From Nocardioides albertanoniae (GTDB lineage: Bacteria; Actinomycetota; Actinomycetes; Propionibacteriales; Nocardioidaceae), in NCBI RefSeq assembly GCF_006716315.1, contig NZ_VFOV01000001.1, positions 1,222,501 to 1,286,500 of the forward strand: 64,000 bases of DNA. The letters run 5' to 3'. The notes beneath the pieces are model-generated. The model was not told the origin of the DNA. It was given only the letters and a program-made list of their open reading frames with translations, and did not search any database. Positions 1 through 64,000 of the stretch are shown one piece after another. A program made the position numbers and the translations under genes. The number at the start of each line of letters is the position of its first letter. The first letter of the stretch is position 1.

Positions 1-2
1 TC

Positions 3-1679
3 TTCGCCTCGGCCTGCTCGAGCGTTCCCGACTCGGGCCCGGTCAAGCGCGTCGACCTGGCCGCACCGGACTCGCAGGACGAGGTCATCCCCTACAACCC
101 GGGCGCTCCGCGCGCGGGCGCGTCCCCGGGCGAGATCGTCGACGGCTTCCTCGACGCGATGAAGGCGACCCCGATGAGCACGTCCTTCGCCCGCCGCTAC
201 CTCACCAAGGAGGCGGCGCTGAAGTGGACCCCGTCGGGTCGCACGCTGGTCTACGGCGAGCTCGGCTCCCACGTCGGCTCCTCGCCGCGGGTCTCGGTCG
301 AGCTCGAGGACGCCGGCTGGCTCGACGACCGTGGTGTGTGGCGGGGAGCCCTGGCCAGCTCCCAGGCGATCCTCGACTTCGGGCTGACCCGTACCGACGG
401 CGAGTGGCGGATCAGTTCGGCCCCGGACGCGCTGGTGATCGAGGAGGACTGGTTCCTGGCTCACTATGCGCGCAGCAACCTCTACTACGTCGAGCCGGCC
501 GGGCAGACCCTGGTTCCCGAGCCGATCTTCGCGCCCAAGGGCTCGGCCTACGCCAGCACCCTGGTCACCAGCCTGCTCAGCGGCCCGGGGGAGGAGGAGC
601 AGGGCGTGATCCGCAGCGCCCTCCCGGCGAACGCGGAGGAGCCGAGGTCGGTGAACGTACGCGACGGGGTCGCCGAGGTCGATCTGGCCGGTGACCTGGG
701 CGAGCACGACACCGAGGAGCTTCGGCTCATGGGTGCCCAGCTGGCCTGGACGCTGCGCCAGGACACCAGTGTGAGGAGCATCAGGCTCACGATCGACGGC
801 GAGCCTGTGGTGATCCCGGGCTGGAGCGAGACCTTCAGCGTCCAGAACGGCGGAGGCTACGACCCCAACGGCACCTCGGCCAGGGTCGATCTCTATGCGT
901 TGCGCGGTGGCGCGCTGGTGACCAGCACCGGCGAGGACGACGACCCGTGGGTGCCGGTGCTCGGTGGCTGGTCACGCTCCCACGGGGTGACCGACGTGGC
1001 CGTCGACGCCGACGCCTCGAGAGCCGCCGCGATCACGGCCGACCGCACCGGCGTCATCGTCGGCGGGCTGAGCAGCGACGCCGACCTCAGCTCGGCTCCG
1101 GTGACCGGCACCCGGCTGCTCCGGCCCACCTGGGACCTCGCCGGCCGACTGTGGCTGATCGACAAGTCACCGACCGGCGCCCGGGTCATGTACGTCGACG
1201 GCGACCGCCTCGTGCGCGTCGCGGTGCCTGGCGTGACGGGGGAGAACGTGACCCGGTTCCTGGTCTCGCGCGACGGCACCCGGCTCGTCGCGGCGATCGG
1301 TGGAGACACCCCTGACCGCATCGTCGTGAGCCGGCTGCGGGCCACCTCGAAGGGCGAGATCACCAACGCCACCTCGGCGGTCCTGCTGCCACACCCAGAC
1401 GCCGCGACGATGCACGTCACCGACATCGCCTGGACCTCCCCGACCACGATCGTCGCGGTGCAGCAGATCGGCTCGACGGCGCTGTTCCAGTCGGTCTCGC
1501 TCGACGGTGCCCCCAGTGGGGAGCGCTACACGCTCAGCGACCGGGTCACCGGTGTCGTGGGCTCGCCGGTGCTCTCCGCCCGGCTCTACGCCATCTCCGG
1601 CTGGACGCTCCTGGACCCCCTCGACCGCTTCGACCTGGCCCTGCCCTCCGATCTCTCCGACGTCACCTACCAGGGCTGA
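3..1679 (+). CDS. lpqB: LpqB family lipoprotein with GerMN domain (5' end missing)
   Basis: Cell-surface lipoprotein normally encoded after the MtrA-MtrB two-component system, where it modulates MtrB signalling. The reading frame is open from the first bases of the window. The first visible codons spell F-A-S-A-C, a lipobox whose lipid-accepting Cys codon is at 15-17, so only the signal-peptide N-terminus lies outside the window. An ATG at 159 is internal. A GerMN-type domain follows (roughly the second quarter, including VNVRDGVAEVDL), then a long beta-propeller-like C-terminal half. Its usual partners mtrA and mtrB would lie just upstream. The next gene, a ComF-type protein, follows after 80 bp, as is common downstream of lpqB. 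Confidence 0.88.
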   Translation, partial: FASACSSVPDSGPVKRVDLAAPDSQDEVIPYNPGAPRAGASPGEIVDGFLDAMKATPMSTSFARRYLTKEAALKWTPSGRTLVYGELGSHVGSSPRVSVELEDAGWLDDRGVWRGALASSQAILDFGLTRTDGEWRISSAPDALVIEEDWFLAHYARSNLYYVEPAGQTLVPEPIFAPKGSAYASTLVTSLLSGPGEEEQGVIRSALPANAEEPRSVNVRDGVAEVDLAGDLGEHDTEELRLMGAQLAWTLRQDTSVRSIRLTIDGEPVVIPGWSETFSVQNGGGYDPNGTSARVDLYALRGGALVTSTGEDDDPWVPVLGGWSRSHGVTDVAVDADASRAAAITADRTGVIVGGLSSDADLSSAPVTGTRLLRPTWDLAGRLWLIDKSPTGARVMYVDGDRLVRVAVPGVTGENVTRFLVSRDGTRLVAAIGGDTPDRIVVSRLRATSKGEITNATSAVLLPHPDAATMHVTDIAWTSPTTIVAVQQIGSTALFQSVSLDGAPSGERYTLSDRVTGVVGSPVLSARLYAISGWTLLDPLDRFDLALPSDLSDVTYQG

Positions 1680-1688
1680 CGCGCGAGC

Positions 1689-1711
1689 TGTCCACAGACT
1701 TATCCACAGCT
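1689..1711. other. Pair of DnaA-box-like sites
   Basis: The lpqB-comF gap contains TGTCCACAG followed 3 nt later by TTATCCACAG (1699-1708), the latter an exact match to the classical DnaA box TTATCCACA. Whether DnaA binds here is unknown. The gap is only 80 bp and has no other origin-like feature. Confidence 0.4.
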
Positions 1712-1759
1712 TCGCCGCACCTGGTTGCCCGGCCGGTGGCGCGCTGGTCGAATCGGGCT

Positions 1760-2527
1760 ATGACGAACCGTCTCGGGCTCCGCGCCCTCGAGCTCGCCGA
1801 CGCCTGGCACGACCTGGTCGTCGGCGGCAGCTGCATCGGCTGTCGGCGGCCCGGCCGTCTGCTCTGCCGCGAATGTCGTGCGGCGCTACCGACCCAGGCC
1901 CGGTCGCGGCCGCCGGCGCCGGCCCCGACCGGCATCGTCCCGGTCTTCGCCGCCGGACCCTACGAGGGCCTGCTCAAGGAGCTGGTCATCGGCCTCAAGG
2001 AGCATCAGCTCCTCGCGCTCCGTACGCCGCTGGCCGGCCTGCTCGCGCTGTCGGTGCTCGAGGCGATGGTCGCGACCGGCGGTGACCCCAGTGGCGACCC
2101 CGACGCCACCACGATCCTCGTGCCCGTCCCGTCGAGGCCGGCCTCCGTCCGCGAGCGCGGGCTCGACAGCACCTCGGCGATCACCCGTGGTGCGGCCGCG
2201 CTCCTGAGACGGCAAGGGGTCGGCGTACGCCATCATCGGCTGCTGCGCACCAGGCCAGGTGTCGCGGACCAGGCCGGGCTCGACTTCAGGCAGCGGCAGG
2301 CCAACCTCGACGGTTCGATCACCTGCCCGGCGTCCGGCATCCGGACACTCGCCCGAACGACTCCGCGAGCCGGATTCATCGTGTGCGACGACGTGATCAC
2401 GACCGGTGCGACGGCGCGGGACGCTCAGCGAGCGCTGGAATCGGCCGGACTCCGTGTGAAGGGCATCGCGACCGTAGCGGCCACCCAACGTCGGTCTCGC
2501 GTTCAAACCGAGGAAACCATCATGTAA
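1760..2527 (+). CDS. ComF family protein, phosphoribosyltransferase fold
   Basis: A 255-residue ComF/GntX-type protein. These cytoplasmic proteins have a type I phosphoribosyltransferase fold and, in naturally competent bacteria, are linked to DNA uptake; their biochemical substrate is not settled. Near the N-terminus is a zinc finger of two CxxC pairs (CIGC, CREC, about residues 29-45). Near the C-terminus is the PRPP-binding loop CDDVITTGAT. The ATG at 1760 is preferred over an in-frame GTG 24 nt upstream because it gives the usual length before the zinc finger. It lies between lpqB and the hpf leader RNA; ComF genes are often found in this position in actinobacteria. Confidence 0.85.
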   Translation: MTNRLGLRALELADAWHDLVVGGSCIGCRRPGRLLCRECRAALPTQARSRPPAPAPTGIVPVFAAGPYEGLLKELVIGLKEHQLLALRTPLAGLLALSVLEAMVATGGDPSGDPDATTILVPVPSRPASVRERGLDSTSAITRGAAALLRRQGVGVRHHRLLRTRPGVADQAGLDFRQRQANLDGSITCPASGIRTLARTTPRAGFIVCDDVITTGATARDAQRALESAGLRVKGIATVAATQRRSRVQTEETIM

Positions 2528-2671
2528 TTCTCGAGAAGCCCTTTCCTGGGGCACGGCGGCGAACTACCGTCACTACATGGAGTCCGCCTGGGTCCGTGGT
2601 TGCGTCGCAGAGAAGTCCGCAGTGCGGGCATCCGAGCGGCAAGCCGATGCCAGTCGCAGGCGAAGCGGTCC

Positions 2672-2870
2672 ACGTAACCCTAGAGATAGGGGATCACGGT
2701 GCGGCTTAGAGGTAAGTCCTGCCCATGTCTTCCCGTCAGATACGGGAGCCGGCACGGAGAAGGTGGAGTGGCACCAAGCCGCAAAGCCTCAGCAGGCGGT
2801 TGTGGGGTCGAAGACCAGGTCGGCCAGGCGGACTCCTTGTCCCGGAGGTCACATGCGCTGACCATCCGGG
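2672..2870 (+). ncRNA. Structured leader RNA of hpf, probable raiA-motif RNA
   Basis: The 377-bp comF-hpf gap holds no credible gene but a run of perfect hairpins. 2678-2691 is a 5-bp stem capped by a GAGA (GNRA) tetraloop. 2731-2747 is a 6-bp stem. 2775-2802 is a stem containing GCCT/AGGC. 2806-2816 is a GGTC/GACC stem. 2841-2870 is an 11-bp stem with one bulged A. The last hairpin is not followed by a T-tract, so it is not an ordinary terminator. The raiA RNA motif of Actinobacteria and Firmicutes is a roughly 200-nt complex RNA named for its position upstream of raiA/hpf genes, and this matches in place, size and complexity. Exact ends are uncertain. A covariance-model search would be decisive. 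Confidence 0.72.
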
Positions 2871-2904
2871 ATTCCGCCATCCCCCAAGACACCGGGAGGT
2901 ACCC

Positions 2905-3546
2905 ATGGAAGTTGTCGTCACGGCCCGCAACGCCGAGGTCTCAGATCGCTACCGCGCTCACGTAGCCGAGAAGCTCGCGAAGCTCGAGAAGCATGACCAC
3001 CGCATCATCCGGATCAACGTGGAGGTCGACAACGAGCCCAACCCGCGCCAGCACAAGGGCGCGGTGCACGTCGAGCTGACCGCACACTCGAAGGGCCCGG
3101 TCGTCCGGGCCGAGGCGTGTGCCGAAGACAAGATGGGGGCGCTGGACCTGGCCGTTGACAAGATGGCTTCCCAGATGCGCCGCGCTGCCGACCGCCGCAG
3201 GGTTCACCGCGGCCGTCGCACGCCGGTGTCCGTGGGGCAGGCGCTGGCGGGCATCGAGCCCGACGGCCTGGCATCCGAGTCGGACAACGACGACTACGCG
3301 GACGACACGGTGCGCGAGCACCAGGTCGGCCCGATCACGGTGACGGGGGAGGGGCCGTTGGTGGTGCGCGAGAAGACGCATGCCGCCGAGCCGATGACGC
3401 TCGACCAGGCGCTCTACGAGATGGAGCTGGTCGGGCACGACTTCTACCTCTATGTCGACAAGGACTCGACGAGGCCCTCGGTCGTCTACCGCAGGAAGGG
3501 ATACGACTACGGCGTGATCGCGCTCGACCGCACGGATCTCGTCTGA
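2905..3546 (+). CDS. hpf: Long-form ribosome hibernation promoting factor (HPF/RaiA family)
   Basis: A 213-residue long HPF. It binds the 30S subunit in stationary phase or stress and drives formation of inactive 100S ribosome dimers. The N-terminal S30AE domain (about residues 1-100, beginning MEVVVTARNAEVSDRYRAHV) is followed by a linker and the C-terminal dimerisation domain (about 150-213, including FYLYVDKDS and VVYRRKGYDYGVIAL). The start is the ATG at 2905, preceded by GGGAGG at 2894-2899; a longer open frame reaches back to 2725 through the structured leader RNA and is not used. A strong terminator hairpin follows. Expression is probably influenced by the leader RNA. Confidence 0.93.
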   Translation: MEVVVTARNAEVSDRYRAHVAEKLAKLEKHDHRIIRINVEVDNEPNPRQHKGAVHVELTAHSKGPVVRAEACAEDKMGALDLAVDKMASQMRRAADRRRVHRGRRTPVSVGQALAGIEPDGLASESDNDDYADDTVREHQVGPITVTGEGPLVVREKTHAAEPMTLDQALYEMELVGHDFYLYVDKDSTRPSVVYRRKGYDYGVIALDRTDLV

Positions 3547-3567
3547 CGTCGACCTGAACCACGCCGG

Positions 3568-3605
3568 CCGGGACTTCCCCATCCCTTTCGATGGGGGAGT
3601 CCCGG
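3568..3605 (+). terminator. Terminator hairpin after hpf
   Basis: A 15-bp stem (3568-3582 with 3591-3605, one G-T pair) closes an 8-nt loop starting 21 bp after the hpf stop. The following T-tract is weak (TCATTCC), as is common in high-GC actinobacteria. Confidence 0.75.
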
Positions 3606-3610
3606 TCATT

Positions 3611-3626
3611 CCCTGTCCATACAGGG
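3611..3626. promoter_or_regulatory. Inverted repeat upstream of response regulator
   Basis: CCCTGT and ACAGGG, separated by 4 nt, form a perfect 6-bp inverted repeat 22 bp before the GTG start of the response regulator. A weak -10-like CATGAT lies at 3636-3641, 6 nt before the GTG, so the repeat covers the likely -35 region. It is placed like an operator; the regulator is unknown and autoregulation is possible. Confidence 0.4.
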
Positions 3627-3647
3627 GATACGTGCCATGATGCATTC

Positions 3648-4328
3648 GTGTCATCTACTTCTGGTCCCGATCGTGAGCCGATCCGTGTCTTGGTCGTCGA
3701 CGACCAGGAGCTCTTCCGACGCGGTCTGGTCGCGCTGCTCGCCAGCGAGGACGGCATCGAGGTCATCGGTGAGGCGACCAACGGCATCGAGGGCACCGAG
3801 CGCGCGGCAGCTGCCGCTCCCGACGTCGTGCTGCTCGACGTACGGATGCCGAAGCAGACGGGTCTGGAGGCCTGCGTCGCCATCAAGGAGGCCGTCCCCT
3901 CGGCCAACATCATCATGCTGACGGTCTCCGACGAGGAGGCCGATCTCTACGACGCGGTCAAGGCCGGCGCGATGGGCTATCTCCTCAAGGACTCCTCGAT
4001 CGACCAGGTCGCGCAGGCGATCCGGGTGGTCGCCGACGGTCAGTCCCTGATCAGCCCCGCCATGGCGGTCAAGCTGATGGAGGAGTTCAAGCAGATGTCG
4101 GCTCCCGACCGCTCCCCGGTGCCCGGCCCCAAGCTCACCGACCGCGAGCTCGAGGTGCTCGGTCTGGTCGCCAAGGGCCTCAACAACCGCGAGATCGCCA
4201 AGCGGCTGTTCATCTCGGAGAACACGGTCAAGAACCACGTACGCAACATCCTGGAGAAGCTCCAGGCCCACTCGCGCATGGAGGCGGTCATGTACGCCGT
4301 GCGCCAGAAGCTGCTCAACGTGGACTGA
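3648..4328 (+). CDS. NarL/FixJ family response regulator
   Basis: A 226-residue DNA-binding response regulator. The N-terminal receiver domain (about residues 8-125) begins IRVLVVDDQELFRRG and has the phospho-acceptor Asp in VLLDVRMP. The conserved Thr/Ser region and Lys (LLKDSS) are present. The C-terminal LuxR-type helix-turn-helix (about 160-225) contains LTDRELEVLGLVAKG and the recognition-helix segment SENTVKNHVRNILEKL. No histidine kinase is encoded nearby, so it is an orphan within this window. The GTG at 3648 is chosen because the receiver starts right after it and a CATGAT box lies 6 nt upstream (leaderless); an ATG at 3591 lies inside the hpf terminator. Confidence 0.9.
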   Translation: MSSTSGPDREPIRVLVVDDQELFRRGLVALLASEDGIEVIGEATNGIEGTERAAAAAPDVVLLDVRMPKQTGLEACVAIKEAVPSANIIMLTVSDEEADLYDAVKAGAMGYLLKDSSIDQVAQAIRVVADGQSLISPAMAVKLMEEFKQMSAPDRSPVPGPKLTDRELEVLGLVAKGLNNREIAKRLFISENTVKNHVRNILEKLQAHSRMEAVMYAVRQKLLNVD

Positions 4329-4419
4329 CCCCGGCGGGTCCGCTAGGCTCGCCGCCAGCGTCGCGTGCCGGTGACAGACCGTGTCAGGCATGGAGGCGCC
4401 GGACACGAAGGAGATCGAC

Positions 4420-4455
4420 ATGATGATGTCGTCCCCTTCGCCCTCGCGTGACTGA
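4420..4455 (+). other. Possible 11-codon leader ORF overlapping the hemerythrin start
   Basis: Three consecutive ATG codons (4420-4428) with a strong AAGGAGA Shine-Dalgarno at 4408-4414 open an 11-codon frame (MMMSSPSPSRD) ending TGA at 4453-4455. The hemerythrin GTG at 4448 lies inside it in another frame. This is either a translationally coupled leader peptide or the true N-terminus separated by a frameshift. Confidence 0.35.
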
Positions 4456-4918
4456 GGGCGAGAAGACCAGGCTGATCGCCTGGAGCAACGAGATGCGCAG
4501 CGTGCACGAGAGACTGCGCAAGGCCCTGCGGGTGACGCAGGAGGCCATCGCCGCCGGTGACCCGGCCAAGCCGGCAGCCCGTGACCTGCTGCTGTTCTGC
4601 CACGGGTTCTGCGCGGCCCTGACGGGTCACCACGAAGGCGAGGACCGGGAGCTCTTCCCGGCGATCGCCGCCGCTCATCCCGAGCTGCGTGACACGATCC
4701 GGCAGCTCGAGCAGGACCACTCCATGATCGGCCACCTCCTCGGCGGCCTCGAGGCCGCGGTCGGCCGGGCCGACACCGCCGAGGCTCTCGGGAAGCACCT
4801 CGAGGGCATCGCCGCGATCATGGAGTCCCATTTCCGCTTCGAGGAGCGCAAGCTGCTCAACGTGCTCGACTCGCTCGAGCTGGACGCGGACGTGGGCAAG
4901 GTCTTCGGCCCGCTGTGA
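4448..4918 (+). CDS. Hemerythrin (HHE) domain protein
   Basis: A 156-residue four-helix-bundle protein with hemerythrin-type di-iron ligands: an N-terminal His in SVHERL (about 18), HH-E in TGHHEGEDRELFPA (about 59-67), H in LEQDHSMI (about 93), and the C-terminal ESHFRFEERKLL (about 125-136). Such proteins bind O2, NO or redox signals in the cytoplasm; this one's exact role is unknown. The GTG start has no Shine-Dalgarno of its own. A strong ribosome-binding site belongs to a tiny overlapping ORF 28 bp upstream, so translational coupling or a small frameshift at the 5' end is possible. A perfect palindrome follows the stop codon. Confidence 0.82.
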   Translation: MTEGEKTRLIAWSNEMRSVHERLRKALRVTQEAIAAGDPAKPAARDLLLFCHGFCAALTGHHEGEDRELFPAIAAAHPELRDTIRQLEQDHSMIGHLLGGLEAAVGRADTAEALGKHLEGIAAIMESHFRFEERKLLNVLDSLELDADVGKVFGPL

Positions 4919-4930
4919 GCCCAGGGCCGG

Positions 4931-4966
4931 CTGCTGATCTGACTGACCGGTCAGTCAGATCAGCAG
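4931..4966. repeat. 36-bp perfect palindrome, copy 1 (TetR-operator-like core)
   Basis: The left half 4931-4948 (CTGCTGATCTGACTGACC) is the exact reverse complement of 4949-4966. The 26-bp core (4936-4961) occurs again as a perfect palindrome at 43663-43688. The site sits between the convergent 3' ends of the hemerythrin gene and a minus-strand gene, whose TGA stop lies inside it. It could act as a bidirectional terminator. The central ACTGACCGGTCAGT is also typical of operators bound by TetR-family dimers. Confidence 0.8.
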
Positions 4967-5274
4967 CACCCGTCCGCGGTCGTGCCGCCTTCGGTCTCGT
5001 GGCGGAGCGAGGCGACCGTCCGGCGGGCGTCGTTCCAGGCGATCCACGCCGTACGCAGCCGAGGGGGCGGCGCCAGGTCACCCCGGCGCCGCTCCCGGAG
5101 CCGGTCACATAGCCAGGCCGGTGCGTCGGCCTGCTCGATCGCCGCTGTCTTGGTGAGCAGTCGGCCGTGCTCGACCGCGTGCCGGCCACGGGCCATCGCG
5201 GTCAGGCTCAGCTCGGCGATCTCGGACTCGAGGATCCACCGTTCACCCACGGTGGGCGAGGAAACGAGGTCCAA
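4960..5274 (-). CDS. Conserved-looking hypothetical protein
   Basis: A 104-residue protein, convergent with the hemerythrin gene. It is mostly helical (SEIAELSLTAMARGRHAVEHG, then RTAWIAWNDARRTVASLRHE) with two Cys (WLCDRL and the terminal CC). I do not recognise the family. Codon use is GC3-biased in this frame, and the composition looks like a real small protein rather than an antisense shadow. The start is uncertain: TTG at 5274 or an internal GTG eight codons later; neither has a well-spaced Shine-Dalgarno. Its stop codon lies in the palindrome at 4931-4966. Confidence 0.55.
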   Translation of the reverse strand: MDLVSSPTVGERWILESEIAELSLTAMARGRHAVEHGRLLTKTAAIEQADAPAWLCDRLRERRRGDLAPPPRLRTAWIAWNDARRTVASLRHETEGGTTADGCC

Positions 5275-5408
5275 CTCCGGGTGGCTACACCTGGGATGCG
5301 CCTATCACGCCGAAAGTGGGCGAAATGGGCTCGTCCGCTGGTGTTCTGGCGGCCACCTTTGCCCACTCTCTGCGCGCCAGGTCGGGCGGTGCGCGATACG
5401 GTCGCGCG

Positions 5409-5738
5409 ATGGATATGAACGCCTACCAGCAAGCGGCGTTGCGGACCGCGGCGCCGAAGGACAAGCAAAACGAGGTGTTCCATCTGCTGCTCGGTCTGGT
5501 CGGGGAGACGGGCGAGATCGCGGAGAAGGCGAAGAAGATCGTCCGGGACCGCGACAGCGACTTTGCGCAGTGGGATCGGGAGGACCTGGCCAAGGAGCTC
5601 GGTGACACGCTTTGGTACGTCGCGGTTCTCGCCGACCACTTCGAGCTCCCGCTCGACGACATCGCTGAGCTCAACATCAAGAAGCTCGCCGACAGGCAGG
5701 CGCGCGGCGCGATCGGTGGGCGCGGCGACAACCGCTGA
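5409..5738 (+). CDS. MazG-like nucleotide pyrophosphohydrolase
   Basis: A 109-residue all-helical NTP-PPase of the MazG-like superfamily, which hydrolyses (d)NTPs to monophosphates and pyrophosphate, often as house-cleaning. The metal-binding EXXE motif is GLVGETGEIAEKAKK (about residues 29-43) and the second acidic motif is ELGDTLWYVAVLAD (about 62-75). The ATG at 5409 starts MDMNAYQQAAL; a further ATG lies at 5415. The longer upstream frame is disregarded because the fold begins here. It is monocistronic between a convergent gene and the ycaQ-like gene. Confidence 0.83.
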   Translation: MDMNAYQQAALRTAAPKDKQNEVFHLLLGLVGETGEIAEKAKKIVRDRDSDFAQWDREDLAKELGDTLWYVAVLADHFELPLDDIAELNIKKLADRQARGAIGGRGDNR

Positions 5739-5912
5739 GCGAGTTGGAGGCCACGAACGGTTCTGGCCATGACCATGACACGCCGAGACCAGCGTGCCGC
5801 ACCCCAAACAGCGTGACCTTGTGGCCGCCGGCCGACAGGTGGCCGGTGAGCATATCGTCCAGTGAGCAGAGGCGGACGGCGATCGTCCGGAATCGGCTCT
5901 AGAGTCGGCGGC

Positions 5913-7136
5913 GTGCAGTCGCCCAACTCTCAAAAGCTCAGCACGTCCCAGGCCCGCCGGATCGCGCTGGCGGCGCAGGGGTTCGCGGACAAGCCCCACA
6001 CCGCCCCCACGATGCGTACGTTCCAGCGCACCCTGGAGCGCACCGGGGTCCTGCAGGTCGACAGTGTCAACGTCTTGCAGCGGGCGCACTACATGCCGCT
6101 CTACAGCCGGATGGGGGCCTACGACACCGGTCTGTTGCACCGGGCGAGCAAGGGGCGGCGAGACCGCAGGATGGTGGAGTACTGGGCCCACGTGCAGGCC
6201 TACATGCCGGTCGAGCTGTGGCCGCACATGCAGTGGCGGATGGACCACTACCGCGCGACCAGGGGTTCGAAGTGGTGGGGGAGCGTGCCCGAGGGCATGA
6301 AGGAGAAGGTGCTCGCGCTGGTGGCCGAGCAGGGCGCGATGACCGCCCGTGAGGCGGCCAAGCACCTCGACGACGCCGGCCCGCAGACCAAGGACCACTG
6401 GGGCTGGAACTGGTCCGACTCCCGCAAGACCCTCGACATCCTCTACATGTTCGGCGAGCTGGCCATCGCCGGCCGCAACGACCAGTTCGAGGTCTCCTAC
6501 GACCTCCCTGAGCGCGTCATCCCGCAGATCCACCTCGATGCTCCGACGCCCTCGAAGGAAGAGGCCCACCTCGAGCTCGTACGCCGCGCCGCAAGGTCCC
6601 ACGGGGTCGGCACCGCCAAGGACGTCGCCGACTACTTCCGGATGCGTGTGGACGACACGACGCACGCGCTGAACCAGCTCATCGACGCCGGCGAGGTCGA
6701 GCCGGTCATGGTCGAGGGCATCCGCAAGCAGGCGTACCTCTTCTCCGGGTCGCGGCTCCCGCGCCGCATCACCGCCCGTGCGCTGCTGAGCCCGTTCGAC
6801 CCGCTGGTGTGGGAGCGCGAGCGCACCGAGGCCCTCTTCGACTTCTTCTACCGGATCGAGATCTACACCCCCGCACCGAAGCGCATCCACGGCTACTACG
6901 TGCTCCCGTTCCTCCTCGGTGAGCACATCGTGGGCCGGGTCGACCTGAAGGCCGACCGCAGGAGCGGAACGCTCCAGGTCAAGGGCGCCTACGCCGAGCC
7001 CGGTGCCCCCGCGGAGACACCCGAGGAGCTGGCCGCCGAGCTCGAGCGACTCGCCGGCTGGCTGGGCATGGACGCGATCGAGGTCGACCCCAAGGGAGAC
7101 CTGGCCGCACCCCTCGCTGCCGCGGTGATCGGTTGA
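5913..7136 (+). CDS. YcaQ/AlkX-type DNA glycosylase, winged-helix (HTH_42) family
   Basis: A 407-residue member of the YcaQ family, DNA glycosylases that unhook interstrand crosslinks and remove bulky alkylated bases. The catalytic QxD motif of the family is visible as LQVDSVNV (about residues 49-56). Winged-helix segments and the conserved LLSPFDPLVWERERTEALFDF block (about 290-312) are present. Length fits the family. The start is the GTG at 5913; a TAGAGT box at 5900-5905 precedes it by 7 nt, suggesting leaderless transcription. It is monocistronic and precedes secA by 109 bp. Confidence 0.85.
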   Translation: MQSPNSQKLSTSQARRIALAAQGFADKPHTAPTMRTFQRTLERTGVLQVDSVNVLQRAHYMPLYSRMGAYDTGLLHRASKGRRDRRMVEYWAHVQAYMPVELWPHMQWRMDHYRATRGSKWWGSVPEGMKEKVLALVAEQGAMTAREAAKHLDDAGPQTKDHWGWNWSDSRKTLDILYMFGELAIAGRNDQFEVSYDLPERVIPQIHLDAPTPSKEEAHLELVRRAARSHGVGTAKDVADYFRMRVDDTTHALNQLIDAGEVEPVMVEGIRKQAYLFSGSRLPRRITARALLSPFDPLVWERERTEALFDFFYRIEIYTPAPKRIHGYYVLPFLLGEHIVGRVDLKADRRSGTLQVKGAYAEPGAPAETPEELAAELERLAGWLGMDAIEVDPKGDLAAPLAAAVIG

Positions 7137-7245
7137 GCCGGAGAAGTTGAGACAGAGTTGTTGCCGGTCGTGGTGTGATCAGGCGACCGCCAGGTGGGTA
7201 GAGTGACCGTGCTACCCAGTCTGCAGCTAGTAGGAGCCCGCCACC

Positions 7246-10209
<2,964 letters not shown>

Positions 10210-10234
10210 GGATCCCTCAGCGACCAACCAGTGG

Positions 10235-10265
10235 AGCGCTGCACGCACAAGGTGCGTGCAGCGCT
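10235..10265. terminator. Terminator after secA
   Basis: Perfect 14-bp stem (10235-10248 with 10252-10265) with a 3-nt loop, followed by CTTCT, 25 bp after the secA stop. It also faces the 3' end of the minus-strand gene at 10303, so it may serve both. Confidence 0.8.
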
Positions 10266-10302
10266 CTTCTGGTCGTGCTCGGGCCGACGGCCCGCCCGCG
10301 GG

Positions 10303-10908
10303 TCAGTCGTAGAGCCCGAAGTTGAGCACCGTGCAGATCCAGTTGGCGCCTCTGCGCTCGAAGCGGAGCGCGAGGGCCCGGAAGCCGTCGCCGAACTGGA
10401 CCGTCACGTTGGCCTCCCCGATGTCGTCGGAGACCTTGTAGACGTGCGAGCGCTGGACTCGTGGGCGGAGCGGCTGGTTGCGGCCGGTGCCCGGGTCGTA
10501 CGCTCCTGAGCGCGCCGTGAGGCTGGCGCGGTACCTCAGCTCGGAGGAGACGTCCTTGGTCGTCCACCGCACGAGCTGGCTCGCCGGGCGGTCGCCGCCG
10601 ACGACCTCGGCTGCCATCTGGGCGAACCTCGGCACCCAGGAGTCGAGCCGGTCGGCGGGAGCGATGGGGATCGGTGGCGCCACGGCGTCGTCTCCCGAGT
10701 CCTCGCCGGGTGGACGGGGTGGTTCGAGGCGTGGCTGGAGGTAGAAGGCGAACGTGCCCTGCACATCGGCCAGCGGCACCTGCTCCGGTGCCTGGTCGGA
10801 TGCCTTGTCAGATGCCTTGCCAGATGCCTGGTCGGATGCTTTGCCAGGCGACCGGGGTCTGCCCGGTTCTCTTGCGGGATCTGGTTCCCGAGACGGTTGA
10901 GCGCTCAT
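10303..10908 (-). CDS. Rv3235-like (DUF6459-type) protein
   Basis: A 201-residue protein of the actinobacterial Rv3235 type, function unknown. The N-terminal 60 residues are low complexity and repetitive (SDQA/SDKA units encoded by imperfect 12-nt repeats at about 10788-10850). The conserved C-terminal domain contains GTFAFYLQPRL, RWTTKDVSSELRYRASL and GDGFRALALRFERRGANWICTVLNFG. It is convergent with secA; genes of this family commonly sit beside secA in actinobacteria. The start codon is preceded by AAAGGAG-like sequence, and an inverted repeat lies about 40 bp upstream. Confidence 0.75.
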   Translation of the reverse strand: MSAQPSREPDPAREPGRPRSPGKASDQASGKASDKASDQAPEQVPLADVQGTFAFYLQPRLEPPRPPGEDSGDDAVAPPIPIAPADRLDSWVPRFAQMAAEVVGGDRPASQLVRWTTKDVSSELRYRASLTARSGAYDPGTGRNQPLRPRVQRSHVYKVSDDIGEANVTVQFGDGFRALALRFERRGANWICTVLNFGLYD

Positions 10909-10943
10909 AGGAGCGAACTCCTTTCTTCACGGTCGACCTCCTC

Positions 10944-10978
10944 TTACCCGGATTTTTGGTTTCTAAACCATCGGGTAA
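10944..10978. promoter_or_regulatory. Nested inverted repeat upstream of the Rv3235-like gene
   Basis: An outer TTACCCG/CGGGTAA repeat (10944-10950 and 10972-10978) encloses an inner GGTTT-CT-AAACC repeat (10958-10969). It lies 36-70 bp upstream of the minus-strand gene starting at 10908 in an AT-rich patch, so it may be an operator or a hairpin in the leader. The tatB 3' end is 48 bp away on the other side. Confidence 0.4.
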
Positions 10979-11026
10979 CAAAAAGGTTCCAGTGTGGCGA
11001 AAGGAGACGCGAGTGACTGGTGGGTC

Positions 11027-11356
11027 CTAGGTCGCCTGGTCGTCGTAGGGCGGCATCTCACCGGCCAGGAGGGGCTTCGGGGCCCTGGCAACGGCCTCCT
11101 CCTGCTCGATCTCGGCGAGAGCCTCCTGGATCTGCTTGCTCACGATGCGGCGGGGGTCGAGGTCGCGCAGCTCGAGGTCCTGGTAGGCGGGCCCGAGCTC
11201 GCCGCGTAGGTCGTCGCGCGCGTTGTTGGCCATATTGCGCACCTGGTGGAGCACGCGGGCGATCTGACGCGCCATCTCAGGGATCTTGTCCGGTCCGAAG
11301 ACCAGGATGGCGATCACGACGATGACCGCGAGCTCTCCGAAGCCGATGCCGAACAC
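11027..11356 (-). CDS. tatB: Sec-independent protein translocase TatB
   Basis: A 109-residue Tat-system component that, with TatC, recognises twin-arginine signal peptides of folded proteins. A single N-terminal membrane segment (FGIGFGELAVIVVIAILVFGP, residues 2-22) ends at the Gly-Pro hinge; an amphipathic helix (KIPEMARQIARVLHQVRNM) and a charged acidic tail follow. GTG start. It lies downstream of mrp on the same strand with an 18-bp gap, suggesting co-transcription. A Tat substrate, cholesterol oxidase with an SRRGF motif, is encoded elsewhere in the window. Confidence 0.88.
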   Translation of the reverse strand: MFGIGFGELAVIVVIAILVFGPDKIPEMARQIARVLHQVRNMANNARDDLRGELGPAYQDLELRDLDPRRIVSKQIQEALAEIEQEEAVARAPKPLLAGEMPPYDDQAT

Positions 11357-11374
11357 GGAGGTGAACCTACAGGG

Positions 11375-12520
11375 TCACAGCTTGGAGGTGGGCGTGAGGC
11401 CCAGCTGCATGCCCGCGAGGCCGCGTCCGCGGCCCGAGATCGTACGCGCCACCTCGGCCAGCACCTTGGCCGACTCGGCAGTCGGGTCGGCCTCCACGAT
11501 CGGCTTGCCGGCGTCGCCGGACTCGCGCAGCGTCTGCTCCAGCGGCACCTGAGCCAGCAGCGGAACCTTCGAGCCGAAGCGCTGGGAGAGCGTGTCGGCG
11601 ACGCGCTGGCCACCGCCGGAGCCGAAGACCTCCATCTTGGTGCCGTCGGGCAGCGCCAGCCAGGACATGTTCTCGACGACGCCGACGACGCGCTGGTGCA
11701 TCATCTCGGCCATCGTGCCGGCCCGCTCGGCCACCTCGGCGGCAGCCTCCTGCGGCGTGGTGACCACGACGATCTCGGCGTTGGGCAGGTGCTGGCCGAG
11801 CGAGATCGCCACGTCGCCGGTGCCCGGGGGCAGGTCGAGGAGCAGCGCGTCGAGGTCGCCCCAGTAGACGTCGGAGAGCATCTGGACCAGGGCCCGGTCG
11901 AGCATCGGTCCGCGCCAGGCGACCACCTGGTCACGGCGCGGCTTGAGCATGCCGATCGAGATCACCGAGACGCCGGACGCGGTCGGCACCGGCATGATCA
12001 GGTCGTCGACCTGGGTCGGCCGGGAGTCGGCGACACCCAGCATCGCGGGCACCGAGTGGCCGTAGATGTCGGCGTCGACGATGCCGACCTTGAGGCCCTG
12101 CTGGGCCAGCGCGACGGCCAGGTTGACCGTCACCGACGACTTGCCGACACCGCCCTTGCCCGACGCGATCGCGAAGACCTTGGTCAGCGAGCCCGGCTGG
12201 GCGAACGGGATCTCCCGCTGCGCCTGACCGCCGGTGAGCGACTCGCGCATCTCCGTACGCTGCTCGTTGGTCATCACGCCGAGCTCGAGGTTGACGCCGG
12301 TGACGCCGTCGACCGACTCAAGCGCCGAGGTGGTGTCGCGGTTGATCGTGTCCTTGAGCGGACAGCCCGCGACGGTCAGCAGGACCTTGACGCTGACGAC
12401 GCCGGCGTCGTCGATCGCGACCGAGTCGACCATGCCGAGCTCGGTGATGGGGCGTTTGATCTCCGGGTCCTGGACGGTCGCCAGAGCTGCGTTGACACGG
12501 TCGAGAAGCGGGCTACTCAC
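11375..12520 (-). CDS. mrp: Mrp/ApbC-type P-loop ATPase, Fe-S cluster carrier
   Basis: A 381-residue Mrp/NBP35 protein thought to carry or insert Fe-S clusters. An N-terminal MIP18-type domain (about residues 1-90, containing VQDPEIKRPITELGMV and AGCPLKDTI) precedes the deviant Walker A ASGKGGVGKSSVTVNLA (about 120) and the switch LDLPPGTGDVAIS. The CxxC pair found in many Mrp proteins is absent: the region reads ENMSWLALPDGTKMEVFGSG, as in other actinobacterial homologues. The start is taken as GTG 12520 (VSSPLLDRV), with a TTG nine bases upstream as alternative. It is the third gene of a minus-strand set with the MgtE/CBS and DUF1003 genes. Confidence 0.88.
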   Translation of the reverse strand: MSSPLLDRVNAALATVQDPEIKRPITELGMVDSVAIDDAGVVSVKVLLTVAGCPLKDTINRDTTSALESVDGVTGVNLELGVMTNEQRTEMRESLTGGQAQREIPFAQPGSLTKVFAIASGKGGVGKSSVTVNLAVALAQQGLKVGIVDADIYGHSVPAMLGVADSRPTQVDDLIMPVPTASGVSVISIGMLKPRRDQVVAWRGPMLDRALVQMLSDVYWGDLDALLLDLPPGTGDVAISLGQHLPNAEIVVVTTPQEAAAEVAERAGTMAEMMHQRVVGVVENMSWLALPDGTKMEVFGSGGGQRVADTLSQRFGSKVPLLAQVPLEQTLRESGDAGKPIVEADPTAESAKVLAEVARTISGRGRGLAGMQLGLTPTSKL

Positions 12521-12531
12521 AAGAAACAACC

Positions 12532-13080
12532 CTACGACGTGCGTGGGAAGTCTCCAGCATCGCCCGATGGCTGGTCGATCGATCCACGGTGGCGGTCGCG
12601 CTCGTCGAGCTCCTCGAGGAGGAGCCGGAGCTCGGAGCGGAGATAGTCGCGGGTGGCGACCTCACCGAGCGCCATCCGGAGCGAAGCGGTCTCCCGGGCG
12701 AGGAACTCCATGTCGGCCTTGGACTGCGAGGCGATCCTGCGGTCCTGCTCGGCGATCACCCGGTCGCGGTCCTCCTGACGGTTCTGCGCGAGCAGGATCA
12801 GGGGCGCCGCGTAGGAGGCCTGCAGGCTCAGTGCGAGGGTCAGGAAGATGAACGGGAACTCGTCGAAGCGCCAGGTGAGCGGAGCGATCGTGTTCCAGCC
12901 GACCCAGACGACCACGACCAGGGTCATCCAGGCGATGAACCGGGCGGTGCCCATGTAGCGGGCGAACGCCTCGGCGAAGGAACCGAAGGCGTCGGCCCGG
13001 AACGTGGGCCGCTTGACCAGGGGGTTGCGCAGCTCGCGGGGAGTGTCGAGGCGGGCGCGCGCTCCACGTGCTTCAGCCAC
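12532..13080 (-). CDS. DUF1003 family membrane protein
   Basis: A 182-residue inner-membrane protein of the DUF1003 family. Two hydrophobic segments are visible (ARFIAWMTLVVVVWVGWN, about 47-64, and FIFLTLALSLQASYAAPLIL, about 77-96), followed by NRQEDRDRVIAEQD, typical of the family, and a charged helical C-terminus. Function is unknown. It overlaps the 3' end of the upstream MgtE-N/CBS gene by 8 bp, so the two are translationally linked. These two families are regularly paired in actinobacteria, which hints at a shared, possibly ion-related job. Confidence 0.87.
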   Translation of the reverse strand: MAEARGARARLDTPRELRNPLVKRPTFRADAFGSFAEAFARYMGTARFIAWMTLVVVVWVGWNTIAPLTWRFDEFPFIFLTLALSLQASYAAPLILLAQNRQEDRDRVIAEQDRRIASQSKADMEFLARETASLRMALGEVATRDYLRSELRLLLEELDERDRHRGSIDQPSGDAGDFPRTS

Positions 13081-14401
13081 GGCGAGCCCCTTCCGACCCG
13101 ATCACCTTGTTGGGCCGGGTGTCGGGCCGTGTGTCCGGGCGAGGCTCGGTGGGTGACTCCTGGCGCGCGAGGTTCTCGCGCCAGTTCTCCGGGAGCAGGT
13201 GGTCGAGCAGGTCGTCGACGGTGACGGCGCCGGCCAGGTGCCCGTTCTCGTCGACGACGGGCGCAGCCACCAGGTTGTACGTCGCCAGGTGAGCCGCCAC
13301 CTGCTCGGTGCTGTCTTCGGGGCGCAGCGGCTCCAGGGAGTCGTCGAGGGCACCCGCGACCAGTGTGGACGGTGGCTCGCGCAGCAGCCGCTGGATGTGG
13401 GCGATACCGAGGAACTTGCCGGTCGGCGTCTCCAGCGGTGGGCGGCAGACGTAGACGAGGGCGGCCTCGGCGGAGGAGATGTCGGGGTTGCGCACGAGTG
13501 CGAGCGCGTCGGCGATGGTCGCGTCCGGGCCGACGATGACCGGCTCGGGGGTCATCATCGAGCCGGCCGTGTCCTCCTCGTAGGACATCAGCCGGATGAC
13601 GTCCTTGGCGTCCTCGGGACGCATCAGGTCGAGCAGGAGGGTCGCAGTCTCCTCGGGCAGCTCGGCGATGAGGTCGGCCGCGTCGTCGGGAGACATCTCC
13701 TCGAGCACGTCGGCGGCCCGCTCGGAGTCGAGGGCACCGACGATGGCGACCTGGTCGTCCTCGGGCAGCTCCTCGAGCACCTCGGCCAGCCGCTCGTCGT
13801 CGAGCGCTGTGACGACCTGGCGCTGCCGCTCGGGCGGCAGTTCGTGGATCATCGTGGCGGCGTCGGCGGGCCGCATGTCGTGGATCGCCTGGACCAGGTG
13901 GGTCGCGGCCTGGGTGGGGGAGCGGCGGGCGAGGCCCTCGGCGTCGTTCCACTCGACCACGTGCGTCTGGCCGCGGCGGCGCAGGCCCTTGGCCGGCTCC
14001 TGGACGGCCACCCGGGAGAGCAGCCAGTCGCGGTTGCGCGCCTGCTCCATCCCGATGTCGTAGACGGTGCCGGCGACGCCCGTCGGCCGGATCGTGACCT
14101 GCCGGTCGAACATCTGGCCGATCACCAGGGTCTCCGTCGAGCGCTGCTGGAAGCGGCGCATGTTGAGCAGGCCGGTGGTGTAGACCTGCCCCGAGTCGAT
14201 GCTGGTCACCCGGGTCATCGGCACGAAGATGCGTCGGCGCCCGAAGACCTCGACCACCAGGCCCAGCACGCGTGGCTGCCGGGCGTCGGACCTGACGGTG
14301 ACGACGAGGTCACGCACCTTGCCGACCTGCTCGCCGAGCGGGTCGAAGATCGGCAGGCCGACCAGGCGGGCCGCGTACACGCGGTTGGGTGAGGTGCTCA
14401 C
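13073..14401 (-). CDS. Soluble MgtE N-domain / CBS-pair protein with PRC-barrel
   Basis: A 442-residue cytoplasmic protein. An N-terminal PRC-barrel-like region (residues 1-140, VGLPIFDPLGEQVGKVRDLVV) is followed by MgtE intracellular N-domain repeats (about 170-270, ELPPERQRQVVTALDDERL and ELPEDDQVAIVGALDSERAADVLEEM), then a CBS pair (about 275-405, beginning YEEDTAGSMMTPEPVIV). The transmembrane channel of true MgtE is absent, so it is a regulatory or sensor module rather than a transporter. GTG start next to a divergent region. It overlaps the DUF1003 membrane protein, its likely partner. Confidence 0.87.
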   Translation of the reverse strand: MSTSPNRVYAARLVGLPIFDPLGEQVGKVRDLVVTVRSDARQPRVLGLVVEVFGRRRIFVPMTRVTSIDSGQVYTTGLLNMRRFQQRSTETLVIGQMFDRQVTIRPTGVAGTVYDIGMEQARNRDWLLSRVAVQEPAKGLRRRGQTHVVEWNDAEGLARRSPTQAATHLVQAIHDMRPADAATMIHELPPERQRQVVTALDDERLAEVLEELPEDDQVAIVGALDSERAADVLEEMSPDDAADLIAELPEETATLLLDLMRPEDAKDVIRLMSYEEDTAGSMMTPEPVIVGPDATIADALALVRNPDISSAEAALVYVCRPPLETPTGKFLGIAHIQRLLREPPSTLVAGALDDSLEPLRPEDSTEQVAAHLATYNLVAAPVVDENGHLAGAVTVDDLLDHLLPENWRENLARQESPTEPRPDTRPDTRPNKVIGSEGARRG

Positions 14402-14626
14402 GCCTCCACCTCCCGGTTCACTCCCTGTCGCTCGCTCACCGGGCCAACGTTATGACATGCGTGCCAGCGCGACGCTTCGACGCTCACACGAAGGCGCGGA
14501 ACATGAATCGATGATCTATCCGAACCGCGCCCTCGAAGGCGACGATCCCGCTCGGGACTGTGTTACAAAAGTGAATTACGTGGCCAGTGTGACCGGTCGC
14601 CTCCGCAGCGAAAGGGACCTGAACCG

Positions 14627-16024
14627 ATGCGTACGCACCCTCATGTCATCTCCTTCGGGCGCCGGCTGGCCACGTCACTGATCACCACAGGTCTCTGCCT
14701 CGGTCTGGCCGGCGGCGCGCTCGTGGCGGTGAGCGCCTCGACGAGCACCACCACCGCAGACCTGGAGACCGTCGCCTATTCGCCGCCGAGATATCGGATG
14801 GTCCAGGCCAACATCAAGGCGGCCATGCCCACGGGCAGGTTCAAGAAGGACGTGAAGAAGGTCGTCTCGATGTCGCCCGACTTCATCACCTACAACGAGG
14901 TGAACGGCCGCCGCGGCGGGGCGCTCGCGCCGGGGCGCTACCAGGTGTGGCGCAAGGGCGGCAGCCCTTACAAGGCCGCGACGGCGGTCGCCTGGGACGG
15001 CAAGAAGTGGTCGGCGAAGTCGCGGGGCGTCCATCAGATCAGCAACAAGCGAGGCAAGGCTCCCGGGCAGCGACTGCACTGGGGGATCAGGTACGCCAAC
15101 TGGGTGACTCTCGAGAACCGGGCGACCGGGCGCGACGTCTCGGTGATCGCTGCCCACTTCGCACCGAAGTCCAAGCGCTACGGTGACCTCATCCGCCCCT
15201 CGGCGCGGGCGCTGAACGCGCTGGTCAAGAAGCTGGGCAAGAAGGGGCCGGTGCTCGTCGGCGGCGACCTGAACGTGCAGTACGACGGCTCGCGCTATCC
15301 CCGCAAGATCTTCTCCGCCAAGCATCTCGTCGCAAGCTACGACGTCACTGAGAAGGCACCGGTGACCCATGGTCGCGACTCGACGATCGACTACGTCCTG
15401 GCCCGCGGGATCGGCCGCTTCGCCACCGGCAACCAGCGCGCGATCGCGCTCAGGTCCGACCACAACGCGCTCGCCGTCGACTTCTCGCCGCTGCCGCTGG
15501 CCTCCACCTCGGGCTCGAGCCGGGCCCGGTTCGGGCGCGGTGTCGTGGTCACCGACCCGGGGATGAGCAGGGCCGAGGAGCAGAGCGTGCTGCGTACGGT
15601 CCTGAAGGCGGTCAACAGCGCCCGGCGCGGCGAGGTCGTCCACCTGGCCAGCCGTGTGCTCACCAACGCTCGGGTGGTCAAGGCGCTCAAGCGGGCCAAG
15701 GCACGCGGCGCTCGGGTGCAGGTCGTCACCGCAGAGCGCTCCACGACCTCCCAGATGCGGTCGCTGCAGCGGGTGCTCGGCAAGGACGTCGACAAGGCGA
15801 GCTGGGCCGTGACGAGACCGGCCGGCTATGACCGGGCCGGCCTGCGGGCCTCGGTGCTGCTGGTCAGCCGGGCCGGTGCCACCCCGCGCTTCAGCTTCAG
15901 CACCAGCACCCAGATGTCGGGCCTGGCAGGGTCGGGCAAGCGGTCCGGATATCTCAGCGTCAGCAGCACGACGTACGACAAGCTTCTCGGGCCGTTCCGT
16001 TCAGCCGCTGGGCGCCGGGGCTAG
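14627..16024 (+). CDS. Exported endonuclease/exonuclease/phosphatase-like protein with PLD-like C-terminus
   Basis: A 465-residue predicted exported protein. The signal peptide spans about residues 1-40 (LATSLITTGLCLGLAGGAL). The EEP-fold domain (about 50-285) shows QANIKA, the metal-binding Glu in TYNEVNG, VIAAHFAPK, VGGDLNVQYD and the terminal SDHNALAVDF, so catalytic residues for metal-dependent phosphodiester hydrolysis are present. The last 170 residues resemble one phospholipase D-like repeat (VHLASRVLTNARVVKALKRA, then RGARVQVVTAE), but no HKD motif is visible, so that half is probably structural or binding. ATG start; upstream lies a 225-bp gap with a possible promoter. Substrate unknown. 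Confidence 0.72.
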   Translation: MRTHPHVISFGRRLATSLITTGLCLGLAGGALVAVSASTSTTTADLETVAYSPPRYRMVQANIKAAMPTGRFKKDVKKVVSMSPDFITYNEVNGRRGGALAPGRYQVWRKGGSPYKAATAVAWDGKKWSAKSRGVHQISNKRGKAPGQRLHWGIRYANWVTLENRATGRDVSVIAAHFAPKSKRYGDLIRPSARALNALVKKLGKKGPVLVGGDLNVQYDGSRYPRKIFSAKHLVASYDVTEKAPVTHGRDSTIDYVLARGIGRFATGNQRAIALRSDHNALAVDFSPLPLASTSGSSRARFGRGVVVTDPGMSRAEEQSVLRTVLKAVNSARRGEVVHLASRVLTNARVVKALKRAKARGARVQVVTAERSTTSQMRSLQRVLGKDVDKASWAVTRPAGYDRAGLRASVLLVSRAGATPRFSFSTSTQMSGLAGSGKRSGYLSVSSTTYDKLLGPFRSAAGRRG

Positions 16025-16100
16025 CACCCGCGCGGGCGGGCTAAGGTCTTTCCGCACAGGGCCGCGTGCGGCAGTGTGGGATTCCTCACCGGGCGCTTCC

Positions 16101-16118
16101 GGTTACTGATTGGTAACC
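16101..16118. promoter_or_regulatory. Operator-like inverted repeat before acyl-CoA dehydrogenase
   Basis: GGTTAC and GTAACC separated by TGATTG, centred 70 bp upstream of the dehydrogenase ATG. A closely similar site precedes the MaoC operon at 19952-19970. Shared pattern GGTTACTGnTnGGTAAyC, suggesting one regulator, probably TetR type, for both lipid-related units. Confidence 0.6.
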
Positions 16119-16179
16119 TGCCGCTGTGACACGTCATGGTGGTCCCGACAGGCTCGACCACCGAGAGTAGGAGAAGAGC

Positions 16180-17373
16180 ATGGGTCGCCTTGCCGAGACC
16201 GAAGGTCTCACCGACATCCAGGAAGAGATCCTGAAGACCGTCCGCCAGTTCGTGGACGAGAAGGTCATTCCGGTGGCCCAGGAGCTGGAGCACGCCGACG
16301 AATACCCGACCGAGATCGTCGAGGGCCTCAAGGAGCTCGGCATCTTCGGCCTGATGATCCCCGAGGAGTACGGCGGCCTGGGTGAGTCGCTGCTGACGTA
16401 CGCGCTGTGCGTCGAGGAGATCGCCCGCGGCTGGATGTCGGTCTCCGGTGTCATCAATACCCACTTCATCGTCGCCTACATGCTGATGAAGCACGGCACC
16501 GAGGAGCAGAAGCAGCACTACCTGCCCAAGATGGCCACCGGTGAGGTGCGCGGCGCCTTCTCGATGTCCGAGCCTGGCCTCGGCTCCGACGTGAGTGCCG
16601 TGTCGACGAAGGCGACCAAGCTCGACGACGGCTCCTACGAGATCACCGGCCAGAAGATGTGGCTGACCAACGGTGGCTCCTCCACGCTCGTCGCGGTGCT
16701 GACCAAGACCGACGAGGGTGCCGACTCGGTCTACAAGAACATGACCACCTTCCTGGTCGAGAAGAAGCCCGGCTTCGGCGAGACCGCGCAGGGTGTCACG
16801 GTGCCCGGCAAGATCGACAAGATGGGCTACAAGGGCATCGACACGACCGAGATGATCTTCGAGGGTCACAAGATCTCGGCCGACCAGATCCTCGGCGGTG
16901 CCCCGGGCAAGGGCTTCTCCCAGATGATGGACGGTGTCGAGGTCGGCCGCGTCAACGTCGCCGCCCGCGCCTGCGGTCTCGCGATCCGCGGCTTCGAGCT
17001 CGGCATCGCCTACTCCCAGCAGCGTCACACCTTCGGCAAGAAGATCGCCGACCACCAGGCGATCCTGTTCCGTCTCGCCGAGATGGGCACCAAGGTCGAG
17101 GTCTCCCACAACATGATGGTCCGCGCCGCGCGCCTCAAGGACACCGGCAAGCGGATGGACGTCGAGGCCGGCATGGCCAAGATGGTCGCCTCGGAGTACG
17201 CCAACGAGGTCGTCGAGGACTCCTTCCGCATCCACGGCGGCTACGGCTACTCCAAGGAGTACGAGATCGAGCGGATCATGCGCGAGGTCAAGTTCATGCT
17301 GATCGGTGAGGGCACCTCCGACATCCAGAAGATGATCATCGGGCGCAGCCTCCTCAAGGACTACAAGAGCTGA
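16180..17373 (+). CDS. Acyl-CoA dehydrogenase
   Basis: A 397-residue flavoenzyme for alpha,beta-dehydrogenation of acyl-CoA thioesters. Recognisable are the N-terminal helical domain (ETEGLTDIQEEILKTVRQFV), the ACAD signature region GAFSMSEPGLGSDVSAVSTKA (about 125-145), the FAD/substrate region YKNMTTFLVEKK, and the C-terminal helices with QRHTFGKKIADHQAILFRLAEM and the catalytic-Glu-region segment RIHGGYGYSKEYEIERIMREVK (about 350). ATG with GAGTAGGAGAAG upstream. Chain length and natural substrate cannot be told from sequence. Monocistronic, with an operator-like repeat upstream and a strong terminator downstream. Confidence 0.94.
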   Translation: MGRLAETEGLTDIQEEILKTVRQFVDEKVIPVAQELEHADEYPTEIVEGLKELGIFGLMIPEEYGGLGESLLTYALCVEEIARGWMSVSGVINTHFIVAYMLMKHGTEEQKQHYLPKMATGEVRGAFSMSEPGLGSDVSAVSTKATKLDDGSYEITGQKMWLTNGGSSTLVAVLTKTDEGADSVYKNMTTFLVEKKPGFGETAQGVTVPGKIDKMGYKGIDTTEMIFEGHKISADQILGGAPGKGFSQMMDGVEVGRVNVAARACGLAIRGFELGIAYSQQRHTFGKKIADHQAILFRLAEMGTKVEVSHNMMVRAARLKDTGKRMDVEAGMAKMVASEYANEVVEDSFRIHGGYGYSKEYEIERIMREVKFMLIGEGTSDIQKMIIGRSLLKDYKS

Positions 17374-17402
17374 ACCAGAGGGCCGGTCCGGCCCGAACCG
17401 CG

Positions 17403-17440
17403 GCTGTGGGCGACGAAAGCGATCTTTCGTCGCCCACAGC
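17403..17440. terminator. Terminator after acyl-CoA dehydrogenase
   Basis: Perfect 17-bp stem (17403-17419 with 17424-17440), CGAT loop, 30 bp after the stop codon; no T-tract. Confidence 0.8.
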
Positions 17441-17526
17441 TGCGTCAGCGACATGAAATCGGGGGAAACGGCGGGCGCCGTCGCGTAGGTTGGTTGTTGC
17501 CCAGCACCGCTACGTAGGGGGACACG

Positions 17527-17697
17527 ATGACGAACGACGATCTCAAGGCGAAGATGCGCGAGGCCCTCGAGAAGAAGAAGGACCACGAGCACACGCACGC
17601 CGAGGCCGCCGACGCCAAGGAGAAGGCGCACGGGTCCGAGGTCGTCGGTGGTGCGCCGAAGATGCACCGTCGCAAGGCCGGTGGCGGCGGGTCCTGA
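17527..17697 (+). CDS. Small DUF5302-type protein
   Basis: A 56-residue, highly charged protein (MTNDDLKAKMREALEKKK at the start, KMHRRKAGGGGS at the end) matching the actinobacterial DUF5302 pattern: an N-terminal helical KAKMREALE segment, a His/Glu-rich middle and a basic RRK tail. It is probably soluble and possibly nucleic-acid associated; function unknown. The ATG is preceded by a GGGGGA-type ribosome-binding site about 5 nt upstream. It has its own intrinsic terminator immediately downstream. Confidence 0.8.
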   Translation: MTNDDLKAKMREALEKKKDHEHTHAEAADAKEKAHGSEVVGGAPKMHRRKAGGGGS

Positions 17698-17725
17698 TTC
17701 GGCCATATGCTGAGCTGAATTTTCG

Positions 17726-17755
17726 CCGACCCGATGGGGTGTCGGGTCGGGTTTT
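17726..17755 (+). terminator. Intrinsic terminator after the DUF5302-type gene
   Basis: Perfect 9-bp stem (17726-17734 with 17742-17750), 7-nt loop, followed by GTTTT. One of the few canonical T-tailed terminators here. Confidence 0.85.
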
Positions 17756-17775
17756 GGTCGAGAGGTATCGAGAAG

Positions 17776-18927
17776 TTGGCACGCCGGGTAGTGCTCCACA
17801 TCGGAGCGATGAAGTCGGGAACGACTTACTTGCAGGGTGCCCTCTACAAGAACAAGGGCCTCCTGGCCGAGCGCGGGTTCCTCGTGCCCGGCACCCGCTG
17901 GCGTCACCAGATCGAGGCCGTCCTCGATGTGAAGGGCCGCAGCAAGCATCCCCAGGGCGACTCGGTCGCCGGTGCCTGGGACCGGCTGGTCGCCGAGGTC
18001 GACGAGTGGGACGGCACCGCCCTGATCTCCGTCGAGCTGCTGGCCCCGGTCGGCCAGGGGACGGTCGATCGGGTCGCGTCGAGCTTCTCGGGGGTGACCC
18101 CCGAGATCGTGCTCTCGCTGCGTGACATCAACCGCCAGATCCCCTCGATGTGGCAGGAGCTCGTGCAGAACGGCTCGGACTGGACCTGGTCGGAGTTCCT
18201 CTCCTCGGTCAAGAAGAGCCGCCCCGGCGCCGCCGAGCGGCACCGCACCAAGCCGGGCAAGCGCTTCTGGAGCGAGCAGGACATGGTCTCCATCGCGCGA
18301 CGCTGGGCCCAGGCCGGCCCGCTCCACCTCGTCACCGTGCCGCCCCCGGGAAGCCCGCCGCTGCTCCTGCTCGAGCGTTTCGGGGCGGCGATGGGCTTCG
18401 ATCCCGAGGGCCTCAAGTCCGCGCCGCCGCGCAACACCTCCCTCGGCACCGCGACCGTCGAGGTGCTGCGCGGGCTCAACGCCGAGCTCAACGACCGTGG
18501 CCTGGCCTACCCGGCCGCGATGGGCCTGCGCAAGCACACGCTCGGCAAGCATCTGATGCCGAAGCTGACCATCGACGACCCACGCATCGGGCTCGCGGCG
18601 CCGCGCTGGACCCGTGCGTTCACCCGTGACCAGGACGCCCAGCTGCGTGGCCTGGACGCGACCGTCCACGGCGACCTCGGCGACCTCGCCCCGGTGGATG
18701 TCAGTGGCATCGACCCGCGCGAGGTCACGCACGACCAGGTCCGAGACGCTGCGGTGGCTTCCTACGCCGCGCTGCGTTCCGACCTCAACAAGAAGCTCGC
18801 CGACCCGACCATCCCAGACGAGGTCATCGACCCGGGGGCAGGCCGTAAGGCCTCCGCACGTGCGGTGTCCGCCCTGGCCGGCCTCGTGGAGTGGTCCGTC
18901 CGGCGAGAGGAGCTGGTCCGTACGTAG
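17776..18927 (+). CDS. Sulfotransferase-like P-loop protein
   Basis: A 383-residue protein whose N-terminus (VVLHIGAMKSGTTYLQGAL, about residues 5-23) carries the 5'-phosphosulfate-binding loop of PAPS-dependent sulfotransferases; EIVLSLRDINRQIPSMWQE (about 113-131) fits the 3'-phosphate-binding region. It probably transfers sulfate to a cell-envelope sugar or lipid, inferred from the neighbouring glycosyltransferase; the acceptor is unknown. TTG start at 17776 with GAGAGG about 10 nt upstream; the ATG at 17734 lies within the preceding terminator. The glycosyltransferase gene follows after 25 bp, forming a likely operon. Confidence 0.72.
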   Translation: MARRVVLHIGAMKSGTTYLQGALYKNKGLLAERGFLVPGTRWRHQIEAVLDVKGRSKHPQGDSVAGAWDRLVAEVDEWDGTALISVELLAPVGQGTVDRVASSFSGVTPEIVLSLRDINRQIPSMWQELVQNGSDWTWSEFLSSVKKSRPGAAERHRTKPGKRFWSEQDMVSIARRWAQAGPLHLVTVPPPGSPPLLLLERFGAAMGFDPEGLKSAPPRNTSLGTATVEVLRGLNAELNDRGLAYPAAMGLRKHTLGKHLMPKLTIDDPRIGLAAPRWTRAFTRDQDAQLRGLDATVHGDLGDLAPVDVSGIDPREVTHDQVRDAAVASYAALRSDLNKKLADPTIPDEVIDPGAGRKASARAVSALAGLVEWSVRREELVRT

Positions 18928-18952
18928 GGCCGCAACATCAACGGGGGATTCA

Positions 18953-19897
18953 TTGTCAGGCACCTGGGGGTTGCGTCGTCGACGCAACCCCGTCGATGCG
19001 CAGCATCCAGAACGCGCCGGTGAGCTCAGTGGTGAGCCACCGCAGATCGCCGTGCTCACCATCACTCGCGACGAGGGCGACATGCTCGCGCGCTGGGTCG
19101 ACCACTACGCCGCCCAGGTGGGCCACGACAACCTGCTCGTCTTCGACGACGGCTCCAGCGACGGCTCCACCGACGGCCTCCCCATCTCGGTGCAGCACCT
19201 GCCGGGTTTCCGGAAGGGCAACTTCGAGGCCGGCCGGATGAGCCTGGCCAGCGGCGTCGCGCGCGGCCTGCTGGGGGTCTACGACTGGGTGATCTTCACC
19301 GACGTCGACGAGTTCTTGATCCCCGACCCGGCGATCTACGCCGGTCTGCCCGACTACCTGGCGCGTCGCAGCGAGGACGTGCTCGCTCCGTACGCGCTCA
19401 ACGTCGTCCACCACACCGCGGTCGAAGGGCCCCTGGTCGCCGGCGAGCCGATCCTCGGCCAGCGGGCCTACGCGAAGTTCGCGCCGCTGATGTGCAAGCC
19501 GTCGATCAAGCGGGTGCCGGCGCCGTGGACGTGCGCCTCCCACGGGATCAAGGCCGCCTATCGGCCCGACCCGAGCCTGTTCATGGTCCACATGAAGTTC
19601 GCCGATCTCGACCTCCTCCAGCGGCAGGCCGACCTGCGCAACGAGCTGGCCAGGACGGTCGGGCGTGGCCGGGGCAGCTCGTGGGGACGCTCGGGCGACG
19701 ACCTGGGCACGCTGCTGACCCGGCAGACCCGATCGGTCGGCGCCGACGTGCCGGTCTTCGACCCGGCGGCGATCGTGCCCACCGGCCTGGTCCGCGAGGA
19801 GGACGGCGTGCATCGTGCGGTCGGCAAGGGCCACATCGACAACCTGCAGCGCCAGCCGCTCGTACGCATCCCCGAGCGTCTTCACGGCCTGGTGTGA
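18953..19897 (+). CDS. Family 2/92-like glycosyltransferase
   Basis: A 314-residue GT-A-type glycosyltransferase. After a short basic N-terminus (WGLRRRRNP) come IAVLTITRDEGDMLARWVDHY (about 29-49), LVFDDGSSDGSTDGL and the metal-binding DxD-type motif FTDVDEFLIPDP (about 115-126). CASHGIKAAYRP and a C-terminal His-rich segment follow. No membrane anchor is seen. TTG start with GGGGGA upstream. It probably modifies a surface glycan together with the upstream sulfotransferase-like enzyme; donor and acceptor are unknown. Confidence 0.78.
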   Translation: MSGTWGLRRRRNPVDAQHPERAGELSGEPPQIAVLTITRDEGDMLARWVDHYAAQVGHDNLLVFDDGSSDGSTDGLPISVQHLPGFRKGNFEAGRMSLASGVARGLLGVYDWVIFTDVDEFLIPDPAIYAGLPDYLARRSEDVLAPYALNVVHHTAVEGPLVAGEPILGQRAYAKFAPLMCKPSIKRVPAPWTCASHGIKAAYRPDPSLFMVHMKFADLDLLQRQADLRNELARTVGRGRGSSWGRSGDDLGTLLTRQTRSVGADVPVFDPAAIVPTGLVREEDGVHRAVGKGHIDNLQRQPLVRIPERLHGLV

Positions 19898-19951
19898 CCC
19901 CGTCGTCCACGTGCGTGGGACGGACGTAGGCTGAGCATCGGCGGTGGGCTA

Positions 19952-19970
19952 GGTTACTGCTCGGTAATCC
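19952..19970. promoter_or_regulatory. Operator-like inverted repeat before the MaoC/SDR operon
   Basis: GGTTAC-TGCTCG-GTAATCC, inside a larger imperfect repeat CTAGG...CCTAG (19949-19973), 43 bp upstream of the MaoC ATG. Nearly the same sequence as the site at 16101-16118. Confidence 0.6.
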
Positions 19971-20012
19971 TAGGACAGCAACACCGTCAGACTCACCGAC
20001 GAGAGGCCGCAG

Positions 20013-21047
20013 ATGAGCAAGACCAACCCCGGTAACTTCTTCGAAGACTTCCAGGTCGGACAGGTCATCGAGCATGCGACGCCCCGCACGGTGACCGATG
20101 GCGACCGGGCTGCCTACGGCTCGATCTACCCGACCCGCTTCGCAGTGCCCTCGAGCGCCGTCTTCGCGGCGTCCGTCGGGCTCGAGCGGCACCCGGTCGA
20201 GGAGCTGATCGGCTTCCACATCGCCTTCGGCAAGACCGTGCCGGACGTGTCGCTGAACGCCGTGGCCAACCTCGGCTACGCCGAGTGCCGCTTCCACCAG
20301 CCGGTGGTGCCGGGCGACACGCTCTCGACCAAGTCGGAGGTCATCGGCCTCAAGCAGAACTCCAACGGCAAGTCGGGTGTCGTCTACGTGCGCTCGACCG
20401 CCACCAACCAGCGGGGCGAGGTCGCGATCGAGTGGGCGCGCTGGGTGATGGTGCACAAGCGCGACCAGGACGCCGCGGCCCCCGAGGCCGTCGTGCCCGA
20501 GCTGGCCAAGGCGGTCGACGCCGAGGACCTGATCGTGCCGAAGGGCCTGAACTTCTCGGCGTACGACTTCACCGCCGCCGGCGAGCCGCACCGTCTGGCC
20601 GACTACGAGGTCGGCGAGAAGATCGACCACGTCGACGGGGTCACCCTGACCGACTCCGAGCACCAGCAGGCCACCCGGCTGTGGCAGAACACCGCGAAGG
20701 TCCACTTCAACTCCGAGGTGCGGCCCGACGGGCGCAACCTCGTCTACGGCGGCCACATCATCTCCCTGGCGCGAGCGCTCTCGTTCAACGGCCTCGCCAA
20801 CGCCCAGCTCATCGCCGCGATCAACGGTGGCGCGCACACCGCGCCGGCCCACGCCGGTGACACCGTCTACGCCTGGTCCGAGGTGCTCGACCGGGTCGAG
20901 GACGTCGCCCCGGGCGTCGGCGCGCTGCGCCTGCGGCTGGTGGCCACCAAGGGCCGCGACGAGTCGATGACCCTGCGCGGCGACGACGGGAAGTACGCCC
21001 CCGGCGTGCTGCTCGACCTCGACTACTGGGCCCTCATCCCAGCCTGA
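20013..21047 (+). CDS. MaoC-like double-hotdog dehydratase (mesaconyl-CoA hydratase-like)
   Basis: A 344-residue protein with two MaoC-type hotdog halves (about residues 5-160 and 180-344). The first contains FFEDFQVGQVIEHATPRTVT and AECRFHQPVVPGDTL; the second contains YEVGEKIDHVDGVTLTDSEH and VYGGHIISLARALSFNGL. Length and two-domain layout match mesaconyl-CoA hydratases (beta-methylmalyl-CoA dehydratases), but related enoyl-CoA hydratases cannot be excluded. It is followed by an SDR gene after 23 bp with the same presumed operator, consistent with acyl-CoA metabolism. Confidence 0.75.
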   Translation: MSKTNPGNFFEDFQVGQVIEHATPRTVTDGDRAAYGSIYPTRFAVPSSAVFAASVGLERHPVEELIGFHIAFGKTVPDVSLNAVANLGYAECRFHQPVVPGDTLSTKSEVIGLKQNSNGKSGVVYVRSTATNQRGEVAIEWARWVMVHKRDQDAAAPEAVVPELAKAVDAEDLIVPKGLNFSAYDFTAAGEPHRLADYEVGEKIDHVDGVTLTDSEHQQATRLWQNTAKVHFNSEVRPDGRNLVYGGHIISLARALSFNGLANAQLIAAINGGAHTAPAHAGDTVYAWSEVLDRVEDVAPGVGALRLRLVATKGRDESMTLRGDDGKYAPGVLLDLDYWALIPA

Positions 21048-21070
21048 ACACCGACGAAGGACGCACTCAG

Positions 21071-21889
21071 ATGACCAACCACACCGTCTCGAGCTCCGCT
21101 TCGACCAAGAAAGCAATCTTCGTCTCCGGCTCCGCCCAGGGCATCGGCAAGGCCATCGCCGAGAAGTTCGCGGCCGAGGGCTGGTTCGTCGGCATCTACG
21201 ACATCGATGCCGAGCTCGCCAGGCAGGTCGCCGCCAGCCTCGGCGAGGCCACCGCCGTCGGCGGAGCGGTCGACGTCACCGACCCTGCCTCGTGGAAGGC
21301 GGCGCTGGAGGAGTTCGCCACCGCAGCCGGAGGCCGCCTCGACCTGCTGATCAACAACGCGGGGATCCTGCGCGCCGGACGTCTCGCCGACGTCGACCTG
21401 GCCAAGCACCACCAGACCATCGAGATCAACGTCAACGGCGTGATCAACGGCTGCCACACGGCCTACCCCTACCTGCGCGCCACCCCGGGCTCCGGGGTGA
21501 TCAACGTGTGCAGCGCGAGCGCGATCTACGGGCAGCCCGAGATCGCCTCCTACAGCGCATCGAAGTACGCCGTGCGCGGCCTCACCGAGGCGCTGGAGCT
21601 GGAGTGGCGCAAGGAGGGCATCCGGGTGCAGGCGGTCTGGCCGCTGTGGGTGAAGACCGCGATGCTCGACGACAACGTCGCCTCGTCCCACGGCACGCTC
21701 GGCGTACGCCTCACCGTCGACGACGTCGCCGACCAGGTCTGGGAGATGGCCCAGCCGCGCACGGGGCTGCTCCGGCTGCCGAAGGTGCACACCGCGGTCG
21801 GGTTCCCGGCCAAGGCACTCTCCGTCGCCGCCGACCTCGCGCCCAACGTGCTCTCCCGCGAGGTCAACAGGCTCATCACCCGGGCGTGA
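21071..21889 (+). CDS. SDR family oxidoreductase
   Basis: A 272-residue classical short-chain dehydrogenase: nucleotide-binding GSAQGIGKAIAEKF (about 18-31), NNAGILRAG (about 95), catalytic Ser in VCSASAIYG (about 145) and YSASKYAVRG (about 158). Asp in YDIDAEL after beta-2 favours NAD(H). The C-terminal extension (TAVGFPAKALSVAADLAPN) is of the type seen in fatty-acyl or 3-hydroxyacyl dehydrogenases. It is the second gene of the operon with the MaoC dehydratase, so a 3-hydroxyacyl-CoA or alcohol dehydrogenase step is plausible. Confidence 0.88.
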   Translation: MTNHTVSSSASTKKAIFVSGSAQGIGKAIAEKFAAEGWFVGIYDIDAELARQVAASLGEATAVGGAVDVTDPASWKAALEEFATAAGGRLDLLINNAGILRAGRLADVDLAKHHQTIEINVNGVINGCHTAYPYLRATPGSGVINVCSASAIYGQPEIASYSASKYAVRGLTEALELEWRKEGIRVQAVWPLWVKTAMLDDNVASSHGTLGVRLTVDDVADQVWEMAQPRTGLLRLPKVHTAVGFPAKALSVAADLAPNVLSREVNRLITRA

Positions 21890-21925
21890 CCCGGCGGCCG
21901 GCCCGCGGGCTGGTTTGATGGGGGC

Positions 21926-22480
21926 ATGGCCCTCTACCTCGTCAGGCACGGCACCACCGAGTGGTCCCGCAACGGCCGACACACCTCACGCACCGACCTC
22001 CCCCTCCTGAGCGAGGGGGAGGCGGACGCGAAGGCGCTGGCGCCGCGGCTGGCCGAGCAGAGGTACGCCGCGGTGCTGACCTCGCCGCGACAGCGGGCGC
22101 GGCGTACGGCTGAGCTCGCGGGCTTCCCCGACGCCGTCGTCACCGACGACCTGGTCGAGTGGGACTACGGCGACTACGAGGGCATCACCACCGAGGAGAT
22201 CCAGCGCAGCGACCCGGGCTGGAGCCTGTGGACGGCGCCGACGCCCGGAGGAGAGTCCGCCGACGCCGTGCAGGAGCGGCTCGGTCGCGTCGTCGACGCT
22301 GCCCGGACGCGTGCGGGCGACACGCTCGTCTTCTCCCACGGGCACGCGCTGTGCGCCCTGGCCGCGGTGTGGCTCGGCCTCCCCGTCAGCGAGGGGCGAC
22401 TCTTCAGGCTCGACACCGCGACGGTCTCGATGCTCGACGCCCACCACGAGCAGCCGGTGATCAAGCGCTGGAACGGGTAG
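21926..22480 (+). CDS. Histidine phosphatase family protein
   Basis: A 184-residue phosphoglycerate-mutase-like phosphatase. The catalytic RHG motif is in LVRHGTTEWSRNGRHTSRTD (residues 5-24). A second conserved block EWDYGDYEGITTEEI (about 73-87) and the second catalytic His in VFSHGHALCALA (about 134-145) are present. Broad-specificity phosphatase is the safest call. ATG with GGGGG upstream; TTTGAT at 21914-21919 lies 6 nt before the ATG, so it may be leaderless. Followed closely by the DUF6758-type gene. Confidence 0.87.
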   Translation: MALYLVRHGTTEWSRNGRHTSRTDLPLLSEGEADAKALAPRLAEQRYAAVLTSPRQRARRTAELAGFPDAVVTDDLVEWDYGDYEGITTEEIQRSDPGWSLWTAPTPGGESADAVQERLGRVVDAARTRAGDTLVFSHGHALCALAAVWLGLPVSEGRLFRLDTATVSMLDAHHEQPVIKRWNG

Positions 22481-22540
22481 CGACCCGCCTGACCTGGGCA
22501 GATGCTTGACCGGACCGGCGTGAGGAGTCACCGTTGTGGG

Positions 22541-23191
22541 GTGGCTCTCGCGGTCGGCTGTCCACGCTGCGCGACGCCGGTGGCCAGCGTCGGTGCCGGT
22601 GGCAGCCACTCGTGCCCCGAGCACGGCGTGGTCACGCCGGTGTGGCGCACCGACACGGCCTCCTATGCCGACCTGGTCGAGATCCTCGAGCTGGCCGGCG
22701 ACGTGCCGACCTTCCTGCCCTGGCCGATCGGGTCGGGCTGGACGATCGCCGACCTCGCCGTCGTGGGCGATGCGACCAAGGGGGCGGCGACGCTGCTGAC
22801 CCTGAGCGGCACGACCCCCGACGACGGCCAGGTCGAGATGACCGTGGTGACCGAGGAGGCCGGTGTCGGGCTGGGGGCTCGGTGCGCGCGCACCGCGGGC
22901 CCCGATCCCGGCGTCGACGCGTGCACCGGACCGCCCACGACGAAGGTGCGCGCGGCCGGGCAGCAGGTGCCGCTGTGGCCGATCACCCAATGGACGAACG
23001 GGGCCGAGGAGTGGGAGCGGTCGGTCGTGGTCGGCGAGGCCGACGGCCGCTGGCTGTGGATGGTCTTCCGTCCGGCCACGGCGATGCTGATGCTCCAGGA
23101 CGGCTGGCACCTGCGCGAGGTCGGCGAGCTCGGCATGCAGATGGTCGAGCTGCCCTTCGGCGGGCCTCGCGGATCCTGGTGGGACCACTAG
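22541..23191 (+). CDS. DUF6758-type protein with N-terminal zinc ribbon
   Basis: A 216-residue protein resembling the actinobacterial DUF6758 family of unknown function. An N-terminal zinc-ribbon-like CPRC ... CPEH (about residues 7-29) is followed by a beta-rich domain (FLPWPIGSGWTIADLAVVGD, GLGARCARTAGPDPG, WERSVVVGEADGRWLWMVFRPA). GTG at 22541 is preferred because the zinc ribbon begins right after it; an ATG at 22502 would add 13 unconserved-looking residues. Between a histidine phosphatase and a PHP-domain gene. Function not predictable. Confidence 0.7.
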   Translation: MALAVGCPRCATPVASVGAGGSHSCPEHGVVTPVWRTDTASYADLVEILELAGDVPTFLPWPIGSGWTIADLAVVGDATKGAATLLTLSGTTPDDGQVEMTVVTEEAGVGLGARCARTAGPDPGVDACTGPPTTKVRAAGQQVPLWPITQWTNGAEEWERSVVVGEADGRWLWMVFRPATAMLMLQDGWHLREVGELGMQMVELPFGGPRGSWWDH

Positions 23192-23231
23192 CTCTCGCAC
23201 CGCGAGGGAACACAACCACTAGGATGTGCGG

Positions 23232-24107
23232 GTGCGCATCGACCTCCACACTCACTCGCGGGTGAGCGACGGGACCGATTCGCCCACCGAGCTGATGCAG
23301 GCCGCGAAGGCCGCCGGGCTCGACGTCGTCGCGATCACCGACCACGACACCGCCGACAGCTGGGACGAGGCGGCTGCTGCCGCCGCCGAGGTCGGCATCG
23401 AGCTGGTGCGCGGCATGGAGATCAGCACGATCCACGCCTACCACGGCGTGCATCTGCTGGCCTACCTGCCCGATCGCACCTATCCGCCGCTGGTCGACGA
23501 GCTCGAGCGGGTGCTCGAGGGGCGCGACGGACGGCTGCCGCTGATGCTCGACCGACTGGCCGGCCTCGGCATCGAGATCTCCCTCGAAGACGTCGAGGCG
23601 GTCTCCGGCGATGCCGCTGCCTCGGGCCGCCCGCACCTGGCCGACGCCCTCGTCGCCAAGGGGTATGTGCGCAGTCGTGACGAGGCCTTCAACCGCTATC
23701 TGGGGGCCGGCAGACCGGCGTACATCAACCGCTACGCCGCCCCGCTGGAGCCGATGATCCGTACGATCGCGGCCGCCGGTGGAGTCACCGTGATCGCCCA
23801 CCCGTGGGGCCGGTCGACGCGCCAGCAGCCCGACGAGGCCGCCATCTCCGCGCTGGTCGATGCGGGCCTGTCCGGGCTGGAGATCGACCACCAGGATCAC
23901 AGCCCCGAAGTGCGCGACAAGCTGCGGGTGATCGCCCGTGACCTCGACCTCGTGGTGACCGGATCCAGCGATTACCACGGCACCGGCAAGGTGGGTCACG
24001 ATCTGGGTGTGAACACCACTGCACCAGCCGAGTATGCGCGGCTCCTGGAGCGAGCCGCCGCGGCCTCGGCGGCCTCCGGACGAACCACCCCGGAGGTCGT
24101 ACGTTGA
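23232..24107 (+). CDS. PHP domain metal-dependent phosphoesterase
   Basis: A 291-residue PHP-family hydrolase of the TrpH/YciV type (3',5'-nucleotide phosphatase or 5'-3' exonuclease on short RNA/DNA). Metal ligands appear in order: DLHTHSRVSDGT (residues 4-15), ITDHDTA (about 35), the Glu in RGMEIST, HLLAYL, IAHPWG and the terminal TGSSDYHG. GTG at 23232 is chosen because TAGGAT at 23220-23225 precedes it by 6 nt (leaderless); a GTG at 23226 is alternative. Its last codons overlap the marC-like start by 4 bp. Confidence 0.85.
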   Translation: MRIDLHTHSRVSDGTDSPTELMQAAKAAGLDVVAITDHDTADSWDEAAAAAAEVGIELVRGMEISTIHAYHGVHLLAYLPDRTYPPLVDELERVLEGRDGRLPLMLDRLAGLGIEISLEDVEAVSGDAAASGRPHLADALVAKGYVRSRDEAFNRYLGAGRPAYINRYAAPLEPMIRTIAAAGGVTVIAHPWGRSTRQQPDEAAISALVDAGLSGLEIDHQDHSPEVRDKLRVIARDLDLVVTGSSDYHGTGKVGHDLGVNTTAPAEYARLLERAAAASAASGRTTPEVVR

Positions 24108-24709
24108 CCGAGATCTTCGTCTCCACGTTCGTGACGCTCTTCGTGATCATGGACCCGGTCGGCACGATCCCGGTCTTCCTCTCGCTGACCGCCGGCCAGT
24201 CACCGGCCAAGCAGCGCCGCGCCGCGATCTTGGCGGTCGCGGTCTCGTTCCTGGTGATCACGATCTTCGCGCTCTTCGGCCAGGCGATCCTGCACTTCCT
24301 GCACATCTCCCTCGAAGCGCTGCAGTGCGCGGGCGGGCTGCTCCTGCTGCTGGTCGCCCTCGAGCTGCTCACCGACAACTTCGACGACCCGGTCGCCGCC
24401 GCCGGAGCCAACGTGGCGATGGTGCCGCTCGGCACCCCGCTCCTGGCAGGCCCGGGCGCGATCGTCGCGACGATGGTCTTCGTCCAGGACGTCGACTCGA
24501 TCGGGACGGGGTTCGGGCTCGGTCTCGGCCTGGTCGTCGTGCACCTCACCCTCCTGCTCGCGATGATCTTCTCCATCCCGATCCTCAAGGTGCTCAAGGA
24601 GTCCGGCGTGCTCCTCATCACCCGCATCGCCGGTCTGCTGCTCTCCGCGATCGCCGTCCAGATGGTCGCCGACGCCGTGACCACCTTCATCGCCAACGCC
24701 AACGGCTGA
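24104..24709 (+). CDS. MarC family integral membrane protein
   Basis: A 201-residue inner-membrane protein of the MarC/NAAT family with six hydrophobic segments, starting IFVSTFVTLFVIMDPVGTIPVF (family signature with DPVG) and including a second repeat-like motif ANVAMVPLGTPLLAGPGAI. MarC was once linked to multidrug resistance, but that link is weak; some relatives transport neutral amino acids. TTG start overlapping the PHP gene stop by 4 bp (TTGA), so co-translated. A strong bidirectional terminator follows. Confidence 0.87.
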   Translation: MTEIFVSTFVTLFVIMDPVGTIPVFLSLTAGQSPAKQRRAAILAVAVSFLVITIFALFGQAILHFLHISLEALQCAGGLLLLLVALELLTDNFDDPVAAAGANVAMVPLGTPLLAGPGAIVATMVFVQDVDSIGTGFGLGLGLVVVHLTLLLAMIFSIPILKVLKESGVLLITRIAGLLLSAIAVQMVADAVTTFIANANG

Positions 24710-24714
24710 GGTTC

Positions 24715-24760
24715 GAGGTAGTCCCAGAGGGTGATGGGCCGGAACGTCTGGGACTACCTC
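24715..24760. terminator. Bidirectional terminator between convergent marC-like and SDR genes
   Basis: Perfect 14-bp stem (24715-24728 with 24747-24760) and 18-nt loop, filling the 55-bp gap between two convergent stop codons. Confidence 0.8.
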
Positions 24761-24764
24761 CGAG

Positions 24765-25529
24765 CTACTTGCGGCCGAGGCTCTGGAACTTCTGGAGCAC
24801 CCCGCTCGGCACGACCCGGGCGAGGGTGGCGAGGGTCTTGTAGCGCTTGCTGGGGATCGAGAAGGTCTTGTTGTCGTCGTAGTCGTCGAGGGCCTCGCGG
24901 ACAAGGTCGTCGACGTTGAGCCACATCCAGGCGGGTGCGGAGTCGTGGCCGGAGCCGAGGCGCTGGTGGAACTCGGTCTTGGTGAACCCCGGGAGCAGGG
25001 CCATCACCTTGATGCCGTTGCCGGCGTACTCGTTGTGGGCCCACTCGGTGAAGGAGTTGATCCAGGCCTTCGCGGCCGAGTAGGTGCCGCGGGGGAGGTA
25101 GGAGGCGACGGAGCCCACGTTGATGATGCCGCCGTGGCCACGGGCGACCTGGGCGCCCAGAGCAGCGTGGGAGAGGCGCAGCGGGGCCGTGATGAGCACC
25201 TCGGCCATCGCGGTCTCCTCGTCGGTGGTGTTGTCGAGGAAGTGGTTCTTGAGACCGTGGCCGGCGTTGTTGACCAGCAGGTCGACCGGACGGTCGGCGT
25301 CGGCGAGACGGGCCTCGACCACCCGCTGGCCGTCGCGGTCGCCCAGGTCGGCGCGGAGCGTCTCGACGGTGATGCCGTGAGCAGCGGTGAGGTCCTTGGA
25401 GACGCCGTCGAGTCGGGCCTCGTCACGTGCGACGAGGATCAGGTCGTGGCCGCGGGAAGCGAGCTGCTGGGCGAAGGCGAGTCCGATTCCGGCGGTGGCG
25501 CCTGTGATCAGCGCGGTGGGGTTCGACAT
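24765..25529 (-). CDS. SDR family NAD(P)-dependent oxidoreductase
   Basis: A 254-residue classical SDR: TALITGATAGIGLAFAQQLA (residues 5-24), VNNAGHGL (about 85), catalytic Ser/Tyr region INVGSVASYLPRGTYSAAKAWINSF (Tyr-x-x-x-Lys present). Arg in VARDEARLD after beta-2 suggests NADP(H). The C-terminus (NKTFSIPSKRYKTLATLARVVP) is typical of DltE/YqjQ-like SDRs. Start at ATG 25529 (MSNPTALITG); an in-frame ATG six codons upstream is possible. Substrate unknown. Convergent with the marC-like gene. Confidence 0.86.
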   Translation of the reverse strand: MSNPTALITGATAGIGLAFAQQLASRGHDLILVARDEARLDGVSKDLTAAHGITVETLRADLGDRDGQRVVEARLADADRPVDLLVNNAGHGLKNHFLDNTTDEETAMAEVLITAPLRLSHAALGAQVARGHGGIINVGSVASYLPRGTYSAAKAWINSFTEWAHNEYAGNGIKVMALLPGFTKTEFHQRLGSGHDSAPAWMWLNVDDLVREALDDYDDNKTFSIPSKRYKTLATLARVVPSGVLQKFQSLGRK

Positions 25530-25652
25530 GCGGCCAAGTTCTACCATGTCCGTCCGGTGGGCCTGTCGTGTGACAGTTGACTTGCGGTCGTACGGGTAGA
25601 TGATGGTGCTCGTGGACAACGCTTGCCGGCGTCTCCGGCGCATGACGCAGAG

Positions 25653-26327
25653 GTGAGCCGCTCAGGGCGGCACCGGGTCGGCCGGTCCCCTCGTAAGGGA
25701 CGGGCCAAGTCGGTCATTGCCGCGGCCATGCTGACCTCCGCCGGGATCTACGGCGGCGTCGAGATCCTCGCCGACCCTCGCGCGACCGGCGAGCCGGTCA
25801 CCGGGGCCGCGGGCGCGCGCATCGATCCGGACGTGACCTTCCGCGACCCGATCTCGCCGATCGACGCCCAGCGCGAGGCCGACCTGTCCCGTCGGCTCGC
25901 CGAGCGGCGGATCACCTTGGAGAAGGCGCTTCCCGAGCGCTCCGGAGACGGTCGACGGGCGGTCTTCTCGATCAGCCGCCAGCGTGTCTGGATCGTGTCG
26001 GAGAAGGATCGGGTGCGGCGTACGTATCCAGTCTCCGGCAGCGTCTACGACAACCTGAAGCCCGGGAGGTACAAGGTCTTCTCCCGCTCCGAGCACGCCA
26101 GGGGCATCGACGACTCGGGCACGATGCGATGGTTCGTACGCTTCACGAAGGGCCCCAACGCCGCGATCGGGTTCCACAACATCCCGGTCGACAAGGGCAA
26201 GCGCGTGCAGACCCGGGGCCAGCTCGGCACGCCGCTCTCGCACGGCTGCGTGCGGCAGGCCGAACCCGACGCGAAGGCCATGTGGCGCTTCGCGTCGGTC
26301 GGCACGCGAGTGGTCGTGACGCGCTAG
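25653..26327 (+). CDS. L,D-transpeptidase (YkuD domain)
   Basis: A 224-residue exported enzyme. After a basic N-terminus a hydrophobic stretch (SVIAAAMLTSAGIYGGVEIL, about 20-39) serves as signal or membrane anchor. The YkuD domain (about 105-224) contains SRQRVWIVSEKDRVRRTYPVS, GFHNIPVD and the catalytic SHGCVRQ (Cys about 200). It should form 3-3 crosslinks in peptidoglycan or attach proteins to it. GTG 25653 is the assumed start; TTG 25623 is alternative. It stands alone between divergent SDR and convergent helicase genes. Confidence 0.83.
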   Translation: MSRSGRHRVGRSPRKGRAKSVIAAAMLTSAGIYGGVEILADPRATGEPVTGAAGARIDPDVTFRDPISPIDAQREADLSRRLAERRITLEKALPERSGDGRRAVFSISRQRVWIVSEKDRVRRTYPVSGSVYDNLKPGRYKVFSRSEHARGIDDSGTMRWFVRFTKGPNAAIGFHNIPVDKGKRVQTRGQLGTPLSHGCVRQAEPDAKAMWRFASVGTRVVVTR

Positions 26328-26351
26328 GGCGCCGGCGACTCGGTGAGCCGG

Positions 26352-27797
26352 TCAGTCGGCCTTGGGGGAGGAGCCGCCCGAGGAACGACGGCGACGGCGC
26401 CGGCGGGGCGCCGACCCCTCGCTCTTGCCCTCGCCGGACCCGGCGTTGGCGGCAGCCGGCGCGCCGGACTTCTCGACGACCTGGCCGCCGCGCGACCGGG
26501 TGCGCTGGCGGTCACGGTTGCGGGGAGCGCGCTCGCGCTTCTCGCCCTCGGACCTGGGGCCCTTGTCCTTGGGGCGGTCGGGAGTGGCCGCCTTGATCCG
26601 GCCCTTGGTGCCCTTCGGGATGCCCATGTCGTGGAGGAAGTTCTCCGAGGACGAGTAGGTCTCGACCGGCTCCTCGAAGGGCAGGTCGAGGGCCTTGTTG
26701 ATCATCTTCCACTTGTGCAGGTCGGCCCAGTCGACCAGCGTGACCGCGACACCGGAGGCGCCGGCGCGGCCGGTGCGGCCGATGCGGTGGACGTAGGTCT
26801 TCTCGTCGTCGGGGGTCGTGTAGTTGACCACGTGGGAGACGCCGGTGACGTCGATGCCGCGAGCGGCGACGTCGGTGGCCACCAGCACCTCGATCTTGCC
26901 GTCACGGAACCGCTGCATGACCCGCTCGCGCGCGGCCTGCTGCATGTCGCCGTGGAGCGGCGAGGCGGGGAAACCGCGGTCGGCGAGGTCGTCGGCGACG
27001 CGCTGGGCCTGGCGCTTGGTGCGGGCGAAGACGACGACCTTGTCGTGGTCCTCGCACTGCAGCAGGCGGCCGATCATCTCGGGCTTGTCGAGGTCGTGGG
27101 CCTGGTAGACGAACTGGGCGGTGGCGGGCACCGTCTCGCGCTCGGTCGAGGACTCGGCGCGGATGTTCATCGGGTGGCGCATGTAAGAGCGCGCCAGCGC
27201 CACGATCGCGCCCGGCATGGTGGCCGAGAAGAGCAGGGTCTGGCGGGTCTCCGGGGTGAGGGTGACCAGCTTCTCCACGTCGGGCAGGAAGCCGAGGTCG
27301 AGCATCTCGTCGGCCTCGTCGAGCACGAGCGCGTGCACGTGGGAGAGGTCGAGCACCTTCCGGTTGGCCAGGTCGATCAGGCGGCCGGGGGTGCCGACGA
27401 CGATGTCGACGCCCTTCTCCAGACCCTCGATCTGCGGCTCGTAGCCGGCGCCGCCGTAGATGGTCAGCACGCGGAGGCCGCGGTCTTCGGAGATCAGCGA
27501 GATCTCGGCCGAGACCTGCATGGCCAGCTCGCGGGTCGGGGCCACGATCAGCGCCTGCGGCTTGCCCTGGGGCAGGTCGAGGTAGTCGGGGTCCTTCGGG
27601 GAGACGCTGCGCTGCACGACCGGGATGCCGAAGGCCAGCGTCTTGCCGGAGCCGGTGCGCGCCTGGCCGATCAGGTCGGTGCCCTGCAGGGCGACCGAGA
27701 GGGTCATCTCCTGGATGGCGAAGGGGGTGGTGATGCCTTTGCGCTCGAGGGGAGCGCAGATCTCGGGGTGAACACCGAGGTCCTTGAACGTTGTCAT
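26352..27797 (-). CDS. DEAD-box ATP-dependent RNA helicase
   Basis: A 481-residue DEAD-box helicase for RNA remodelling, such as ribosome assembly or mRNA decay. All motifs are visible: Q motif with TPFAIQEMTL, Walker A ARTGSGKT, PTRELA, TPGRL, DEAD in VLDEADEMLDLGF, SAT, then VFARTKRQAQRVAD, TDVAARGIDV and HRIGRTGRAG. The C-terminal 100 residues are Arg/Lys/Ser-rich and disordered ([12 protein letters not shown]), an RNA-binding tail usual in actinobacterial RhlE-like proteins. Start taken at MTTFKDLGV (27797); an ATG nine codons upstream is possible. Confidence 0.93.
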   Translation of the reverse strand: MTTFKDLGVHPEICAPLERKGITTPFAIQEMTLSVALQGTDLIGQARTGSGKTLAFGIPVVQRSVSPKDPDYLDLPQGKPQALIVAPTRELAMQVSAEISLISEDRGLRVLTIYGGAGYEPQIEGLEKGVDIVVGTPGRLIDLANRKVLDLSHVHALVLDEADEMLDLGFLPDVEKLVTLTPETRQTLLFSATMPGAIVALARSYMRHPMNIRAESSTERETVPATAQFVYQAHDLDKPEMIGRLLQCEDHDKVVVFARTKRQAQRVADDLADRGFPASPLHGDMQQAARERVMQRFRDGKIEVLVATDVAARGIDVTGVSHVVNYTTPDDEKTYVHRIGRTGRAGASGVAVTLVDWADLHKWKMINKALDLPFEEPVETYSSSENFLHDMGIPKGTKGRIKAATPDRPKDKGPRSEGEKRERAPRNRDRQRTRSRGGQVVEKSGAPAAANAGSGEGKSEGSAPRRRRRRRSSGGSSPKAD

Positions 27798-27972
27798 GAT
27801 TTCGTCGCTACTCGCTTGTCTCATCGAATGCGGCGAGCGACTCACGGGTGTCTCGGGCTTGCCGGGGGCGAGTGCCACGCCGCGCACATACGGGATCCAG
27901 TCCTCCGCCGTGTGATGTGAATCCGGGCGGTGCTGGGTCGGTCGATCATCATTCTATCGGTAGGGTTCTCCC

Positions 27973-28674
27973 GTGGTTGCATCCTCAGAGTCCAAGGGTC
28001 TTCAGGATCCGTTCGGTGATCCCGTCTACAAGGCCGCTGTCATCGACGTGCTGGGTGCGGTCGCCTACGGCGAGGTCTCGGCCGTCGAGCGCCTGACCGA
28101 CGACGCGAAGATGGCGCCGTCGCTGGAGGACAAGACGGCGCTGCTCGCGATGGCGGCCGCTCAGCAGGCCAAGATCCAGCCGGTCCTCGACCGGCTCGGG
28201 GAGCTCGGAGTCGACGCGTACGCCGCCATGGAGCCGCTGCGTGAGGGCTTCGACGCGTTCCACACCCACACCAGGCCGTCCGACTGGTGGGAGTCGCTGG
28301 TCAAGGCCTACGTCGGCGACGGGCTCGCCAACGACTTCTACCGCGAGATCGCGGGCTACCTCGACGAGGAGACCCGCAAGCTCGTCGTCACCACCCTCGA
28401 GGACTCCGGGCGAGCAGACTTCGTGGTCGACCGGGTGCGGGCCGGCATCGAGGCCGACCACCTCATCGGCGGCCGGCTGGCGCTGTGGGGTCGTCGTCTG
28501 ATGGGCGAGGCGATCACCCAGACGCAGCAGATCGCGGCCACCCGCGAGGGTCTCAGCGGCCTGATCATCGACGACCACCTGCCGGGGCTCGACCTCGGCA
28601 CCATCGGAGAGATGCTGACCCGGATCACCCAGCGCCACGTCGAGCGCATGGGCAAGCTCGGCCTCGAGCACTGA
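27973..28674 (+). CDS. Ferritin-like fold protein (MiaE-like)
   Basis: A 233-residue all-helical protein of the actinobacterial 'ferritin-like fold-containing' group, related to the tRNA hydroxylase MiaE. Candidate iron ligands: Glu in AYGEVSAVERL, Glu/His in REGFDAFHTHTRPSDWWESL, Glu/Asp-His in RAGIEADHLIGGRLALWGRRLMGEA. tRNA as substrate is not proven. GTG start with TAGGGT at 27961-27966 six nt upstream (leaderless). The downstream C39 peptidase frame begins at or just before its stop codon. Confidence 0.75.
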   Translation: MVASSESKGLQDPFGDPVYKAAVIDVLGAVAYGEVSAVERLTDDAKMAPSLEDKTALLAMAAAQQAKIQPVLDRLGELGVDAYAAMEPLREGFDAFHTHTRPSDWWESLVKAYVGDGLANDFYREIAGYLDEETRKLVVTTLEDSGRADFVVDRVRAGIEADHLIGGRLALWGRRLMGEAITQTQQIAATREGLSGLIIDDHLPGLDLGTIGEMLTRITQRHVERMGKLGLEH

Positions 28675-28745
28675 GGATCGGGCCGATCCCCGGCATCACC
28701 TGGACCGGATGGTCGGGAGCGCAGATCGCTCCCGACGCCTCCGGC

Positions 28746-29786
28746 GTGTGGACATCTCCTGAGGTCAGCCCGGGTTTCGCCTTCGACGAGCTGGTCGCCT
28801 CCTGGAACGTGACCACCCCGCCCCAGACGTGGGTCGAGGTCGCCGCGCAGGTGGTCGCGGCATCGGGGGAGCGCAGCGGTTGGCTGGTCCTGGCGCGGTG
28901 GTCGAGCGACCCGGCCTTCGTCTCGACCTCCGTCGGCGGTCAGGACGACCCGATCGCGGTCGCGGCCGACGACACGATCCTGGGGCGCGAGGGGCGCATG
29001 TTCACGGGTTTCGTGGTGCGGCTCACGGTGCACGGTCCCGCGGGGAGCCGGCCCCGGGCGAGCCGGCCCCGGGCGAGCCGGCCCCGGGTGAGCCTGCTGG
29101 GGGCGATGGTCTCCGCCGATGCTCGTGGCTCGGCGCCGGGAGCCGTCCCGGGGCCGTCGGCTCGCGGGAGGGTCGTGGGTGGCGTACCGGCCTATTCGCA
29201 GCAGCTCCATCGTGATCGCTGTCCGCGCTGGGACGGCGGCGGTCAGTCGTGGTGCAGTGCGGTGTCGACGGCGATGGTCGCCGACTTCTGGGGCGTCGGT
29301 CCGTCGAGCGCGGAGATGGCCTGGGTCGACTACAAGACCCCTGACCCGCAGGTGCCGTTCACGGTGCGCGAGGTCTACGACGAGGCCTTCGGCGGCGCCG
29401 GCAACTGGGCGTTCAACACCGCCTACGCGGGCTCGCGCGGCCTGGTCGCGTACGTCACCCGGCTCCGCTCCTTCGCCGAGGCCGCCCGGTTCGTCGAGGC
29501 AGGGATCCCGCTCGTGCTCGCCGTCTCCCACCAGGAGGGCGAGCTGACCGGCGCCGGGTATGTCACCAACGGCCACCTGCTGGTGCTGGTCGGCTTCGAC
29601 ACCGACGGCAACCCGGTCGTCCACGACCCCGCCTCCCACAAGATCCCCAGCGACGAGGAGGTGCGAGCGACGTACGACCTCGTCGAGCTCGACCGCGCCT
29701 GGGCCCGGTCGGGGAGGGTCGTCTACGTCATCCACCCGCCGGACGTCGCGCCGCCCGAACCTCCGAGCCAGCCGAACTGGGCGTGA
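28746..29786 (+). CDS. C39-like papain-fold peptidase (start uncertain)
   Basis: A C39/papain-like cysteine peptidase. The catalytic domain shows Cys in GGQSWCSAVSTAMVADFWGV, His in NGHLLVLVGFD and Asp in VVHDPASHKI. The N-terminal half is a beta-rich domain (SPEVSPGFAFDELVASWNV, TWVEVAAQVVAASG). A linker encodes three RPRAS/RPRVS units from a 15-nt tandem repeat at 29045-29089. Start problem: the homologous-looking frame extends upstream to 28671 (RIGPIPGITWTGWSG), but no ATG/GTG/TTG exists there; a CTG at 28671 overlaps the previous stop as CTGA. The first canonical start is GTG 28746. No signal peptide is evident. Confidence 0.72.
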   Translation: MWTSPEVSPGFAFDELVASWNVTTPPQTWVEVAAQVVAASGERSGWLVLARWSSDPAFVSTSVGGQDDPIAVAADDTILGREGRMFTGFVVRLTVHGPAGSRPRASRPRASRPRVSLLGAMVSADARGSAPGAVPGPSARGRVVGGVPAYSQQLHRDRCPRWDGGGQSWCSAVSTAMVADFWGVGPSSAEMAWVDYKTPDPQVPFTVREVYDEAFGGAGNWAFNTAYAGSRGLVAYVTRLRSFAEAARFVEAGIPLVLAVSHQEGELTGAGYVTNGHLLVLVGFDTDGNPVVHDPASHKIPSDEEVRATYDLVELDRAWARSGRVVYVIHPPDVAPPEPPSQPNWA

Positions 29787-29790
29787 TCAG

Positions 29791-29869
29791 GAGCTGTAAC
29801 ACGCTGTTCGTAGGACTATCCGGTCGTTTAGATAGGGCGAGTAGTACTACGAACGACGTGTTACAGCTC
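29791..29869. terminator. Large hairpin between convergent genes
   Basis: Three nested perfect stems: 13 bp (29791-29803 with 29857-29869), 8 bp (29806-29813 with 29847-29854) and 5 bp (29816-29820 with 29831-29835). It starts 5 bp after the C39 peptidase stop. A bidirectional terminator is likely, but it is unusually long and AT-rich for the region. Confidence 0.65.
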
Positions 29870-29891
29870 GCCGCCGCCCAGCCGGGAACAG

Positions 29892-29927
29892 CGAAGCGGC
29901 CCTGCCCCCAGGGGCAGAGCCGCTTCG
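29892..29927 (-). terminator. Terminator of the GlsB/YeaQ-type gene
   Basis: Outer 9-bp stem (29892-29900 with 29919-29927) and inner 6-bp stem (29902-29907 with 29912-29917), 18 bp beyond the stop of the minus-strand gene at 29945. Confidence 0.75.
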
Positions 29928-29944
29928 AGCGACCTGGGTGAAGC

Positions 29945-30256
29945 TCAGGCCTTGGACTTGCCGGTGATGCCGGCAGCCACGACGACCGCGATGGCGGCGA
30001 CGACGACCTGCCAGAGGTGACGCCACCAGTCGATGCCCTTGGACGTGTTCCACATGTCGTAGTCGGGGTTGCCCTCGACGTTGCCGGCCACACCGAAGAT
30101 GGCGTAGTAGATCCAGCCACCGACGAGCATGCCGATGATGCCGCAGACGACGACGAGCCAGAACGGAATGTTGTCCCGGCTGCCCGGGGCGAGGAACTTG
30201 CCTAGCAAACCGATGACGACGCCACCGATGAGGGTGACGAGAATGGTCCCGATCAT
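29945..30256 (-). CDS. GlsB/YeaQ/YmgE-family stress-response membrane protein
   Basis: A 103-residue protein with three hydrophobic segments: IGTILVTLIGGVVIGLLGKF (N-terminus), FWLVVVCGIIGMLVGGWIYYAIFGV (middle) and WQVVVAAIAVVVAAGI (C-terminus). The Gly-rich first two helices match the GlsB/YeaQ (transglycosylase-associated) family; the third helix after a polar insert (EGNPDYDMWNTSKGIDWWRH) is an extension. Function unknown; relatives are induced by stress. RBS AAGGGATAAGGC-type upstream. Monocistronic. Confidence 0.83.
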   Translation of the reverse strand: MIGTILVTLIGGVVIGLLGKFLAPGSRDNIPFWLVVVCGIIGMLVGGWIYYAIFGVAGNVEGNPDYDMWNTSKGIDWWRHLWQVVVAAIAVVVAAGITGKSKA

Positions 30257-30392
30257 GCCTTATCCCTTCAGGTTGAGATTGACGCTAAGAATGCGCCGAT
30301 AACTCGATCTTGCACCTGTTGGGACGAGTTTGCACGGACAACATGGCCCAAACCCGGAAAGTGCTCCCGGATCAGGGCCTTCGTCGACCGGG

Positions 30393-30614
30393 TCAGCCGG
30401 CGAAGCCGACCTTGCCGGTCTTGGTCGGGCCGAGCTCGACGTAGGCGAGCTTGTCGGTCGGCACGATCACCTTGCGGCCCTTGGTGTCGGTCAGTGCGAG
30501 CACCTTGCCGCCATCGAGGGCGTCGGTGATGAGCTTCTCCACCGACTCGCTCGACTCCTCGGTCTCTACGACGAGCTCACGGGCGGCCTGCTGGACGCCG
30601 ATCTTGACCTCCAC
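30393..30614 (-). CDS. DUF3107 family protein
   Basis: A 73-residue protein (VEVKIGVQQAARELVVETEE...) of the actinobacterial DUF3107 family (Rv3209c-like), small alpha/beta, function unknown. GTG start at 30614 with an ideal AAGGAGG Shine-Dalgarno 4 nt upstream; a longer frame starting at 30641 would read through that ribosome-binding site and is rejected. In actinobacteria this family commonly neighbours a TetR gene and moeZ, as here. Confidence 0.87.
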   Translation of the reverse strand: MEVKIGVQQAARELVVETEESSESVEKLITDALDGGKVLALTDTKGRKVIVPTDKLAYVELGPTKTGKVGFAG

Positions 30615-30724
30615 GGGTCCTCCTTGCGATGGGTCGATCAATGCTTCGGAATCCTCTCACACAGGAGGTGAGGAACCCCGTCGTTGCGCTACGAGCGGAA
30701 TCGGGTGGTCTCGGTCGTTCGTGC

Positions 30725-31357
30725 TCAGTCGTTCTTGGGATAGCCGCGGATGCCACGCCAGGCGAGGCCGGCGACCAGGCGAGCGGCGTCGGCCTGGGAG
30801 AGGCCGCCGTTGTCGTGGAGCCAGAAGCGGGCGCTGACCTGCGCCTGGCCGACGAGCCCGACAGCGAGCAGGTGGGAGGCGGCGGCGGGGAAGCCGGTGT
30901 CTTCGGCGATGACCTCGGCGACGGCCTCGGCGCACGCGTTGGTGACCCGGTCGACCTGCTCGCGCACGGCGGGGTCGTTGGTCAGGTCGGACTCGAAGAC
31001 GAGCCGGAACGCACCGGTCTCGGAGGCGACGTAGTCGTAGAAGGCCTCGACGGTGCGGGCCACGCGCTCCTTGTTCTCGTCGGTCGATGCCAGCGCTGCG
31101 CGACAGCCGTCGATGATCTCGTTGCTGGACTTCTCCAGCAGGGCGAGATAGAGGTCGAGCTTGCCGGGGAAGTGCTGGTAGAGGACGGGCTTCGAGACGC
31201 CGGCTCGCTCGGCGATGTCGTCCATCGCGGCAGCGTGGAAGCCGTAGGCGACGAAGACCTCGAGAGCGGAGTCGAGAAGCTGGGCTCGTCGCTCCGTCCG
31301 GGGCAGACGTGCCCCGCGCGGACGAGTGGGGTCGAGCTCGGATTGGTGCATGGTCAC
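30725..31357 (-). CDS. TetR/AcrR family transcriptional regulator
   Basis: A 210-residue repressor-type protein. The N-terminal HTH (about residues 20-66) reads RRAQLLDSALEVFVAYGFHA then MDDIAERAGVSKPVLYQHFPGKLDLYLALLE, a textbook TetR recognition helix. The C-terminal ligand domain is helical. Ligand and targets are unknown; genes in this position between DUF3107 and moeZ are common in actinobacteria. GTG 31357 is chosen because TAGGCT lies 6 nt upstream on the minus strand (leaderless); ATG 31351 is alternative. Divergent from moeZ. Confidence 0.88.
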   Translation of the reverse strand: MTMHQSELDPTRPRGARLPRTERRAQLLDSALEVFVAYGFHAAAMDDIAERAGVSKPVLYQHFPGKLDLYLALLEKSSNEIIDGCRAALASTDENKERVARTVEAFYDYVASETGAFRLVFESDLTNDPAVREQVDRVTNACAEAVAEVIAEDTGFPAAASHLLAVGLVGQAQVSARFWLHDNGGLSQADAARLVAGLAWRGIRGYPKND

Positions 31358-31484
31358 GCCCGCAGCCTACCCGCTGGTACTCGGATTGCGGGACGGGTCG
31401 TTCCCATCTCCTCCGATGAGGGAACATGGAGTGGTGCCCGCGGTGTTCAAGCAGGCATACGTACGTCCGAACTGAGGAGCAGTT

Positions 31485-32699
31485 GTGTCCCTAGCCCCGC
31501 TCGTGGAGCCCGCCGACGAGCTGACGATCGACGAGGTGCGCCGCTACAGCCGCCACCTCATCATCCCCGACGTCGGCATGGACGGGCAGAAGCGCCTGAA
31601 GAACGCCAAGGTGCTGGTCATCGGCGCCGGCGGCCTCGGATCGCCCGCGCTGCTCTACCTGGCCGCCGCCGGCGTCCACACTCTGGGCATCGCGGAGTTC
31701 GACGAGGTCGACGAGTCGAACCTGCAGCGCCAGATCATCCACGGTCAGTCCGACATCGGGAAGTCCAAGGCGCTGTCCGCCAAGGAGACGATCGCCGAGA
31801 CCAACCCCAACGTCGAGGTGATCCTTCATGAGGGTCGGCTCGACAACGACAACGTCATGGACGTTTTCCGGGGCTACGACCTGATCGTCGACGGCACCGA
31901 CAACTTCGCGACCCGCTACATGGTCAACGACGCGGCGTACTTCCTCGGGATCCCGTACGTCTGGGGCTCGATCTACCGCTTCGACGGTCAGGCCTCGGTC
32001 TTCGCGCCCTCCCTGGCCGACGACGCGCCCTGCTACCGCTGCCTCTACCCCGAGCCCCCGCCCCCGGGCATGGTGCCGAGCTGCGCCGAGGGCGGCGTGC
32101 TCGGCGTGCTGTGCTCCTCGATCGGCTCGATCCAGGTCAACGAGGCCATCAAGCTCCTCACCGGCATCGGTGAGCCGCTGGTCGGCAGGCTGATGATCTA
32201 CGACGCGCTCGAGATGGAATACCGCAAGCTGAAGGTCCGCAAGGACCCGAACTGCGCGCTGTGCGGCGAGAACGCGACCGTCACCGAGCTGATCGACTAC
32301 GACGCCTTCTGCGGCGCGGTCTCCACCGAGGCCGCCGACGCCGCGGCCGGTTCGACGATCTCGGTCACCCAGCTCGCCGACATGATCAAGGAGCGCGACG
32401 AGGGCAACCGTGACTTCGTGCTCGTCGACGTGCGCGAGCCCAACGAGTTCGAGATCAACAAGATCCCGGGCGCGGTGCTGATCCCCAAGGGCGACTTCCT
32501 CAACGGCAACGCGATCCCGCAGGTCGCCGAGCTGACCTCGGACGGTGCCAAGCCGCTCGTGTTCCACTGCAAGAGCGGCGTACGCAGCGCCGAGGTGCTG
32601 GCGATCGCGAAGGGCGCCGGCTACGGCGACGCCGTGCACGTCGGCGGTGGCGTGGTCGCGTGGGTCAACCAGATCGACCCGTCGCAGCCCTCCTACTGA
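31485..32699 (+). CDS. moeZ: MoeZ-type adenylyltransferase/sulfurtransferase
   Basis: A 404-residue fusion of an E1-like adenylyltransferase and a rhodanese domain. It activates and thiolates small ubiquitin-like sulfur carriers (MoaD, ThiS or CysO-type). E1 part: YSRHLIIPDVGMDGQKRL, nucleotide loop VIGAGGLGSPALLYLA (about 47), Arg finger region ESNLQRQIIH, and zinc Cys pairs CYRC (about 184) and CALC (about 255). Rhodanese part (about 285-404) with active Cys in VFHCKSGVRS (about 362). GTG start with GAGGAGCAG upstream. MoaE, a possible pathway partner, is encoded at 61.4 kb. Confidence 0.93.
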   Translation: MSLAPLVEPADELTIDEVRRYSRHLIIPDVGMDGQKRLKNAKVLVIGAGGLGSPALLYLAAAGVHTLGIAEFDEVDESNLQRQIIHGQSDIGKSKALSAKETIAETNPNVEVILHEGRLDNDNVMDVFRGYDLIVDGTDNFATRYMVNDAAYFLGIPYVWGSIYRFDGQASVFAPSLADDAPCYRCLYPEPPPPGMVPSCAEGGVLGVLCSSIGSIQVNEAIKLLTGIGEPLVGRLMIYDALEMEYRKLKVRKDPNCALCGENATVTELIDYDAFCGAVSTEAADAAAGSTISVTQLADMIKERDEGNRDFVLVDVREPNEFEINKIPGAVLIPKGDFLNGNAIPQVAELTSDGAKPLVFHCKSGVRSAEVLAIAKGAGYGDAVHVGGGVVAWVNQIDPSQPSY

Positions 32700-32753
32700 T
32701 CCGCCTTCCCGGCGAGTCTCGGCAGGCTCGAGAACCGGGTTACTGTTCTGTTG

Positions 32754-32790
32754 GCCAGCGGTGGCCCCTCTGGGGTCGCCGCTGGCTTTA
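32754..32790 (+). terminator. Intrinsic terminator after moeZ
   Basis: Stem of about 15 bp (32754-32768 with 32772-32786, two wobble pairs), 3-nt loop, followed by TTTATCTGT; 55 bp beyond the moeZ stop. Confidence 0.8.
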
Positions 32791-32874
32791 TCTGTGTCGG
32801 GGGTAGCCGATAGTTTGACGGCGCAGCTGCGGGGGGCGGAGCTGCCCAATGCACGAACCTCGGAGGATTCGACG

Positions 32875-33165
32875 TTGTCCACACGCGCTCGTCTCAGCGC
32901 GACGCTCGCCGGTGCCACCCTGGCCGGCGGTCTGCTTCTCGGTGCCCCTGCCCATGCGAGCGACGAGGTCCCCAGGCCGGCCTCAGACTCCGCCGTCGGC
33001 TCGACGATCGACCCCCAGAGACTGGAGTCGAACGTCGCCGACCCGACCCGCGGAATACCCCCGTCCTATGTCTTCGCCGGTGTCGGCGCCCTGCTGATGG
33101 GCGCGGGCGTCACCATGGCTGTCCGCCGCAGACGGGCTGAGGCTGTGGCACGCTCGGCCGAGTGA
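32875..33165 (+). CDS. Small exported protein with sorting-signal-like C-terminus
   Basis: A 96-residue predicted exported protein with a signal peptide (LSATLAGATLAGGLLLGAPAHA, cleavage after AHA), a short polar middle, then PPSYVFAGVGALLMGAGVTMAV followed by RRRRAEA. The hydrophobic segment plus basic tail mimics a cell-wall sorting signal, although no LPXTG is visible (IPPSYV is at the position). TTG start with CGGAGGA 7 nt upstream. Its stop overlaps the class F-like sortase start by 4 bp, so the two are co-translated and may work together. I know of no named family. Confidence 0.72.
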   Translation: MSTRARLSATLAGATLAGGLLLGAPAHASDEVPRPASDSAVGSTIDPQRLESNVADPTRGIPPSYVFAGVGALLMGAGVTMAVRRRRAEAVARSAE

Positions 33166-33830
33166 GCTACGGCTACGACCACTACGAGCCTCCCCGGCGG
33201 CCCAGGCGGCAACCCAGCCTGAGAACGCTCGTCGGGGAGGTCTTCGTCGTCGTCCTGGTGATCGCCGTCGCGGTGCTCGGCTATGCCGCCTACGACTACT
33301 ACGCCAAGATCGGCGAGGCGCAGCAGGCGAGCGCCGCCCCGTCCGGGACGACGTCGTCGATCCCCGCGGAGGCCCTCGCCGAGGTGCCGAAGAAGAAGGG
33401 CAAGGTGCGCGGCGTCTCGATCCCCACGCTCAACGTGCACGCCGACGTGGTGCCGTTGTCGATGGAGAGCGGCACGCTCACTCCGCCCGCCGACTCCGCC
33501 CTCATGGGCTGGTGGAAGGGCGGCGCCAAGCCCGGTGCCGACGCCGGGTCTGTGCTGATCGTGGGGCACACCCTGCACAACGGCGGCGGCGTGCTCAACC
33601 ATCTGGGCGAGGTCGGCGTGGGCGAGAAGATCGTCGTACGCACGAAGAACGACGAGTTCGACTACACCGTCCGTTCGGTGCGCGATCTCTCCAAGGCGCA
33701 GGTCGCCGAGCGCAGCGAGATGCTGTTCGACCCCGACGGCGAGGCCCGCCTCGTGGTGGTGACCTGCGACGACTGGGACGGCACCTCGTTCCAGGGCAAC
33801 ACCGTGGTCGTCGCCACCCCTGAAGGTTGA
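33162..33830 (+). CDS. Class F-like sortase
   Basis: A 222-residue membrane-anchored transpeptidase: TM segment VFVVVLVIAVAVLGYAAYDYY (about 27-47), linker, then the sortase barrel with VSIPTLNVHADVVPL, catalytic His in VGHTLHNGG (about 130) and catalytic Cys in VVVTCDDWDG (about 205). The usual Arg after the Cys strand (YRDN in class F) is not seen; the region reads SFQGNTVVVATP. Activity may therefore be altered or another Arg used. GTG start overlaps the preceding small exported protein gene. Substrates are not evident in the window apart from that neighbour. Confidence 0.8.
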   Translation: MSYGYDHYEPPRRPRRQPSLRTLVGEVFVVVLVIAVAVLGYAAYDYYAKIGEAQQASAAPSGTTSSIPAEALAEVPKKKGKVRGVSIPTLNVHADVVPLSMESGTLTPPADSALMGWWKGGAKPGADAGSVLIVGHTLHNGGGVLNHLGEVGVGEKIVVRTKNDEFDYTVRSVRDLSKAQVAERSEMLFDPDGEARLVVVTCDDWDGTSFQGNTVVVATPEG

Positions 33831-33926
33831 TCTGTCAGCCGTCCCACGTGGTGAACAAGTCGTAACCTCCACGCCTCGGGCGTCGTTGAGTGTGAGTCAC
33901 GTCACCGATGAACCGAGGCTCCCCAC

Positions 33927-34796
33927 ATGCTCCGCACACGTCGCTCCGTCCGCCGCGCCGCAGCCCTCGCTGCCAGCGTCCTGACTGCCGCTCTCGTGCC
34001 CGCCCTGATCCCCACCCCCGCCCACGCCTGGGCGCCTGCTGACACCGCCCGGATCACCCCCGGCGTGCAGATGTACACCAAGGGTGCTCAGTGCACGTCC
34101 AACTTCGTCTACACCGACTCCGCCTCCAACGTCTACGTCGGCTACGCCGCGCACTGCGCCGGCCTCGGAGAGGCCACCGACACCAACGGCTGTGCGGCCA
34201 AGTCGCTCCCGGTCGGCACCCCGGTGACCTTCAACGAGGGTGGCTCGCTGCTCGACGAGGGCACCGTGATCGGCAAGGGCACCCTGGTCTACTCCTCCTG
34301 GGAGACCATGCAGAAGCGTGGCACCAAGGACCCCGACACCTGCGCCTACAACGACCTCGCGCTGGTCAAGGTGAGTGACGCCGACAAGGGCAAGGTCAAC
34401 CCGAGCATCCCGATCTGGGGCGGCCCGACGGGCATCGACACCGACGGCACCGCCGCCGGTGACCGGGTCTACTCCTACGGCAACTCCTCGCTGCGTGCCG
34501 ACCTCGACCTGCTCTCCCCGAAGGTCGGCCTCTCGCTCGGTGACGACGTCAGCGGCACCCGCTGGTCGCACCCGCTCTACAACGTCACGCCCGGCATCCC
34601 CGGCGACTCCGGCTCGGGCTTCCTGAGCGGCGAGGGCAAGGCCGTCGGCACGCTGTCGACCCTGGGCCTGGCGCCGCTGCCGGCCTCGAACAACATCGGT
34701 GACCTCGACCTCGAGCTCGACTACGCCAAGGCGACCTCCGGCATCTCCGGACTGCGCCTGGTCAACGGCACCGAGCCGTTCAAGGGTGCCCTCTGA
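33927..34796 (+). CDS. Secreted chymotrypsin-like (S1) serine protease
   Basis: A 289-residue exported protein. Signal peptide RRAAALAASVLTAALVPALIPTPAHA (residues 9-34, cleavage after AHA). Catalytic triad: His in VGYAAHCAG (about 77), Asp in AYNDLALVKV (about 145), Ser in PGIPGDSGSGF (about 229). Two Cys pairs may form disulfides. It resembles secreted actinobacterial trypsin-like proteases without a pro-domain. ATG at 33927, no strong Shine-Dalgarno. Monocistronic. Confidence 0.82.
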   Translation: MLRTRRSVRRAAALAASVLTAALVPALIPTPAHAWAPADTARITPGVQMYTKGAQCTSNFVYTDSASNVYVGYAAHCAGLGEATDTNGCAAKSLPVGTPVTFNEGGSLLDEGTVIGKGTLVYSSWETMQKRGTKDPDTCAYNDLALVKVSDADKGKVNPSIPIWGGPTGIDTDGTAAGDRVYSYGNSSLRADLDLLSPKVGLSLGDDVSGTRWSHPLYNVTPGIPGDSGSGFLSGEGKAVGTLSTLGLAPLPASNNIGDLDLELDYAKATSGISGLRLVNGTEPFKGAL

Positions 34797-34860
34797 GCGA
34801 CACCGCTTGATCGAACCGTTTGATTCCTCCCGGTCGGACGTGACTCGCTAACCTCGAGCC

Positions 34861-35181
34861 ATGACCGACCGGGAGGCGTACGTCGAGGCTGTGCTGCGGC
34901 TGGTCGAGCAGGTCCCGCGCGGGCAGGTGACCACCTACGGCGCGATCGCCGACGCCCTCTTCGACGAGTTCGGGGGCGGGCCGCGACAGGTCGGCTCGGT
35001 GATGTCGCGCGAGGGCGCCGGGATGCCCTGGTGGAGGGTGGTGCGCGCCGACGGCTCGTTGCCGGCCTCCCACGGGGAGGACGCCCGACAGGCCTATCTC
35101 GAGGAGGGCACCCCGCGGCGTACGTCTGGAGCGGTGGACCTGCGCAGCGCGATGTGGCTGCCGCCTACGATGTCGGGGTGA
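34861..35181 (+). CDS. Alkyltransferase-like (ATL/MGMT-family) protein
   Basis: A 106-residue MGMT-family DNA-binding protein. The HTH and the Arg finger (SVMSREGAG; about 48-54) are present, but the alkyl-acceptor motif PCHRV is replaced by PWWRVV (about 60-65). It should therefore bind O6-alkylguanine and flag it for nucleotide-excision repair without demethylating it, as known for ATL proteins. ATG is leaderless: TAACCT at 34849-34854 is 6 nt upstream. The stop overlaps the acyltransferase start. Confidence 0.87.
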
Positions 35182-35846
35182 TGTATCGCGCCCTCCACGC
35201 AGTCGTGCCACCCCTGCTTCGCGCGATCTGGCGCCCTGCGGTGACGGGGGCCGAGAACGTCCCGCGCAGCGGCGGGGTGATCCTGGCCAGCAACCATCTC
35301 AGCTTCGCCGACTCGATCGTGATCCCGTCGGTCTCGCCCAGGCGCGTGCACTTCCTGGCCAAGTCGGACTACTTCACCGGCACCGGGCTCAAGGGCGCCG
35401 CCCAGAAGGCGTGGTTCGAGGGGCTCGGGATGCTTCCGGTCGACCGCGACGACCCGCAGGCAGCGCTGGGCTCGCTGGAGGTGGCGCTGGAGGTCCTGGG
35501 CAAGGGCGAGGCGTTCGGGATCTACCCCGAGGGCACCCGCTCGCGCGACGGGCGGCTCTACCGCGGGCGTACGGGCGTGGCGCACCTGGCGCTGACGGCC
35601 GGTGTGTCGGTCGTGCCGGTGGGGCTTCGGGGCACGGCTGAGCTGCAGCCGGTGGGGTCCAACGTGCCTCGTCTGGCCAAGGTCTCGGTCGCGTTCGGGC
35701 GGCCGATCGAGGTGGCCGGCCGTTTCGACGGGGTGCCTCTCGGCAAGGCTCGCCGCGTGATCACCGACGAGGTGATGGAGTCGATCGCCGCGCTGAGCGG
35801 TCAAGAGCTGGCCGGCGTCTACAACGAACGGCCGGCAGACGCCTGA
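35181..35846 (+). CDS. 1-acyl-sn-glycerol-3-phosphate acyltransferase (PlsC-like)
   Basis: A 221-residue membrane-associated acyltransferase of phospholipid synthesis. Motif I NHLSFADS (HX4D), motif [15 protein letters not shown] and [21 protein letters not shown], and VVPVGLRG are all visible. ATG 35181 overlaps the ATL stop (TGA at 35179-35181); GTG 35178 immediately before is equally possible. PlsC-like paralogues are numerous in actinobacteria, so physiological specificity is uncertain. Confidence 0.87.
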
Positions 35847-35919
35847 TCGGCTCTTGCGCCCGGCCGAGAACGGGCGCACGCTGGGAGGTGGATTTCTCCT
35901 AGCAGCCGAGGTGAGGCAG

Positions 35920-36618
35920 ATGGCCACCACGACCGTGTTGCAGGACGAGCTGCGACACAAGCACGACGAGCTTGCCGGCCGACTGGTCCACGCTCGCAGC
36001 ATCATCGCCAGACCGGAGCAGACCCGACGGGGTTGTCCGCCGATCGACCAGTTCAACGCCGGCGCGAGCCGCCACCTGCACGCGGTCGACGAGGCGCTCC
36101 TGCCCGCGGTCAGCGCGCACTGTGCCGACGGCGCCGACCTGGTCCATCGCTACCTGCCTGTAGCGCGTCATCTGGAGGTGCTGCTCTTCCACGTCAAGGC
36201 GCACGAGTACGGCTCCACCTGGGAGACCACCCACGACTGGCCGCGCTTGTGGGACGAGGTCGAGGCGGCCCTGGTCGCTCAGCAGGAGATGGAGGACGAG
36301 CTGGTCGCGCAGCTGGTCGCGGAGGCTCCCGACGACGATCTGCTCCTGGTCGCCGAGCGGATCGCGGCCGCCGACCGCCGTGCGCCCTCGCGCCCGCATC
36401 CGCACCTCCCGCACACCGGGCTTCCCGGAAAGGTCGTACGCCGCATGACCCGCCCCGTCGACGCGGTCTGGGACGCCGTCGAGGGCCGTGACGGCGGTGG
36501 CCCCAAGCCCGCGCCGCACAAGAAGCCCGGGCCGTGGTGGCAGTATCTGCTCGGCGACCCGCGCTTCCCCGACGACCCGGCCGACGCGGGACGGCACAAT
36601 GAGCCGGGTGAGCGCTGA
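35920..36618 (+). CDS. Hemerythrin-like protein with extended C-terminus
   Basis: A 232-residue protein. The N-terminal 150 residues form a helical bundle with His/Glu residues of hemerythrin type (LRHKHDELAGRLVHA, SRHLHAVDEALLPAV, RHLEVLLFHVKAHEYGSTW) but without a clean HHE ligand set, so iron binding is unsure. The C-terminal 80 residues are Pro/His-rich and basic and end PWWQYLLGDPRFPDDPADA. ATG at 35920 preceded by GTGAGG. Its 3' end overlaps the DUF1905 gene by 20 bp. Confidence 0.65.
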   Translation: MATTTVLQDELRHKHDELAGRLVHARSIIARPEQTRRGCPPIDQFNAGASRHLHAVDEALLPAVSAHCADGADLVHRYLPVARHLEVLLFHVKAHEYGSTWETTHDWPRLWDEVEAALVAQQEMEDELVAQLVAEAPDDDLLLVAERIAAADRRAPSRPHPHLPHTGLPGKVVRRMTRPVDAVWDAVEGRDGGGPKPAPHKKPGPWWQYLLGDPRFPDDPADAGRHNEPGER

Positions 36619-36901
36619 CTACATCTTCGAAGGAGCCGTCATCGAGTGGCGCGGGCCGGCGCCCTACTTCTACGTGCCCATGCCGGTGGAGGACGCCGAG
36701 GACCTCAAGGAGGACGCCCGCGGGCTGGAGTACTGGGGCCAGGTCGCCGTCACCGCCACCATCGGCGAGACGACGTTCACGACGGCGCTGTTCCCCAAGG
36801 ACGGCACCTACCTGCTCCCGTTGAAGGTCGTCGTACGCAGGGCGGAAGGGATCGACCTCGACGACGTCCTGGAGGTGCGGATGCGGTTGGGCCACGACTG
36901 A
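36599..36901 (+). CDS. DUF1905 family protein
   Basis: A 100-residue small beta-barrel-like protein with the DUF1905 pattern: FEGAVIEWRGPAPYFYVPMP, GLEYWGQVAVTATIGETTFTTALFPKDGTYLLPLK, and KVVVRRAEGIDLDDVLEVRMRL. The family is widespread; function unknown. ATG at 36599 overlaps the upstream hemerythrin-like gene by 20 bp, implying translational coupling. Followed by a REP-like sequence. Confidence 0.85.
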   Translation: MSRVSADYIFEGAVIEWRGPAPYFYVPMPVEDAEDLKEDARGLEYWGQVAVTATIGETTFTTALFPKDGTYLLPLKVVVRRAEGIDLDDVLEVRMRLGHD

Positions 36902-36902
36902 G

Positions 36903-36960
36903 TGGATCTCGACCCGCTTCGCGGCTTCGCTGGCTCAGCCGCTGCGCTCGCTCGATCTCC
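36903..36960. repeat. REP-like intergenic sequence
   Basis: Immediately after the DUF1905 stop, the sequence is a run of GCTTCGCGG/GCTGCGCTCGCTCGATC-type words bounded by GATCTCGACC and CTCGATC. It resembles the dispersed CGAGCGCAGCGAG/GTCGAGA repeats found in Nocardioides-like genomes and shares the GTCGAGA word with the element inside adnA. Confirmation needs a genome-wide copy count. Confidence 0.5.
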
Positions 36961-37026
36961 TCGCGTCTGCCCGACGCAAGCGCCGGGCAAGGCTCGGATG
37001 TCGGTGCTCTCTGATTGGGTGGTCCC

Positions 37027-40000
37027 GTGAGCGTCGCCTACCGCCTTGCCCCGCCGCCGAGCGCTGCCCCCGTGCCGGTGCTCGACGAGCACCAGCGCTC
37101 GGTCGTGGAGCATCCCGGCGGGCCGCTGCTGGTGCTGGCCGGGCCCGGCACCGGCAAGACCACCACGTTGGTCGAGGCCGTCGTGGATCGCATCGAGAAC
37201 CGCGGCGTACGCCCTGATCAGCTGCTGGCGCTGACCTTCTCCCGCAAGGCCGCCGAGCAGCTGCGTGACCGGGTCACCGCGCGGCTCGGGCGCACTCTGT
37301 CGGGGGCGGTGTCCTCGACGTTCCACTCCTTCGCCTACGGGCTGGTGCGGCGCTATGCGCCGGCCGAGCTCTACTCCGCGCCGCTGACCCTCCTCTCCGC
37401 GCCGGAGGCCGACGTGGTGCTGCAGGAGCTGCTGGCCGACAGCCCGGAGTCGGTGCGCTGGCCGGAGCGGTTCCGGATGGCGGTCGGCACCCGAGGCTTC
37501 GCGCGCGAGGTGCAGACGGTGATCGCGCGGGCGCGCGAGCGGGGGTTGGACCCCGACCAGCTGGTAGCGCTCGGCCGTGACGAGGGCATCGCCGAGTTCG
37601 TCGCGGCCGGGTGGTTCCTGGAGCAGTATCTCGACGTGCTCGGCGCCCAGTCGGCCATCGACTATCCCGACCTGATCATGCGCGGGGTGATCGAGGCCGA
37701 GCGGCATGCGGCCGAGCTGCGTGCCGAGTTCGCCTGTGTCTTCGTCGACGAGTATCAGGACACCGACCCTTCACAGGTGGCCCTGCTGCAGGCGCTGGCC
37801 GGAGACGGCCGCGACCTGGTCGCCGTCGGCGATCCCGACCAGTCGATCTACGGGTTCCGGGGCGCCGACGTCAACGGGATCCTCGACTTCCCCTCGCAGT
37901 TCCCCACCCGGGAGCGTCGGCACGCCCCGGTGGTGGCTCTGGGCACGACCAGGCGGTTCGGCTCGCGGCTGCTGCGGGCCTCGCGCTCGATCGCCGCGGG
38001 CATCTCGGTGCGTGGGTCGATCCCGGCGGGTGCCTACGACACGTTCCGCAACCCGCACCCGCTGGCCTCCGACCCCGGGCGCGCCGAGGTGCTCACCTTC
38101 GACACCGACCGTGCCGAGACCGAGCACATCGCCGACCTGCTCCGCCGGGCTCACCTCGAGGACGGCACCGACTGGTCCGACATGGCCGTGCTGGTGCGCT
38201 CGGGACGCACCTCGATCCCGCAGCTGCGCCGGTCGCTGACCGCGGCAGGGGTGCCGGTCGAGGTCGCCGCCGACGAGACGCCGCTCGTGCGGGAGCCGGC
38301 CGCGGCCGTGCTGCTCGGCGCGCTCGGGGTGGTCATCGACGCCGACGTCGACTCCGATCTCGACGAGCGCTACGTGCGTGCCGACCGCTGTGAGGAGCTG
38401 CTGACCGGTCCGCTCGGCGGCTTGGATGCCACCGATGTTCGCGCGTTGACCCGCACGCTGCGGGCCAGGTTCCCGGACGTCGCCGCCCATGATCTCGTAC
38501 GCCGCTCCGTGCTCGATCCGTCGCTGCTCGCCGCCCCTCCCGCTGGTCGAGCCGCGAGGCCGCCTGCGGCCGAGCGTGTCGAGACCAACACGGTCGACTC
38601 GAGCGCGACGGGGGACCGTGTTGGTCTCGACACGGATTCGTTCGTACCTCACGAATCCGGCTCGACCGGCGGGGGCGGCTCGACCAGTGACGGCGAGGAG
38701 CGGGTGCTGGGGCGCGTACGTCGCCTTGCGGGGCTTCTCGCCGAGGCCCGGGCCGCGCTGAAGGGTGGGGCCGGGGCCGAGCAGGTGCTGTGGACGCTGT
38801 GGGACGGCGCCGACTGGGGCCAGCGGCTGCGGTCGCAGGTGGAATCGGGCGGGCCGGCGGCGCGGCTCGCCCACCGCGACCTCGACGCGGTCGTGGCGCT
38901 CTTCGACACGGCCGCGAAGATCGAGGGCCGTCAGGAGTTCACCTCGGTCGAGACCTTCCTGGCCACGCTCCGCGCCCAGGAGATCCCGGCCGACACCCTG
39001 GCCGACAAGGGCGTACGCGGCTCGGCGGTGCGGCTGCTGACCGCCCACCGCTCCAAGGGGCTGGAGTGGGGTCTCGTGGTGGCCGCCCACGTCCAGGAGG
39101 GGGCCTGGCCCGACCTGCGCCGGCGCGACTCGCTCCTCGGCCCCGACCGGATCGCGCCGGCGATGCCCGACGGTCATCATGGTGGTCTGCTGCCGCCGCT
39201 GACCCGCACGGCGATGCTTGCCGAGGAGCGCCGGCTCTTCTACGTCGCCGCCACCCGCGCTCGCTCCCGGCTGGTCGTGACCGCGGTGAAGTCGCCCGAT
39301 GACGACGGTGACCAGCCGTCGCGGTTCATCAACGAGCTGGGCCTGCGCGAGGATCAGATCCGCCACCGCGTCGGCCGTCCGACGCGACCACTGTCCTTGG
39401 CCGGGCTGGTCGCCGAGCTGCGCCGCACCGCGGCCGACCCGGCTCAGCCCGCCGGGCTGCGTGACGCCGCCGCCCGGAGGTTGCAGAAGCTGGCCGCCAC
39501 CGAGGTGCGTGGCAAGCGGATCGCGGCCGCCGCCGACCCGTCGACCTGGTGGGGGCTGCGGGCTCCGACGTACGCCTCGGCCCCGGTGCGCGCCGAAGAC
39601 CGTCCGATCACGCTGAGCGCGTCGGCGCTGGAGGCGATCCTGACCTGCCCCGCGCAGTGGTTCCTCGCCCGCGAGGCCGGGGGCGCCGTCGTCGACTCCT
39701 CGAGCCAGGGGTTCGGCAAGGTGGTGCACGCGATCGCCGAGCAGCTCGCCCGCGGCGACCTCGACGCCGCAGGGGTCGATGACCTGATGCCGTTCGTCGA
39801 CGAGGTCTGGGGCCGACTCGAGTTCCGTACGCCGTGGTCGGCCGCCCGCGAGCGCGAGGCCGTCTACGACGTGCTGGCAAGGTTCTTGACCTGGCATCGG
39901 CGCCCCGGAGCGCGCACCGTCATCGGGTTCGAGGAGCAGCTGACCGCGAAGGTCGAGCTGCCCAGCGGGGAGACCGTGCGGCTCAACGGCTATGCCGACC

Positions 40001-40386
40001 GGTTGGAGCTCGACGAGAGCGGGAGGATCGTGGTCGTCGACCTGAAGACGGGGAAATATCCGCCGACCGCGCAGGAGGTCAAGGAGCACGGTCAGCTCGG
40101 TCTCTACCAGCTCGCCGTCGAGCACGGCGCGGCCTCCGCGCTGGCGTCCGGAGCGACGTCCGGGGGAGCCGAGCTGATCCAGCTGCGCCATGCCGCGGGC
40201 TCCGGGAGCGAGCTGCCGAAGGTGCAGGTGCAGGCGCCCGAGCCGCCGGAGATCATCACCCAGCTGGAGAAGGCCGTGGCGACGGTGCGGGCCGAAGACT
40301 TCGTGGCCAGACCCGGCAAGCACTGCGACCGGTGCCAGTTCGTCGCGCTCTGCCCCACCCAGACCTCGGGATCGGTGCTGTCATGA
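37027..40386 (+). CDS. adnA: AdnA-type UvrD-like helicase-nuclease subunit
   Basis: A 1119-residue subunit of the AdnAB complex, which resects DNA double-strand ends in actinobacteria. The N-terminal UvrD-like motor has Walker A LAGPGTGKTTT (about 37-47), VDEYQDTDPSQV and GDPDQSIYGFRGAD. The C-terminal RecB-type nuclease has VDLKTGKYPP (about 1008). Fe-S cluster-type Cys are at TCPAQW (about 874) and CDRCQFVALC (about 1099-1108). Residues ~506-554 are a low-complexity insert encoded by a palindromic repeat. GTG 37027 is assumed; TTG 37015 is alternative. It overlaps adnB by 4 bp. Confidence 0.88.
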   Translation: MSVAYRLAPPPSAAPVPVLDEHQRSVVEHPGGPLLVLAGPGTGKTTTLVEAVVDRIENRGVRPDQLLALTFSRKAAEQLRDRVTARLGRTLSGAVSSTFHSFAYGLVRRYAPAELYSAPLTLLSAPEADVVLQELLADSPESVRWPERFRMAVGTRGFAREVQTVIARARERGLDPDQLVALGRDEGIAEFVAAGWFLEQYLDVLGAQSAIDYPDLIMRGVIEAERHAAELRAEFACVFVDEYQDTDPSQVALLQALAGDGRDLVAVGDPDQSIYGFRGADVNGILDFPSQFPTRERRHAPVVALGTTRRFGSRLLRASRSIAAGISVRGSIPAGAYDTFRNPHPLASDPGRAEVLTFDTDRAETEHIADLLRRAHLEDGTDWSDMAVLVRSGRTSIPQLRRSLTAAGVPVEVAADETPLVREPAAAVLLGALGVVIDADVDSDLDERYVRADRCEELLTGPLGGLDATDVRALTRTLRARFPDVAAHDLVRRSVLDPSLLAAPPAGRAARPPAAERVETNTVDSSATGDRVGLDTDSFVPHESGSTGGGGSTSDGEERVLGRVRRLAGLLAEARAALKGGAGAEQVLWTLWDGADWGQRLRSQVESGGPAARLAHRDLDAVVALFDTAAKIEGRQEFTSVETFLATLRAQEIPADTLADKGVRGSAVRLLTAHRSKGLEWGLVVAAHVQEGAWPDLRRRDSLLGPDRIAPAMPDGHHGGLLPPLTRTAMLAEERRLFYVAATRARSRLVVTAVKSPDDDGDQPSRFINELGLREDQIRHRVGRPTRPLSLAGLVAELRRTAADPAQPAGLRDAAARRLQKLAATEVRGKRIAAAADPSTWWGLRAPTYASAPVRAEDRPITLSASALEAILTCPAQWFLAREAGGAVVDSSSQGFGKVVHAIAEQLARGDLDAAGVDDLMPFVDEVWGRLEFRTPWSAAREREAVYDVLARFLTWHRRPGARTVIGFEEQLTAKVELPSGETVRLNGYADRLELDESGRIVVVDLKTGKYPPTAQEVKEHGQLGLYQLAVEHGAASALASGATSGGAELIQLRHAAGSGSELPKVQVQAPEPPEIITQLEKAVATVRAEDFVARPGKHCDRCQFVALCPTQTSGSVLS
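38543..38687. repeat. Palindromic repeat element carried in frame within adnA
   Basis: Three perfect inverted repeats: outer 13 bp (38543-38555 with 38675-38687), inner 20 bp (38576-38595 with 38614-38633) and 8 bp (38634-38641 with 38651-38658). Words such as GGTCGAGCCGCGAGG and GTGTCGAGACC are typical of dispersed Nocardioides-like repeats. The adnA frame stays open through it, adding about 48 Ala/Gly/Ser/Pro-rich residues between conserved helicase segments. It looks like a REP/BIME-type insertion tolerated in a linker. Confidence 0.75.
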
Positions 40387-43300
40387 CCTCGGATGCGCAC
40401 CATGAGATGAGCTCGGCCATGAAGGTCGACACGCCCGAGGAGCTCGCCAAGCTGATGGGCCACGACTGGCTCTACAGCGAGGAGCAGTTCCGCGCGATCA
40501 CCGCACCGCTGGAGCCGGCGGTGGTGATCGCGGGCGCCGGGTCCGGCAAGACCGCGGTGATGGCGGCGCGGGTGGTGTGGCTGGTCGCCACCGGCCGTGT
40601 GCTCCCCGGTGAGGTGCTGGGCCTGACCTTCACCACGAAGGCGACCGCCGAGCTGAACACCAGGATCCGGGAGTCGCTGCAGAAGGCGGGTCTGTGGCCG
40701 GAGCGTCGCGCGAGCGTGGGCGTGGGCGGCACGGAGGGTCCGCCTCGGCCCGGCGAGGAGGACGACGAACCCGTCGAGCCGACGGTGGCGACCTACCACT
40801 CCTATGCCTCCGGGCTCCTCTCCGAGCACGGCCTGCGGATCGGTCACGAGCCCGACACCCGGCTGATCGCCGACGCGACCCGCTACCAGCTGGCCGCTCG
40901 CGCGGTGGCGCGGCACACCAACCCGGTCGAGAAGCTGACCGACTATCCCAAGCTGGCCGTGCAGCAGCTGCTCGCCCTCGACGCCGAGCTCTCCGAGCAT
41001 CTCGTCGACATCACGACCCTGCGGGCCTACGACCGCAACGAGCGGTCGCTGTTCGCGCTCGAGGTGGCCGATCTGAGCGCGCAGCTGGCCGACGGCAAGC
41101 GGGTGAAGACCAAGCTCACCAAGGTCGAGAAGGCGATCGACGCGATCGACAAGCGCTATGAGCTGCTCGATCTCGTCGACGGCTACCGGCGCCTCAAGGA
41201 CCGGCTCGGCCTCATGGACTTCTCCGACCAGATCGCCCTGGCGGCGCGGCTCGCGATGGAGACGCCCGACGTGGGCGAGATCGAGCGCGGCAAGTTCAAG
41301 GTGGTGCTCCTCGACGAATACCAGGACACCTCGGTCGCGCAGGCGCAGATGCTCGCTCGTCTCTTCGGTGACGGTCACCCCGTCACCGCGGTCGGCGACC
41401 CCAACCAGGCGATCTACGGCTGGCGCGGCGCGTCGGTGAGCAACATCATCGAGTTCGGCCGCGACTTCCCGACCGCCGACGGGCGCCGGCCGGCGTACTC
41501 CCTGACGGTCAACCGCCGCTCCGACGCCCGCATCCTCGCCACCGCCAACCACCTGGCCGCCCAGCTCTACGAGGGCCGTGAGCGGGAGCGTCTGGTAGCC
41601 GCCGAGGGGGCCAGCGACGGCGAGGTGCGGGTGCATGTCCACGAGACGTACGACGAGGAGCTGCTCTGGCTCGCCGACCAGGTGGTCGAGGCCCATGAGG
41701 CGGTGGGGGAGTGGAAGGAGATCGGCGTGCTGACCAGGGACAACTCTCAGGCCGCAGCCGTCTTCGACGCGCTCACCGCTCGCGAGATCCCGGTCGAGAT
41801 CGTCGGCCTGAAGGGGCTGCTCAGGCTGCCTGAGGTGGCCGAGGTGGTCGCCACGATGGAGCTGCTCCACGACGTCACCGCCAACGCCGCGCTGCTCACC
41901 CTGCTCGCCGGTCCGCGCTGGACGATCGGCCCACGTGACCTGGCGATCTTGGGCCGCAGGTCGCGCGACCTGGCCGGTGTGGTCGGCGGCGCGGCCGAGT
42001 TCGCCGACATCGAGCGGCAGCTGGAGGCGGCGGTCGAGGGCACCGACCCGACCGAGATCCCCTCGCTCAACGACGCCCTGGAGGATCCCGGCGACGAGGG
42101 CTACGACTACTCGCCGCAGGCCAGGGAGCGGTTCACGATGCTGGCCGACGAGCTGCGCGGGCTGCGGCGCTCTGTCAACGAGCCGCTCCTCGACCTGGTT
42201 CGTCGGATCATCGACGTCACCGGCATCGACGTCGAGCTGGCCGCCTCGGTCTCGCCGGCGGCAACGGCCCGACGCGACAACCTCGACCTCTTCGTGCAGG
42301 CGGTCGCCGAGTTCGAGGGGCTCGACGGACAGGTCACCCTGGCCGCGCTGCTGGCCTACCTGGAGGCCGAGGACGAATACGGCCAGGGCCTCGACGTCGC
42401 CACTCCGTCGGAGGCCGACTCGGTCAAGCTGCTCACCGTCCACCGTGCCAAGGGCCTCGAGTGGGACGCCGTCTTCCTGGTCGGCGTGACCCACAAGAAG
42501 TTCCCCACCGGCCAGACGCGCTCGTCGTGGCTGACCGTGCCCTCGGTCATGCCCGCCGCGCTCCGTGGTGACCGCGACGACCTGCCGCAGCTCCTCGGCC
42601 ACGACGCCGACTCGATCGATGCGCTCCTCGCCGAGCGCAAGGAGCACGAGCGCGTGGAGGAGCTGCGGCTCGCGTACGTCGCCTGGACCCGCGCCCGGCA
42701 CACCCAGTTCGTCTCCTGCTGGCGCTGGTCGCCGTCGATCAAGGAGGGGCGCGGGCCGTCGCTCTACGTGGAGAAGACCCGGGAGGCGCTGCTGCAGTGG
42801 GGCGCCAGGCCCGACCGCTGGGCCGAGGTCGTCGTGAAGGGCGAGGAGGAGAACCCGTACGCCGCCCAGGAGGTCGACCAGCCCTGGCCGATCAACCACC
42901 ACACCCCTGAGGTGGAGCGACGTCTGGAGGCGGCCAAGTTGGTCAGGGAGGCATCGCCGGGGCCTGATGATCTCGACGACCTCACCCTGCTCGAGACGGT
43001 GAACCAGTGGGACGAGGAGATCGAGCGGCTGCTCACCGAGGCCGAGCGCGAGCGTGCTCCCGAGGTGGTCGTGCCGCTGCCGTCCTCGATGTCGGCCACC
43101 TCGATGTCGAGGTTGCGTGACGACCCGCTCGGTTTCGCCGCCGATCTGGTGCGTCCGATGCCCCGCAAGCCGTCTTCTCAGGCCCGATTCGGCACTCGGT
43201 TCCACGCCTGGGTGGAGGCCCGTTTCGGCCAGCAGGACCTCTTCGACCCCGACGACCTGCCCGGCCGCGCCGACCACGGCATCGAGGACGAGTCAGGTCT

Positions 43301-43661
43301 CGAGGAGGTCATCGCCGCCTTCGAGAAGGGCCCGTTCGCCAACCGGCCGCCGTTCCGCGTCGAAGCCGCGTTCGCGATCGTGCTCGCAGGTCAGGTCGTG
43401 CGCGGTCGCGTCGACGCCGTCTATCAGGAACCCGACGGCAGCTACCTGATCGTCGACTGGAAGACCAACCAGGCCCAGAACGCCGACCCGCTCCAGCTCG
43501 CGCTCTACCGTCTCGGCTGGGCTGAGCTGATGGGCATCCCGTTGTCGCAGGTCAGGGCAGCGTTCTACTACGTACGCTCGGGAAAGCTCGTCGAGCCGCA
43601 GGCTCTTCCGGACCGCGCCCGCCTGGAGCAGATCGTGGCTCCGCCGGCAGCGGGGTCCTAG
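40383..43661 (+). CDS. adnB: AdnB-type UvrD-like helicase-nuclease subunit
   Basis: A 1092-residue partner of AdnA. Motor: Q-motif region YSEEQFRAITAP, Walker A IAGAGSGKTAV (about 50-60), LTFTTKATAEL, LLDEYQDTSVAQ (about 309) and GDPNQAIYGWRGAS. Later motifs include TVHRAKGLEWDAVFLVG and AYVAWTRARHTQ. The C-terminal RecB-family nuclease has FRVEAAFAIVL, GRVDAVY and IVDWKTNQ (about 1021). In mycobacteria AdnB supplies the main motor activity of the heterodimer. ATG overlaps the adnA stop as ATGA. The shared TetR-operator-like palindrome begins exactly at its stop codon. Confidence 0.92.
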   Translation: MTSDAHHEMSSAMKVDTPEELAKLMGHDWLYSEEQFRAITAPLEPAVVIAGAGSGKTAVMAARVVWLVATGRVLPGEVLGLTFTTKATAELNTRIRESLQKAGLWPERRASVGVGGTEGPPRPGEEDDEPVEPTVATYHSYASGLLSEHGLRIGHEPDTRLIADATRYQLAARAVARHTNPVEKLTDYPKLAVQQLLALDAELSEHLVDITTLRAYDRNERSLFALEVADLSAQLADGKRVKTKLTKVEKAIDAIDKRYELLDLVDGYRRLKDRLGLMDFSDQIALAARLAMETPDVGEIERGKFKVVLLDEYQDTSVAQAQMLARLFGDGHPVTAVGDPNQAIYGWRGASVSNIIEFGRDFPTADGRRPAYSLTVNRRSDARILATANHLAAQLYEGRERERLVAAEGASDGEVRVHVHETYDEELLWLADQVVEAHEAVGEWKEIGVLTRDNSQAAAVFDALTAREIPVEIVGLKGLLRLPEVAEVVATMELLHDVTANAALLTLLAGPRWTIGPRDLAILGRRSRDLAGVVGGAAEFADIERQLEAAVEGTDPTEIPSLNDALEDPGDEGYDYSPQARERFTMLADELRGLRRSVNEPLLDLVRRIIDVTGIDVELAASVSPAATARRDNLDLFVQAVAEFEGLDGQVTLAALLAYLEAEDEYGQGLDVATPSEADSVKLLTVHRAKGLEWDAVFLVGVTHKKFPTGQTRSSWLTVPSVMPAALRGDRDDLPQLLGHDADSIDALLAERKEHERVEELRLAYVAWTRARHTQFVSCWRWSPSIKEGRGPSLYVEKTREALLQWGARPDRWAEVVVKGEEENPYAAQEVDQPWPINHHTPEVERRLEAAKLVREASPGPDDLDDLTLLETVNQWDEEIERLLTEAERERAPEVVVPLPSSMSATSMSRLRDDPLGFAADLVRPMPRKPSSQARFGTRFHAWVEARFGQQDLFDPDDLPGRADHGIEDESGLEEVIAAFEKGPFANRPPFRVEAAFAIVLAGQVVRGRVDAVYQEPDGSYLIVDWKTNQAQNADPLQLALYRLGWAELMGIPLSQVRAAFYYVRSGKLVEPQALPDRARLEQIVAPPAAGS

Positions 43662-43690
43662 CGATCTGACTGACCGGTCAGTCAGATCGC
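43661..43690. repeat. 30-bp perfect palindrome, copy 2 (TetR-operator-like core)
   Basis: 43661-43675 (GCGATCTGACTGACC) is the exact reverse complement of 43676-43690. Core 43663-43688 is identical to 4936-4961. It begins at the adnB stop codon and lies about 65 bp before a degenerate tetR-like frame, so it may be a terminator for adnB, the operator of the decayed regulator, or both. Confidence 0.8.
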
Positions 43691-43752
43691 GAAGGCACCT
43701 TCGGGGCCGAGGGGTCCAGACGATGTCGACCGGCGCGACACGTCAGTAGGTC

Positions 43753-44127
43753 GGTGAGCCGACGTCACCGCACCATGCGGCCATCTACGCCGACGCGGTC
43801 ATCGACATCTTGCTCGAGAGCGGATCGGACCAGATCACCATGAGCGCGGTCGCCCGCCGTCTGCGCCAGGTGCCGTCAGCGGTGAAGCAGGCCTCGGGTG
43901 GCCGCGACAGATTCATCGCGATGGTCGTCGGCCGCTTCGCAGTCGATGGATCCGGTGGGTGTCGCACCCCGACTTCAACGGCGTCGTGCGGGTGCGGCTG
44001 CCGTCCGGCGACGAGGAGATCCACGCCGTGCGGGTCTGGTCCGCCCTTCGGGAGCTCGCCGCAGGTGAAGCGCGCGCCGGCAACCGAGCTCGTGTGTGGC
44101 GGCGCCGCGGTGGAGGTGCCTCCGATG
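43753..44127 (+). pseudogene. TetR-family regulator remnant, frameshifted and startless
   Basis: The first frame (from 43753 after an in-frame TAG at 43747) encodes a TetR-like HTH: AIYADAVIDILLESGSDQ, TMSAVARRLRQVPSAVKQ, GGRDRFIAMVVGRFA. No ATG/GTG/TTG precedes the first helix in frame (first is TTG 43810). At about 43942-43944 the homology-like frame shifts by -1 to RWIRWVSHPDFNGVVRVRLP, EEIHAVRVWSALRELAAGEA, then loses meaning near the 3' end of the convergent membrane glycosyltransferase gene. I infer a decayed regulator gene. No other coding content is seen in the gap 43662-44152. Confidence 0.6.
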
Positions 44128-44152
44128 CCAGCCGACTGGGGCCCGCCTCGCG

Positions 44153-45982
44153 CTACCTGACCACCTTCGCCACCGGCGGCAGGTCACCCGACTCGCGCAG
44201 CGAGTCGAGCAGGTCGCCGGGAAGGATCCACACGGTGGCCAGCGGGAACGGACGGTCGCGGAGCATCACCGCGCCGGTGACGTACGCCGGTTCGCCGGTC
44301 GGGCAGGAGAAGACGATGTCGTCGCCCCACTCCCACTGTCGCTTGACGATGGTGGGGAGCATCCACCACATCACCCAGTTGCGCTCGGCGTTCATCGACG
44401 ATCGCCGGCGCGGGCAGTTGTTGTCGTAGGCGATGTCGGCCTCGGGGTGCTCGGCGAGGATGGAGCGGAGCTCGCCGACCACCGGAGTGGCGCGGTCGAA
44501 GTGGTCGTGGAACCGGTCCGAGGACGTGTCGGCGACCGCCGACGCGGTCGTGCCCAGCACGAGCACGAGCGCCGTGACGCCCACCGCGCGAACCGTGTCC
44601 GTCAACCGTGCGCCGAGCCGAGGCGCGACTCGCCCCAGGGTGGCGAGCAGGGTCCACACCACCAGCGGCACGAGCGCGCACAAGGTCGCGATCAGCCAGA
44701 AGCGGTTCTCGTTGGTGAAGGAGGGGATCGGCCCGGGCTGCGGGAACTCGCCGTCGGGCAGCGCCCACCACCACGGGATCGCGCCGGGGATGTGTGCCGG
44801 CGTCGCGTACGCCCAGGTGGGTGCGTCGGGCGCGACGACGAGGATGGTGACCAGGGAGATGCCGGCGACGAGCACCCAGGACCAGCCGAGGATCGCCCGA
44901 GAGCGTACGGCCTGGATCGCCGCACAGACCCCGGCCAGCACGAGGACAGCGAAGACCGGGTCGATGTAGCGGCCGTAGATCCAGTAGTCGAAGCGGCGCC
45001 ACTCCATGGTGAACAGCGCTCGCTCGTTGCCCCAGTTCAGGCAGCTGAGCACATACATCGACCCGGCGGCGATCAGCACGAACGCGGCCGGTCCCACCGC
45101 GCGGGAGCGAAGCTCCTTCCAGAGCGTCGCGGTCACGGCGACGACCCCGACGACCACGACACCGAAGCTGCCGACCATCTGCGTCCAGGCCTCACCCGCG
45201 AAGGTGTCGACCCAGAACCGCGGGTTGGCCGCGGCGACCTTCTCGAAGAAGCCCTCGGCCTGGAGGAACTTCCACGGCACCAGCTGTTCGTGGAACCAGA
45301 GCGCTGCCTTGTTGGCGAGGACGGCCAGCACACCGGTGGCGACGAGCCCGACGAGGAAGACGAGCGCGACCCGCCACCTGCGCGAGACGAGACTGTGGAC
45401 GAGGAGGCAGACCAGCCACAACGCCACCGCGGCGACGAAGACCTGCATGCGGGCGTGGGAGAAGAGCGAGAGACCGGCGAGCAGACTGAGCAGGAGCGCG
45501 TTGCGGAAGGTGGGCTTCTCGCAGAGCCGGAACGCCACCAGGGTCGCCACGACGACGAGCAGCGTGACCAGCCGCTCGGAGAGGATGTAGTCGGCCTGGA
45601 CGGCGCGCGGCGGAAGCGCCATCACGATCGCGCCGGCGACCACACCCTGCGCGGGCGTCACCCCGCTGAGCCGCACCGCGATCCGCGCCAGTGGCCAGAT
45701 CGTCAGCATGCTGATCGCCAGCCCGACGACGAGCGCGAGCTTGTAGAACGTGAACACGTTGGACGTGACCAGCCACAACGGCGCCAGCAGCACGCCCCAG
45801 CCCGGGTAGTAGCCGGGTGTGTTCAGCTGTGGCGTCTCGAGCCCGAGGGCCGTCCGGCCATGGATGACGGTGCCGATCTCGTCATACATGAACGAGAGGC
45901 TCGAGCCCCACGCGATGTAGACGTTGACCGCGAGAGCGACCACGACGGAGACGACAGCGGCGATGCGCCAGAACCGGACCAC
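44153..45982 (-). CDS. Polytopic membrane glycosyltransferase-like protein (GT-C fold)
   Basis: A 609-residue protein with about 12 hydrophobic segments (for example RIAAVVSVVVALAVNVYIAW at the N-terminus). A GT-C-like acidic motif lies in the first extracytoplasmic loop (FMYDEIGTVIHG), and NTPGYYPGWGVLLAP and SHARMQVFVAAVALW follow. A C-terminal periplasmic domain (DRFHDHFDRATPVVGELR to the end) contains paired Cys. It probably transfers a polyprenyl-linked sugar to an envelope acceptor; specificity unknown. GTG 45982 is assumed with AGGAGG 17 nt upstream; ATG 46042 would overlap nudC. Divergent from nudC. Confidence 0.7.
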   Translation of the reverse strand: MVRFWRIAAVVSVVVALAVNVYIAWGSSLSFMYDEIGTVIHGRTALGLETPQLNTPGYYPGWGVLLAPLWLVTSNVFTFYKLALVVGLAISMLTIWPLARIAVRLSGVTPAQGVVAGAIVMALPPRAVQADYILSERLVTLLVVVATLVAFRLCEKPTFRNALLLSLLAGLSLFSHARMQVFVAAVALWLVCLLVHSLVSRRWRVALVFLVGLVATGVLAVLANKAALWFHEQLVPWKFLQAEGFFEKVAAANPRFWVDTFAGEAWTQMVGSFGVVVVGVVAVTATLWKELRSRAVGPAAFVLIAAGSMYVLSCLNWGNERALFTMEWRRFDYWIYGRYIDPVFAVLVLAGVCAAIQAVRSRAILGWSWVLVAGISLVTILVVAPDAPTWAYATPAHIPGAIPWWWALPDGEFPQPGPIPSFTNENRFWLIATLCALVPLVVWTLLATLGRVAPRLGARLTDTVRAVGVTALVLVLGTTASAVADTSSDRFHDHFDRATPVVGELRSILAEHPEADIAYDNNCPRRRSSMNAERNWVMWWMLPTIVKRQWEWGDDIVFSCPTGEPAYVTGAVMLRDRPFPLATVWILPGDLLDSLRESGDLPPVAKVVR

Positions 45983-46019
45983 GCGCGGAACATATACCGA
46001 ACCTCCTAGGCTTTGCCGG

Positions 46020-46931
46020 GTGGACGCTCCGAATCTGCCCATCCATCAGCGACTCACCCAGGATCCGCACGACCGCACCGGCCATCTGCGCACCGACGAC
46101 GACTGGGTCCAGAGGGCTTGGGCGGATCCGGCCACGAAGGTCCTCGTGGTCGCCGGCAACAGGGTCGAGCCCGCGGGCGAGACCGGAGTGAGATGGCGTA
46201 CGCCGGCGGCCGCCCCGGCAGGGATCCGGCTGCTCCTCGGCGACAGCCCCGACGGTGCCCGGTTCGCGGTGCTCGCCAGCAGGGAGGAGTCGGGGGAGGG
46301 GTGGCTCGACCTGCGCGGGCTCTTCCCCGCGATGCTCGCCGACACCACCGAGGCGAGCCTCCTGATGCACGCGGTCGGGCTGGCCGAGTGGCACCGCGCG
46401 ACCCGGTTCTGCTCGCGCTGCGGCGGCGGCCTCGAGCCGCGCTCGGCCGGTCACGAGCTGGTCTGCGCGGAAGGACACGTGACCTTCCCGCGCACCGACC
46501 CGGCGGTGATCATGCTGGTGACGACCGGCGAACCCGGCTCCGACGAGGAGCGTTGCCTGCTCGGCAACCACACCCGCTGGCCGATGCCCTACTTCTCCAC
46601 CCTCGCCGGCTTCGTCGAGCCCGGGGAGGCGCTCGAGGACACGGTGCGCCGCGAGGTCGCCGAGGAGGTCGGCGTACGCATCGGGCAGGTCGACTTCTTC
46701 GGCAACCAGCCGTGGCCGCTGCCGGCCAGCCTGATGCTCGGCTACTTCGCCCGAGCCGAGTCGACCGAGATCACCGTCGACGCCGACGAGATCCGCGAGG
46801 CGCGCTGGTTCACCCGAGCCGATCTCGCCGCCGTGGCCGAGTCGGGCGAGGTCAAGCTGCCCAGCGGTGTCTCGATCAGCCGTTCGCTGGTCGAGGAGTG
46901 GTACGGCGGCGAGCTGCCCGGCTCCTGGTGA
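46020..46931 (+). CDS. nudC: NAD(+)/NADH pyrophosphatase NudC
   Basis: A 303-residue Nudix hydrolase cleaving NADH to NMNH and AMP, and in other bacteria removing NAD caps from RNA. N-terminal domain, then a zinc ribbon FCSRCGGGLEPRSAGHELVCAEGH (about 122-145; CxxC, then C-x3-H), PRTDPAVIMLV, and the Nudix box GFVEPGEALEDTVRREVAEEVG (about 198-219), followed by the SQPWPLPxS-like QPWPLPASLMLGY that marks NudC. GTG is leaderless: TAGGCT at 46007-46012 lies 7 nt upstream. Convergent with the mycoredoxin gene. Confidence 0.92.
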   Translation: MDAPNLPIHQRLTQDPHDRTGHLRTDDDWVQRAWADPATKVLVVAGNRVEPAGETGVRWRTPAAAPAGIRLLLGDSPDGARFAVLASREESGEGWLDLRGLFPAMLADTTEASLLMHAVGLAEWHRATRFCSRCGGGLEPRSAGHELVCAEGHVTFPRTDPAVIMLVTTGEPGSDEERCLLGNHTRWPMPYFSTLAGFVEPGEALEDTVRREVAEEVGVRIGQVDFFGNQPWPLPASLMLGYFARAESTEITVDADEIREARWFTRADLAAVAESGEVKLPSGVSISRSLVEEWYGGELPGSW

Positions 46932-46932
46932 C

Positions 46933-47181
46933 CTACGCCCCCAGCTCGGCGATCTTCGCCTTGACCTGGGCGAGCGACGGGTTGGTCTGCGCGGCGCCGT
47001 CGGAGTAGACGAGGGTCGGCACGGTCTGGTTGCCGCCGTTGGCCTTCTCGACGATCTCGGCAGCCTCGGGGACCTGCTCGATGTCGACCTCGTCGAAGGT
47101 GATGCCCTCGCGGCCGAGCTGTCCCTTGAGCCGCTGGCAGTAGCCGCACCAGGGGGTGGTGTACATCGTGAAGCTGCTCAT
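46933..47181 (-). CDS. Mycoredoxin (glutaredoxin-like, WCGYC active site)
   Basis: An 82-residue thioredoxin-fold protein with YTTPWCGYCQRLKGQL (active site CGYC, residues 11-14) and the cis-Pro motif QTVPTLVYSDG. Mycoredoxin-1 reduces mycothiol mixed disulfides in actinobacteria. ATG 47181 with GAGGAGA 7 nt upstream; a longer frame from 47211 reads through this site. Divergent from uvrD2 across a run of 14-nt repeats, the gene order known around mycobacterial Rv3198A-Rv3199c. Confidence 0.9.
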   Translation of the reverse strand: MSSFTMYTTPWCGYCQRLKGQLGREGITFDEVDIEQVPEAAEIVEKANGGNQTVPTLVYSDGAAQTNPSLAQVKAKIAELGA

Positions 47182-47193
47182 GGACTCTCCTCG

Positions 47194-47263
47194 TCGAACG
47201 GTGCTGGTCAAACGGTGCTGATCGAACTGTGTTGATCAAACGGTGCTGATCAAACTGTCGGTG
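47194..47263. repeat. Five tandem 14-nt repeats between mycoredoxin and uvrD2
   Basis: Units start at 47194, 47208, 47222, 47236 and 47250, with consensus TCAAACGGTGCTGA; units 2 and 4 are identical and the others differ at 2-6 positions. The array lies 13 bp upstream of the mycoredoxin start and 78-147 bp upstream of uvrD2, inside the divergent promoter region. It may bind a regulator cooperatively or be a simple slippage array. Confidence 0.75.
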
Positions 47264-47340
47264 CGGGCCTCTAGTGTGTTGGCCGCACGCCCTAACGTTC
47301 CATGCCCAGGAGTCATTCCCCGTTGAACCCCGTTCGTCCC

Positions 47341-49392
47341 ATGACCCCAGAGTCGCTCCTCGACGCCCTCGACCCTGAGCAGCGGCGGGTTGCGGAGGCA
47401 TTACGCGGTCCGGTGCGGGTGCTGGCGGGTGCGGGCACAGGCAAGACCCGGGCGATCACCCACCGGATCGCCTACGGCGTGGCGACCGGCGTCTATGCGC
47501 CGCAGGAGGTGCTCGCGGTCACCTTCACCACCAGGGCCGCAGGGGAGATGCGGCAGCGGCTGCGTGCGATGGGCGCCGGGGCGGTCCAGGCGCGCACCTT
47601 CCACTCCGCCGCGCTACGCCAGCTGCGCTTCTTCTGGCCGAAGGTCTACGGCACCGAGCTGCCCACCCTGACCGAGTCGAAGATCCCGCTCATCCGCGCT
47701 GCCGCCCAGCGCCAGCGGATCAACGTCGACCAGGCCCAGGCGCGCGACCTCGCCTCGGAGATCGAGTGGTCGAAGGTCTCCAACGTCCATCCCGACGACT
47801 ACCCGAAGACGGCGCAGGCGCGCGGCCGCGAGGTGGGTGGCCTCACCTCCGCGATGGTCGCCCACGTCTACGGGGCCTACGAGGACGTCAAGCGCACCCA
47901 GGGCCGTATGGACATGGAGGACGTGCTGCTGCTGACCGCTGGTCTCCTCGAGCACGACGAGCGGGTCGCGGCTCAGGTGCGACGGCAGTACAAGTGGTTC
48001 ACCGTCGACGAGTTCCAAGACGTCTCGCCGTTGCAGTCGGCGCTGCTCGACCTGTGGCTGGGCGGGCGCGACGAGATCTGTGTGGTGGGCGACCCCGCCC
48101 AGACGATCTACACCTTCGCCGGTGCCGACGCGAGCTATCTGCGTGACTTCGCGAAGAAGCATCCCGGTGCCACCTCGGTCGAGCTGGTCCGCAACTACCG
48201 GTCCACGCCGCAGGTGGTCAGGTCGGCCAACAAGATCCTGGACGGTACGCCGAGCGCCGGCGTCCAGCTGCAGGCCCAGCGCGACGCCGGGCCTGCCGTC
48301 GAGCACGCCGAGCATCCCGACGAGGTCGCCGAGGCCGAAGGCACCGCCGCCGAGATCCTCCGCCTCCACCAGTCGGGCAAGGACTACTCCGAGATGGCGA
48401 TCCTGTTCCGGATCAACGCCCAGTCGGAGGCCTACGAAGAGGCTCTCACCGCGCGCCGGATCCCCTACGTCCTCCGTGGCGCCGCCAGATTCTTCGACCG
48501 GCCCGAGGTCCGTGAGGCGGTGACCCGGATCCGGGGCGCTGCCAGGGGCGGCCACGGAGCCACGGTCGCCGACGAGCTGCTGGAGTCCGTCCACGGCATC
48601 CTGGCCGGCATGGGCTGGACCTCGGAGCCACCCGAGGGCCGCGGCCAGACCCGTGACCGTTGGGAGTCGTGGCAGGCGCTGATCGACCAGGCGCGTGCCT
48701 TCGCGGCGGCGGGCGGCGACCTGGCCGGGCTGGTCGCCGAGCTCGACCGGCGAGCGGCCGAGCAGCACGCCCCGGTGCCCTCGGGCGTGACCCTGGCGAC
48801 CTTCCACGCCGCCAAGGGCCTGGAGTGGGACTCGGTGTTCCTGGTGGGGCTGCAGGACGGCACGATGCCTTTCATCTCGCGTGGCGAAGAGCCGACCCCT
48901 GCCGAGATCGAGGAGGAGCGGCGGCTGCTCTACGTCGGGCTCACCCGGGCGCGAGTGGATCTCAACCTGTCGTGGGCGCTGGCGCGTCAGCCCGGCCAGT
49001 CCGCGCGGCGACGGCCCTCCCGTTTCCTCGACCCGCTCCTGCCGGCGCGGTCCGCGCCGCCGAAGCGTCGCCCCGGATCGGGCAGGGCGCGGATGTGCAA
49101 GGCGTGCGGCGGCCCGCTCGGCTCGGCTGCCGAGAAGCGGATGGGCCGTCACGAGGGGTGTGACGCTCCGTACGACGAGGAGCTCTACGGCAGACTGAAA
49201 CAGTGGCGCAAGGAGGCCGCTGAGGCGGTCCGTAAGCCTGTTTTCGTCGTCTTCACCGACGCCACCTTGGAGCAGATCGCCGAGCAGAAGCCCGGCACGC
49301 TCCAGGATCTGCAGCGCATCGCCGGCATCGGTCGCAGCAAGGTGGAGACCTATGGCGCGGAAGTTCTCAACGTCATCGCTGCCGACGCCTGA
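47341..49392 (+). CDS. uvrD2: UvrD2-type superfamily 1 helicase with HRDC domain
   Basis: A 683-residue 3'-5' DNA helicase. Motor motifs: ALDPEQRRVAEA, Walker A VLAGAGTGKTRAI, VDEFQDVSPLQ, VGDPAQTIYTFAGAD, TFHAAKGLEWDSVFLVG and LLYVGLTRAR. After the motor come a Cys cluster (CKACGGPL then HEGCDAPYDEELYGRLKQWR; three Cys visible of the four reported for mycobacterial UvrD2) and a C-terminal HRDC domain (VVFTDATLEQIAEQKPGTLQ, IAGIGRSKVETYG). Start at ATG 47341 by comparison with the usual N-terminus; ATG 47302 is possible. whiB7 follows on the same strand. Confidence 0.92.
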   Translation: MTPESLLDALDPEQRRVAEALRGPVRVLAGAGTGKTRAITHRIAYGVATGVYAPQEVLAVTFTTRAAGEMRQRLRAMGAGAVQARTFHSAALRQLRFFWPKVYGTELPTLTESKIPLIRAAAQRQRINVDQAQARDLASEIEWSKVSNVHPDDYPKTAQARGREVGGLTSAMVAHVYGAYEDVKRTQGRMDMEDVLLLTAGLLEHDERVAAQVRRQYKWFTVDEFQDVSPLQSALLDLWLGGRDEICVVGDPAQTIYTFAGADASYLRDFAKKHPGATSVELVRNYRSTPQVVRSANKILDGTPSAGVQLQAQRDAGPAVEHAEHPDEVAEAEGTAAEILRLHQSGKDYSEMAILFRINAQSEAYEEALTARRIPYVLRGAARFFDRPEVREAVTRIRGAARGGHGATVADELLESVHGILAGMGWTSEPPEGRGQTRDRWESWQALIDQARAFAAAGGDLAGLVAELDRRAAEQHAPVPSGVTLATFHAAKGLEWDSVFLVGLQDGTMPFISRGEEPTPAEIEEERRLLYVGLTRARVDLNLSWALARQPGQSARRRPSRFLDPLLPARSAPPKRRPGSGRARMCKACGGPLGSAAEKRMGRHEGCDAPYDEELYGRLKQWRKEAAEAVRKPVFVVFTDATLEQIAEQKPGTLQDLQRIAGIGRSKVETYGAEVLNVIAADA

Positions 49393-49426
49393 AAAGCGTT
49401 CACCAAAATTCCTTGAAATCAACCAG

Positions 49427-49465
49427 TTTAATCGTTTGCCGCGGACATGCCCGGCCGGTTACTGT
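49427..49465 (+). promoter_or_regulatory. Candidate whiB7 promoter with AT-rich WhiB7 site
   Basis: TTGCCG (49436-49441) and TACTGT (49460-49465) are spaced by 18 nt, and TTTAAT (49427-49432) lies just upstream of the -35. WhiB7-activated promoters are known to carry an AT-rich patch a few bases upstream of the -35, so autoregulation is plausible. Assignment is by inspection only. Confidence 0.45.
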
Positions 49466-49531
49466 TCTTTCATCAAGTAAAGCCGCGTGCCTGTTGAGCG
49501 CGCCCGACAGCCCCGAAGGAGGTGGCCCCAG

Positions 49532-49735
49532 ATGAAGATCAACACGATGACGACGCCGATCAATGGCATCGCTGTGTCCGCGTGCGGCCGCCTCGAGCTG
49601 TCCACCCCGGCTGCTGGGGCCTTTACGGGCGCCGGTTACGGCATGCGCGCTGCGAAGGGACTCGTGTCCCCGCAGGCAGATGCCATCAAGGTCAAGTCCC
49701 ACGGGATTCGAGCCTGGAGCTGTCCGACTACGTAG
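49532..49735 (+). CDS. whiB7 leader uORF
   Basis: A 67-codon upstream ORF (MKINTMTTPINGIAVSACGR ... ending AWSCPTT) with AAGGAGG at 49517-49523. It is the sensing element of the whiB7 attenuator known from mycobacteria and streptomycetes: ribosome stalling on such a uORF changes leader folding and permits transcription into whiB7. Its stop codon (49733-49735) lies in the loop region of the 20-bp antiterminator-type hairpin. A GTG at 49487 would extend the frame but bypasses the ribosome-binding site. Confidence 0.7.
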   Translation: MKINTMTTPINGIAVSACGRLELSTPAAGAFTGAGYGMRAAKGLVSPQADAIKVKSHGIRAWSCPTT

Positions 49736-49804
49736 AACCACGTAGTCACAGCAGCCTCCAGGCCGCGGAACCCGAAACCCGGGATCCGCGGCCTTTCTGT
49801 TTCT
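49712..49804 (+). promoter_or_regulatory. whiB7 attenuator: antiterminator and terminator hairpins
   Basis: Hairpin A pairs 49712-49723 and 49726-49733 with 49740-49751 and 49756-49763 (8+4+8 bp). Hairpin B pairs 49761-49769 with 49785-49793, is extended internally by CCCG/CGGG, and is followed by TTTCTGTTTCTC, an intrinsic terminator. The 3' arm of A and the 5' arm of B share 49761-49763, so they compete. Translation to the uORF stop would disrupt A and favour termination; stalled ribosomes would allow A and read-through. Confidence 0.75.
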
Positions 49805-49841
49805 CAAAAACCCGCGATCAGTCAGAAGAGGAGGTGTACAT

Positions 49842-50141
49842 ATGACCAGCATTCTCGAACCCGAGGTCACCCTCGGCGTTCTCCATGACCGGGCCAACCG
49901 GTTTGACGAGGACCTGCTTCCCTGCCGGGCCAACAACCCCGAGCTGTGGTTCGCCGAGTCACCTGCTGACGTCGAGTTCGCAAAAGCGTTGTGCCAGACC
50001 TGCCCCGTGCAGAGCCTGTGCCTCAACGGTGCAGTCGACCGGCGTGAGCCCTGGGGCGTTTGGGGCGGGCAGCTTTTCCTGCAGGGGAAGGTGATCCCCC
50101 GCAAGAGGCCCCGCGGCCGGCCCCGTAAGGACGCCGCCTGA
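49842..50141 (+). CDS. whiB7: WhiB7-type transcriptional regulator
   Basis: A 99-residue Fe-S regulator that activates intrinsic antibiotic-resistance genes. The four cluster Cys are LPCRANN (about 27), ALCQTCPVQSLCLNG (about 50, 53, 59), followed by the WhiB beta-turn EPWGVWGGQ and the C-terminal AT-hook RPRGRPRK that distinguishes WhiB7. ATG with AGAGGAGGT upstream. It is preceded by a uORF/attenuator leader and by uvrD2, the same order as in mycobacteria. Targets here are unknown, but the promoter region has a WhiB7-like AT-rich patch. Confidence 0.94.
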   Translation: MTSILEPEVTLGVLHDRANRFDEDLLPCRANNPELWFAESPADVEFAKALCQTCPVQSLCLNGAVDRREPWGVWGGQLFLQGKVIPRKRPRGRPRKDAA

Positions 50142-50204
50142 GCAGGCGTTCCAGCAACACATCCAGCATCACAGAGCCGTTTCAACGACGAAGGGCAACC
50201 ACCA

Positions 50205-50243
50205 TGACCACGATTCTGATGACCACGGGCCCGGCCCGCTGAC
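50205..50243 (+). CDS. Possible 12-residue peptide (MTTILMTTGPAR)
   Basis: A 13-codon frame with ATG at 50205 and TGA at 50241-50243, preceded by GAAGGG at 50191-50196. It sits 63 bp after whiB7 and 50 bp before another small ORF, so it may be a leader peptide for that gene. Short length makes chance occurrence possible. Confidence 0.25.
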
Positions 50244-50292
50244 CGCCTAGAAAGACCACACCATGAACACTGATCGAGTACGGAGCACTCAG

Positions 50293-50457
50293 ATGAACTT
50301 GCTTTACGAAGACCTGGCGCGCGCGCAAATGTCCGCGCGCCTGGGAGAGGCGCATGAACTGCGGCGAGGGCACGCCCTCGTCAAGGCTGCGCGTCTTGGC
50401 CGCAAGGCCGAGCGGGCCGCCGTCCAGGCGAAGCTGGCTCTGGCCCGCGCGCTCTAA
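50293..50457 (+). CDS. Small basic helical protein
   Basis: A 54-residue protein, MNLLYEDLARAQMSARLGEA followed by an Ala/Arg/Lys-rich helix to LALARAL. GGAGC lies about 7 nt before ATG 50293; an ATG at 50263 gives a 10-residue extension. The leading NLLYEDLARA suggests a genuine conserved small protein in actinobacteria, but I do not recognise a named family. It lies downstream of whiB7 on the same strand and may be co-transcribed. Followed by a strong terminator. Confidence 0.55.
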   Translation: MNLLYEDLARAQMSARLGEAHELRRGHALVKAARLGRKAERAAVQAKLALARAL

Positions 50458-50511
50458 GTCCCGCGTGATGGGACTCCAGACCTCACCCCTCTGATCGCGG
50501 GTGTGGAAGAT

Positions 50512-50548
50512 GACCGGCCAGTCCGAGAGAACCTCGGGCTGGCCGGTC
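50512..50548. terminator. Bidirectional terminator
   Basis: 10-bp outer stem (50512-50521 with 50539-50548) and 5-bp inner stem (CCGAG/CTCGG) between the small-protein gene and the convergent cholesterol oxidase gene. Confidence 0.78.
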
Positions 50549-50562
50549 CTACGTTTCCGGTC

Positions 50563-52287
<1,725 letters not shown>

Positions 52288-52344
52288 TCACAGGTTTCGC
52301 AACATCTACGCAAACCCGCACCACAAACCGACCAGGGAGGTCGC

Positions 52345-53478
52345 ATGGTCAGCCTATGCGTTTGGGGCACCGGCAACATCGGCCGGCTCGCCATCCGTGC
52401 AGTCGACGCACATCCACGGCTCGAGCTGACGAGCGTGCTCGTCCACGACCCTGAGAAGGTCGGGCGCGATGCGGGCGACCTCGGCGACCTCGGCCGCGAT
52501 CTCGGTGTCGCCGCCACCGACGACATCGACTCGGTGATCGCGACGCGACCGGAGGCCATCGTGTACGCCGCTTCGGGCGACATCCGGCCCGACGAGGCGG
52601 TCGCCGACATCGTGAGAGCGCTCGGCGCCGGGGCTGTGGTGGTCACGCCGGCCCTCTACGCGCTCTACGACCAGCGCAACGCTCCGCCGGAGATGCGCGG
52701 GCCGGTGCTGGCCGCGATCACCGAGGGCGGCGGGTCCCTCTTCGTCTCCGGCGTCGATCCCGGCTGGGCGAACGACGTGCTGCCACTGCTGGTCAGCGGC
52801 CTGGGCAGCAGCGTGGACGTCGTCCGGTGCCAGGAGATCTTCGACTACTCGACCTACGACCAGCCCGACTCGGTCCGCTACCTCGTCGGGATGGGCCAGC
52901 CGATGGACTACGACGCCCCGATGCTCGCCGAGACCGTGCCGACCATGGTGTGGGGCGGCCAGGTGCGGCTGCTGGCTCGTGCGCTCGAGGTCGAGCTCGA
53001 CGAGATCCGCGAGAGCGTCGAGCGGCTGCCGCTGGAGGAGACCGTGACCACCGCGTCGATGGGCGACTTCGATGCGGGTACGCAGGGTGCGGTGCGCTTC
53101 GAGGTCCAGGGGATCGTCGCCGGGGAGCCGCTCATCGTCATCGAGCACGTCACCCGCATCCATCCCTCCTGCGCCGCGCACTGGCCGACGCCGCCCGACG
53201 GTGACGGTGCGCACCGGGTGATCATCGAGGGCGACCCGCGGATCGAGGTGACCGTCGAGGCGACCGATCGGGCCGGCAACCGTGCCGCGGGAGGCAACGC
53301 CACCGCGGTCGGGCGCCTCGTGGGTGCGGTCGAATGGCTCATCGACGCCCCGCCGGGGCTCTACGACGCGCTGGACGTACCGCTGCTTCCCGCGACGGGC
53401 AGGCTCGGCGCCGCCCGGGCGGCCGAGACGAGCAAGACGACCGAGACGACCGAGACGACCGAAGGAACGATGCCATGA
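52345..53478 (+). CDS. Dihydrodipicolinate reductase-like NAD(P)-dependent dehydrogenase
   Basis: A 377-residue Rossmann-fold protein: VSLCVWGTGNIGRLAIRAVD (residues 2-21), VLVHDPEKVGRDAGDL, VYAASGDIRPDE and GVDPGWANDVLPLL. It belongs to the family annotated as dihydrodipicolinate reductase-like or amine dehydrogenase-type (2,4-diaminopentanoate dehydrogenase relatives), frequently found near steroid or lipid genes in actinobacteria. The last 20 residues repeat TET (ETSKTTETTETTEGT). ATG with GGGAGG 4 nt upstream. Shares the KstR-type operator with choA, so a steroid-related role is inferred. Overlaps the next gene by 4 bp. Confidence 0.75.
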   Translation: MVSLCVWGTGNIGRLAIRAVDAHPRLELTSVLVHDPEKVGRDAGDLGDLGRDLGVAATDDIDSVIATRPEAIVYAASGDIRPDEAVADIVRALGAGAVVVTPALYALYDQRNAPPEMRGPVLAAITEGGGSLFVSGVDPGWANDVLPLLVSGLGSSVDVVRCQEIFDYSTYDQPDSVRYLVGMGQPMDYDAPMLAETVPTMVWGGQVRLLARALEVELDEIRESVERLPLEETVTTASMGDFDAGTQGAVRFEVQGIVAGEPLIVIEHVTRIHPSCAAHWPTPPDGDGAHRVIIEGDPRIEVTVEATDRAGNRAAGGNATAVGRLVGAVEWLIDAPPGLYDALDVPLLPATGRLGAARAAETSKTTETTETTEGTMP

Positions 53479-53960
53479 TGATCAACGTCCCCGAAGGACG
53501 AGACCCGATCGCTCACGTCTGGGGAGAGATGGTGCCGGGGATCGGACCCGCCGCCGCGGGGCTCTCGCTCGCGGTCTACGAGCACTCGACGCTCGGGCTC
53601 CGTGAGTTCGAGGCCGCCCGGCTGCGGATCGCGCAGATCAACGGCTGTGTGTTCTGCCTCGACTGGCGCACCGAACGTGACGGTCAGAAGGTGGAGGAGT
53701 CCTTCGTCGACGCGGTGGCCGAGTGGCGTACGACGGATTCCTTCGACGACCGCACCCGGCTGGCCGCAGAGTTCGCCGAGCTCTACGCGCTCGACCACCA
53801 CAGCATCGACCAGGACGTGTGGGACCGCATGGCTGCCGAGTACACCGAGGCCGAGATCGTCGAGCTGAGCATGTGCCTCGGGTCCTGGCTCGCGTTCGGC
53901 CGTCTCAACCGCGTGCTCGGTCTCGACAGCGCCTGCGTGCTCACGCCGGTCAAGAGTTGA
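53475..53960 (+). CDS. Carboxymuconolactone decarboxylase/AhpD-like protein
   Basis: A 161-residue helical protein with the AhpD-type CxxC in NGCVFCLDWRTERDG (Cys about 55 and 58, followed by the conserved acid/Arg region). Such proteins act as peroxidase or disulfide reductase partners, or bind aromatic/lipid metabolites. ATG at 53475 overlaps the upstream stop (ATGA), so it is co-translated with the dehydrogenase. H2O2 from cholesterol oxidase would make a peroxidase-type role fitting, but that is inference. Confidence 0.8.
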   Translation: MMINVPEGRDPIAHVWGEMVPGIGPAAAGLSLAVYEHSTLGLREFEAARLRIAQINGCVFCLDWRTERDGQKVEESFVDAVAEWRTTDSFDDRTRLAAEFAELYALDHHSIDQDVWDRMAAEYTEAEIVELSMCLGSWLAFGRLNRVLGLDSACVLTPVKS

Positions 53961-54024
53961 CCGGGGATGCGGATTTTCGGTGTTTCGACGTGGTGAGCGC
54001 GCAGTAGCGACCTATCGTTGACAC

Positions 54025-54189
54025 ATGAAGACCTGCGATTTCTGCGGATGCTACGAGGCCGATCCTCAGCGCCTCCTGGCGTGGACCACGGCGGTCGAGC
54101 GCGGGCGCGCGAAGTCGTTCTGCGAGGCCTGCTCGCGGCGCTACGTACGCTCGATGGAAGCCAAGCTCGACTCCGACTGGTGGGCCTGA
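54025..54189 (+). CDS. Small CxxCG/CxxC zinc-ribbon-like protein
   Basis: A 54-residue protein, MKTCDFCGCYEADPQRLLAW ... FCEACSRRYVRSMEAKLDSD WWA, with CDFC-GC and CEAC pairs spaced like a small zinc ribbon. No family recognised. ATG is leaderless: TATCGT at 54013-54018 lies 6 nt upstream. It ends 12 bp before the convergent argS stop codon. Confidence 0.72.
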   Translation: MKTCDFCGCYEADPQRLLAWTTAVERGRAKSFCEACSRRYVRSMEAKLDSDWWA

Positions 54190-54201
54190 CCCGCTCCGCG
54201 G

Positions 54202-55929
54202 TCACATCCGCTCAGGCGCCTCGATCCCGAGGAGCCCGAGCCCTGCTGACATCACCTGCCTGGTCGCCTCGCACAGGGCCAGCCGGGTCTGCCTGACCTC
54301 GCCCTCGGACCTCAGCACCGGACAGGTCTCGTAGAACGCCGTCAGCGCGGTCGCCAGCCCGTAGAGGTAGGCGGTGAGGTGATGCGGCTCCAACGTGTCG
54401 GCCACCTTGGCGACCACCGGCGCGAAGCCGGTCAGTGCCAGCGCGAGCCGCTGCTCGGCCGGGTGGTGCAGGGTGCCGACGGCGTACGTCTTCCCGATGA
54501 TCTGTCCGGTGGTCTGCCCGCCCTTGGCCAGCACGTTGCAGACGCGGGCGTGGGCATACTGCAGATAGGGGCCGGTCTCGCCGGTCGTCGCCGACATCCG
54601 GCCCAGGTCGAAGACGTAGTCGCGGGCGAGATGGTTGGAGAGGTCGGCGTACTTCACCGCGGCGTTGGCGACTGCGCGTACGACCTCGGGGTTGTCGTAG
54701 CGCTCGGCGACGGCCGCCTCGGCGTCGTCGAGGAGCGTGGTGAGAGTGACGGTCTCGCCCGATCGGGTCTTGAAAGGGCGACCGTCGGGGCCGAGCACGG
54801 TGCCGAAGCCGATGTGCTGCACCTCGACCGATCCGGGCAGCCAGCCGACGGCCCGGGCGACGGCGAAGACCATCTCGAAGTGCTGGCTCTGCCGATGGTC
54901 GACGACATAGACGGCACGGTCGACCGCCAGGTCGTCGACACGGTGGCGGATCGTGGCGAGGTCGGTCGCCGCGTAGCCGAAGCCGCCGTCGGCCTTCCGT
55001 ACGATCAGCGGCAGCGGCGCCCCGTCGCGGCCGGTGAACCCGTCGGCGTATGCCACCTGGGCTCCGTCGGACTCGGTCAGCGCCCCCAGTGTCTGAAGGT
55101 CGGCGACGATGCCCGGAAGCCTGTCGTTGTAGCGGCTCTCACCGTCGAAGTCGTCGTCGGTGAGGAGCACACCGAGCCGGCTGTAGGTGGCGTCGAACTC
55201 GGTCATCGAGGCGTCGACGAGTGCCTGCCACAGCGCCAGAGTGGTCGGGTCGCCGGACTGCAGCTCGACCACCCGGCGCCGGGCAGCGTCGGCGAATCCC
55301 GGGTCGTCGTCGAACCGAGCCTTGGCGCGCTGGTAGAGCGCGAGCAGCTCGGACATGTCCAGAGCGCCGACAGCGTCGGGGTCGCGGATGTCCTCGCCGA
55401 GCAGCTCCTCGACCAGCATCCCGAACTGCGTGCCCCAGTCGCCGAGGTGGTTCTGCCGCACGACCTCGTGGCCGGCGTAGGTGAGCACGCGGGCCAGCGC
55501 GTCGCCGATCACCGTGGAGCGCAGATGGCCGACGTGCATCTGCTTGGCGACGTTGGGGGAGGAGTAGTCGACGACCACGCGCTGCGGTGTCTCGGGCGCG
55601 GGCACGCTCAGGTGCCGGTCGGCCAACAGCTCTCGGACAGCATCGGCGAGGTGCTCGGGAGACCAGGTGACGTTGAGGAATCCGGCACCGGCCAGCTCGA
55701 CGCTGCCCAGGCCGCCGATGTCGAGCGCCTCGAGGAGCCGGGCGCCGATCTCGCGGGGCGCCAGGCCGAGCGGCCCGGCCAACCGCAGCGGGAGGTTGGA
55801 CTGGAGGTGGCCGAACTCGGGCCGGGTGGCCGGCCGCAGCTCGGTGTCGATCTGGGCGTAGGCGTCACCGAAACAGGCGACGACGGCGCTCCGCAGGTGG
55901 GCGGACAGGGCGAGAGTGTGCTCGTGCAC
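54202..55929 (-). CDS. argS: Arginyl-tRNA synthetase
   Basis: A 575-residue class I synthetase charging tRNA-Arg. N-terminal Add-1 domain (LPLRLAGPLGLAPREIGARL), SSPNVAKQMHVGHLRSTVIGD containing the HIGH-type HVGH (about 125-145), LGDWGTQFGMLVEEL, YAATDLATIRHR, and the C-terminal anticodon domain with YLQYAHARVCNVL and LYGLATALTAFYETCPVLR. GTG start at 55929. It is not next to lysA/hom, the usual actinobacterial position, so whether it is the only ArgS needs the rest of the genome. Confidence 0.93.
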   Translation of the reverse strand: MHEHTLALSAHLRSAVVACFGDAYAQIDTELRPATRPEFGHLQSNLPLRLAGPLGLAPREIGARLLEALDIGGLGSVELAGAGFLNVTWSPEHLADAVRELLADRHLSVPAPETPQRVVVDYSSPNVAKQMHVGHLRSTVIGDALARVLTYAGHEVVRQNHLGDWGTQFGMLVEELLGEDIRDPDAVGALDMSELLALYQRAKARFDDDPGFADAARRRVVELQSGDPTTLALWQALVDASMTEFDATYSRLGVLLTDDDFDGESRYNDRLPGIVADLQTLGALTESDGAQVAYADGFTGRDGAPLPLIVRKADGGFGYAATDLATIRHRVDDLAVDRAVYVVDHRQSQHFEMVFAVARAVGWLPGSVEVQHIGFGTVLGPDGRPFKTRSGETVTLTTLLDDAEAAVAERYDNPEVVRAVANAAVKYADLSNHLARDYVFDLGRMSATTGETGPYLQYAHARVCNVLAKGGQTTGQIIGKTYAVGTLHHPAEQRLALALTGFAPVVAKVADTLEPHHLTAYLYGLATALTAFYETCPVLRSEGEVRQTRLALCEATRQVMSAGLGLLGIEAPERM

Positions 55930-56054
55930 GGAGTGGTCCTAGGAGGGTGAAGAGGGTAGCCGGCGCGAAGGCGGGGTCAGAGACCCGTGCCTCGTCGTCG
56001 CAGCGCGCTCTTCGTGACCATGTTCGCAAGAGTGCAGTACGCCTCAGGCGGAGG

Positions 56055-56819
56055 TCAAGCCGGTCGGCCGGTGCCGGCGCTCCCCGACGCGACGAGGTCC
56101 CAGGTGCAGCCGCAGTAGGGATGGCGCAGCCACATCCTGGTGTCCGGCTCCTCGTCGCGGGTGAGGGTGACCGTGGTCGACCAGGTGGCGGGAGTGCGGC
56201 CGGCGAGATAGGTGCGCGCGTCGCGTACGGCCCAGGAGAGGGAGAGGGCCTGGAGCAACGGGTCCGGCGGCACCTCGACGCCGGTGAGCTGGCGCACGAT
56301 CACGGCGCGGCGCTCGTCGTCCTCGGCGAGGGTCGCGTCGACGCACCGCAGGCACGCGGTCACCCCGGGCACGATCAGGGGGCCGACCGACCAGGCGTCG
56401 GGGCCGCCCTCGACCACGAGGTGTGCCTGCCCCTCGCGCATCATCTCGTCGGCGCGCTCGCGGTCGAGCGGCCCCTCGGAGAGGAGCACGACGATCTCGG
56501 GAGCGGGGGAGACGGGGCCTGCCAACGCCTGCGCTGTCGCGACCAGCGCCGGCGGTCCGTCGAAGGTCATCCGCGGCGGCGGCTCGGAGTGGTCGGCTGC
56601 CACCAGGAGGCCGGCGGCGGCGAGCTGCTGCATCGCGTGCCGGCCGGGCAGATGGTCGGGCTCGACGGCCCGTCCGGCGGCGAGGTCGGTCAACAGGCGG
56701 CGTACCTCCACGCCGTCCTGCACGATCGCCCGCCGCGGCGGGTCGATGCCGATCTGAAGTCGGTTCTCATCACGTCGTACGGCCACATAACCCGGCCGAA
56801 TCCGGTAGCGCGTATCCAT
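56055..56819 (-). CDS. E1-like/cyclodehydratase-type protein (Rv3196-like)
   Basis: A 254-residue protein. An N-terminal winged-helix-like part (YRIRPGYVAVRRDENRLQIG, GRHAMQQLAAAGLLV) is followed by a degenerate E1-type Rossmann domain (PEIVVLLSEGPLDRERADEM) and a Cys motif GVTACLRCVDATLAEDD, as in TOMM precursor leader-binding proteins; a C-terminal HPYCGCTWD gives two more Cys for a zinc site. No precursor peptide or cyclodehydratase partner is seen nearby, so the TOMM role is doubtful. Position between whiB7/uvrD2 and YgjP-type genes matches mycobacterial Rv3196. Confidence 0.65.
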   Translation of the reverse strand: MDTRYRIRPGYVAVRRDENRLQIGIDPPRRAIVQDGVEVRRLLTDLAAGRAVEPDHLPGRHAMQQLAAAGLLVAADHSEPPPRMTFDGPPALVATAQALAGPVSPAPEIVVLLSEGPLDRERADEMMREGQAHLVVEGGPDAWSVGPLIVPGVTACLRCVDATLAEDDERRAVIVRQLTGVEVPPDPLLQALSLSWAVRDARTYLAGRTPATWSTTVTLTRDEEPDTRMWLRHPYCGCTWDLVASGSAGTGRPA

Positions 56820-56860
56820 GGCGGGAGTCTCACACCCTACGAATCTTCCCGCACCGACAA

Positions 56861-56977
56861 TCCACAGCCCCTGTGGATAACTCGCCGAGAAGTCACTTCT
56901 GCAGGTCGAGACGGCACCGGGGTGACGCTTCGGCCTGCAGAAGTGACTTCTCGACCTGCAGGGGTGACGCTTCGGCC
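56861..56977. repeat. Cluster of short inverted and direct repeats
   Basis: Contents: TCCACAG/CTGTGGA inverted repeat with a DnaA-box-like TTATCCACAG on the minus strand (56861-56880); a perfect 19-bp inverted repeat (56887-56905 with 56934-56952); and a 17-nt direct repeat GGGGTGACGCTTCGGCC at 56919-56935 and 56961-56977. No gene is credible in the 56820-57073 gap. Confidence 0.65.
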
Positions 56978-57073
56978 GGCGGGGGTGAGGGGTTCAGGAC
57001 GGGAGGAAAACGCGAAGCGGCGCCGCCGGTCCATGCCGGGGCGCCGCCGCGTTGGCTCAGGATGAGCTAGCGC

Positions 57074-57232
57074 TCAGGCCTTGCCGAGGATGCGGTTGAG
57101 ATTGGTGCTGCAGACGGGGCAGACGGCCTTGGCCATCTTGGTGCCCTTGTCGTTCACCCGGATCTCACCGGTTGCCTCGCGCTTCTCCTTGCACTTCACG
57201 CAGTAGAACTCGCCGCTCCAGGTCTCCGCCAT
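57074..57232 (-). CDS. DUF5679-type small zinc-ribbon protein
   Basis: A 52-residue protein, MAETWSGEFYCVKCKEKREA ... VCPVCSTNLNRILGKA, with two CxxC pairs (YCVKC and VCPVC) forming a zinc ribbon, as in the actinobacterial DUF5679 family. Function unknown. ATG 57232 has an ideal AAGGAGG 7 nt upstream. Isolated between the Rv3196-like gene and a 577-bp non-coding stretch. Confidence 0.85.
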   Translation of the reverse strand: MAETWSGEFYCVKCKEKREATGEIRVNDKGTKMAKAVCPVCSTNLNRILGKA

Positions 57233-57462
57233 GACGGCCTCCTTGCCTTTATTTAACTGGTCGTCGCGACGGGGTTGTCAGGGAAGCCCGTCGGAAGCTC
57301 GCCCAAGCGAGCCGTCTCGACCCTACGACACGCGGCGCTCCCGGCGGCAACACGGGCTATCCGGCGTGTGTCGGCGTGTTGGCGTCATGCCGGGGGAAAC
57401 GGGGCTTTCGATGAAGCATCGAAGCGGTGCGCGAAGGCCGCCGAGGCGTTGCGAAAACTGGA

Positions 57463-57532
57463 GGGACCCCCGGTGCCTGGATCGTCCTTCGCCTTCCCCT
57501 TGCGAAGGCCGTCCGGCGGCGCCGGGGGTCCC
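57463..57532. ncRNA. Long nested hairpin in non-coding stretch
   Basis: A 15-bp stem with one G-T pair (57463-57477 with 57518-57532) encloses a perfect 7-bp stem CCTTCGC/GCGAAGG (57486-57492 with 57502-57508). It lies within 57233-57809, which has lower coding bias and no convincing gene. It could be a small RNA, a terminator or a leader element; direction is unknown. Confidence 0.35.
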
Positions 57533-57589
57533 ACTGACAACGAACCTAAAGACGTTGAGAGGGTCAGTCAACGTCCCACTCCGCGTTGC

Positions 57590-57742
57590 TTGTGGACAAG
57601 GTGTGGACAACCCGGTTTTGTTTGGGGACAGCCGGTGGAAGACATGGCTGATCCTGTGAGTAACCATGACGGAGGGCCCGAGGATGACCGGTTGAATCCA
57701 GGTTGTGACCTGGGAAAAGCGATCTTCGTCGGCTGTGGATGA
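57590..57742 (-). other. Cluster of DnaA-box-like sites
   Basis: Two exact matches to TTGTCCACA on the minus strand (57591-57599 and 57602-57610), 11 nt apart, plus a one-mismatch site TCATCCACA (57734-57742). TTGTCCACA is the actinobacterial DnaA-box consensus. The rest of 57233-57809 contains the hairpin above and an AT-richer patch before the next gene. No dnaA or dnaN is nearby. Confidence 0.5.
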
Positions 57743-57809
57743 AAAAATAGTTGGAAGAAGATGTGAGAGAGGCCGGTTTTGATAGACGTACGAATGGACG
57801 AGGCGCGCC

Positions 57810-58856
57810 GTGAGCGGTCCTGACGAGGCCCCGACCCCGGTCGCCGCCCTGCGCCGGATCGCGTTCCTGCTCGAGCGCGCCCGCGCGGACACCTACAAGG
57901 TGAAGGCCTTCCGCGCGGCCGCGGCCGCGATCCTTCCCCTCTCCACCGATGACGTACGCCGCCGGGCGGACGACGGCACCCTGACCGAGCTGAGCGGGGT
58001 CGGTGCGAGCACGGCCAAGGTCATCACCGAGGCTGCCCGCGGCGAGGTGCCTCGACGCCTGCAGGAGACCGAGGCCGAGCATGGCCGCTCGCTGACCGCC
58101 GGGGGCGCGGGGGAGCGGCTCAGAAGCAGCCTGAGGGGCGATCTGCACAGTCACTCGGACTGGTCCGACGGTGGCTCGCCGATCGAGGAGATGGCCTTCA
58201 CCGCGATCGAGCTCGGTCACGACTACCTGGTGCTCACCGACCACAGCCCGCGACTGACCGTCGCCAACGGGCTCAGCGCCGCTCGGCTGGAGCGTCAGCT
58301 CGGCGTCGTCGACGCCGTCAACGAGCACCTGGCCGGCCACGGCTTCACGCTGCTGAAGGGCATCGAGGTCGACATCCTCGACGACGGCAGCCTGGACCAG
58401 AGCGACGAGATGCTCGCCAAGCTCGAGCTGCGCGTCGCCAGCGTCCACTCCAAGCTCAAGATGGACAAGGACAAGATGACGACCCGGATGGTCAACGCCG
58501 TCTCCGCGACGAGGATGAACGTGCTCGGCCACTGCACCGGCCGCCTGGTCACCGGCAACCGTGGCACCCGCCCGGGCAGCCAGTTCGACGCACGCAAGGT
58601 CTTCGAGGCCTGCGCCGAGCACGACGTCGCCGTGGAGATCAACTCCAGGCCGGAGCGACGCGACCCGCCGACCAAGCTCCTCGAGCTCGCTCGCGACGTC
58701 GGCTGCCTGTTCTCCATCGACTCCGACGCGCACGCCCCGGGGCAGCTCGACTTCCTCGTCCTGGGCTGCGAACGGGCCGAGGCCGCAGGGATCGAAGAGG
58801 AACGGATCGTCAACACCTGGCCCCGTGAACGCCTGCTGGCCTGGGCGAACAGGTAG
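57810..58856 (+). CDS. PHP domain protein with N-terminal helix-hairpin-helix (PolX-like without polymerase)
   Basis: A 348-residue protein. The N-terminal 8-kDa/HhH-type domain (VAALRRIAFLLERARADTYK, LTELSGVGASTAKVITEAARG, about 10-90) is followed directly by a PHP phosphoesterase domain (about 110-348): DLHSHSDWSDG, LVLTDHSPR, KGIEVDIL, SVHSKL, LGHCTG, VEINSRPERRDPP and SIDSDAHAP. The layout corresponds to bacterial DNA polymerase X with the palm/fingers missing, suggesting DNA-repair exonuclease or phosphatase activity. GTG start. It sits in the cluster with a YgjP-type peptidase. Confidence 0.82.
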   Translation: MSGPDEAPTPVAALRRIAFLLERARADTYKVKAFRAAAAAILPLSTDDVRRRADDGTLTELSGVGASTAKVITEAARGEVPRRLQETEAEHGRSLTAGGAGERLRSSLRGDLHSHSDWSDGGSPIEEMAFTAIELGHDYLVLTDHSPRLTVANGLSAARLERQLGVVDAVNEHLAGHGFTLLKGIEVDILDDGSLDQSDEMLAKLELRVASVHSKLKMDKDKMTTRMVNAVSATRMNVLGHCTGRLVTGNRGTRPGSQFDARKVFEACAEHDVAVEINSRPERRDPPTKLLELARDVGCLFSIDSDAHAPGQLDFLVLGCERAEAAGIEEERIVNTWPRERLLAWANR

Positions 58857-58867
58857 TTTCTTGAGGT

Positions 58868-59416
58868 ATGGACCGGCCAGAGATCGAGGTGCGGCGCAGC
58901 AAGCGCCGCCGGCGTACGGTCTCTGCCTACCGTGACGGCGAGCGCATCATCGTCATGATCCCGGCTGCGATGTCGCAGCGCGAGGAGGCCGAATGGGTCG
59001 AGCAGATGGTGGCCCGCCTCGAGAAGGCCGAGCGCCGACGCAAGCCGTCGGACGACGAGCTGGTGCGGCGGGCCAAGACGCTCAGCAACCTCTACTTCGG
59101 CGGGCTGGCCAAGCCCGACTCCGTACGCTGGGTCGACAACCAGCAGAACCGCTGGGGCTCCTGCACACCGGGTGACCGCTCGATCCGGCTCAGCGCACGC
59201 CTCCAGGGCATGCCCACCTGGGTCGTCGACTACGTGCTGGTCCACGAGCTCGCCCACCTCTTCGAGGCCAAGCACAACGACGCCTTCTGGGCGTGGGTCG
59301 AGCGCTACCCGCAGGCCGAGCGCGCCAAGGGATATCTGGCCGGCTGGTCCGCCGGCGCCAGGCTCCCGGCCCCACCGGGGGAGAACGACGACGAGGACCA
59401 GGACCAGGTCGACTGA
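58868..59416 (+). CDS. YgjP-type (DUF45) metallopeptidase
   Basis: A 182-residue M48-like zincin: IEVRRSKRRRRTVSAYRDG, then NQQNRWGSCTPGDRSIRLSARL and the catalytic VLVHELAHLFEAKHNDAFW (HExxH about 125-129, third ligand His about 135). Acidic C-terminal tail (ENDDEDQDQVD). ATG at 58868 with TTGAGG upstream; TAGTTT at 58854-58859 could serve as -10. It follows the PHP gene by 11 bp, likely one transcript. The substrate is unknown. Confidence 0.86.
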   Translation: MDRPEIEVRRSKRRRRTVSAYRDGERIIVMIPAAMSQREEAEWVEQMVARLEKAERRRKPSDDELVRRAKTLSNLYFGGLAKPDSVRWVDNQQNRWGSCTPGDRSIRLSARLQGMPTWVVDYVLVHELAHLFEAKHNDAFWAWVERYPQAERAKGYLAGWSAGARLPAPPGENDDEDQDQVD

Positions 59417-59430
59417 CCCGGCGCCGAACG

Positions 59431-59970
59431 CTAGAGCGCGCCCTGCGCGAGCTTGATGAGCTCGAGAAGGTTGTCTTCGGGATCAGGAATGGCGTCGACC
59501 GGCCACCAGCGCACGTCCAACGACTCCTCGCTGACCGCGGGCACGGCGTCGGCCGGAGCCACCGCCACGAAACGTACGTCGAGGTGGTGGACGTCGCCCG
59601 AGGGAGCGCAGAACGGCACCGGATGCTCGGAGAGCTGGACGACCCCGGGCAGCGGCTCCAGGCCGGGCACGCCCGACTCCTCGTGCAGCTCGCGGGCGGC
59701 GGCCGCCCACAACGTCTCGTCGCCGGTCTCGAGATGACCGCCGAACTGGAACCAGCGCCGCGCCTTGCGGTGATGGGTCAGCAGCACCGAGGCGCCGTCG
59801 TCGGAGATCACCAGGCACGACGCGGTGAGGTGGTCGGGCACGCAGGCCTTGAAGACCCCGTCGGGGTTGGCCTCCAGATGGGAGACGTAACGCCGGCGTA
59901 GGTCGTCCTGCTCGACAGACGGCGCCTGCCACGCTCGCAGGTTCGCGAGCGCGTCAGCGTGCAGGCTCAC
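59431..59970 (-). CDS. Nudix hydrolase
   Basis: A 179-residue Nudix-family protein. Nudix box GGHLETGDETLWAAAARELHEESG (about 75-98) with the REXXEE-type core present as RELHEESG. N-terminal helices (NLRAWQAPSVEQDDLRRRYV) and LDVRFVAVAPA follow the family pattern for nucleoside-diphosphate-linked substrates; the specific substrate is unknown. ATG overlaps the 3' end of the upstream metalloprotease gene by 4 bp, so co-translated. Confidence 0.87.
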   Translation of the reverse strand: MSLHADALANLRAWQAPSVEQDDLRRRYVSHLEANPDGVFKACVPDHLTASCLVISDDGASVLLTHHRKARRWFQFGGHLETGDETLWAAAARELHEESGVPGLEPLPGVVQLSEHPVPFCAPSGDVHHLDVRFVAVAPADAVPAVSEESLDVRWWPVDAIPDPEDNLLELIKLAQGAL

Positions 59971-61352
59971 TCCGTGTCCGTGCCGTCTGCGTCGTCGCTG
60001 CCGTCAGAGCCCTTCGAGTCGTCCGGTCCCGAGCCGCCGAGCAGCTTCTTCAGCTCCTCGTCGAAGTCGATCGAGTCGACGTCGGGGGCCTCGGCGCCCT
60101 CGCGGAAGCCCAGCGGGTCGTCGAGGTCGGCCGAGGTGGGCAGCAGCGCGGGCGACATCCACACGCCGTCGCGAGCCTCGATGCCCTGACGGTTGCGCAG
60201 CGAGCCCCACAGCGCAGCCGCATCACGCAGCCGTCGTGGCCGCAGCTCGAGACCGACCAGGGTCGCGAAGGTCTGCTCGGCCGGACCGCCGGCAGCCCGC
60301 CGGCGGCGTACGGTCTCCTGCAGCTGGGTCGCGACCGGCATCTTGTCGGCGGTGGCGAGGGCGACGACCTCGTCGACCCAGCCCTCGACGAGCGCGAGCA
60401 CGATCTCGAGCCGCTCGAGCGCTGCCTTCTGGGCGGGCGACTCGGGCACCTCGAACATGCCCTCCTCGAACATGTTCTGCAGCTGGGTCGGGTCTTGCAT
60501 GGCGGAGAGGTCGAGGCCGCGCATCTGCTCCTCGATACGCTGCTGCATCGCCTCCATGTTGAGCTCGACGCCGCGCGCGTAGTCGGTGACGGCGGCGACC
60601 ACGTGGTCGCGCAGCCACGGCACCCCGGCGAAGAGCCGCTGGTGGGCGGCCTCACGCAGGGCGAGGAAGAGCAGCACGTCGTCGGTGCTGACGCCGAGAC
60701 CCTCGGCGAACGGCTCGACGTTGACCGGCAGCAGTGCGGCATTGCCCGGCTCGGCGAGCGGGATGCCGATGTCGGAGACGGAGATGACCTCGCCGGCGAG
60801 ATGGCCCAGACCGGTGCCGGCCTGGTTGGCGTACAACGCCCCCATCGCCTTGCCGACGAACCCGATCATCGGACCCATCTGGGCCTTCATGTCCTCGGGG
60901 AGCTGTCCGCTCATCGCCGACGCGGTCGAGGCGGCGACCGGCTCGATCAGCGGCTTCCATGCATCGAGTGTGTTGACCAGCCACTCCGCCTTCGACCATG
61001 CGGTCGCCGACTTCACGCCGCTGGGGAAGGAGGTGGTCTCCTCCAGCCAGTGGTCGGCGAGCTGGATGGCGTCGGCGACAGCGTCCTTCTGCTTCTGGGA
61101 GGGGGTCGGGTCGGGCGTGGACGCGGCCACCTTGCGGGCAAGGTCCATCGCGACGTCCCAGTTGAGCGGGCCGTCGTAAGGCTGCAGCAGCGACTGGATC
61201 TGGCCGAAGATCTGGCTCAGGTCGGGCATGCCGCCGGGGCCGCCACCTACGCCACCGATGGGGAAACCACCGAAGAATGCTTCGAAAGGCGTGCCCTTGA
61301 AGGGGTTCTCCGGCTCCTCCGGCTCGTCGGGGCCACCTGGGGTCTGACTCAT
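59967..61352 (-). CDS. Rv3195-like zinc-dependent metalloprotease-type protein (DUF2342)
   Basis: A 461-residue actinobacterial protein. The N-terminus is Gly/Pro-rich (GFPIGGVGGGPGGMPDLSQI), then a mostly helical body. The putative metal motif is in FLALREAAHQRLFAGVPWLRDHV (about 230-252), with E-A-A-H in place of classic HExxH, and Glu/His-poor downstream helices. Family members are annotated as zinc-dependent metalloproteases, but activity is not established. The acidic C-terminus is disordered (GGSGPDDSKGSDGSDDADG). It overlaps the Nudix gene by 4 bp; the same family is Rv3195 in the mycobacterial neighbourhood. Confidence 0.82.
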   Translation of the reverse strand: MSQTPGGPDEPEEPENPFKGTPFEAFFGGFPIGGVGGGPGGMPDLSQIFGQIQSLLQPYDGPLNWDVAMDLARKVAASTPDPTPSQKQKDAVADAIQLADHWLEETTSFPSGVKSATAWSKAEWLVNTLDAWKPLIEPVAASTASAMSGQLPEDMKAQMGPMIGFVGKAMGALYANQAGTGLGHLAGEVISVSDIGIPLAEPGNAALLPVNVEPFAEGLGVSTDDVLLFLALREAAHQRLFAGVPWLRDHVVAAVTDYARGVELNMEAMQQRIEEQMRGLDLSAMQDPTQLQNMFEEGMFEVPESPAQKAALERLEIVLALVEGWVDEVVALATADKMPVATQLQETVRRRRAAGGPAEQTFATLVGLELRPRRLRDAAALWGSLRNRQGIEARDGVWMSPALLPTSADLDDPLGFREGAEAPDVDSIDFDEELKKLLGGSGPDDSKGSDGSDDADGTDTE

Positions 61353-61408
61353 ATGTCCAGCCTACGCGGTGAGGGAAGAGTGCTGTACGCAAGCATTAGG
61401 CTTGCTCC

Positions 61409-61834
61409 ATGCACCCCGCCGTCAAGCTTGTCGACATCCGCGAGACACCCCTCGAGGTCACCGAGGTGATGGACGCTCTCGAAGACGACGCCTCGGGCGG
61501 CCTGACCCTCTTCGTCGGCCGGGTCCGCGACCACGACGGTGGCAAGGGCGTCATCGGGCTCGACTATCAGGCCCACCCGTCCGCGCTCGCGCGGCTGGAG
61601 GAGGTCGCCGAGAAGGTGGCCGCCGGCCACGACGTCGCCGGCGTCGCTGCCGTCCACCGCACCGGACACCTCGCCATCGGTGAGATCGCGGTCATCGTGG
61701 CCACCGCCTCCGGCCATCGCGGCGAGGCCTTCACCGCTTCCCGAGTCCTCATCGACACCCTCAAGGCCGAGGTGCCGATCTGGAAGCACCAGATCTTCTC
61801 CGACGGCACCGACGAATGGGTCGGCGCGCCCTGA
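61409..61834 (+). CDS. moaE: Molybdopterin synthase catalytic subunit MoaE
   Basis: A 141-residue large subunit that, with thiocarboxylated MoaD, converts precursor Z (cPMP) to molybdopterin. Conserved segments: GGLTLFVGRVRDHDGGKGVIGLDYQAHP (about 30-57), AAVHRTGHLAIGEIAVIVATASGHRGEAF (about 83-110) and the catalytic Lys region TLKAEVPIWKHQIF (about 117-131). ATG is leaderless (TAGGCT at 61397-61402, 6 nt upstream). The MoaD partner is not in the window; a possible thiolating enzyme (MoeZ) is at 31.5 kb. Confidence 0.92.
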   Translation: MHPAVKLVDIRETPLEVTEVMDALEDDASGGLTLFVGRVRDHDGGKGVIGLDYQAHPSALARLEEVAEKVAAGHDVAGVAAVHRTGHLAIGEIAVIVATASGHRGEAFTASRVLIDTLKAEVPIWKHQIFSDGTDEWVGAP

Positions 61835-61868
61835 TGCGCGCCTTGGGCTGACCAAATAGGCTGCGTAC

Positions 61869-62105
61869 GTGGACATCCTGCTCTGGCTCGTGCCGTCGGC
61901 GGTCATCACCGTCCTGTCGATGGCATGGGTCGCGTTCCTCGGCCGCGAGGGCCGCGAGCAGGACCGGGAAGAAGTCGTACGCCGCCTCGGCATCGCCCTG
62001 GAGAAGCCCAAGACGCGCGAGCGCTCGCGGCGCTACGCCGCCCCTCAGCCGCCGCCCGACAGGTCGACCGGGATCGCGGTGCGCGTCAACCGCGACGCCT
62101 CTTAG
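61869..62105 (+). CDS. Small single-pass membrane protein
   Basis: A 78-residue protein with one N-terminal membrane segment (ILLWLVPSAVITVLSMAWVAFLG, residues 3-25) and a charged cytoplasmic-type tail (REGREQDREEVVRRLGIALE, then Pro-rich). No family recognised, but placement just upstream of the PDZ-Lon protein gene looks conserved in type. GTG is leaderless: TAGGCT at 61857-61862, 6 nt upstream. 46 bp separate it from the next gene, so an operon is likely. Confidence 0.7.
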   Translation: MDILLWLVPSAVITVLSMAWVAFLGREGREQDREEVVRRLGIALEKPKTRERSRRYAAPQPPPDRSTGIAVRVNRDAS

Positions 62106-62151
62106 TGCGGGCCCTCAGAGGCCAGTTGGACGCGAATGAGAAGGTGACGCT

Positions 62152-63204
62152 ATGACGCAGCGCACCCTGGCCGGTCTCATCGCCCTGCCGCTCGTCGTCG
62201 CCCTCATCGTGATCGCCTGGGTGGTTCCACTGCCTTACACGATCTACAGCCCCGGGCCGACGGTGAATGTCCTGGGCAAGTTCCAGAACAAGGACATCGT
62301 GCAGGTCAAGGACCACAAGGCCTACCGCAACGGCGAGAAGGCTCAGCTGCGGATGACCACGGTCTCCGAGACCACCCGTGAGGCGCGCCTGGGCCTGTGG
62401 ACCCTGCTGGGCGCCTGGATGAGCGAGACCGAGGCGGTCTACCCGCGCGAGGTCGCCTACCCCGACCAGGGCACGGTCAAGGAGGACCGCGAGGCCGGGC
62501 AGGTGCAGATGGCCAGCGCCCAGGACGCCGCGATCGCCGCCGCGCTGACCGAGCTCGGTGAGGACGTCGACGAGGTCTCGGTCGCCGAGGTCACCAAGAA
62601 TGCGCCCGCGACCGGCAAGCTCGCCGCCGGTGACGTGGTCACCAAGGTCGGCACGAAGGCGGTCGACACGCCGCAGGCGGTGGTCAACGAGGTGCAGAAG
62701 GTCAAGCCGGGCACCACGCTCGAGATGACGATCCGGCGCAAGGGCAAGAGCCTCACCCAGAGCGTCAAGACCGGTGAGAAGGAAGGCAAGGCCTTCATCG
62801 GAGTCTCGCTGGGCGCGACCTACACGTTCCCCTACGACATCAAGATCACCCTCGATCCAGCCATCGGCGGGCCGAGCGCCGGGTTGATGATGGCGCTCTC
62901 CGTCTACGACACGCTGACCAAGGGGCCGCTGACCGACAACAAGTCGATCGCCGGCACCGGCACGATCGACGGCTCGGGCAACGTCGGCCCGATCGGCGGC
63001 ATCCAGCAGAAGATCCCCGGCGCCGCCAACGACGGTGCCAAGCTGTTCCTGGTGCCGGCCGGCAACTGCCAAGACATCCAGGGCGCAGCCCACGGTGACA
63101 TGCGCCTGACCCGCGTGAAGACTCTCGAGGACGCCATCAAGTCGATCGAGACCTGGACCAAGGACCCAAATGCCAAGCTGCCGACCTGTGGGAGCACGAA
63201 GTGA
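62152..63204 (+). CDS. PDZ-domain Lon-like (S16) membrane protease (YlbL/Rv3194c type)
   Basis: A 350-residue membrane-anchored protein. TM segment LIALPLVVALIVIAWVVPLPY (about 9-29), middle region, PDZ domain (about 150-215, GKLAAGDVVTKVGTKAVDTP) and a C-terminal S16 Lon-type domain with catalytic Ser in GGPSAGLMMALSVYD (about 245) and Lys in GGIQQKIPGA (about 286). It faces the outside of the membrane. ATG at 62152 with GAAGGTGA upstream. Overlaps the PPA1357-type gene by 4 bp; same gene order as Rv3194c-Rv3193c. Confidence 0.9.
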   Translation: MTQRTLAGLIALPLVVALIVIAWVVPLPYTIYSPGPTVNVLGKFQNKDIVQVKDHKAYRNGEKAQLRMTTVSETTREARLGLWTLLGAWMSETEAVYPREVAYPDQGTVKEDREAGQVQMASAQDAAIAAALTELGEDVDEVSVAEVTKNAPATGKLAAGDVVTKVGTKAVDTPQAVVNEVQKVKPGTTLEMTIRRKGKSLTQSVKTGEKEGKAFIGVSLGATYTFPYDIKITLDPAIGGPSAGLMMALSVYDTLTKGPLTDNKSIAGTGTIDGSGNVGPIGGIQQKIPGAANDGAKLFLVPAGNCQDIQGAAHGDMRLTRVKTLEDAIKSIETWTKDPNAKLPTCGSTK

Positions 63205-63800
63205 ACGACACCCCTGAGCCCATGCCTGAGCCCATGCCTGAGCTCAGCCGCGGACTCGACCTGGAGACCGACCCCGCGCTGGCGGCGGCCGTCCTCGAGA
63301 TCGAGTCGCACGTCGCGAGCGAGGGCTGGGACGGTCCGGCGCGGCTCTTCGCGCTCGTCGACACCGCCGCGCTGGTCAAGGCCGAGCCCGCGCTGGCGGC
63401 GATGATGGGCCTCGACAGCCCCGACCAGGACGGGTCGCTGACGCCGATCGAGCAGGACCAGGTGCCGGTGACGACCCAGCTGGAGGAGGTGCTCCAGACG
63501 ACCGCCTGGCCCGCTGAGGTCGCCGGCTGTGCCGCCGTCGTCGAGCGTCTCGTGCTTCCCCCTGACGCCGACGGGAAGATCCCCGAGGACGCCGCGGAGG
63601 CGGTGGAGTTCGCCAAGGCCCACCCCGACCGGCAGGAGGTGCGCATCGTGGCCGGCGCGACGCGTGCCGGCGCGACGTACTGTGCGTTGCGGTTGAAGGC
63701 CCACGACGACGACCAGTCGGTCATCGGTGGCGTCGACCTGGTCCCCGAGCTGCTCGAGCTGCTGCGTGTCACTCTTGAGGACAGCGAGGGTGACGAATGA
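63201..63800 (+). CDS. PPA1357 family protein
   Basis: A 199-residue cytoplasmic protein of the actinobacterial PPA1357 family, function unknown: LAAAVLEIESHVASEGWDGPARLFALVDT (about 27-55), QLEEVLQTTAWPAEVAGCAAVVERLVLPP, and a C-terminal RIVAGATRAGATYCALRLKAHD. Near the start a short repeat EPMPEPMPEL is encoded by a 12-nt duplication. GTG start overlaps the PDZ-Lon gene stop, and its own stop overlaps the UPF0182 start, so three genes are translationally chained. Confidence 0.88.
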   Translation: MNDTPEPMPEPMPELSRGLDLETDPALAAAVLEIESHVASEGWDGPARLFALVDTAALVKAEPALAAMMGLDSPDQDGSLTPIEQDQVPVTTQLEEVLQTTAWPAEVAGCAAVVERLVLPPDADGKIPEDAAEAVEFAKAHPDRQEVRIVAGATRAGATYCALRLKAHDDDQSVIGGVDLVPELLELLRVTLEDSEGDE

Positions 63801-64000
63801 GCTTGTTCGACGACGACGACCCGGCGCAGGCGCCGGCGCGTACGCAGAGCACCGGCCGTAACCGCTGGCTGGCGATCGCGGCCGTCTCGGTCATCGTGCT
63901 CTTCTTCGGCATCAGCGCCTTCGCGGCGATCTACACCGACGCGCTCTGGTACGACGCGATCGACTTCAGCAGCGTCTTCGGCACCGTCTTCTGGACCCGC
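63797..64000 (+). CDS. UPF0182 family membrane protein (3' end missing)
   Basis: The first 68 residues of a large multi-pass membrane protein: acidic N-terminus MSLFDDDDPAQAP, first TM segment RWLAIAAVSVIVLFFGISAFAAIY and DALWYDAIDFSSVFGTVFWTR, the characteristic UPF0182 start (Rv3193c type; normally about 900-1000 residues). ATG overlaps the PPA1357-type stop (ATGA). Runs out of the window. Confidence 0.88.
   Translation, partial: MSLFDDDDPAQAPARTQSTGRNRWLAIAAVSVIVLFFGISAFAAIYTDALWYDAIDFSSVFGTVFWTR

Follow-up and report, generated by a model that had tools for sequence, protein, structure and literature searches.

In regulatory upstream open reading frames and leader peptides, such as those of attenuators, translation of the leader alters the RNA fold upstream of a gene, and tmRNA is an RNA that is both structured and read by ribosomes. 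Among the RNAs found next to genes for ribosome hibernation factors are those of the raiA motif. According to two papers, raiA RNAs occur in more than 2,500 species and are among the most abundant RNAs of some Clostridia, and their structures have been solved with no settled biochemical function (PMC11706538, PMC11751092). The former also gives their neighbours as comFC, upstream in 74%, and raiA/hpf, downstream in 66% (PMC11706538).

Leaderless translation has been described in mycobacteria. There it both requires and needs no more than a 5'-terminal ATG or GTG, and the mRNAs concerned are probably recognised by 70S ribosomes (PMC4633059); a TANNNT element precedes the start by 7-12 nt (PMC3898074), and the hibernation factor RafH would block the recruitment of leaderless mRNAs (PMC10799931).

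In this paper, we have analysed a raiA-motif RNA upstream of the hpf gene in a stretch of 64,000 nucleotides from Nocardioides albertanoniae (the window), together with the corresponding loci of its genus and of other Actinomycetia. The RNA family itself is known; what is new here is a reading frame that starts with ATG or GTG (RTG) and runs without a stop through the raiA RNA in Actinomycetia. No report of a leaderless frame over a raiA RNA was found in titles and abstract openings; Soares 2024 and Weinberg 2017 might mention one.

Data sets

The genus sample comprised 98 genomes, 89 of which have a match to the raiA model (88 over the cut-off, one copy each). From these, 86 loci were analysed, leaving out G047 and G069 (short contigs) and G075 (partial, below the cut-off). 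In the class sample a match was obtained in 102 of 394 genomes and 48 of 137 genera, and the 86 of the 102 that lie outside the genus served as a second set (the other-genera loci) for patterns first seen in the genus. Control loci were collected with one exact pattern, which gave at least 119 stretches, and were grouped by their record titles; L184, L189, L196, L251, L256 and L286 (unparsed) and L225 (misparsed) were left out, as were L192, L272 and L288, whose exact matches to the raiA 3' core pattern lie on MAG contigs that bear the labels Acidobacteria, beta proteobacterium and Saccharibacteria.

Results

Identity and extent of the RNA

The Rfam scan of the whole window gave a sole match, RF03072 (raiA), at positions 2583-2832 of the plus strand, with 137.9 bits over the full length of the model (positions 1-209) against a gathering cut-off of 101.3 bits, and the RNA is present in a single copy in the source genome. 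We are practically certain that the hairpins of this region form a genuine raiA-motif RNA, i.e. a member of a known family. The preliminary description, which had read several hairpins upstream of hpf as probably such an RNA and had proposed a covariance-model search and a comparison of related genomes as checks, is thus borne out on identity by the former and, as described below, on compensatory base changes by the latter.

The other particulars of that description fared variously. The gap between comF and hpf indeed has 377 nt (2528-2904), lying between the comF-type stop codon at 2525-2527 and the hpf ATG at 2905, the GNRA hairpin at 2678-2691 is real, with a GAGA loop, and the 3' stem ends 34 nt before hpf as had been noted. 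The stem at 2841-2870 does have 11 pairs by reading of the sequence and is not perfect as claimed, having a bulged A at 2864. The region folds better than expected by chance, as described below; the interval assigned to the RNA, 2672-2870, needs correction, for it overruns the end of P1 (2836) by 34 nt and omits 2577-2671, the 5' third of the RNA, which holds the 5' strand of P1, P2 and part of the core. Finally, the gap is not quite gene-free, because an open frame that the description had missed, at 2577-2861, overlies the RNA. The features of the locus are collected in Table 1.

Table 1. Features of the raiA RNA locus, in window positions
Feature	Positions	Strand	Evidence or remarks
comF-type phosphoribosyltransferase gene, upstream	1760..2527	+	TIGR00201, E 1.4e-8, below cut-off
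-35 element TTTCCT, 17-nt spacer	2542..2547	+	footprint of 86 genus loci, two T at 95% and 92%; hexamer counts
-10 element TACCGT (TANNNT)	2565..2570	+	position conserved before predicted +1
raiA-motif RNA with predicted 5' end and extended P1	2577..2836	+	RF03072 match; GGAG/CTCC extension
Predicted leaderless reading frame, 94 codons	2577..2861	+	ATG at predicted +1; stop TGA 2859-2861, just past the RNA
P1a, 5' strand	2579..2591	+	pairs with 2824-2836; begins with the G of the ATG
P2 hairpin	2615..2629	+	2615-2620 with 2624-2629; length varies, in the genus nearly always by threes
P4 enclosing P5	2652..2706	+	P4 2652-2658/2700-2706; P5 2678-2682/2687-2691, GAGA loop
pk-loop core CTTAGAGGTAAGTCC	2705..2719	+	one of three frames contains TAG and TAA
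P6 and P7	2718..2796	+	P6 2718-2722/2792-2796; P7 2731-2736/2742-2747
P1a, 3' strand	2824..2836	+	covariation alignment; the RNA proper ends here
Lineage-specific 3' hairpin	2841..2870	+	no T-tail; stop codon of the frame lies inside
hpf, long-form ribosome hibernation-promoting factor	2905..3546	+	Pfam S30AE and S30AE_C; TIGR00741 over cut-off

The comF-type gene had no match in the Pfam search. The order comF, RNA, hpf, which is the neighbourhood typical of the raiA family, is found in the window and in all 86 genus loci, with 35-454 nt between RNA and hpf, and hpf follows the RNA in 164 of the 172 loci of the two sets together; in L076, L079, L081 and L086 the start of the Rfam match is misplaced in the tallies of gene order, distance and upstream footprint, and later counts are taken from the ATG. 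In one genus outside our own (f18/g40, e.g. L125, L131 and L136) the RNA-to-hpf distance is 305-497 nt in 12 loci, and the frame is still open 212-428 nt past the RNA.

The hairpin at 2841-2870 lies outside the raiA family. A copy with at most 4 substitutions is found in 6 of the 86 genus loci, i.e. the window, L032, L036, L039, L044 and L051, and the Hpf proteins of the latter five are more than 90% identical to that of the window. We rejected it as a terminator, as it lacks a T-tail and is confined to these six loci; positions 2450-3000 contain 0 terminator-like sites.

Fold and covariation

The 377-nt gap as a whole has a folding z-score of -2.24, matched by 4 of 100 shuffles, and the bounded RNA (2577-2836) folds at -123.5 kcal/mol and z = -4.06, matched by none of 200 shuffles. 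In an alignment of 46 of the 86 genus loci, hand-picked to omit most long insertions and near-duplicates, 96.0% of the pair cells are paired (87.5% in shuffles), 22 pairs have changed on both sides (14.8 in shuffles), and there are 190 double-change cells, where shuffles give 62 and slid controls 29-52. P1, P2, P5 and P7 covary in this alignment, P4 and P6 never vary and are hence uninformative, and the pk-loop core is nearly invariant. The cryo-EM structure of the family has two pseudoknots, pk-1 and pk-2. P1 reaches 4 bp past the Rfam model through pairing of GGAG (2579-2582) with CTCC (2833-2836), helix 1 being 99.6% paired; the figures are 72.9% for P2 and 52.4% for the aligned part of the P5 tip. 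Furthermore, the P2 region beats the mean of 20 of its own shuffles in 86 of 86 genus loci and in 85 of 85 class loci.

The promoter and its retention upstream of hpf

The upstream footprint of the 86 genus loci reads TTtcgt, 17 nt, TAnCGT and then CATGGAG. TANNNT stands exactly 7-12 nt before the A of the ATG in 85 of the 86 genus loci and in 62 of the 86 other-genera loci, and is shifted by one base in another 11 of the latter; this is the spacing cited above for mycobacterial start sites. A consensus promoter scan of the locus returned nothing because the -35 box differs from TTGACA, and the footprint is the promoter evidence. The comF stop codon (TAA or TAG) is also the 5' half of the -10 box in 27 of the 86 genus loci (29 when counted from the ATG) and in 14 of the 86 class loci, so that in those relatives comF ends inside the raiA/hpf promoter; in the window it ends at 2527.

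The nine genus genomes without the RNA, in which it has decayed or been deleted, all retain the -10 box and the ATG upstream of hpf (the whole CATGGAG in eight), and a tenth RNA-less genome, G256, likewise retains a TANNNT box and an ATG. The nine form seven separate clades of the Hpf+ComF tree (node supports 0.69-1.0), and a search of their hpf loci for divergent raiA copies, at E values up to 1, found none, the rest of these genomes being searched with stricter filters. That the promoter is kept where the RNA is gone indicates that it serves hpf, and that the raiA RNA is here most likely part of the hpf leader, whatever role it has after processing. A promoter shared with hpf also agrees with the smallest spacing of RNA and hpf, 35 nt. 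The preliminary description had left the choice between a leader and a trans-acting RNA open; in this group the leader is favoured by the retained promoter, while action in trans has been published for Clostridia (PMC11706538). These natural losses (9 of 98 genus genomes, seven clades) amount to ready-made deletions with the promoter still present.

In L090, one of the RNA-less loci, an insertion has left 1342 nt between comF and hpf, and the promoter still adjoins hpf. The frames from the kept ATG in the RNA-less genus genomes are short (7-75 codons). In RNA-less genera of the same family (L304, L306, L308-L311, L316 and L317) an ATG lies 5-8 nt after TANNNT and some 50-80 nt before hpf and is followed by a stop at once or within three codons (ATG TAA, ATG TGA, ATG GCA TGA, ATG CAT TCG TGA), which could possibly be a minimal leaderless start-stop element. 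Altogether, an RTG is found 5-8 nt after TANNNT in 12 of 17 RNA-less loci (other genera and G256), and none in L305 and L312-L315.

A start codon at the predicted 5' end and a frame open through the RNA

Of the 172 Actinomycetia loci, 168 have an RTG at the +1 position predicted from the -10 box: ATG in 86 of 86 in the genus, and ATG in 66 and GTG in 16 of the 86 in other genera. Positions +1 and +2 are paired in P1 in only 45-71% of the loci, so the conservation of the RTG is not explained by pairing; from +3 inward the figure is mostly 95-100%, with one position at 74%. The T at +2 is kept in 169 of the 172 loci, though it is paired in about 70%. As only two changes from ATG to GTG are seen on the Hpf tree, the conservation of the ATG is in part due to common descent.

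The frame of this codon (frame 0) is open to the 3' end of the RNA in 84 of the 86 genus loci and in 73 of the 86 other-genera loci. The two remaining frames are open that far in 7 and 0 of the former and in 6 and 19 of the latter. When the genus loci with stops are counted by region (start to P3, P4/P5, pk-loop, P6-P8), there are 0, 0, 1 and 2 in frame 0, 25, 10, 63 and 47 in frame +1, and 5, 5, 22 and 33 in frame +2. The same count in the 86 other-genera loci (start to P3, P3 core, P4/P5, pk-loop, P6-P8) gives 1, 3, 5, 0 and 10 in frame 0, 27, 4, 6, 29 and 63 in frame +1, and 9, 0, 0, 56 and 34 in frame +2; in P4/P5 outside the genus, loci with stops are thus scarcely rarer in frame 0 (5) than in the two others (6 and 0). 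Openness of frame 0 and the RTG hold in both sets. From these patterns it is very probable that the frame is kept open by selection in the genus; we are less sure that the same would apply to the class as a whole.

Fifteen loci are not open to the RNA end, i.e. 13 of the 86 class loci and L018 and L022 of the genus, and nine of them have hpf (L018, L022, L113, L122, L129, L148, L164, L165 and L178). An RTG with an open frame is present in 155 of the 164 loci with hpf downstream versus 1 of the 8 without it, the eight coming from three families only. Among the hpf-less loci are L096-L099 (f6), L102, L118 and L123 (f40); judged by eye from the translations, the gene after the RNA in such loci is secA-like (f6 loci shown), an MFS-type transporter (f40) or of LuxR type.

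Among the control matches listed, a nearby RTG with a frame open to the RNA end was found in 10 of 109, namely 3 of 27 in Coriobacteriia, 5 of 51 in Clostridia, 1 of 13 in Acidimicrobiia and 1 of 18 in other actinobacterial MAGs. Also among the matches listed, Coriobacteriia use all three frames (9, 7 and 11 of 27), and in Clostridia it is common for a frame that lacks an RTG to pass the pk-loop without a stop (26 of 36, in one frame).

Length changes and frame classes

Length changes were counted by the Fitch method on one midpoint-rooted Hpf tree for the 163 loci with all anchors. In both sets taken together, multiples of three make up 39 of 55 changes upstream of P3 (P 1.4e-8) and, in the stretch from P3 to the pk-loop, 33 of 47 (P 2.6e-7), these P values containing the genus data in which the pattern first appeared. 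The stretch from the pk-loop to P1 gives 12 of 32, with no clear three-step for P6-P8, and the spacer that separates the RNA from hpf gives 40 of 129. When the sets were later separated, the four regions gave 21 of 24 (P 6e-8), 32 of 43 (P 4e-8), 8 of 15 and 23 of 67 in the genus, versus 17 of 31 (P 0.01), 0 of 3, 4 of 17 and 16 of 61 in other genera, where few length changes were available to count. The signal outside the genus being weak, the three-step is to be taken chiefly as a property of the genus.

Between the ATG and the P3 core, 84 of the 86 genus loci have a length divisible by three, and ten such lengths occur; the other two loci are in the second open frame, and none is in the frame in which the core reads TAA. 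The corresponding classes in other genera comprise 59, 25 and 1 of 85 loci, one class locus having failed the P3 anchor. At the pk-loop the frame classes of the other genera hold 54 and 24 loci, with 0 in the stop-containing class and 11 frame changes inferred, and in both sets together 1 of 20 pk-loop frame changes enters the stop-containing frame (P 2e-5, a value to which the genus data of the first observation again contribute). On these counts, the main signal outside the genus is avoidance of the pk-loop stop frame.

Behind the RNA, frame-0 stops within 90 nt are found in 56 of the 86 genus loci versus 30 and 17 for the other frames, and in other genera in 42 versus 26 and 36, no clear excess. 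Selection on this stretch was not relied on, as its length changes have no three-step and the excess of stops is unclear outside the genus. Of 164 loci, 52 have a frame that reaches into the hpf start (11 by one base, TGATG), 81 a frame that stops 0-60 nt short of it, and 31 a frame that stops more than 60 nt short. The hpf starts in this count were projected by tblastn and are only approximate outside the genus; translational coupling as a rule was rejected on the ground that such overlaps are confined to the 52. The one-base overlap, as in translational coupling, is seen in the genus loci L008, L011, L025, L026, L031, L035, L045, L055, L068, L080 and L086.

Reading through or a peptide product

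The GC contents at the three codon positions are 0.77/0.73/0.81 in the P2 region of the genus and 0.66/0.70/0.49 in P4/P5 of other genera, versus 0.72/0.40/0.91 in hpf and 0.68/0.38/0.94 in secA, and the composition of the frame is unlike that of hpf, comF and secA. Furthermore, the window peptide has no Pfam or NCBIfam match, and lineages differ in the frame in which the middle of the peptide is read, two frames being used around the pk-loop. An ordinary protein gene was rejected on the composition and the missing family match, and by the same two observations it seems to be the reading through, not the product, that matters: it appears that the frame itself is kept and not the peptide.

Discussion

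A proposed leader read by ribosomes

The identity and fold of the RNA, the promoter kept without it, the RTG at the predicted +1 and the open frame were all computed from the genomes. An open frame across an RNA that lies beside the gene of a hibernation factor points to the ribosome, and we hold it slightly better than an even chance (a probability of roughly 0.55) that the raiA RNA is a leader of hpf, transcribed from a shared promoter and spanned by a leaderless frame, with the exclusion of P1 closure by translation as the most likely mechanism. The transcript would start with AUG or GUG in the class, with a stop-free frame that usually spans the RNA and ends after it, and a 70S ribosome would load on the 5'-terminal start codon. 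As the G of the ATG is the first base of P1, a ribosome in that place would cover the 5' strand of P1, so that initiation and P1 closure would be mutually exclusive. Ribosomes that have initiated would run through the RNA and unfold it; when leaderless initiation fails, e.g. when Hpf occupies the ribosomes, P1 would close and the compact raiA fold form, which may then remain as a stable RNA, as it does in Clostridia, and alter the output of hpf. Such a competition, which would tie the RNA to ribosome supply, hibernation and hpf, is suggested tentatively, at somewhat less than an even chance. What we infer, beyond the computed features, is the precise start site, translation and its competition with P1, the consequences for hpf, and any role in trans.

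A wider and more doubtful proposal would be that the raiA RNA of Actinomycetia is a translated RNA, read by 70S ribosomes from its first codon across the entire fold, that signals how many active ribosomes are available and governs the level of the hibernation factor, with feedback by Hpf on leaderless initiation, and that the trans-acting RNA of Clostridia is the other state of one molecule. If true, this would be the first mechanistic link of the raiA family to ribosomes.

Other readings of the same patterns

The frame could be a by-product of GC-rich sequence and shared ancestry over a plain structured RNA that acts in trans as in Clostridia, for which published work describes action in trans and not as a cis-acting riboswitch (PMC11706538). 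The non-coding composition, a peptide that varies outside its RNA-constrained parts and the weak three-step outside the genus all agree with this. However, both other frames of these very sequences abound in stops, genus lengths change by threes before the pk-loop and not after the RNA, Coriobacteriia, among the matches listed, are spread over all three frames, and the +1 codon is RTG in nearly every locus; we consider this reading unlikely. Much of the evidence is fitted as well by the idea that leaderless initiation at the promoter is unavoidable and that the frame is open only against polarity, an internal stop exposing the leader to Rho or decay and thereby lowering hpf. The frame is indeed kept mostly where hpf lies downstream, the peptide sequence seems free, and the frames left in RNA-less genomes are short. 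Against it, a change at +2 would abolish the nuisance initiation, yet the T is kept there with pairing in only some 70% of loci, and structured RNA is itself a poor Rho substrate. The polarity reading thus fits much of the same evidence as translation-folding competition, and we regard it as rather improbable.

A classical riboswitch or other ligand-sensing leader of hpf would accord with the Rfam type of the family ('Cis-reg; riboswitch') and with the position of the RNA before hpf in most loci. We set it aside as having a very small chance: inspection of the genus flanks by eye (at most 150 nt each) showed no common element and no expression platform, the RNA-to-hpf spacing is widely variable, no terminator-like site lies in 2450-3000, a reading frame lies over the RNA, and trans complementation is reported for two Clostridia (PMC11706538). 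A dual-function RNA that encodes a real small basic protein, of about 95-125 residues in many loci, would explain a long conserved open frame with an RTG start. It is made very improbable by a codon-position GC without the signature of coding sequence, a pk-loop segment read in two frames across lineages, the absence of a match in Pfam and NCBIfam, and a frame that is shorter or absent in some members. We keep the leader whose leaderless translation would exclude P1 as the preferred reading.

Comparison with known systems

The proposed change of the RNA fold by translation of the leader is shared with attenuator leader peptides; unlike in attenuators, here no conserved peptide or terminator is seen, and the folded element belongs to a family that also includes a free trans-acting RNA. 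With tmRNA the locus would have in common that a structured RNA is proposed to be read by ribosomes, and the likeness is one of analogy only. As in mycobacterial leaderless mRNAs and 5'-terminal small ORFs (PMC4633059, PMC3898074), a TANNNT box stands 7-12 nt before a purine start with an RTG at the predicted 5' end; unlike those ORFs, the frame here overlies a highly conserved folded RNA and its composition is not gene-like. The closest relative remains the raiA-motif RNA itself (ModT in C. difficile), with which the RNA described here shares a full-length match, comF upstream and hpf/raiA downstream, as well as P1, P4-P7 and the pk-loop core, and from which it differs in the absence of an intrinsic terminator in 2450-3000, in a P1 longer by 4 bp, in a promoter upstream of hpf that is kept on loss of the RNA, and in the predicted leaderless frame that covers it.
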